In this document: one piece after another, positions 1-24,981 of the stretch
How the letters are laid out: each line of letters starts with the position of its first letter
How positions within the stretch are numbered: position 1 is the stretch's first letter
IMG/VR virus record: IMGVR_UViG_3300032018_000022
Span: 1 to 24,981 of that record
Origin: a virus
Reading direction: 5' to 3' (one strand)
Length of the DNA stretch: 24,981 nt
Notes under the pieces: model-generated
The model's input: the letters and a program-made list of their open reading frames with translations, nothing else
What the model was told of the DNA's origin: nothing
Databases searched by the model: none
Program-made: the position numbers and the translations under genes

Positions 1-55
1 GGTTAAGCGACCTAGAGCAATTTCCCCCATTTCGTTTTTTTCACGATCTTGACGC

Positions 56-670
56 ATGAACATCCAAACCATTCCCCTCTCCGACCTCTCGCTCGACCCA
101 AGCAACGTCCGCAAACACTCGCGCCGAAACCTCGACGCGATTAAAGCGAGCCTCCGCAAATTCGGTCAGCAAAAACCCATCGTCGTGGACGCGAAGGGAA
201 TCGTCTTGGCCGGCAACGGAACGCTCACCGCCGCGCAGGAACTCGGCTGGACCGAAATCCAGATCGTGCGAACCGAACTGGCTGGCGTCGAGGCCACGGC
301 GTTTGCAATCGCGGACAATCGGACGGCGGAGCTTGCGGAGTGGGAAGACTCATTGCCCGACGTAATCAAATCACTCATTGCTGCTGGCGTCGCGTCGGAC
401 GACATCGGATTCAGCCAGATGGAAATCGACGACATGATGGAAGCCGACGCGATCATGGACGAGGTGGACGAGGTGGTGCACGAGCAGAGCATCCAAGTGG
501 CACCAGACAAAGAATATGTGCTCATCATCGCGGAGAATGAAAGCGAGTGGGACGAGATGGTCGCATACTTCGATCTCAAAAAAGTGCGAAGAGGCGGCTA
601 CAAGGAAGGGTCGGCGTTCGATGCTGTCGGAACCGAGCGCGTGCTGCCGTTCAAGCGCGTAAAAAAATGA
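56..670 (+). CDS. ParB-fold protein (ParB/Srx-like nuclease domain)
   Basis: 204 aa. Residues 1-100 read as a ParB/Srx N-terminal domain: an opening strand (IPLSDLSLDPSNVRKHS), a helix followed by FGQQKPIVV, the loop GNGTLTAAQELG at 53-64, and AIADNRTAELAEW. In ParB proteins the loop usually carries an Arg (G-x-x-R); here that position is Thr57, so CTPase or nuclease chemistry may be changed. Residues 115-148 are acidic. Residues 150-204 form a second small alpha/beta segment (EYVLIIAENESEWDEM) where related phage proteins often carry a methyltransferase. The stop overlaps the next gene by ATGA, so it is probably translationally coupled to the glycosyltransferase. Phage ParB domains of this kind are known beside DNA-modifying enzymes and terminases. 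A role in guiding modification or packaging is inferred. The start has no Shine-Dalgarno sequence; only 55 bases precede it. Confidence 0.8.
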   Translation: MNIQTIPLSDLSLDPSNVRKHSRRNLDAIKASLRKFGQQKPIVVDAKGIVLAGNGTLTAAQELGWTEIQIVRTELAGVEATAFAIADNRTAELAEWEDSLPDVIKSLIAAGVASDDIGFSQMEIDDMMEADAIMDEVDEVVHEQSIQVAPDKEYVLIIAENESEWDEMVAYFDLKKVRRGGYKEGSAFDAVGTERVLPFKRVKK

Positions 671-1380
671 TCATTGCAATACCGAGCAAAGGAAGGGCGG
701 GACAGACAAAGTCAGATAAGGTGCTTCCGTCTGCCGTAATTTTCGTGCCGGAATCGGAGATGGGACAATACAAGAGGACAAATCAAAACGTGGTGGGCGT
801 GCCTGATAACGTGAAGGGGATAACAAAAACAAGAAATTGGATTCTGCAAAACTGCGGATCGCCTCGCGTGGTATTTATCGACGACGACGTAAAAATGCAG
901 GGATGGGTGAAGCTATACAGCGACAAGGCTAGGCATAAAAAACTGGATGAAAAAACATGGCTTAAAACATTCGAGCGAATGTTTGATTCAGCGGAGCAAA
1001 TGGATTACAAAATATGGGGCGTCGCAACGCAAAGCGCGACTCGATCGGTTTATCCATACAAGCCATTCCTGTTCAGAAGCTATGTGACAGCTTCGTGTAT
1101 GGGAATTATTAACGACGGAACGTATTATTTCGACGAGGAGTTTCAAGTAAAGGAGGATTACGAGATTTGCCTTCGACACGTAAAAGAGCGGGGTGGAATT
1201 TTGTGCGCAAGGTTCGCGTATTGGGAAAACTCGCATTGGGCGGACGAGGGCGGATGCAAATCATACCGAACGCAAAAGATGGAAGCTGAGTGCATCAGGA
1301 AGCTCGTCGAAAAATACCCGAGTTACATTCGGGAAATAATCCGAGGCGGATCGGAGTATTCGATCTCGCTCAACTTCTGA
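667..1380 (+). CDS. TET-associated-type glycosyltransferase (TAGT-like)
   Basis: 237 aa. The frame is open further upstream, but the ATG at 667 overlaps the preceding stop (ATGA) and begins exactly at the conserved family start MIIAIPSKGRAGQTKS. Visible landmarks are PSKGR at 6-10, LPSAVIFVPESE near 20-31, VPDNVKGITKTRNWIL at 45-60, the metal/nucleotide-sugar motif IDDDV at 71-75, and KEDYEICLR at 162-170. These match my memory of the TET-associated glycosyltransferase family, a GT-A fold found in phages that oxidise and glycosylate bases in DNA. Substrate and sugar donor are not visible. Its neighbours, a ParB-fold protein and terminase genes, are the usual context. GC is about 43% in a sampled 60 bases (781-840), much lower than flanking genes, which suggests recent acquisition. 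No TET/JBP dioxygenase is in this window. Confidence 0.72.
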   Translation: MIIAIPSKGRAGQTKSDKVLPSAVIFVPESEMGQYKRTNQNVVGVPDNVKGITKTRNWILQNCGSPRVVFIDDDVKMQGWVKLYSDKARHKKLDEKTWLKTFERMFDSAEQMDYKIWGVATQSATRSVYPYKPFLFRSYVTASCMGIINDGTYYFDEEFQVKEDYEICLRHVKERGGILCARFAYWENSHWADEGGCKSYRTQKMEAECIRKLVEKYPSYIREIIRGGSEYSISLNF

Positions 1381-1381
1381 C

Positions 1382-2020
1382 ATGACCGACCCCGAGCAAT
1401 CACCGTCCGAAATCCTCGCGCGCCGCAACGTCCAAAACATCGCGGTCAAACTCAAGGCCGGCAAGACGCTGACGACCTCGGAGCGGAAGGCCCTCAACGA
1501 TTTCCAGACCGGCCAGCTCGACGGCTGGGTGAAAGACCTGAGCACGCTCGCGAAAGAACTCGGCCTCTCCCGCCAAGCCATCTACGACGCGCGCAACCGA
1601 TTCCCTGACGCACCGAAAAAGCACGAGGATGGACGCCGCGAGAACCTCGCAGCGTGGCAGCAGTTTTGCGCCGAGAACGTGATCGGCAAGGACGTGGCGA
1701 CGAAGAACCTCGCCGAACTCAAAGCCGAACTCATGCGCGAGCAAATCCGCCTCGCCCGCTCCAAGAACGAACGCGAAGCCGGTGACGTCATCGACCGCGA
1801 AGTAGTCGAGGCCATGCTGGTCACTCTGGGCCAGAAGCTCAACCTGCTCCTTCGCCTCAAGCTGGAAGTGGAGCTGGGGCCGCGCGGAGTCGGGATGAAC
1901 GCGGCGGAGCTGAACGTGGAAGGCGGCGTTATCCTTGGCGAGATTCGCGAAGTCATCAACGCGAACATCGCGACGTTTGAGGGCGAGGCGCTGGACAGGT
2001 CGAGGGAGGGAATCGCATGA
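1382..2020 (+). CDS. Putative terminase small subunit (HTH, coiled coil)
   Basis: 212 aa. A helix-turn-helix is readable at about 53-74 (LSTLAKELGLSRQAIYDARN), after a basic N-terminal stretch. A charged helix at 108-135 resembles a coiled coil (LAELKAELMREQIRLARSKN), and a C-terminal helical part may serve oligomerisation. This architecture and position, just ahead of the large subunit, fit a DNA-recognising small terminase subunit similar in role to lambda Nu1. It would bind the packaging site and recruit the ATPase. Family assignment rests on architecture and context, so another phage HTH protein is possible. It begins one base after the previous stop without an obvious Shine-Dalgarno and ends in an ATGA overlap with the next gene. 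Confidence 0.6.
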   Translation: MTDPEQSPSEILARRNVQNIAVKLKAGKTLTTSERKALNDFQTGQLDGWVKDLSTLAKELGLSRQAIYDARNRFPDAPKKHEDGRRENLAAWQQFCAENVIGKDVATKNLAELKAELMREQIRLARSKNEREAGDVIDREVVEAMLVTLGQKLNLLLRLKLEVELGPRGVGMNAAELNVEGGVILGEIREVINANIATFEGEALDRSREGIA

Positions 2021-2523
2021 ATCAGCCGGCCTTGATCCACTTAACGCCGGAAGAAATCACTCACGCTATCGCTAAGGGGACAGAGCGGCAGCGTAGCGCG
2101 GAGCGAAAAAAAAGTGTGTCCGCTTTTCCCGAGCAATACCCGAACCAGCTACTACTCAACCATCAGCACGCAGCTTGCGCCGAACTGGCCGTGGCAAAGT
2201 TCCTTCGAGTCAAAACAGAGCTTGGCGTTGACGTCTACTCGGTGCCGGACATTGACGGGACGAGGATTGAAGTGCGGTGGAGCCGGAGCCGTAACCATTG
2301 CAAGGTGAAGCAGCGTGATATCGAAAACGAACGAGTGATCGTTGGGACTGTGGGGCCGATGCATTGCATCGAGATTCTCGGATGGATTCTCGCCAGCGAC
2401 GCGCCGTCACGGTGCAGGCGGAGTGACCCGAACGACGGAAGGCCAGACTGTTTTTTTGTCGAGGAGTTAGCGTGGGAGAATCCACATGATTTGCACGACT
2501 GGATTTACTCTCTGAGCTCATGA
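2017..2523 (+). CDS. Putative PD-(D/E)XK nuclease-like phage protein
   Basis: 168 aa, unknown function. The core HAACAELAVAKFL (51-63), then PDIDG (77-81) followed by IEVRWSRSR (84-92), then RVIVGTV (106-112) and EILGWILASDA (119-129), resembles a recurring small phage protein. That protein has a conserved Glu, a PDVG-type Asp and an EVR strand, reminiscent of the E...D...ExK site of PD-(D/E)XK nucleases with Arg in place of Lys. Catalysis is inferred only. It sits between the putative small and large terminase genes with ATGA overlaps on both sides (2017-2020 and 2520-2523), so it may act with packaging or with the modification genes upstream. It is AT-richer than the terminase and uses A/T-ending codons, a sign of separate origin. 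Residues 1-45 show no recognisable domain. Confidence 0.5.
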   Translation: MNQPALIHLTPEEITHAIAKGTERQRSAERKKSVSAFPEQYPNQLLLNHQHAACAELAVAKFLRVKTELGVDVYSVPDIDGTRIEVRWSRSRNHCKVKQRDIENERVIVGTVGPMHCIEILGWILASDAPSRCRRSDPNDGRPDCFFVEELAWENPHDLHDWIYSLSS

Positions 2524-4310
2524 CCGCCTCCAACCTCCTCTGCGCCACGCTGCGCCTCCCGCAGCCCGACCTCTCGCCGATCTACGAGTGGGCCCGCAAG
2601 CACATCATCCTGCCCGAGTCCTACGCGACGAGCGGCCCGTTCAACGTGAAGATTTCGCCGTGGCTGATTCCGATCTTCGACGCGCTCCAAAACCCGCTGG
2701 TGCGCCGCGTGCATTTCCGCAAGGCCGTGCAAATCGGCGGCACGCTCGTGGCTGACATCTGGGTGCCGTGGCTCATCTGCAACGACGCAGGGCCAATCTC
2801 GTGGACGATGCAGACCGACGAGATGATCGACCGGCACGCCAAGTCGCGGCTGAACCCGATCTTCGAGAGCTGCAAGCCCGTGGCCGCGATGCTCCCGCGA
2901 GTCGGGCCGAACCGGACGACGACCGAGATTTATTTCGGCGGATTCTTTTTTCTGCTTAATCCTGCGAACATTTCAAGCCAGCAAAGCCAGTCGATTCGTT
3001 ACAAAATAAATGACGAGATATGGCTCCCAAAGTGGCAGGAACCCTATGGCCACGCCGTCGCCCGCGTCTCGCGCTTCGAGGAAGTCGGGCGCTCGAAGAT
3101 TTACAACACGAGCCAAGCGCCGATCATGGACCTTGAAACCGGCAACGTGGAGGACACCTCGTTTCGACAAGGCAACCAACAGGAGTGGAGCACGGAATGT
3201 CCGTCGTGCCACAAGGTGCATCCGCTCGCGTTCGCGTTGGACAAAAACGAGGAGACCGGTCTGCGCGGCGGCGTGGTCTGGGACGCCGCAGCGAAGCGGG
3301 ATGACGAGACGTGGGACGTGCCGCGGGCGGTCGCCTCGTGTCGCTTCCGGTGCCCTCACTGCGGGCACGAGTCGCCCGACACCGACACGACGCGCAACGG
3401 GTGGAAGCGCGCCGGTCGCTTCGTGCCGATGAACCCAACCGCTCCGTCGGAGATTCAAAGCTTTCGCGTGGAGGCCGTCGTCAGCCGCCCGATGCGGCTA
3501 CTCGTCGAGGAGTTTTGCGAGGCCGACAATCACCACGTTCGGCAAGGCGATGATAAGATGAAGATTGAGTTTAGGACCAAGCGCGAGGCGAGGCCGTGGA
3601 TTGTCGAGAAGAAGGTGGTGAACCTCTTCGTTCAGAAATCCGACTACACCGTCGCGCAGTTCTCGAACGGCGAGGGCATCGACGGCGAGCTCATCCGCTT
3701 TATGTCGATCGACCGGCAGCAAGACCACTGGTGGGTTGAAATCGGCGCGTTCAGCTCTGCGACCGGTCCGACCTACCGGCAACTTTATTTCGGACGCATC
3801 GAGACACGGGACCAGCTTCGCCAGATGCAATTCCGTTACAAAGTTCAAGACGCGTGCGTAGCTCAAGATCGTGGCTACCGACCCGCCGACGTGGACCGAG
3901 ACTGCGCGGACTTTGGATGGCGGGGGATGCGCGGGCACGCGCGGAAGACTTGGACGATGAAGGACGACGCGAGCGACAAGCTCATCAACTTTCCGTTCTC
4001 CGAGCCGCGCACGAGCGACTACCGAGGCGGGGATGTCTATTATTACGATTGGTCGGGTGACTATTTCAAAGACCTGCTCGCGAACGCGCTGGAGGCCAAG
4101 GGCGACCTCAAGTGGCTCCTACCGGCAGACGTCAATCCGCTCTATCTCGAACACCTGCGGGGCGAGTCAAAGGTGGAGATTCGCACCGGCGTCTGGGAGT
4201 GGCGCGAGGTCAAAAGCAACGCTCCGAATCACGGGCTCGACACCTCGGCGATGATGCTCTGCATGGCGACGATCGCCAACGTCGTGCGCTACACGCCTAC
4301 GAAAGACTGA
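2520..4310 (+). CDS. Terminase large subunit, GpA family
   Basis: 596 aa, near the usual size for lambda gpA-type terminases. It is the ATP-driven DNA translocase and nuclease that cuts concatemers and fills the prohead. The N-terminal ATPase carries a deviant Walker A at 68-75 (KAVQIGGT), with Lys at the start rather than before Thr/Ser, as in lambda gpA (KSARVGYS), and a Walker B-like KINDEIW at 162-168. Residues 227-281 hold a zinc-ribbon-like insert, CPSC and CPHC, typical of this family. The C-terminal RNase H-like nuclease shows MSIDRQQDHWW with Asp398 and a late acidic site, HGLDTSAMM with Asp574. The start ATG overlaps the previous stop. A patch around 2940-3035 covering Walker B is only about 42% GC with AT-rich codons, unlike its surroundings. 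Confidence 0.93.
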   Translation: MTASNLLCATLRLPQPDLSPIYEWARKHIILPESYATSGPFNVKISPWLIPIFDALQNPLVRRVHFRKAVQIGGTLVADIWVPWLICNDAGPISWTMQTDEMIDRHAKSRLNPIFESCKPVAAMLPRVGPNRTTTEIYFGGFFFLLNPANISSQQSQSIRYKINDEIWLPKWQEPYGHAVARVSRFEEVGRSKIYNTSQAPIMDLETGNVEDTSFRQGNQQEWSTECPSCHKVHPLAFALDKNEETGLRGGVVWDAAAKRDDETWDVPRAVASCRFRCPHCGHESPDTDTTRNGWKRAGRFVPMNPTAPSEIQSFRVEAVVSRPMRLLVEEFCEADNHHVRQGDDKMKIEFRTKREARPWIVEKKVVNLFVQKSDYTVAQFSNGEGIDGELIRFMSIDRQQDHWWVEIGAFSSATGPTYRQLYFGRIETRDQLRQMQFRYKVQDACVAQDRGYRPADVDRDCADFGWRGMRGHARKTWTMKDDASDKLINFPFSEPRTSDYRGGDVYYYDWSGDYFKDLLANALEAKGDLKWLLPADVNPLYLEHLRGESKVEIRTGVWEWREVKSNAPNHGLDTSAMMLCMATIANVVRYTPTKD

Positions 4311-4337
4311 GCGTAGTTTGACGTTTCGGGCACAAGT

Positions 4338-4574
4338 ATGCTCGACAACCCATTTCTCGGACTGGATACCGCGACACTCAGCGCGCTCAAGACCAAGACA
4401 ATTGACGCGATTCAAGCGGTTCTCCTCAACCAAAGTTACAGCTTGAACGGCAAAAGCGTGAGCCGCGCGGACCTCAACGCGCTCAACAATATGCTCGGCA
4501 ATCTGCAGGACGCATTGACGGACGCGGCGGGCACGTCCACAGACACGACCTTCGTCAGCTTCACCGGCAACTGA
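4338..4574 (+). CDS. gpW-like head-tail joining protein
   Basis: 78 aa. It is a small, mostly helical protein with the pattern of lambda gpW-type connectors: two helices around a short hairpin, LDTATLSALKTKTIDAIQAV followed by a SYSLNGKSVSRADL turn and a second helix LNALNNMLGNLQDAL. gpW sits below the portal and closes the head before tail attachment. The order terminase, this gene, portal is the same as lambda A-W-B, which supports the call. Assignment is by size, fold pattern and position. It is preceded by a 27-base spacer with no Shine-Dalgarno and followed by the portal after 5 bases. Confidence 0.65.
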   Translation: MLDNPFLGLDTATLSALKTKTIDAIQAVLLNQSYSLNGKSVSRADLNALNNMLGNLQDALTDAAGTSTDTTFVSFTGN

Positions 4575-4579
4575 ACAAC

Positions 4580-6781
4580 ATGGACAACGACATTTTCGAC
4601 GCGTCAAAATTGATCGCTCAGAAACCGTGGCTCGACCGCGCGCTCGAAAACATCGCGCCAACGTGGGCGCTGAAGCGGCTGGAGGCTCGCGTGGCGAAAT
4701 CACTTTTTGAATACAACGCGGCGCGGACAAACCGGCTGTATGCTCCGAAGCAATACGCGCAGCCGGTCGAGAGCTCGCAGAATCAGCGGGACCGAGTGGT
4801 GCTCATGTATGAAGCGCGCGATCTGGTGGACAACGCTCCTGAGATTCGTGAAGTCGCGCGCAAGTTCGGGCTCTACCTGACGCCGCATGAATACTCGCCG
4901 ACGACTGGGGATCATGATTACAACCAAATCATTTCAGAGTATTTCCATGCGTGGTGCAAAAACTGCGACGTCACGAACCGGCACAGCTTCAAGAAATTGG
5001 TGCAGCTCGCCGCCGAGGAAAGGCCGGTCGATGGTGACTGCGGCTTTGTTATCCGTCGCAGCGGCGAAGGGCTCAAGCTCCAACTCGTGCCTGCGACGCG
5101 CATCGGCAATCCGAATGACACGGCGGTCGCGTCGAACAACTACTTTCAAGGAATCATCACGAACGACTTCGGCCAGCCGGTCGCGTATCGGATTTATCGA
5201 GTGACGCGCGACGGCGTTTATTTCGGAGCGGAGGACATTCCGGCGAATCAGTTCTGCCACTTTTTTGATCCAAATCGTGTCGATCAATACCGAGGCGTGT
5301 CTGATCTGGCGAGCGGGATTCAGACCGCGCGGATGCTCCACGACATCCTGCAAGCCGAGAAGGCGGGCGTGCGTTTCTCCTCGCAGCAGGCCGCGCTGAT
5401 CTTCAACGACCGAGGCGTCGCGAACCCGCGCAATCTATTCCAGCCAAACCCTGCGCTCTCGCTCCCGAGCGGGCAGCAGCAGAAGAACGAGCTGACCGAG
5501 GTCGGCATGATTCGCTACTTCCAGAACAGCGACCGCGTCGAGGTCATGCCGTCGCGTCCGTCGCAGGCGTTTACAGGTTTCGTCCAACATTTAATGCACG
5601 AAATAAGTCTTTCGGTGGGCATCCCCGAGGGAGTGTTATTCGGCACAAGCGAGTTTAAGGGGCCAAGCGTCCGCGCCGAATTCGCCGCAGCCGACCGCGT
5701 CTTCACGCGCCAGCAGGGCGTGCTCACCGACAAGGTCCTCGACCCGATCAAGGACGCCGTGATTCTCGACGCCATCGCGCGCGGAGAAATCCCACCGCCT
5801 CCGCTGCTCGCGGGCGAGACGATGGTGCACGCGCTGCGTCGCGCAACCGCGGGCGAGTGGCGTTTTCCCGCGAAGCTCTCGATAGACGTGGGCCGCGAGA
5901 GCGCCGCGAATATGAACGAAAACCGGCAGGGCGCGAAGTCGTTGCAGGAAATCGCTGCCGAGGAAGGCACGGACGCGTTCACGCGGCTTGAGCAGATCGC
6001 GATCGAGGCCGCCTACGTCAAGCAGCTCGCCGAAAAATACGGCGTGCCCGAGACGGCAATCCGACTCACGACAAACTCGTTGCCGAGCACGCCCGCAGCC
6101 GCAGCCGCAGCAGGCGACGCGGTGGGCGTCAGCGCGGCCGAGGCGCAGGCGGCGAGCGTCGCACCGGCACCGGCTGAGCCCGCACCGGCTGAGCCCGTCG
6201 AGCAGGTCGAGAACAGCGCAAACCTCGTCACGATCAACTTCGCCGATGGCAGCTACATCCCGAACGACGCGATGATCGCGAACGCAAAACGCGCGCTCGC
6301 CGCTCGCGAAAAAGCGACGCCATCGAATCGTGGCATGACCGCTGTCGGGCTCGCTCGCGCTCGCGACATCCTCAACAAGCGCCCGCTTTCCGAGGACACC
6401 GTGCGGCGCATGAAGGCATATTTCGACCGCCACGAAATCGACAAGCAAGGCGCGACGTGGAAGACGCAAGGCAAGGGCTGGCAGGCGTGGAACGGCTGGG
6501 GAGGGGACGCGGGGCAGTCGTGGGCAAACGCAATCGTGGAGCGGCTGAACAAGCCGCAAGCCAACTCGGCGAAGAACGAAAGCCGCACCGAGTTTTCCGC
6601 CGCCACCGAGGTCGCGATGGTGCTCCACGAAAAGCCCGAGAACCCGAACGACTGGCTGACCGCCGTCGAGCAATACCGCAAGCAGCTCGACATCCGATGC
6701 GGAGAGGCCGCGAAGCCGATCGTCGGGAAATCAATCATCGAGCACACCTTTGCAACGCAGCCAACGAGCGCGAAGAAATAA
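4580..6781 (+). CDS. Portal protein (lambda gpB family) with C-terminal extra module
   Basis: 733 aa, longer than the roughly 530 aa of lambda gpB. Residues 1-490 read as a portal: RDRVVLMYEARDLVDNAPEI near 71-90, VPATRIGNP near 170, FCHFFDPNRVDQYRGVSDL near 225-243, and the conserved SLSVGIPEGVLFGT and RAEFAAADRVF segments (343-375). Portals form the dodecameric DNA gate at one head vertex. Residues 502-545 are an Ala/Pro linker with a PAE repeat. Residues 562-657 form an independent basic module with MTAVGLARARDILNKRPLS, TVRRMKAYFDRHEID and NGWGGDAGQSWA; I recall this module at the ends of other phage head proteins but cannot name its function. Codons at about 5580-5660 switch abruptly to TTA, ATA, AGT and CTT. 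The start follows the gpW-like gene by 5 bases, without Shine-Dalgarno. Confidence 0.9.
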   Translation: MDNDIFDASKLIAQKPWLDRALENIAPTWALKRLEARVAKSLFEYNAARTNRLYAPKQYAQPVESSQNQRDRVVLMYEARDLVDNAPEIREVARKFGLYLTPHEYSPTTGDHDYNQIISEYFHAWCKNCDVTNRHSFKKLVQLAAEERPVDGDCGFVIRRSGEGLKLQLVPATRIGNPNDTAVASNNYFQGIITNDFGQPVAYRIYRVTRDGVYFGAEDIPANQFCHFFDPNRVDQYRGVSDLASGIQTARMLHDILQAEKAGVRFSSQQAALIFNDRGVANPRNLFQPNPALSLPSGQQQKNELTEVGMIRYFQNSDRVEVMPSRPSQAFTGFVQHLMHEISLSVGIPEGVLFGTSEFKGPSVRAEFAAADRVFTRQQGVLTDKVLDPIKDAVILDAIARGEIPPPPLLAGETMVHALRRATAGEWRFPAKLSIDVGRESAANMNENRQGAKSLQEIAAEEGTDAFTRLEQIAIEAAYVKQLAEKYGVPETAIRLTTNSLPSTPAAAAAAGDAVGVSAAEAQAASVAPAPAEPAPAEPVEQVENSANLVTINFADGSYIPNDAMIANAKRALAAREKATPSNRGMTAVGLARARDILNKRPLSEDTVRRMKAYFDRHEIDKQGATWKTQGKGWQAWNGWGGDAGQSWANAIVERLNKPQANSAKNESRTEFSAATEVAMVLHEKPENPNDWLTAVEQYRKQLDIRCGEAAKPIVGKSIIEHTFATQPTSAKK
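6167..6196 (+). repeat. 15-bp perfect tandem duplication in portal linker
   Basis: The unit gcaccggctgagccc occurs twice in a row and encodes the repeated APAEP stretch of the portal linker. It lies next to an Ala-coding gcagcc-rich run at about 6095-6115. It probably arose by slippage in a flexible linker where length is not constrained. Confidence 0.8.
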
Positions 6782-6788
6782 CACCTTT

Positions 6789-9089
6789 ATGGATACACAG
6801 ACGCAAATCGACCGGCTGATCGAGTTGGCAATCGTTCAACGCTCCGAGCTGAAACAGCTCGTCTCGGAATTGCCGCAACTTCGCGAGTATCTCGGCGCGG
6901 AAATCGAGCGCACGTTCGAGGAGACCGAGCCGCAGATTCGCACGGAGCTTGAAGAGTTCTGCCGCGCACGCGCGAGCGACGAACACGCGAAGACCGGAGC
7001 GGCACTCGCTGCGAAAGTTGAGCAGCTGTCGAAGCAGCTAGAGGTCACGACCGCCGCAAAATACTCGGTCCTCATGGCCGAGCGCGCGGAGAACGTGAAC
7101 CTGCTCGCGAAGGCCGAGGCGCGAATCGAGGACGCGGCGTCAATGCTCACGCACGCAGTCAAGGAAATCGTGACGGACGAACTCTCGCGATTCCCGCGCG
7201 CAGGCGAAATCGACCAGCTTCGGAAAGAATTCGCGGAGCCTCGCGGGCTCAATCCTCGCGGCCGGTGGATGCCAGATGAAACCTACCAGCGGCTCGACTT
7301 GGTCACGATCAACGGCGACAGCTTCGTGTCGAACATCGACGGCAACCGCGAGCGCCCGAGCCGAACGGCTGGCGACTGGACTCTAAGCGCAGCGCGCGGC
7401 AACGGTGGTGGGGGCGGGGGTGTGACCTCGATGACCGACTTAGTGCCCGTCCCGAGCAACGGACAGCTTCTAATCGGCAACGGCTCGGCGTTCGTGAACT
7501 CGACGCTTACCGCTGGCACCGGCATTTCGATCTCGAACGGCGCGGGCTCGATCACGATCAACGCGACCGATGGCAACATCACGCTCGACGACGGCACGGC
7601 GGCGGCTCCTTCGCTGAATTACACGAACTACCCGACAACCGGACTTTATTCGAGCTCGGCAAATGCGATCGGATTTGCGACGAGCGGAGTGGCTCGCGCG
7701 GCGATCAGCTCGACCGGACTCGCGGTGACCGGCACGATCACGCCGACCGGAAGCGTGCACGCGGCTGCGGGCTCTGTTGGAAATCCGAGCCTCGCGTTCA
7801 ACGCCGACCAGAACACCGGCCTCTACAACATCGGCGCGGACAACATCGGCGTGGCTGCTGGTGGGTCAAAGGTGCTCGACATCGCGACGACGGGGCTGGG
7901 CGTGACCGGCACGCTGTCCGTCTCGGGCGTCGCGACTCTGGGCGCGGGTGCGATTCTCAACACGCCAGCCAGCGGCACGCTGACCAACGCCACCGGCCTC
8001 CCGATCTCAACCGGCGTCAGCGGTCTCGGCACCGGCGTGGCTACGTTCCTCGCGACGCCATCCTCGGCGAATCTTCTCGCCGCCGTGACGAATGAAACCG
8101 GCACGGGCGCGCTTGTGTTCGGGACGAGCCCGACGCTTACGACGCCGATCTCGGCGACCCTCACCTCCCCCGCCTCGACCCCCCTGACGCTCGGCACGGG
8201 CACGTCTGGCGCAGCGATCACGGTGCTATCGGCGAGCAACAACGTTGGCATCGGGACGGTGAGTCCGAATTACAAATCCACAGTTGAAAGCGCGACAGGT
8301 AATTACTTTGCATCGGCGTTATTGTCTGGGTCAATAGGGACACTGGGAAATTGGGTAGGGCAACTTTATGGATTTTCGGGATCAACATATCAAAAAGCAG
8401 CGACAATCTTTGAAAGTCTCGATGCATACGGAAGAGGCAAATTACACATTGCGCTAAACGCAGGGGATAATTCCGCAAATGCTTCGATTGCTGACGCTCG
8501 TTTGACCGTTGATTATTTGGGCACCGTCACCATCTCCTCCTCCACCGCAGGCTCCGCAGGCGCAGGCGCGCTGGTGGTCACGGGTGGGCTGTCGGCGGGC
8601 AACAACACCAACGCGAGCTATTTCGGGGGAGCGGTGACGGTGGCGGGTTCGCTACTGGCTGGCCCTCTAGCCACGTTTCAAGGTGGGCTTTTTTTGACAA
8701 ACGTAACGGCGGTATCAACTGCATCCTCTGGAGGATTGTCTCTAAAATTAGGCCTGATTACGTCTTCCCCCTCTAGCTCCACTGACTCTATTATTGCGGT
8801 CCAAAACACGGGAGGTCCCGGCGCGCTAGCGGGTGATTTGTTGTATATCCCGCGTTCTGACGTGGCCGCTGCGCATCGGTGGTTTGGCAATACTGCGGGC
8901 ACTATCGCTTCGCGAATGGTCCTGACCGCAGCAGGGGACTTGTCGCTAACCGGAGCCGCCACCTTCGCGGGCGCGGTGACGATTGGCAACACCGTCAACA
9001 CCGTTTCGCCAACGTCTCCAAACCGCACGATCACGATGGTCGTGAACGGCGTCACCCTCTACTTAGCGGCCAAAACCACGAACGACTAA
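6789..9089 (+). CDS. Tail fibre / virion appendage protein
   Basis: 766 aa from the ATG at 6789. An in-frame ATG at 6750 would overlap the portal by more than 30 bases, so it is less likely. Residues 1-150 are a charged coiled coil. Residues 152-204 form a W/Y-rich module (GRWMPDETYQRLDLV ... RPSRTAGDW) resembling carbohydrate-binding modules seen in phage fibres. A run of six Gly at 206-212 acts as a hinge. The rest is Gly/Thr/Ser-rich beta-structured repeat, including two copies of a PSL...TGLY...IG...GL.VTGT unit. It ends in a short RTITMVVNGVTLYLAAKTTND tail without an S74 chaperone. The likely role is host or surface binding as a trimer. Position between portal and protease is unusual for a fibre. 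Two stretches (about 8275-8515 and 8683-8905) drop to about 44-45% GC, suggesting exchanged receptor-binding cassettes. Confidence 0.75.
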   Translation: MDTQTQIDRLIELAIVQRSELKQLVSELPQLREYLGAEIERTFEETEPQIRTELEEFCRARASDEHAKTGAALAAKVEQLSKQLEVTTAAKYSVLMAERAENVNLLAKAEARIEDAASMLTHAVKEIVTDELSRFPRAGEIDQLRKEFAEPRGLNPRGRWMPDETYQRLDLVTINGDSFVSNIDGNRERPSRTAGDWTLSAARGNGGGGGGVTSMTDLVPVPSNGQLLIGNGSAFVNSTLTAGTGISISNGAGSITINATDGNITLDDGTAAAPSLNYTNYPTTGLYSSSANAIGFATSGVARAAISSTGLAVTGTITPTGSVHAAAGSVGNPSLAFNADQNTGLYNIGADNIGVAAGGSKVLDIATTGLGVTGTLSVSGVATLGAGAILNTPASGTLTNATGLPISTGVSGLGTGVATFLATPSSANLLAAVTNETGTGALVFGTSPTLTTPISATLTSPASTPLTLGTGTSGAAITVLSASNNVGIGTVSPNYKSTVESATGNYFASALLSGSIGTLGNWVGQLYGFSGSTYQKAATIFESLDAYGRGKLHIALNAGDNSANASIADARLTVDYLGTVTISSSTAGSAGAGALVVTGGLSAGNNTNASYFGGAVTVAGSLLAGPLATFQGGLFLTNVTAVSTASSGGLSLKLGLITSSPSSSTDSIIAVQNTGGPGALAGDLLYIPRSDVAAAHRWFGNTAGTIASRMVLTAAGDLSLTGAATFAGAVTIGNTVNTVSPTSPNRTITMVVNGVTLYLAAKTTND
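7605..7916 (+). repeat. Two degenerate fibre repeats (TGLY-type)
   Basis: Codons at 7605-7739 and 7782-7916 encode two copies of a roughly 45-residue unit with the shared skeleton PSL-x-TGLY-x-NIG/AIG-x-GL-x-VTGT. The nucleotide sequences have diverged, so this is a protein-level structural repeat within the fibre shaft rather than a recent duplication. Confidence 0.6.
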
Positions 9090-9093
9090 TTTT

Positions 9094-9357
9094 ATGACCA
9101 TCATCCCAATCGCTCCTTACACCATGGGCTCTCCCGCCCAGCCGAAAGTCGGAACTCAATTCGAGGTCCGTTACATCAACTACACGTCGCCAACCGCCGT
9201 CGCCGACTGCCACCTCCTCGACGCAGAGGGCGTGGAAATCATGCCCGTGGGCCTCGTGCCTGCGACGGCAGAGCAATGCGCGGCGTGGACTGACGACGCT
9301 GCGTTTGCTGGCGTCCTTGCGGTCAATGCGGGCTTTGAGCTTGTATCCGAGGAATAA
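9094..9357 (+). CDS. Small hypothetical protein following the fibre gene
   Basis: 87 aa, not recognised. It is a soluble, beta-rich and slightly acidic sequence with no signal peptide or membrane segment (for example KVGTQFEVRYINY and CHLLDAEGVEIMPVG). It starts 4 bases after the fibre stop (TAA TTTT ATG) without Shine-Dalgarno and is followed 4 bases later by another small gene. Position suggests an accessory role with the fibre, such as assembly or capping, but nothing in the sequence shows this. Confidence 0.6.
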   Translation: MTIIPIAPYTMGSPAQPKVGTQFEVRYINYTSPTAVADCHLLDAEGVEIMPVGLVPATAEQCAAWTDDAAFAGVLAVNAGFELVSEE

Positions 9358-9361
9358 GCAC

Positions 9362-9502
9362 ATGACCAAAGACGAACACAAACACGCGATCGTGACGCAA
9401 CTCCAACAGCAGAGTCTGAATCTGCTGGTGGACTCGCTCGCCGCTGCGCTGGCGGAGATTGAACAGCTCAAGGCCGCTGCCGCTGATAAGCCGACGCCGT
9501 GA
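9362..9502 (+). CDS. Short coiled-coil hypothetical protein
   Basis: 46 aa from ATG 9362. An upstream in-frame ATG at 9305 would lie deep inside the previous gene. The product is one amphipathic helix with a leucine pattern (LLVDSLAAALAEIEQLKAAA), as expected of a small coiled coil. The stop overlaps the next start as GTGA, the spacing style used throughout this operon, which supports it as a real gene. Function is unknown. Confidence 0.5.
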   Translation: MTKDEHKHAIVTQLQQQSLNLLVDSLAAALAEIEQLKAAAADKPTP

Positions 9503-9975
9503 ACCTCAAACGCTCACTCCTCCTCGCAGCCCTCGCGCTCGGCCTCGTGGTCGTGCTCGGGCTTGCGTTGCGGAGTGAGCGGGTGCTCACGGCGGGACTG
9601 CCGTTGCGGATCGTGGCCAAGACGCAGGACGAGGCGCGGACGCTTGCAGGGCTCGGGGCCGTGGCGGTGCTGGGGACGGGCTCGATGGCGCCATACATCG
9701 CAGCCGCGCCCGCGGGCACCGACCCGCTCGCGACGGTTATGGCCTACGCGGTGCCAAGCACGAGCCTGCGCTACACCGACATCACAGCGGGCGCGCTCGT
9801 GATCTACTCGATCAACTACGTGGCGGGCTCCAACACGATGCACCAAGCGGCACAGCTTGACGCTGGCGGCTGGATTATGACGGGACTCGGAAACAAAGCC
9901 TACGAAAACAAGGTGCGCGTGACCGCCGAGAACTTCGTCGGCATCGTGTCGCGGGTGTATGTCTGGACGCCGTAA
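9499..9975 (+). CDS. Membrane-anchored S24/S26 signal-peptidase-like protein
   Basis: 158 aa from a GTG start that overlaps the previous stop (GTGA). Residues 7-24 are a single hydrophobic anchor with a positively charged N-terminus. The remainder has the layout of the LexA/signal peptidase I fold: GTGSMAPYI at 59-67 corresponds to the catalytic-Ser box G-x-S-M-x-P (Ser62). AGALVIYSINY at 97-107 resembles the GDxVxY strand. TMHQAAQL at 113-120 lies where SipW/Sec11-type enzymes carry catalytic His (His115). ITGLGN-like text at 127-132 and VRVTAENFVGIVSRVYVW at 139-156 match the C-terminal ITKGDN and PxENxxG strands. The usual Asp after the GD box is not obvious, so activity is uncertain. It sits just ahead of lysis genes; cleavage of a phage or host exported protein is a possible role. 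Confidence 0.55.
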   Translation: MNLKRSLLLAALALGLVVVLGLALRSERVLTAGLPLRIVAKTQDEARTLAGLGAVAVLGTGSMAPYIAAAPAGTDPLATVMAYAVPSTSLRYTDITAGALVIYSINYVAGSNTMHQAAQLDAGGWIMTGLGNKAYENKVRVTAENFVGIVSRVYVWTP

Positions 9976-9979
9976 ACAT

Positions 9980-10126
9980 ATGGACGCGCTCGAAATCCTC
10001 GTGAAGGGGTGGCCGATTTTTCTGGGCATGATCACCCTGATTATCGTGCTCTCGAAGCTCGACCTGCGCGTCGCCGTATTAGAGGAGAAAATGAAATCGC
10101 TGTTCGACCTATTCAATAAAAAGTAA
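9980..10126 (+). CDS. Small single-span membrane protein
   Basis: 48 aa. After a short amphipathic start comes a hydrophobic span at about 12-26 (PIFLGMITLIIVL), then a charged helix with heptad-like spacing (LRVAVLEEKMKSLFDLF) and a Lys-rich end. Small proteins with one span and a short coiled coil are common in phage lysis cassettes, and the 3TM-type holin gene follows after two bases. It could be a holin accessory, antiholin or inner-membrane spanin-like piece; the sequence does not decide. It begins 4 bases after the previous stop. Confidence 0.55.
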   Translation: MDALEILVKGWPIFLGMITLIIVLSKLDLRVAVLEEKMKSLFDLFNKK

Positions 10127-10128
10127 CC

Positions 10129-10539
10129 ATGTTCCCACTCGCTGAAATCCTCGGCATCGGCACCAAGCTGATCGACAAACTCATCCCTGACCCCGAGGCC
10201 AAGGCCAAGGCGCAGTTGGAGTTGGCGCAGCTTGCGCAGAGTGGAGAGTTGGCGAAGATGAACGCCGATCTTGAGGCCTACAAGGTGGAGCAGAACAACC
10301 TCACTGACCGGCTCAAGGCCGACATGGCGTCAGACTCGTGGATGTCGAAGAACGTCCGCCCCATGACTTTGATGGCGATTCTGGGGTTCTACTGCGCGTT
10401 CGCCGCTGCCTCTGCCGCTGGCTATGACGCCCGAGAATCTTACGTCGCGCTCCTCGGCCAGTGGGGGATGCTCATCATGAGTTTTTATTTCGGGGGCCGC
10501 ACGCTTGAGAAAATCATGGAAATGAGGGCGAAAAAATGA
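10129..10539 (+). CDS. Holin, 3TM-type family
   Basis: 136 aa. The N-terminal part LIDKLIPDPEAKAKAQLELA (14-33) and the charged helix after it are typical of the phage holin family with a long cytoplasmic N-terminal helix followed by membrane spans. Spans are visible at about 79-98 (MTLMAILGFYCAFAAASAAG) and 105-123 (YVALLGQWGMLIMSFYFGG), preceded by the family's SW-x-S/K-x-x-RP motif (SWMSKNVRP at 70-78). Holins oligomerise in the inner membrane to time lysis. It overlaps the next gene by ATGA. No endolysin is recognisable nearby, so its partner may lie outside the window. Confidence 0.72.
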   Translation: MFPLAEILGIGTKLIDKLIPDPEAKAKAQLELAQLAQSGELAKMNADLEAYKVEQNNLTDRLKADMASDSWMSKNVRPMTLMAILGFYCAFAAASAAGYDARESYVALLGQWGMLIMSFYFGGRTLEKIMEMRAKK

Positions 10540-10850
10540 GCGACGAAGGCTCAAAGCACGCGCTCATCGAGAAGGCTGCATTTGCCGTGCTGCCGATCCT
10601 CTTTTCGTGCGTTGTGTATCTGATGTCGTCGCTCGCTTCAATCTCGCATGAAGTGACCGTGCTACGGCAGCAAGTGAGCCTCGTCGTGACCTCGGACAAC
10701 AAGCAGGCGACCAACACCGGAGCGGAGCTAGCACGCGAGAAATTGCGGCAGGACTTGGAAAAAGAAATCCAACACAACCGCGATATGATTTTGGAGAACC
10801 GCACGAGCATCGCCGTCATCACCGAGCGCATCGGACAATTCAAAAAATGA
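10536..10850 (+). CDS. Membrane-anchored coiled-coil protein (i-spanin-like or XhlA-like)
   Basis: 104 aa. A hydrophobic span at about 14-34 (AAFAVLPILFSCVVYLMSSL) precedes a long charged coiled coil at 36-104 rich in Glu, Lys, Arg and Gln. This layout matches inner-membrane spanin subunits and the XhlA class of lysis-associated proteins. No lipobox outer-membrane partner is visible in the overlapping gene, so the spanin call is tentative. ATGA overlaps on both sides place it firmly in the lysis cassette. Confidence 0.55.
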   Translation: MSDEGSKHALIEKAAFAVLPILFSCVVYLMSSLASISHEVTVLRQQVSLVVTSDNKQATNTGAELAREKLRQDLEKEIQHNRDMILENRTSIAVITERIGQFKK

Positions 10851-11008
10851 ACACCGACCAAACCAAAGCCATCCTGACCGCCGCAACGCCAGCCGCTGCG
10901 ATGGTCTCGCTATCACAGGTCAACGAGGTGGCCGCGCTCGTCGGCACGCTCCTCGGCATTGCGTTTCTGCTCTGGCGGTGGCGGCGCGAGGCGCAGAAGA
11001 AGGACTAG
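10847..11008 (+). CDS. Small holin-like membrane protein
   Basis: 53 aa, starting in an ATGA overlap with the previous gene. The N-terminal half is polar and Ala-rich. A single span at about 28-43 (EVAALVGTLLGIAFLLW) is followed by the basic tail RWRREAQKKD, predicting N-out, C-in topology. Such a span with a trailing WRWRR is common in small phage proteins next to holins. It may be a second holin, a pinholin or an antiholin. Function is not shown by the sequence. Confidence 0.55.
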   Translation: MNTDQTKAILTAATPAAAMVSLSQVNEVAALVGTLLGIAFLLWRWRREAQKKD

Positions 11009-11031
11009 TTTTGACGGCCATCGCCTTGGCG

Positions 11032-11970
11032 ATGGAACCCGTCATCACATTCGCAGCCTCCGCAGGCGTCATCGACGCGCAGACCGGAATCATTCGCGGC
11101 GTCTCGCTCATCACCAAAGGCCCAGCGTTGGGCCACGGCGTAATGATCGACGACAAGACGCTAGAGCAGGTCAAGAAAGCCGCCGAGCAATACTCTGGCG
11201 GGCTCAAAGTGAAGCTCGATCACAGCGGTGGCGCAGGCGACATCGTGGGCTACATCGACACGCTGCGCATCGAGGGCGAAAAGCTTCTCGGCGATTTGCA
11301 CCTGCTCGAATCCTCGGTGCATCGCGCTTACATCTTGGAGATTGCCGAGCGGATTCCCGACACGTTCGGGCTCTCGATTGCGTTCTCGGGTCCGTCGGAA
11401 AAGAGCGCGGACAAGCTCACGACTTTGCAGCGGTGCTCGGAAATCTACTCGGTTGATCTCGTTTCAGAGCCAGCCGCAAACGCAGGTCTCTTCGCGCGCA
11501 AACTGAAACAACTTCAGAGCGACGAATCCGAGCAACCCGAAGCAGAAATCAAAATCGAAATTCCTATGGACGACCAAATGAAAAAGGCCATCGAGGGCAT
11601 GATTCAATCAGCCATGATGTCCATGAACGACAAACTCGCGAAGCTCGAAGCTGCGCTGCCTCCTCCCGTTGAGAAACCCGCCGCAATGAGCGCACAGACT
11701 GAGGTCGTGCAACTCGCGGCCAACGCTGCGGCTCTCGCCGCCGTCAAAGAATTTGCCAAGTCCTTCGGTGCGCCAGCCGCTCCGATTGCCTCGGCCGAAG
11801 CTCCCAAACCAGTCGCGCAAGCGCAGAAGTTCGAGGACATCGTCGCCGCCAAAGCCACTGAGCTTAAAGGCGACAAATCCTCGGCCATCTCCTTCGCGGT
11901 CAAAAACCATGCTGACCTTTACGCCGCCTACCGTGCGCGCGTTCAAGGCGGCGAACTCGTCAAACTCTAA
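11032..11970 (+). CDS. Prohead maturation protease with scaffold-like C-terminal region
   Basis: 312 aa from ATG 11032. A TTG start at 11011 with a well-spaced AGAAGGA (10998-11004) would add 7 residues and cannot be excluded. Residues 1-155 resemble a serine prohead protease: KLDHSGGAGDIVGYID with His64, FGLSIAFSG with Ser115, and a closing SEIYSVDLVSEPAANAGLF, the EPAAN box typical of this class. It would cleave scaffold and capsid delta domains during head maturation. Residues 178-312 are helical and charged with Ala/Pro-rich linkers, resembling a scaffold. An internal in-frame ATG at 11566 could give a separate 134-residue scaffold, as lambda Nu3 is nested in gene C. The position ahead of decoration and capsid genes fits. 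Confidence 0.75.
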   Translation: MEPVITFAASAGVIDAQTGIIRGVSLITKGPALGHGVMIDDKTLEQVKKAAEQYSGGLKVKLDHSGGAGDIVGYIDTLRIEGEKLLGDLHLLESSVHRAYILEIAERIPDTFGLSIAFSGPSEKSADKLTTLQRCSEIYSVDLVSEPAANAGLFARKLKQLQSDESEQPEAEIKIEIPMDDQMKKAIEGMIQSAMMSMNDKLAKLEAALPPPVEKPAAMSAQTEVVQLAANAAALAAVKEFAKSFGAPAAPIASAEAPKPVAQAQKFEDIVAAKATELKGDKSSAISFAVKNHADLYAAYRARVQGGELVKL

Positions 11971-11982
11971 TACCAAAATACA

Positions 11983-12333
11983 ATGGCTACTTCATTCCAA
12001 AATGCGGGGACCTTTACCGCCAATTCGGCCCTAACGGCCTTCCGATTCGTAACGATCTCGGCAAACAGAGGGGTCGGTCTTTCCGCCACCGCTTCGCTTC
12101 CTGACGGCGTCACTATGATCGACGCCGCCTCGGGCGACCAAGTCACCGTGCAGTTCCTTGGTGGCACCACCATCAAGGCCACACTGCTCGCTGGTCCGGT
12201 CACGGTCGGCGATACGGTCTTCAGCGTGGCCTCTGGCCAAGTGGCGATTACAGGCACCGTAACGGTGGGCAAATCGCTGACCACCGCTTCCGACGCTGGC
12301 GCTATCATCGAGATGCTGCCGAAGAACTTCTAA
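11983..12333 (+). CDS. Head decoration protein
   Basis: 116 aa. It is a small beta-rich protein beginning MATSFQNAGTFT with an A-rich SD-less leader. The strand pattern (AFRFVTISA ... GVTMIDAASGDQVTVQFLG ... VGDTVFSVASGQVAI) matches phage capsid decoration or stabilisation proteins of the DUF2190-like type, functionally comparable with lambda gpD. Its place between protease and major capsid protein is the standard C-D-E order. It would bind the expanded capsid and stabilise it against DNA pressure. Confidence 0.68.
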   Translation: MATSFQNAGTFTANSALTAFRFVTISANRGVGLSATASLPDGVTMIDAASGDQVTVQFLGGTTIKATLLAGPVTVGDTVFSVASGQVAITGTVTVGKSLTTASDAGAIIEMLPKNF

Positions 12334-12352
12334 ACCCTAAAAAAATCTTACC

Positions 12353-13318
12353 ATGTATACAAATTCAGCAGCCATTTTTCGCGGCGACATCGCCGGTGTA
12401 GTCGAGCAGGCCAAGGACTACGAGGCCGGACTCATCGGCACTCAGGTCATGCCTATTCTCGACGTGCCCGTGCGCGCCGGCCAATACCCTTCCTTCGTCC
12501 TCAAAGAAGGTCAGCTCCTCAAGAGCGACGTCAAGAACCGCGCTGCATACAGCGCCTACGCTCGCGGCACGCGTGCGTTTAACCAAGACACTTACACGGC
12601 ATTGGAATATGGATACGAGGAGGCCGTTGACGATACCGTCACCCTCGACGTCGCCCGCTTCTTCGATGCCGAAGTCATCGCCGCCAAGCTCGCGAAACGG
12701 AAATTGCTCCTCGCGCACGAACTGCGCGTCGCTGCGAAACTGTTCGACAGCGGCACGTTTACCGCGACGAACAGCGGCACCGCTTACACGACCGCCAATC
12801 TGGCTACGTTCGATGTCGGCGCTGACGTTCAAGAGGCCACCGACCGCCTTCTCGCGAAGGGCGAGAGCGTCACGAACCTGACCGCGATCATTCCTTACCC
12901 AGTATGGACCCGCATCCGTGCTTCCACGAAGTTCCAGAACCGCCTTCGCGGCGCTGGCATTTCGTCCGACACTATCCTTAACGCCTCGACGCAAGCGGCG
13001 GCGGAGGTATTTGGTGTGGCTTCCGTCCAGATTGGTAGGGCTTCATATGATACAGCCCCCGAGGGTGTCGCATTTGCTGCCGGTAATGTCTGGGCCAATA
13101 CGTTCATCTGGGTCGGCTCGGTCACGCAGGCTTCATCTGGATTTTTTGGAGGCGGCGCTGCGTTTACCCTGAATTGGAGCGAGTATGGCAGTGCAATCGG
13201 CGTCTCGACCTATCGCGAAGAGGCGATCAAATCGAACATCGTGCGCGCGTCGCAATTTACGGCAGAAAAAGTCGTTAATGCGAACGCGGGTCAGTTGATT
13301 ACAACGCAATTCGCATAA
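12353..13318 (+). CDS. Major capsid protein (gpE-like, HK97 fold)
   Basis: 321 aa, an appropriate length for a lambda-type coat protein without a delta domain. Recognisable features are the N-arm, the GTQVMPILDVPVRAGQYPSF segment (29-48), the long spine helix around 100-135 (ARFFDAEVIAAKLAKRKLLL), and a C-terminal A-domain with the AIIPYPVWTRI and GISSDTILN motifs. It forms the icosahedral shell. The start lies in an A-rich leader with no Shine-Dalgarno. From about 13010 to the stop, codons shift toward AGG, ATA, ACA and GGT, and GC falls slightly to about 53-57% in sampled lines, right beside the HNH gene. A strong terminator begins 27 bases after the stop, which would limit read-through beyond the most abundant virion gene. 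Confidence 0.85.
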   Translation: MYTNSAAIFRGDIAGVVEQAKDYEAGLIGTQVMPILDVPVRAGQYPSFVLKEGQLLKSDVKNRAAYSAYARGTRAFNQDTYTALEYGYEEAVDDTVTLDVARFFDAEVIAAKLAKRKLLLAHELRVAAKLFDSGTFTATNSGTAYTTANLATFDVGADVQEATDRLLAKGESVTNLTAIIPYPVWTRIRASTKFQNRLRGAGISSDTILNASTQAAAEVFGVASVQIGRASYDTAPEGVAFAAGNVWANTFIWVGSVTQASSGFFGGGAAFTLNWSEYGSAIGVSTYREEAIKSNIVRASQFTAEKVVNANAGQLITTQFA

Positions 13319-13345
13319 TAGTTCACTTAATAGTTGAACAAACCA

Positions 13346-13373
13346 AGACCCTCGGTAAAACGAGGGTCTTTTT
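13346..13373 (+). terminator. Intrinsic terminator after major capsid gene
   Basis: A perfect 9-bp stem, AGACCCTCG / CGAGGGTCT, with a 6-base loop GTAAAA, is followed directly by TTTTT. The T tract abuts the ATG of the next gene. A weaker dyad, GTTCA ... TGAAC (13321-13339), lies just upstream. Confidence 0.88.
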
Positions 13374-14057
13374 ATGCACCCTTGGTTTAACGCATCATTC
13401 ACCGAGCGAAAAAAGCGCCATGCGGAGTTCAATAAATGGCTCAAAGAAAATCCGCTGCTCCGATACAAGCACGGCTATGTCAGGGAAGACGGAAAGGTTT
13501 TTTGCGGTTACTCGACCGGATACGTGAATGGCGAACACTGGACCGACGCTGAAGCTTTTCAGAGAAGACTGGCGCACGCTCGCGAGAAAATGAGGGTCAA
13601 GAGGCTCGACCCACAATATCGAGAAGAGTTCAGTGACTACATTAAAAACCGATACAAGAACGCAGATATGCGAAAGCGAAAAACGGCGATTCGAAAGAAA
13701 AAATGGAGCAACGAAAACAAGCCAAGATTAGCATTGAAATCATCGAATCGCAGGACGCTAAAAAGGAATCTGCTTCACGCAGAACACAATATTTTGATCG
13801 AGGAGGAAATGCGAAAAACCGCCGAAGTGCTCACGAAGCAAACCGGAGTCGAGCACCACGTTGACCACATAATCCCAATCAAGCACGGCGGATGGCATCA
13901 TCACGAGAATTTGCAGATTCTTCCAGCGCCCGTGAATCAATCGAAAAGTTCGTCGCCGTTTTGGGTTTCCAGCGAATACAAAGATTTTCGCTCTGTTCCT
14001 CAAAGCCTTTGGCCTGAGCCTTTGATTGATTTTTATTTGGCGATTCAATCGACATAA
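13374..14057 (+). CDS. HNH endonuclease
   Basis: 227 aa, very basic. The HNH site is at 161-191: HHVDHIIPIKHGG with Asp164-His165, then HENLQILPA with Asn179, then VNQSK with Asn188 and Lys191. The remainder is Lys/Arg-rich and likely binds DNA. Free-standing enzymes of this type are often homing endonucleases that spread by cutting phages lacking the gene; an alternative is a packaging-linked nuclease, but the distance from the terminase makes that less likely. GC is about 47% in a sampled 60 bases and codons are AT-rich, unlike flanking genes. Intrinsic terminators lie immediately upstream and downstream, and the ATG touches the first T tract, so its transcript must come from read-through or an unseen promoter. 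No other nearby ATG gives a comparable protein. Confidence 0.8.
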   Translation: MHPWFNASFTERKKRHAEFNKWLKENPLLRYKHGYVREDGKVFCGYSTGYVNGEHWTDAEAFQRRLAHAREKMRVKRLDPQYREEFSDYIKNRYKNADMRKRKTAIRKKKWSNENKPRLALKSSNRRTLKRNLLHAEHNILIEEEMRKTAEVLTKQTGVEHHVDHIIPIKHGGWHHHENLQILPAPVNQSKSSSPFWVSSEYKDFRSVPQSLWPEPLIDFYLAIQST

Positions 14058-14061
14058 CAAC

Positions 14062-14091
14062 AGCCCCACGCCTCACCGCGTGGGGCTTTTT
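14062..14091 (+). terminator. Intrinsic terminator after HNH gene
   Basis: A perfect 10-bp GC-rich stem, AGCCCCACGC / GCGTGGGGCT, with loop CTCACC is followed by a T tract (TTTTT). It lies 5 bases past the HNH stop and about 47 bases before the next gene. Confidence 0.9.
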
Positions 14092-14138
14092 GTTTTGACG
14101 CTGCGGCGCGATTCGCCACACCGGAGGCAACACACAAC

Positions 14139-15524
14139 ATGACAATTTCCCTCTGTGTCATTGCCGGCAACGAAACCGCGCATATCCGAACCATGCTCGA
14201 TTCGTTCGTCGGCATCATCGACGAACTTTCCCTCGTGCGCGCCATCGGCTCGCAGGAACCCGACGACACCGAACAGCTCGCGCGCGACTGGTGCGAGCGC
14301 AACGCGGTCCCGATCGTGTTCTCGGACTACCGAAACGGCGTCACTGCGCAGGCGTGGCGGCACGTTGATTCGTTTGCGAGGGCTCGCAACCAAGCGTTCG
14401 CCCAAGGCACCGGCGATTGGCTCCTATGGGCGGACTGCGACGACGTGCTGACCGATGCGGCGGACCTCCGCGAAAGGCTCAAGGAACTCACGGAGGACGT
14501 GCTTATGCTCCGATGCCCCTACGACGTGCGCGGCACCGGCAAGAAGCTGCAACGCGAGCGTATCATTCGACGCACGGCGTTTGCATCGGGGCGCGTCTGG
14601 CATCACGACGTCCACGAAAACCTGCTCCTCTTGCCGAACGATCTCCACAACGAATGGTCGGTGCCGGTCTGGCGTCACCAGCCGGTCGCGATCAAGCAGG
14701 GCAACCGCAAGCGCAACCTAGCAATCCTCGGGCGCAGCGTGGCCGAGTCGGCGACCCAATACTTCTACATCCACCAAGAGCACTACTGCGCGGGAAACAA
14801 GACCGCCGCCGAGCAGTTCGGGCGCATCGCGCTTTCGTTCCCGAACCTCGACGACTCGTTTCGCTACGAGGTGCAGCTCAACCTTGCGCGGCTCGTCGCG
14901 TCACGGCGCGAGGCTTTGCAGTTCGCTATGGGAGCCCACGGCGTTTTCCCTTGGTGCCGCGAGGCCATCGCCTCCATCATTATGCTCGCCTTCGAGCGCA
15001 ACGACGGCAGGCGCGCGAGCTTCTGGGCGGAACGGATGATGTCGCTACCGGAGCCGAAGGAGAAGGACCGGCCGTGGACGCACGAAGTGAAGTGGTATGG
15101 CTGGGCCGGTCTTGATCTCGCCGCGCGGTCTTACCGGCTCGCGGACAATCCGAGAAAGGCTGACGGCTTACAGTGGGCGTTCCACAAGCACGAAAAGCCC
15201 GCGATTCGGCTCACGCAGAAAACCCTCGGCGACTCCACGCGCTCAGTCTCCTTCCGTGAAGCGTGGCTCGGGACGGCAGCGCAACCGGAAATCGTCGAGC
15301 ACGTTTTCCTTGTGCGACCCGACGACAAGGAGACGATGGCAATGTCGAAGCAGTTCATCCACGACGTAGGGCAACCGCGGGCGCCAGAGCGCGCGATGAT
15401 CTCGGTGCACATCGAGGACGGAATGGTGCCGCCGCACGACTGGGACAAGCTCGTCATTGCGAGCGGCGTGACGCTCATCGACGCGGAGAACATCAAAGAA
15501 ATCCTCGCGGCGAAGAAGCCGTGA
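14139..15524 (+). CDS. GT-A family glycosyltransferase with C-terminal helical region
   Basis: 461 aa. The opening MTISLCVIAGNETAHIRTML is a family-2 glycosyltransferase start (strand, then NE, then helix). ARNQAFAQGTGDWLLWADCDDVL at 82-104 is the classic segment leading to the DxDD metal/nucleotide-sugar site (Asp99, Asp101, Asp102). Residues 125-165 (RGTGKKLQRERIIRR ... RVWHHDVHENL) fit the acceptor side. Residues 215-340 are helical and TPR-like (SATQYFYIHQEHYCAGNKTAAEQFGR). The last 100 residues are unassigned. It probably transfers a sugar to a virion protein, surface glycan or modified base; the acceptor is not shown. It starts after a terminator, with a GGAGG 12 bases upstream in an A/C-rich leader, and overlaps the next glycosyltransferase by GTGA. 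Confidence 0.78.
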   Translation: MTISLCVIAGNETAHIRTMLDSFVGIIDELSLVRAIGSQEPDDTEQLARDWCERNAVPIVFSDYRNGVTAQAWRHVDSFARARNQAFAQGTGDWLLWADCDDVLTDAADLRERLKELTEDVLMLRCPYDVRGTGKKLQRERIIRRTAFASGRVWHHDVHENLLLLPNDLHNEWSVPVWRHQPVAIKQGNRKRNLAILGRSVAESATQYFYIHQEHYCAGNKTAAEQFGRIALSFPNLDDSFRYEVQLNLARLVASRREALQFAMGAHGVFPWCREAIASIIMLAFERNDGRRASFWAERMMSLPEPKEKDRPWTHEVKWYGWAGLDLAARSYRLADNPRKADGLQWAFHKHEKPAIRLTQKTLGDSTRSVSFREAWLGTAAQPEIVEHVFLVRPDDKETMAMSKQFIHDVGQPRAPERAMISVHIEDGMVPPHDWDKLVIASGVTLIDAENIKEILAAKKP

Positions 15525-16162
15525 GCACGCCGGCGATCATCGTTTGCACGGTCAACGGCGCGTGCCTCAACGTCATGACCGCATCGCTGAACGCCTACGT
15601 TCCGCGCGACGTCGAGCGGTATGTGCATCACAAGGTCGGTGCGAACTTCGGTGACGCCTACAACTTTGCCGCGCGCGAAGCGTTCAAGCGGCACGACGAG
15701 ATTCTGATTTGCAACGATGACATTGTCTTCACGCCGACAACGTGGGCCGTGCTTCTCGCGGATGTCTCGCATCTCCGCAAGGTCGTGCCCGATCTCGGCT
15801 ACGTCGCAACGCGCTCGGACTACGCGCGCGGCGAGCAGAACGTGCGCAGCGGGCGCGGGAAAATCGACTTCCTGCGCTACCAGTCGGAACGGCACATCGT
15901 CGAGACGCCGGTGATCGCGCCGATCTGCGCATGGATTCATCGCGATTCGTGGGTCGATTTCCCGCCGATAAATTGGTTCTCGGACGACGTGCAATGCGCA
16001 GACATGAAGCGGCGGCATTTCATCTCGCGGGCCTACGTTCACCACGTCGGCTCGCAGACCTGCGGGCAAGACGCACAGCGGTGCTACGAGGACGCCGAGC
16101 CGTGGCTACTCGCGAACCGGCCGGAGCTGCACGCGCGGTTTTATTTTACAGGCGCGACATAG
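15521..16162 (+). CDS. Second GT-A-type glycosyltransferase-like protein
   Basis: 213 aa from a GTG start overlapping the previous stop (GTGA). The frame is open far upstream, but that part shadows the previous gene. The sequence begins with a strand (PAIIVCTVNG), has a helix FGDAYNFAAREAF, then the acidic site EILICNDDIVF at about 64-74 as in GT-A enzymes, followed by LGYVATRSDYARG, an acceptor-like APICAWIHRDSWVDFP and WFSDDVQCADMKRRH, the usual acidic base region. A His-rich motif AYVHHVGSQT follows. It is shorter than typical family-2 enzymes but complete in outline. Coupled expression suggests the two enzymes act on the same glycan or in consecutive steps. Both lie inside the head gene cluster. 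Confidence 0.65.
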   Translation: MSTPAIIVCTVNGACLNVMTASLNAYVPRDVERYVHHKVGANFGDAYNFAAREAFKRHDEILICNDDIVFTPTTWAVLLADVSHLRKVVPDLGYVATRSDYARGEQNVRSGRGKIDFLRYQSERHIVETPVIAPICAWIHRDSWVDFPPINWFSDDVQCADMKRRHFISRAYVHHVGSQTCGQDAQRCYEDAEPWLLANRPELHARFYFTGAT

Positions 16163-16164
16163 GT

Positions 16165-16485
16165 ATGGCAGCAGTTCGAGACTTCGACCCGACGCAGATT
16201 AATTCCGACTTCTCGGCGATACTTGAGCAGGCGGGCGTCGCGTTCACTTATCAGGGCGTGAGCGTGACGGGAATCTGGGCGGCAGCGAGCAATGCGTTTG
16301 CCGACTTCGAGGACCAGCGCCGCGAGGACAGCAAGTTCACGGTGTTCCTTTTGACGTCGAGCGTGAGCGCGACACCGAAAGTCACGCAGACACTTTCACG
16401 GGCGAGCGTCACCTATTTTATCGAGCGCGTGACCTTGGACGCCGAGGGCGCGGGCTGCGAAATCAGCGTCGCGAAGGTGATATGA
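16165..16485 (+). CDS. Putative head-tail connector / head closure protein
   Basis: 106 aa from ATG 16165; the open frame upstream is a shadow of the glycosyltransferase. The protein begins MAAVRDFDPTQINSDF and is beta-rich with a flexible acidic loop (FADFEDQRREDSKFTVFLL), compatible with gpFII-like head-tail joining proteins or a tail attachment protein. Sequence recognition is weak. The call rests on size and on its place between the capsid region and the tail-completion genes. It starts 2 bases after the previous stop and overlaps the next gene by ATGA. Confidence 0.5.
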   Translation: MAAVRDFDPTQINSDFSAILEQAGVAFTYQGVSVTGIWAAASNAFADFEDQRREDSKFTVFLLTSSVSATPKVTQTLSRASVTYFIERVTLDAEGAGCEISVAKVI

Positions 16486-17384
16486 TTTCGATCTCCGCAG
16501 ACACCAAGAAGCTGGAGTTTGCGCTCGCAAGACTCGCCGACGCTGCAAAGGTCGATCTCGGTCTGGTCGTGAAACAGGAAGCCGCTTACGTCGCCAAGGC
16601 GGTCATGCAGATCACGCCTCCGACCGGAGACAAAACGAAAAAAGGCGCGACGGTGGCGACGGTCACAGGCGGGGAAATTACGAAAACCAAAGCGAGCGGA
16701 CTCAGCACGAACGCAAGGAAGCAGGGCGAGAACGCGATTCTGGGCGACTTGTTTGGCGGGAATAAAATGGCCAAGGAATTTCAGATCGGCTTGTTCCAGC
16801 GCATCGGAAACTCAACGGAAGTTCCGCCGCGCGGCGGGCAACACGAAACGATGGGCGTGAGTCTTGGAAATGAAGGCGGGAAGAAAATCCGCATCTACCG
16901 GAAGTTCTGGCAGCAGTCGGCATCCATTGGAACGATGCGCGCTTTCCATTTCGCAAACCGAACCGAGCGCGGAAGGCGGAAGCAAGTCACGAGGAGTCTG
17001 GTGGGACGCTGGGCGGTGCAAGACCAGATGTGGGTTTCGGAGCAGGCGGCGAACGCATATCTGAAACACACGCAAAAAAAGGTCGGACTTGCAAAGGCTG
17101 GATTCGCCGCTGCGGCAATGGCGTGCGGCGTTCGCGTGCCGTCGTGGATTCGCAAGCACATGGCAAAGGCTGGAAACGCTCAGGTGCAATTTGGAGCGAA
17201 TCCGTTCGTGGTTGCTCGGACAACCGGCAACCAGATTCCCGACCTGCAACGCGTGGTAGATTCGGCTCTGAAGATTCGCTACAAGATCACGATCTCCAAA
17301 TACCGTGCCGTCCTCGCAAACCGTGCCGTCAATCTCGGATTCGCAAAAGTAAAGGGCGGCATGGTGATACCAAAAGAAACATGA
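16482..17384 (+). CDS. Tail completion / gp10-like minor tail protein (gpZ position)
   Basis: 300 aa. The N-terminus ISADTKKLEFALARLADAAK and the following helix KVDLGLVVKQEAAYVAKAVM read like the HK97 gp10-type family, which helps connect tail to head. ITPPTGDKTKKG is the loop usual after that helix. Length exceeds the common 130-200 aa; about 100 residues in the middle and end (for example QVTRSLVGRWAVQDQMWVSE) are very basic and unassigned. It lies where lambda carries Z. ATGA overlaps on both sides indicate coupled expression with the connector and tail terminator genes. Confidence 0.58.
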   Translation: MISISADTKKLEFALARLADAAKVDLGLVVKQEAAYVAKAVMQITPPTGDKTKKGATVATVTGGEITKTKASGLSTNARKQGENAILGDLFGGNKMAKEFQIGLFQRIGNSTEVPPRGGQHETMGVSLGNEGGKKIRIYRKFWQQSASIGTMRAFHFANRTERGRRKQVTRSLVGRWAVQDQMWVSEQAANAYLKHTQKKVGLAKAGFAAAAMACGVRVPSWIRKHMAKAGNAQVQFGANPFVVARTTGNQIPDLQRVVDSALKIRYKITISKYRAVLANRAVNLGFAKVKGGMVIPKET

Positions 17385-17812
17385 GCACACGCACCAACAT
17401 CCGCACCGCGACGGCAAACGCACTCACCGGCGCGCTCGTCGTTCCCACCGCAAACATTCTTCGCGGGCGCAACAACACGATCGCCAGCATCTCCTTTCCC
17501 GCCGCCGCCGTCTATGCGGTCAGCGAGCAGATCGAGGTGCGCACGCTCGGGCCGAGCAACCGGACGCAATACCGGCAGCTCCAGCTCATCGTGGATTACT
17601 TCACCGCCGAAAGCGGAACCTATTTAATCGACGACCTTTTCGACACCGGCTCGGCAGCGGTCGAGGCCGCAGTCTTGGCCGACGTGACGCTCGGGGGGCA
17701 GTGCCGCGATCTCCATCTTAACAGTGTGGACTATGTTATCGAGCCCGATGAAGACAAACGCTTCGGGACGGCTCGGCATACATTCAACTGCATCTATCTA
17801 ACCACCGACTAA
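17381..17812 (+). CDS. Putative tail terminator / minor tail protein (gpU position)
   Basis: 143 aa from ATG 17381, which overlaps the previous stop; the longer open frame is a shadow. The protein has alternating strands and helices and a segment SNRTQYRQLQLIVDYFTAES resembling tail terminator proteins that cap the tube and join it to the head. It ends with CRDLHLNSVDYVIEPDEDKR and a beta strand. Identification is mainly positional: directly upstream of the tail tube gene, as in lambda Z-U-V. It is followed by the tube gene after a single base. Confidence 0.55.
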   Translation: MSTRTNIRTATANALTGALVVPTANILRGRNNTIASISFPAAAVYAVSEQIEVRTLGPSNRTQYRQLQLIVDYFTAESGTYLIDDLFDTGSAAVEAAVLADVTLGGQCRDLHLNSVDYVIEPDEDKRFGTARHTFNCIYLTTD

Positions 17813-17813
17813 C

Positions 17814-18200
17814 ATGGCAAACCACCTCGGGCGAGAAGGCCTCGTCAAGATCTCCAGCACCACCATAGCCGAGCTCAGAAATTATGCGCTCAGCCATAGT
17901 TCAGATGTCGTCGAGGATTCAGTAATCGGCGACACCTACCGCACGCGGCTCGCGACCATGAAAACGTGGTCTGCCTCGGGCGATCTCTATTGGGATGAGA
18001 CCGACGCCGGCCAACTTCTGATCACCATCGGCAGTTCGGTCACGCTCAACCTCTACCCAGAGGGCGCAACCGCTGGCGATGTGTATTACACAGGCTCGGC
18101 CATCGTGACCAAATTCGACATTTCCGCCAGTTTTGACGGCCTCGTAGAGGGAGCGATTTCCTTCGAGGGAAATGGGGTGCTGACAGTGACGAGCGTCTAA
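17814..18200 (+). CDS. Major tail tube protein
   Basis: 128 aa. It opens MANHLGREGLVKISS and shows the strand order of siphophage tube proteins: AELRNYALSHSSDVVEDSVIGDTYRTRL, the TWSASGDLYWDETD hairpin, then TLNLYPEGATAGDVYYTGSA and the closing ISASFDGLVEGAISFEGNGVLT motif, which is common in phage tube proteins. It would stack as hexamers to form the tail tube. It is followed at once by the tail chaperone pair and tape measure gene, the standard order. Confidence 0.82.
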   Translation: MANHLGREGLVKISSTTIAELRNYALSHSSDVVEDSVIGDTYRTRLATMKTWSASGDLYWDETDAGQLLITIGSSVTLNLYPEGATAGDVYYTGSAIVTKFDISASFDGLVEGAISFEGNGVLTVTSV

Positions 18201-18228
18201 TTTTGTAACAACAAAACACACACAACAC

Positions 18229-18552
18229 ATGGAAGCAATCGACCTCGTCAGAGAACACTTCGCATCACTCGGCACACGCAAAATCGACGTGCCCGAATGG
18301 AAGCTCGTCGTCCACGCATCGCCGGTCACGCTCGGCGAAAAGAACCGGCTTTATCGTCGCAGCAAAGAGAACGACATGGAGCTCCTCGTGGACATCTTGA
18401 TAATGAAAGCGACCGACGAACACGGCGCGAAACTGTTCACGATCGAGCACAAGCCGACGCTCTTGAACAAGGCCGACAGCAACGTCGTGGGACGCATCGC
18501 CAACGCCATTCTGGCCGAAAACGGGCCGAGGCCTGACGACTTAAAAAACTGA
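18229..18552 (+). CDS. Tail assembly chaperone, short form (gpG-like)
   Basis: 107 aa. It is a helical protein of the tail assembly chaperone type: a beta-strand with KLVVHASPVTLGEKNRLYRR, a helix MELLVDILIMKATDEHGAKLF, and a C-terminal helix NVVGRIANAILAENG. It ends at TGA immediately after the slippery sequence A AAA AAC. Position between the tail tube and tape measure genes is diagnostic. The short form is expected in excess over the frameshifted long form and together they fold the tape measure protein. Its start lies in an unstructured A/C-rich leader (acaacaaaacacacacaac) with no Shine-Dalgarno. Confidence 0.82.
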   Translation: MEAIDLVREHFASLGTRKIDVPEWKLVVHASPVTLGEKNRLYRRSKENDMELLVDILIMKATDEHGAKLFTIEHKPTLLNKADSNVVGRIANAILAENGPRPDDLKN

Positions 18553-18710
18553 TTCACGGCGGAGAGGCGGGCGACTTCCTGACCGTGTATGCTCTCGCTG
18601 ATAGGCTTCACAAATGCGCCTACGAGATTCTCGCCATGCCAGCGCAGGAATTGAACGGCTGGCTCGTTTACATAGAGCACCAAAACCGGAAATCGAAACA
18701 TCATGGCTGA
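18229..18710 (+). CDS. Tail assembly chaperone, long form by -1 frameshift (gpG-T-like)
   Basis: A join of 18229-18549 and 18549-18710, with base 18549 read twice, gives a 160-residue fusion. The added 53 residues begin LIHGGEAGDFLTVYALADRL and continue HKCAYEILAMPAQELNGWL, ending 8 bases into the tape measure gene. The -1 frame has no ATG, GTG or TTG suited to make this segment alone, yet it is open, protein-like and has the helical LxxWxxY-type ending common in gpT-like extensions. Overlap of its stop with the tape measure start matches the lambda G-T arrangement. The T part would contact the tape measure protein. Confidence 0.78.
18543..18549 (+). promoter_or_regulatory. Programmed -1 ribosomal frameshift site (A AAA AAC)
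   Basis: In the gene's own frame the codons are tta aaa aac tga, so the heptamer is A AAA AAC, a strong bacterial -1 slippery sequence. A possible stimulatory stem, CACGG at 18555-18559 with CCGTG at 18583-18587, starts 5 bases downstream; it is only 5 bp and is tentative. The zero-frame stop follows the heptamer directly. Confidence 0.82.
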
Positions 18711-20055
18711 AGCTACATTCACACTGCGAGCGGTTGATGCGACGAGGGCGGCGTTTGCGAGCGCACAGAACTCTCTGACCAAGCTGCACTCGACCGCAAA
18801 GATCGTCGGGACAGGGATGGCGACTTTCTTCGGATTCTCCGCGGCAATAGGCGGCGCGAGAAGGCTGAACTCGGCAATGGAGGATGCGGAAAAGAATGCG
18901 AAGAAACTCGGTCTGTCGGCTGAAGATTTGGATGCGCTAACCGTCGCGACAAACTTCGTCGATGTTGCGATGATGAAGTTGCAGTCAACGATAGCGAAGG
19001 GCATCGGAGCTGTCGCTAGAGTGTTTTCGGGTGCAGATACCGGAGCGTCCGCAGTAGAGGCGCGCGCCATGCGCATTTCCACTGAACTGGAAAAGCTCAA
19101 GAAGCAGGCCGATGACGTGCGCGATTCAATCGACATGATCGGCGCATCGGACTCTGTGAAATTTGCCGCAATCGGTGACGAAATCGCGAAGATCAATCTA
19201 GAGATAGAGCAAAGCGACAAGTCGGTTGACGCCGAGAAAAACGCAGAGCGCGGCGTAAGGATTGCCGAGCTGCAAAAGTCGAAGGCTGAGCAGGCCTACG
19301 CAGCTTTCAAGTCGATGGACGAAGCGATGGGTGCAGTTGCAAAAACCGAAGCCGATTATGCGATGTCGCTACTTTCCGAAACCGAACAACAGACAAAGAA
19401 CAACGCTGCAATCAAGGAAAAGGAACGGGCATTGCTTAGTCTAAAGGCCGCGCTCGGGGACAAAATCAATTCATTCGACATTACCACCGCGAGCCCGCGT
19501 GACATTCAAATGATGGATGAGTTGAAAATGAAGCTCGGGGAATACAACGAACTCCTCGGCAAGCGTAAGGTAATTGAAACCGATCTCCAAATCATCGCAC
19601 GCAACGCGGGCAGCATGATCGCAAGCGGTTTCGAGGACGCAATTTTCAGCGGCCAAAAACTCGGCGAGGTCATTCGGTCGCTCGGCATGGATTTGATGCG
19701 GATGGTGTTTCAGCAGACCGTGACCGCTCCGCTTGCGGCGGGCATCAGCGGCGCAATCCTCAAGGGCTTCGGCGCTCGCGCAATGGGCGGACCCGTCAAC
19801 GCCGGTTCACCCTACGTCGTCGGCGAAAAAGGCCCCGAGCTATTCGTCCCCAGCTCCTCGGGCAGCATCGTGCCGAACGGCGCAATGGGCAGCAGCGGCG
19901 GGGGATCGGGCGGCGTGACGGTGAACTACAACATCGCCGCGGGCGTCTCGCGCGCCGAGCTGGTGCCTATCCTCGAACAAGAGCGGCGGCGGCTCAAGGC
20001 CGAGATTCCCGACATGGTGCGGCGCGGGGGTTCGTATCGCAGTGCGTTTGCTTGA
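18703..20055 (+). CDS. Tail tape measure protein (short)
   Basis: 450 aa. It starts MAEATFTLRAVDATRAAF, the usual opening of short tape measure proteins, with an early hydrophobic patch (32-50, TAKIVGTGMATFFGFSAAIGG) and long coiled-coil stretches between about 108 and 300. A second hydrophobic region follows at about 325-360. The C-terminal landmark GGPVNAGSPYVVGEKGPELF (362-381) and a Gly/Ser-rich segment are typical of phage tape measures. These proteins set tail length at roughly 0.15 nm per residue, so about 65-70 nm is predicted. The ATG overlaps the frameshifted chaperone stop by 8 bases. Confidence 0.87.
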   Translation: MAEATFTLRAVDATRAAFASAQNSLTKLHSTAKIVGTGMATFFGFSAAIGGARRLNSAMEDAEKNAKKLGLSAEDLDALTVATNFVDVAMMKLQSTIAKGIGAVARVFSGADTGASAVEARAMRISTELEKLKKQADDVRDSIDMIGASDSVKFAAIGDEIAKINLEIEQSDKSVDAEKNAERGVRIAELQKSKAEQAYAAFKSMDEAMGAVAKTEADYAMSLLSETEQQTKNNAAIKEKERALLSLKAALGDKINSFDITTASPRDIQMMDELKMKLGEYNELLGKRKVIETDLQIIARNAGSMIASGFEDAIFSGQKLGEVIRSLGMDLMRMVFQQTVTAPLAAGISGAILKGFGARAMGGPVNAGSPYVVGEKGPELFVPSSSGSIVPNGAMGSSGGGSGGVTVNYNIAAGVSRAELVPILEQERRRLKAEIPDMVRRGGSYRSAFA

Positions 20056-20069
20056 GTTCCTAGACGCTT

Positions 20070-20678
20070 ATGGCCATCTCCTATCCTCTCACCCCTCCCG
20101 CAGCGATTCGCATCGCCTCCTTGCGTTTCTCGGCCATCAGCGCGGTCGCCCGCAACATCTCGCCTTTCACGTTTTCGAGTCAGTCTTACAACTGGACCGG
20201 CACGATGCTCAGCGGCGACGTCGAGTGCCCGCCGATGAACCGCGCGGACGCCGAGGAACTCATCGGCTTCCTGATTATGGCGGCGCGCGGGACGTTCTAT
20301 TTCCGCGACTACGCGAACGGGACGCAGCGCGGCACGATGACCGGAAGCCCGCAGCTCAACGGGGCGCACGTCGCGAACACGACCACGCTCACGGTGGACA
20401 CCGGCGTCGGCTCGTGGGCCGTCGGTGATTACATCCAGCTCGGGACCGGCAGCAGCTCGAAGCTGCACAAGATCACGAAGGTGAACGGCGACCCGCCCAC
20501 AGCGACCTCCTACGAAATCTTCCCGCTCCTACGCACCAACTACCCTGACAACACCGCGATCGTTTACAGCAACGCCGTGGGCGTCTTCCGCCTCGGGACC
20601 ACGACGTGCGACTGGTCAATCGACACGGCGAAAAAGTATGGGCTGAACTTCTCGATCTTTGAGGCGATCAACACATGA
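20070..20678 (+). CDS. Minor tail / distal tail protein
   Basis: 202 aa. It is a beta-rich protein with a W/Y-rich N-terminal part (FTFSSQSYNWTGTMLSGDVE), the helix RADAEELIGFLIMAARG and a FYFRDYANG strand. The middle section (LTVDTGVGSWAVGDYIQLG) and the C-terminal FRLGTTTCDWSIDTAKKYG strand resemble tail-tip proteins that follow the tape measure gene in siphophages. It probably forms part of the ring at the tail end onto which the hub is built. It starts 14 bases after the tape measure stop and overlaps the next gene by ATGA. Confidence 0.68.
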   Translation: MAISYPLTPPAAIRIASLRFSAISAVARNISPFTFSSQSYNWTGTMLSGDVECPPMNRADAEELIGFLIMAARGTFYFRDYANGTQRGTMTGSPQLNGAHVANTTTLTVDTGVGSWAVGDYIQLGTGSSSKLHKITKVNGDPPTATSYEIFPLLRTNYPDNTAIVYSNAVGVFRLGTTTCDWSIDTAKKYGLNFSIFEAINT

Positions 20679-21289
20679 GCCGCACAATTCCTGCTCCTCT
20701 CCTCGCCTCGACGACGGCGGCGCAACTCAACCCGTTTTTCGCGACCTCGCTGGATTTCGACGACGGCTCGGTGCGCTACTGGACGGGCTATGGCACGATC
20801 ACGATCGGCAGCGTGACCTATGCGGGACTCGGGGCGTTCTCCTCAATCTCGACCATTGAGGAAACAGAGGACCTGTCGGCGCGCGGGCTGAGTATCGACC
20901 TGACAGGAGTGCCCAACGATCTCGTCGCGGCGGCTCTCGATGAAGATTACCAAGGGCGCACGGCGTCGGTGCGATTCGGCACGCTGAACGCGGACACAGG
21001 CGCGGTCATCGACTCGATCACGATTTTCTCTGGGCGGATGGACACGATGGTGATTTCCAACGACGGGAAGCAAGCGACCATCGGAATCGCAGTCGAAAGC
21101 AAGCTCGTTGATTTCCAGCGAACGCGCGAAAGTCGCTACACGCACGAGGAGCAACTGCGCAGATACCCAGCGGATACAGGGCTGGAATACGTCGCGGGAT
21201 TGCAGGACAAGGTGATTTACTGGGGCAACGCCAACGCGACCGCGTTCCGCACGGGCGGAAGAGATGAACCCTTAAACGAAGAACCATAA
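20675..21289 (+). CDS. Minor tail protein, DUF2163/gpL-like
   Basis: 204 aa. The sequence has the pattern of DUF2163-like or gpL-like tail-tip proteins: FFATSLDFDDGSVRYWTGYG near 21-40, the VTYAGLGAFSSISTIEETED strand, LSIDLTGVPNDLVAAAL, RFGTLNADTGAVIDSITIFSGRMD, and a final VESKLVDFQRTRESRYTHEE segment with a Tyr/Asp-rich end. It likely forms the tail-tip hub with the large protein that follows. It starts in an ATGA overlap and ends in a TAATG overlap with the next gene. No Cys cluster like that of lambda gpL is present. Confidence 0.72.
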   Translation: MSRTIPAPLLASTTAAQLNPFFATSLDFDDGSVRYWTGYGTITIGSVTYAGLGAFSSISTIEETEDLSARGLSIDLTGVPNDLVAAALDEDYQGRTASVRFGTLNADTGAVIDSITIFSGRMDTMVISNDGKQATIGIAVESKLVDFQRTRESRYTHEEQLRRYPADTGLEYVAGLQDKVIYWGNANATAFRTGGRDEPLNEEP

Positions 21290-24200
21290 TGATTGAGGCG
21301 TTTATCATTTTCGTCGGGGAAATAATCATGGAGATGGGGGCGACCTACGCCGTCGCCAACGCGGTTGCGACAGCGGTGGTTTATGCTTCGATTATCGCGG
21401 CAAACATGGCCGTGGCGCGCCTCCTCTCGCCGAAGATGCCGTCAATGGCCGATTTGAACGATCGTGGAATCATGACGCGCAGCCCGACGTCGCCGCGGCA
21501 AATAATTTACGGGCAAGCGAAGGTGTCGGGCACCGTTGTCTTCCTCGCGACGAGTGGAGCCAAGAACGAGTATCTGCACATCGTCGTGACTTTGGCCGGC
21601 CACGAGGTCGAGGAAATTGGCGACGTGTATTTCAACGAAGACCGCGTGATGGAAGGAGGCGCATTGACTGGCTACGCGACAGGGAAATACCAAGCGACGG
21701 CAAGTTACACCGGTTCGCTTATTCACAAGTATCTGGGGACGACCACGCAGACCTACGACACCGTTTTGTCTGACGACATGGGTGGAGTATCAGGCGTCGG
21801 CGGAAGCTGGGATTCTGACCATCGGCTGCGGGGCATCGCTTACATTTACTGCAAGCTCACTTTCTCCAACGAGATTTTCGTCGGCGGCATCCCGAACATT
21901 TCGTGCATCGTCAAGGGCAAGAAGGTTTACAACCCGAGCACGCTCGCGACCACTTACAGCGCGAACCCTGCGCTTTGCTTGCGCGACTATCTCACCGACG
22001 CCGATCTCGGGATGGGCATGGACACGAGCGAAATTGATGACGCTTCGGTCATCGCCGCAGCCGCTGTCTGCAACGAGCAAGTCCAGATCAAGCCAACGAG
22101 CCCCACGGTCTACGAGAACCGCTACGAGTGCAACGGGCAGGCCGTCACGTCCTCGACGCCTGACTCGATCATCGGGCAAATCCTCTCCTCGATGGGCGGG
22201 ACGATCGCTTACAGCGGTGGGCAGGTCGTGGTCTATGCGGCAGCCTATCGCGCGCCCGCGATCACGCTCGACGAGTCGCACATGGCGGGCGGCTTCACGG
22301 TCTCGACTCGACTCAGCGCGCGCGACCGCGTGAACGCAGTCAAGGGCACGTTTATCTCCTCCGAGAATCAGTGGGCGGCGGCGGACTTCCCGCAGATCAC
22401 AAGCGCAACCTACTTGGCGGCGGATGACGGCGTTTATCACTGGCGCGATGTCATCCTGCCGTTCACCACGAGCAGCAGCGCGGCGCAGCGCATCGCACGC
22501 ATTAACCTGCGGCAGGCGCGCGAGGAAATCATCTTCACCGCGAAGTTCAACCTGACCGCGATGCAGTTGCGCGCGGGCGACACGGTGAATCTGACCAACG
22601 CAAACCTCGGCTTCTCGTCCAAAGTGTTTGAGGTCATCGCGTGGTCGCTCTCGAGCGACGGCACGCCGCCGACTCCTGTCATCGAGCTTCAACTACGCGA
22701 GACGGCTTCGACTGTTTATGACTGGGACGTGGCGGACGAAGTCGCGGTCGAGAGCGCACCGAACACGACACTGCCGTCTCCGTTTTCTATCACTGCGCCG
22801 AGCAATCTCACGCTCACCGCAGACGGAACGACGCAGTTCATTCAGGCCGACGGCACGGTGGTCCCGCGCATAAAAGTGGCGTGGAGCGCGCCGAACGACC
22901 AGTTCGTCACAAGCGGGGGCAAGACCGTGATCGAATACAAGGAGGGCACGGCGACGACGTATCTAACGTGGGCGACGGTGGACGGCGACCAGACGCTGGA
23001 CTTCATTTCCAGCGACGTGCGAATCGGGACGAGCTACAACGTGCGGCTCTACGCGCAGAGCTTCTTTAACACGTCTTCGACCTACACGGCGGTGTCCACG
23101 ACCACGCCGGTCAAGGACACCACCGCGCCAAGCATCCCAACCGGCCTCACCGCCGTAGTCGGCACGGGCCGCGCCGTCTCCCTCGACTGGAACGACAACA
23201 CCGAGCCCGATTTTTCGGAATACGGCATTTACCGCAGGACCACCGCAGTCACTCCTCTAACCTCGATCACCAGCAAAATCGCCGAGGTGCGCGCGTCGCG
23301 ATTCGTGGACACGGACGTGGACATCGGGACGACGTATTACTACTGGCTGAACGCTTACGACAGCGTGGAGAACGTGTCGGGGTTTACCAACTACGTCCAA
23401 GCGACGCCATCGGTCATCACCGCTGGGCCTATCGACCCGACGCCGCCAGACCAGCCCGCAGCGCCGACGCTCATCAGCACGACGGTCTATCTGTCGAGCG
23501 ACGGCGGTTCATTCGCGCGCGTCTCGCTGACCGCTCCACCGCTGCCGTCTGGCGCGGTCGCTCTCGATGTCCTCTACCGGCGCACGGGCGCGAGCGATTA
23601 CATCGTTGGAAATCAAATCGCGTCGTCGGTGTCCTACGCGGTGTCGATTGACGATCTGACCGTTGGCGAATCCTACCAGTTCGCAGCGCGCGGGATTTCG
23701 TTCTCGGGGGCGATCTCGCAGCTATCGACCGCGCTGAGTCAGACTGCGCCAAGCAACACGACGGCGCCAACGACGCCTAGCGATGGAGCGATAAGCTCAA
23801 AAGCTCCCGCTGTTTTAACTTGGGCGGTTAGCAGTCTCTACTTCGGCGCTCACGTTTCTTGGTCGGTTAATAGCGATAAGGATTTTGCGTATTTTGAAAT
23901 CAAATCAACCACTACAAACACGGATGCTGCGGTAGATTTCATCTGGTTCCCTGCCAATGGAACTGCGGGACTTTATCAGACCCGAGAACCGTTTTTCGAC
24001 TACTATCGGGTAGATGTGCAAAATGGCCATGTGCGGATTCGCGCAGTCAATCGTTCCGGAACGGCGTCGGCATGGCATTACGCTGGCAACATCGCATCTT
24101 ACACGGCGGTGATCGGCGGCGATATGTCGCTGCAAAACAAAACCGCTGTGAACATCACCGGCGGCACCGCAGCCTTAACCTCAGTAACAATCAGCGACGG

Positions 24201-24543
24201 GTCGGCAACGCTAGCAACCGCCCGCGCCGCCTCGCTGATCGTCGCTCCCGCAGCCGCAACGAGTCCGCGCGCGCAGCTCGCGCTCTACGCAGGCAGCGAC
24301 GTATTTAACTTCACGGTGTCCTCAGGGAACTATGACCTCGACGTGGACATTACCAATCGCGGATTCACGGCGAAGCCAGACTGGGGGCTTATCCAGATTT
24401 ATGATACGAACTACCTCGGCGTTTATGATTTCGACACCGGTTCGAGTTCAACCAACGCCCGCTTCGTGATCTACTCGCGCGACGGCGGAACCCGCACGAC
24501 GGGCAATCGCCGCTACCATTTCATCCTCGGAAAATACACCTGA
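21289..24543 (+). CDS. Tail-tip / host-specificity protein with FN3 domains (gpJ-like)
   Basis: 1084 aa. Residues 15-46 form a hydrophobic, Ala-rich segment followed by PKMPSMADLNDRG and SPTSPRQIIYGQAKVSGTVV (65-84), an arrangement found at the N-terminus of central tail-tip proteins and partly in gpI-like proteins. Residues 90-480 are the hub region (GHEVEEIGDVYFNEDRV, VPAL-type strands, NLRQAREEIIFTAKF). At least three, possibly four, FN3-like domains follow at about 503-605, 612-705, 724-820 and 835-930. The end (about 940-1084) is a beta-rich receptor-binding candidate. It would sit at the tail tip and contact the host surface. Between about 23790 and 24060 GC drops (about 47% over 23821-24000), suggesting an exchanged segment. 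Start chosen at ATG 21289, overlapping the previous TAA; ATG 21328 is also possible. Confidence 0.82.
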   Translation: MIEAFIIFVGEIIMEMGATYAVANAVATAVVYASIIAANMAVARLLSPKMPSMADLNDRGIMTRSPTSPRQIIYGQAKVSGTVVFLATSGAKNEYLHIVVTLAGHEVEEIGDVYFNEDRVMEGGALTGYATGKYQATASYTGSLIHKYLGTTTQTYDTVLSDDMGGVSGVGGSWDSDHRLRGIAYIYCKLTFSNEIFVGGIPNISCIVKGKKVYNPSTLATTYSANPALCLRDYLTDADLGMGMDTSEIDDASVIAAAAVCNEQVQIKPTSPTVYENRYECNGQAVTSSTPDSIIGQILSSMGGTIAYSGGQVVVYAAAYRAPAITLDESHMAGGFTVSTRLSARDRVNAVKGTFISSENQWAAADFPQITSATYLAADDGVYHWRDVILPFTTSSSAAQRIARINLRQAREEIIFTAKFNLTAMQLRAGDTVNLTNANLGFSSKVFEVIAWSLSSDGTPPTPVIELQLRETASTVYDWDVADEVAVESAPNTTLPSPFSITAPSNLTLTADGTTQFIQADGTVVPRIKVAWSAPNDQFVTSGGKTVIEYKEGTATTYLTWATVDGDQTLDFISSDVRIGTSYNVRLYAQSFFNTSSTYTAVSTTTPVKDTTAPSIPTGLTAVVGTGRAVSLDWNDNTEPDFSEYGIYRRTTAVTPLTSITSKIAEVRASRFVDTDVDIGTTYYYWLNAYDSVENVSGFTNYVQATPSVITAGPIDPTPPDQPAAPTLISTTVYLSSDGGSFARVSLTAPPLPSGAVALDVLYRRTGASDYIVGNQIASSVSYAVSIDDLTVGESYQFAARGISFSGAISQLSTALSQTAPSNTTAPTTPSDGAISSKAPAVLTWAVSSLYFGAHVSWSVNSDKDFAYFEIKSTTTNTDAAVDFIWFPANGTAGLYQTREPFFDYYRVDVQNGHVRIRAVNRSGTASAWHYAGNIASYTAVIGGDMSLQNKTAVNITGGTAALTSVTISDGSATLATARAASLIVAPAAATSPRAQLALYAGSDVFNFTVSSGNYDLDVDITNRGFTAKPDWGLIQIYDTNYLGVYDFDTGSSSTNARFVIYSRDGGTRTTGNRRYHFILGKYT

Positions 24544-24647
24544 CGCGCTCGACGTATGACCGCAGCGGATACAAGTATTGCCCACGCAATTACACCCTTG
24601 CCACCGCGCACGAACTCCGCTCCGCTCGCAGCACCATGCGGCGGTGA
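24540..24647 (+). CDS. Possible 35-aa micro-protein with CTG start
   Basis: If CTG at 24540 is read as a start, its last two bases overlap the preceding stop as CTGA, the same 4-base style as the ATGA and GTGA overlaps elsewhere. The product is basic and Tyr-rich (STYDRSGYKYCPRNYTLATA, then HELRSARSTMRR). It looks more protein-like than the alternative 32-aa frame from ATG 24556, which is Ala/Pro-rich. No ATG, GTG or TTG opens this frame. Function is unknown, and it could be chance. Confidence 0.3.
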   Translation: MTRSTYDRSGYKYCPRNYTLATAHELRSARSTMRR

Positions 24648-24664
24648 GGGCTGAGGCTAACCGC

Positions 24665-24704
24665 AAGCCCGCGAGCGGATTTACCGCTGCGCGGGCTTTC
24701 TTTT
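24665..24704 (+). terminator. Intrinsic terminator at end of tail operon
   Basis: The left arm AAGCCCGCGAGCGG (24665-24678), loop ATTTA and right arm CCGCTGCGCGGGCTT (24684-24698) form a long stem with one bulged base, followed by TTCTTTT. It lies shortly after the tail-tip gene and closes the late transcription unit. Confidence 0.85.
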
Positions 24705-24874
24705 GCGCGGATTCCACATCCGTCGCCAACATTTGATTTGTTTTAACTGGCGCAACTGCAACGGCTTAGGGAAGCAGGAGGACAAAATACGCATTTGTGT
24801 TTACATCGGGTCGGCAATCGGAGAGAGTTTTCACGTCGGAGGGAATTAACCCGACGACCAACTCAACCAAAAAC
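24705..24874 (+). other. Untranslated leader between transcription units
   Basis: With the micro-gene and terminator discounted, 24544-24874 is the only gap over 300 bases. Its second part is AT-richer and contains a polypurine run (gggaagcaggaggacaaaat at about 24769-24788) and a dyad at 24834-24856. I see no convincing -35/-10 pair. A GTG at 24797 is in frame with the next gene and follows AGGAGGA by 14 bases, but the conserved protein start favours ATG 24875. Confidence 0.45.
24834..24856. promoter_or_regulatory. Dyad CGTCGG / CCGACG ahead of next gene
   Basis: CGTCGG at 24834-24839 and CCGACG at 24851-24856 are inverted copies, 11 bases apart, with additional GGG/CCC pairing possible if one base bulges. 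The middle is AT-rich (aattaa). It could be an operator or an RNA hairpin in the leader. It ends 18 bases before the ATG at 24875. Confidence 0.35.
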
Positions 24875-24981
24875 ATGATCCTCCCAGCAATTCACTCAAA
24901 CGGAACCAGCGCCAAATGCCTCACCGAAGGCTACACAGAGGCCCGCCTCGCAGTCGAAGCAGCGATCAACCAACTCTCCAA
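24875..24981 (+). CDS. Start of a small conserved phage protein (partial)
   Basis: The window cuts this gene after 35 codons. The N-terminus MILPAIHSNGTSAKCLTEGY followed by an amphipathic helix TEARLAVEAAINQL recalls a short phage protein of unknown function whose members begin with P-x-IH-x-NGTS. It is the first gene after the late operon terminator and probably opens another transcription unit. The leader is A/C-rich (aactcaaccaaaaac) with no Shine-Dalgarno close to the ATG. Confidence 0.6.
   Translation, partial: MILPAIHSNGTSAKCLTEGYTEARLAVEAAINQLS

What the first reader, a model, noticed from the sequence alone, without database searches (positions are those of the whole stretch)
56..1380. 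ParB plus TAGT-like glycosyltransferase pair points to DNA base hypermodification
Seen: a ParB-fold gene overlapping (ATGA) a gene with the TAGT landmarks PSKGR, TRNWIL and IDDDV, followed by terminase genes. Known: TET-associated glycosyltransferases occur in phages where TET/JBP enzymes make 5-hydroxymethylpyrimidines that are then glycosylated, with ParB and terminase genes often nearby. Inference: this phage probably carries sugar-modified DNA, and its TET/JBP and possibly a DNA methyltransferase gene lie outside the window.
Basis: partly seen in the sequence, partly recalled or inferred. Interest (0 to 1): 0.75.

Follow-up and report, generated by a model that had tools for sequence, protein, structure and literature searches.

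The report
Swappable DNA-modification cassette with ParB adaptor

Summary
In detail: ParB-like gene 56-670 overlaps (ATGA) gene 667-1380, which passes the Pfam TAGT cut-off (60 bits against 27.5); terminase genes follow. The window's first 13 bases are very probably the physical left (cos) end: 57 distinct contigs start there. Phages with 92-98% identical large terminase carry different genes between cos and small terminase. ParB residues 11-98 are about 90% identical across 77 loci; identity then collapses, and DNA matching stops at nt ~348 and resumes at ~1376-1381. Every one of these 77 ParB domains leads into a DNA-modification gene or candidate: N4/N6 methyltransferase (25), Mom (17), TAGT (16), C5 methyltransferase (12), ABC-ATPase/GNAT (5), TET/JBP (1), methyltransferase-like plus DUF5131 (1). 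So sugar modification of DNA is well supported, by context. The window lacks roughly the right third of its genome, so absence here is inferred. Best reading: one occupant of an exchangeable modification locus; which base the lone TAGT glycosylates is open.

The parts
1..13 (.). left genome end: cos-like motif GGTTAAGCGACCT
   Evidence: 57 contigs with distinct first 600 nt start at GGTTNNNNGACCT; contigs with the motif inside show a conserved G-rich stretch with AGACTTCTAGG upstream
56..348 (+). constant part of the ParB-like gene (codons 1-98)
   Evidence: residues 11-98 about 86-96% identical in 77 loci; DNA match to siblings ends at nt 343-351 whatever effector follows
349..670 (+). variable C-terminal tail of the ParB-like protein, specific to the effector class
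   Evidence: identity falls below 45% after residue 99; some Mom and C5-methyltransferase cassettes carry CPxC-type tails, TAGT cassettes another
667..1380 (+). TAGT glycosyltransferase (GT-A fold), effector of the cassette
   Evidence: PF20691 60 bits; DDD and KEDYE invariant; AlphaFold pLDDT 82, pTM 0.83, Foldseek matches GT-A enzymes
1376..1381 (.). right joint of the exchangeable cassette
   Evidence: DNA match to siblings resumes at 1376-1381 in most pairs, at the small-terminase start
1382..2020 (+). terminase small subunit
   Evidence: PHROG 57 E 3.9e-7; 80-100% identical in most siblings with a ParB cassette
2012..2520 (+). second variable site between small and large terminase; here an ORF of unknown function (2017-2523)
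   Evidence: DNA match breaks at about 2000-2015 and resumes at about 2512-2521 in nearly all pairs; PHROG 18407, unknown function
2520..4310 (+). terminase large subunit (GpA type)
   Evidence: GpA_ATPase E 1.8e-24

Best explanation
The two genes are one occupant of an exchangeable DNA-modification locus at the cos end of a lambda-like phage lineage. A constant ParB-like N-domain, with an effector-specific tail, works with whichever modifying enzyme is fused to it or encoded next; here that enzyme is the TAGT, which most likely transfers a sugar onto phage DNA and so protects it from host restriction. The cassette is swapped as a block by recombination in its conserved flanks (ParB codons 1-98 on the left, small terminase on the right). 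Shown: gene identity, conserved catalytic motifs, swapping, sharp joints, association with DNA-modifying enzymes. Inferred: DNA as acceptor, a targeting or adaptor role for ParB, recombination through the flanks, anti-restriction benefit, and that no TET/JBP is needed.
For: TAGT profile and T6 alignment; invariant GT-A motifs; GT-A model; ParB adjacent to TAGT in 90 of 94 loci; same pair in cultured phages: Lactobacillus c5 and JNU_P11, Streptococcus Javan291, Microbacterium Quhwahvirus; 77 of 77 ParB loci lead into a modification gene or candidate; constant ParB 11-98 then collapse; joints at about 348 and 1376-1381; effector type does not follow terminase relatedness: a Mom phage has TerL 98.0% identical to the window's, TAGT phages 95.5-96.5%.
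Against: No biochemical evidence that a lone TAGT acts on DNA; the characterised T6 enzyme adds glucose to an already glucosylated base (PMC13216743), and this lineage shows no enzyme supplying such a base. ParB lacks the Arg-rich CTP-binding box of partition ParBs (GNGTL), so its role is unclear. The TAGT fold is also close to teichoic-acid and polysaccharide transferases. Roughly the right third of this genome is missing.
Confidence: 0.75

Rival explanations
1. One reading: a TET/JBP oxygenase (with or without a methyltransferase) elsewhere in the genome makes 5-hydroxymethylpyrimidine, which the TAGT glycosylates.
For: ParB-TET-TAGT cassettes exist in the same slot (L156, L280, L269); roughly the right third of this genome is missing.
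Against: Wherever found here, TET sits in the ParB-terminase slot itself, mostly between ParB and its partner; absent from 57 records holding ParB-TAGT relatives, from complete cultured ParB-TAGT phages and from 34-36 kb siblings.
Confidence: 0.12
2. The TAGT extends sugars placed on DNA by another transferase, like the T6 enzyme, with the other glycosyltransferases of the window (14139-15524, 15521-16162) as first-step enzymes.
For: T6 TAGT does this (PMC13216743); two more GT2-like genes lie in the window.
Against: The 14139 gene is a core gene in 22 of 25 lineage records, including phages with Mom, methyltransferase or no cassette; no source of a hydroxylated base was found.
Confidence: 0.08
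3. The TAGT glycosylates a protein (for example ParB or terminase) or the cell surface.
For: Fold resembles teichoic-acid and polysaccharide transferases.
Against: The other effectors next to the same ParB domain are DNA-modifying families.
Confidence: 0.1

Closest known systems
T6 beta-glucosyl-HMC-alpha-glucosyltransferase (TAGT, PF20691)
   Same: Same family; hhalign probability 95%, E 2.5e-8 over 192 columns, shared GI-TR, DDD and GGC motifs
   Different: T6 encodes a dCMP hydroxymethylase and its TAGT acts on glucosylated hmC (PMC13216743); no such source was found in lone ParB-TAGT phages
ParB-methyltransferase fusions of phages (for example Verrucomicrobia phage P8625)
   Same: Same position near the genome's left end before terminase; homologous ParB domain (35% over 129 aa)
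   Different: Effector is an N4/N6 methyltransferase fused to ParB; here a glycosyltransferase in a second gene
ParB-TET/JBP-TAGT cassettes (L156, L280, L269)
   Same: Same slot, ParB upstream, terminase downstream
   Different: Carry TET/JBP; their TAGTs fall outside the window's TAGT clade
ParB-TAGT of Lactobacillus phages c5 and JNU_P11, Streptococcus Javan291, Microbacterium Quhwahvirus
   Same: ParB gene directly before a glycosyltransferase (one intervening ORF in KaiHaiDragon); terminase follows in the Lactobacillus and Streptococcus phages
   Different: TAGT distant in sequence; Quhwahvirus adds a UDP-glucose-dehydrogenase-like gene and no terminase follows

Membership tests
TAGT (Pfam PF20691) | Profile score above curated cut-off | tested here: met
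   60.4 bits against 27.5
TAGT (Pfam PF20691) | GT-A fold with DXD motif and conserved acidic catalytic block | tested here: met
   DDD and VKEDYE invariant in 18 relatives; model matches GT-A structures
TAGT (Pfam PF20691) | Homology to the characterised T6 enzyme | tested here: met
   hhalign probability 95%, E 2.5e-8
TAGT (Pfam PF20691) | Genomic association with TET/JBP (origin of the name, not a defining feature of the profile; T6 does not meet it either) | tested here: inconclusive
   Not found in the window or in lone ParB-TAGT records, but part of this genome is missing; T6 has no PF12851 match
TAGT (Pfam PF20691) | Sugar transfer to DNA | not testable with these tools
   Needs enzymology or LC-MS
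ParB N-terminal domain | Pfam ParB_N score above cut-off | tested here: not met
   24.6 bits against 26.3; but PHROG 620 ParB-like E 2.5e-37
ParB N-terminal domain | Arg-containing CTP-binding box (GERRxR) of partition ParBs | tested here: not met
   GNGTL in the window; G, N, G and T each in 76 of 77 loci
cos-type phage genome end | Fixed contig end next to terminase genes | tested here: met
   57 distinct contigs start there; terminase genes follow
cos-type phage genome end | Single-stranded cohesive overhang | not testable with these tools
   Needs end sequencing

The most novel reading that the evidence does not exclude
The lone ParB-TAGT pair is a self-sufficient DNA glycosylation system that attaches sugar directly to an unmodified base in DNA, with the ParB domain as an interchangeable targeting subunit shared with Mom, methyltransferase and TET effectors.
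Probability: 0.3. Interest if true: 0.85.

Novelty: new variant of a known kind. Interest (0 to 1): 0.62.

Why it matters
It turns a guess from one gene pair into a natural experiment: near-identical phages that differ in the DNA modification gene they carry, with sharp joints. It suggests that phages change their DNA chemistry by swapping a cassette while keeping a common ParB module, and it predicts that solitary TAGTs (288 of 753 GT-bearing phage genomes in PMC13216743 have a TAGT without alpha-GT or beta-GT, function open) modify DNA without TET. Cultured examples (Lactobacillus phage c5, Microbacterium Quhwahvirus) make this directly testable.

Tried and rejected
TET/JBP outside the slot: searched in relatives and in complete phages, not found. 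Dioxygenase family PF13640 as another hydroxylation route: no matches, but it also missed the known TET records at that threshold, so the result is weak. Second glycosyltransferase (14139) as partner: rejected, core gene independent of cassette. Solved-structure sequence search: no match. Genome-contig scan: one locus only, in a Planctomycetota MAG, so the pair is nearly confined to viral contigs in these collections. Tree of TAGTs: branches of T6 and TET-linked rows too long to place them firmly. The founding TAGT paper and the phage-TET paper are not in the library, so they are not used as evidence.

Full report
OBSERVATION. The ParB-like ORF 56-670 and the glycosyltransferase ORF 667-1380 overlap by ATGA. 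The second passes the TAGT profile cut-off more than twofold (60.4 bits against 27.5) and hits PHROG 842. Its motifs are conserved in 18 relatives. The ParB domain is real but divergent: below the Pfam cut-off, strong in PHROG 620. Terminase small and large subunits follow.

GENOME END. The window's first 13 bases, GGTTAAGCGACCT, are where 57 contigs with distinct first 600 nt begin (GGTTNNNNGACCT). Contigs that run through the motif show a conserved G-rich stretch with AGACTTCTAGG upstream in most. This is very probably the physical left end (cos). Several sibling contigs are 34-36 kb long, and one of them has the motif in its interior (L111, 34,356 bp), so the 25 kb window is taken to be roughly 70% of the genome, with the right arm missing. 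The overhang itself was not shown.

THE PAIR IS CONSERVED. A profile-guided scan found 337 relatives in viral contigs and one in genome contigs. Among 94 loci studied, 90 have a ParB-family gene, typically directly upstream, and two unrelated large-terminase types occur downstream. L012/L013 share 73% TAGT identity but only 27% TerL identity with the window, so the cassette moves between unrelated phages. Cultured phages carry the pair too: Lactobacillus c5 and JNU_P11, Streptococcus Javan291, Microbacterium Quhwahvirus.

THE SLOT IS EXCHANGEABLE. Phages with TerL 92-98% identical to the window's differ in what lies between cos and the small terminase. DNA identity to the window runs from nt 1 to about 348, stops, and resumes at about 1376-1381, for Mom, methyltransferase and the second TAGT type alike; a few pairs (L112, L164, L125, L119) resume later, at about 1433-1457. 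ParB residues 11-98 are about 86-96% identical across 77 loci and drop below 45% after residue 99. What follows or is fused to ParB was classified by blastp against Pfam-checked representatives: 25 N4/N6 methyltransferase fusions, 16 Mom, 16 TAGT (11 window type, 5 of a second type), 12 C5 methyltransferases, 5 ABC-ATPase/GNAT proteins, 1 TET/JBP, 1 methyltransferase-like gene followed by DUF5131. The one locus left over (L259) reads as Mom type on inspection, so all 77 are modification genes or candidates; the ABC-ATPase/GNAT and DUF5131 ones are candidates only. Two of these 77 are in one contig, L069, which has ParB-TAGT and a ParB-methyltransferase fusion in tandem. Other siblings have a gene without ParB that looks HNH-like by eye (no Pfam match), or nothing, in the slot. 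Effector type does not follow terminase relatedness: Mom phages reach 98.0% TerL identity to the window, TAGT phages 95.5-96.5%.

TET/JBP. The search for TET/JBP works in this material: all four TET records given to it were found, and so were two further TET-TAGT records. Relatives of that TET in viral contigs mostly sit in ParB-TET-partner-terminase arrays whose partner is a GT1-like ORF, an FkbM methyltransferase, a TAGT or something else. By contrast, TET/JBP is absent from 57 records holding ParB-TAGT relatives (56 viral and one Planctomycetota MAG), from complete Phorgeous, KaiHaiDragon, Javan291, c5 and JNU_P11 genomes, and from L111, whose 33 called proteins match only ParB, TAGT, terminase, portal, tail, RusA, RecT, DUF3799, an Fn3-like domain and the core GT2. 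Thymidylate-synthase-type hydroxymethylase was absent from 41 records and from 14 more lone ParB-TAGT records, with T6 positive as control. A C5 methylase occurred in 4 of 41 and 0 of 14. TET-linked TAGTs lie outside the window's TAGT clade, though deep branches are unsure. So the name TAGT does not imply TET here; T6 has none either.

HOW IT PROBABLY WORKS. The model has a GT-A fold (pLDDT 82, pTM 0.83) nearest to AvpGT, TarS/TarP, RmlT and WrtF, in line with the placement of T6 TAGT beside GT2 enzymes in PMC13216743. The nearby GT2-like gene 14139 is a core gene independent of the cassette and is not taken as a partner. Context therefore argues that the TAGT modifies DNA, with ParB as a shared adaptor or targeting domain. 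Which base it uses is unknown: canonical DNA (novel), or a hydroxylated or otherwise altered base from an unrecognised source. ParB's lack of the Arg-rich CTP-binding box (the box itself from general knowledge of partition ParBs) argues against a canonical partition role.

LIMITS. Context is not activity. Many contigs are fragments. Pfam searches can miss divergent enzymes; PF13640 missed known TET records at the threshold used. Hydroxylation routes other than those searched were not tested. Chance was not modelled numerically for the 77 of 77 association, and the 77 were gathered by similarity to this window's ParB and TerL, so the class counts are a sample, not frequencies.

Noticed in passing
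window 2012-2520; L003 3831-4523; L004 2026-2778; L007 4231-5064: A second variable site between small and large terminase, and one after the large terminase, with a methyltransferase (L003, PF01555 E 9e-12), a glycosyltransferase-like ORF (L004, by sequence only) and an unidentified ORF (L007).
   Followed up: partly
window 14139-15524 and 15521-16162: GT2-like genes among the structural genes; the first is a core gene in 22 of 25 lineage records whatever the cassette.
   Followed up: partly
L095 4561-5343: Microbacterium Quhwahvirus has a UDP-glucose/GDP-mannose dehydrogenase-like gene (260 aa, central domain E 3.4e-15) right after ParB-TAGT, hinting at a uronic-acid sugar donor.
   Followed up: partly
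L069 415-1050 and 2076-3644: One contig carries two ParB domains in tandem, one before a TAGT (59% to the window's) and one fused to an N4/N6 methyltransferase.
   Followed up: no
L098 3399-3986; L101 140-745: Stand-alone ParB-domain proteins annotated as 'DNA modification methylase' in public records although Pfam finds only ParB_N: probable annotation carry-over from ParB-methyltransferase fusions.
   Followed up: no
L027: Only relative of the window-type TAGT in the genome-contig scan: a Planctomycetota MAG contig (53% identity), not examined for prophage or contamination.
   Followed up: no
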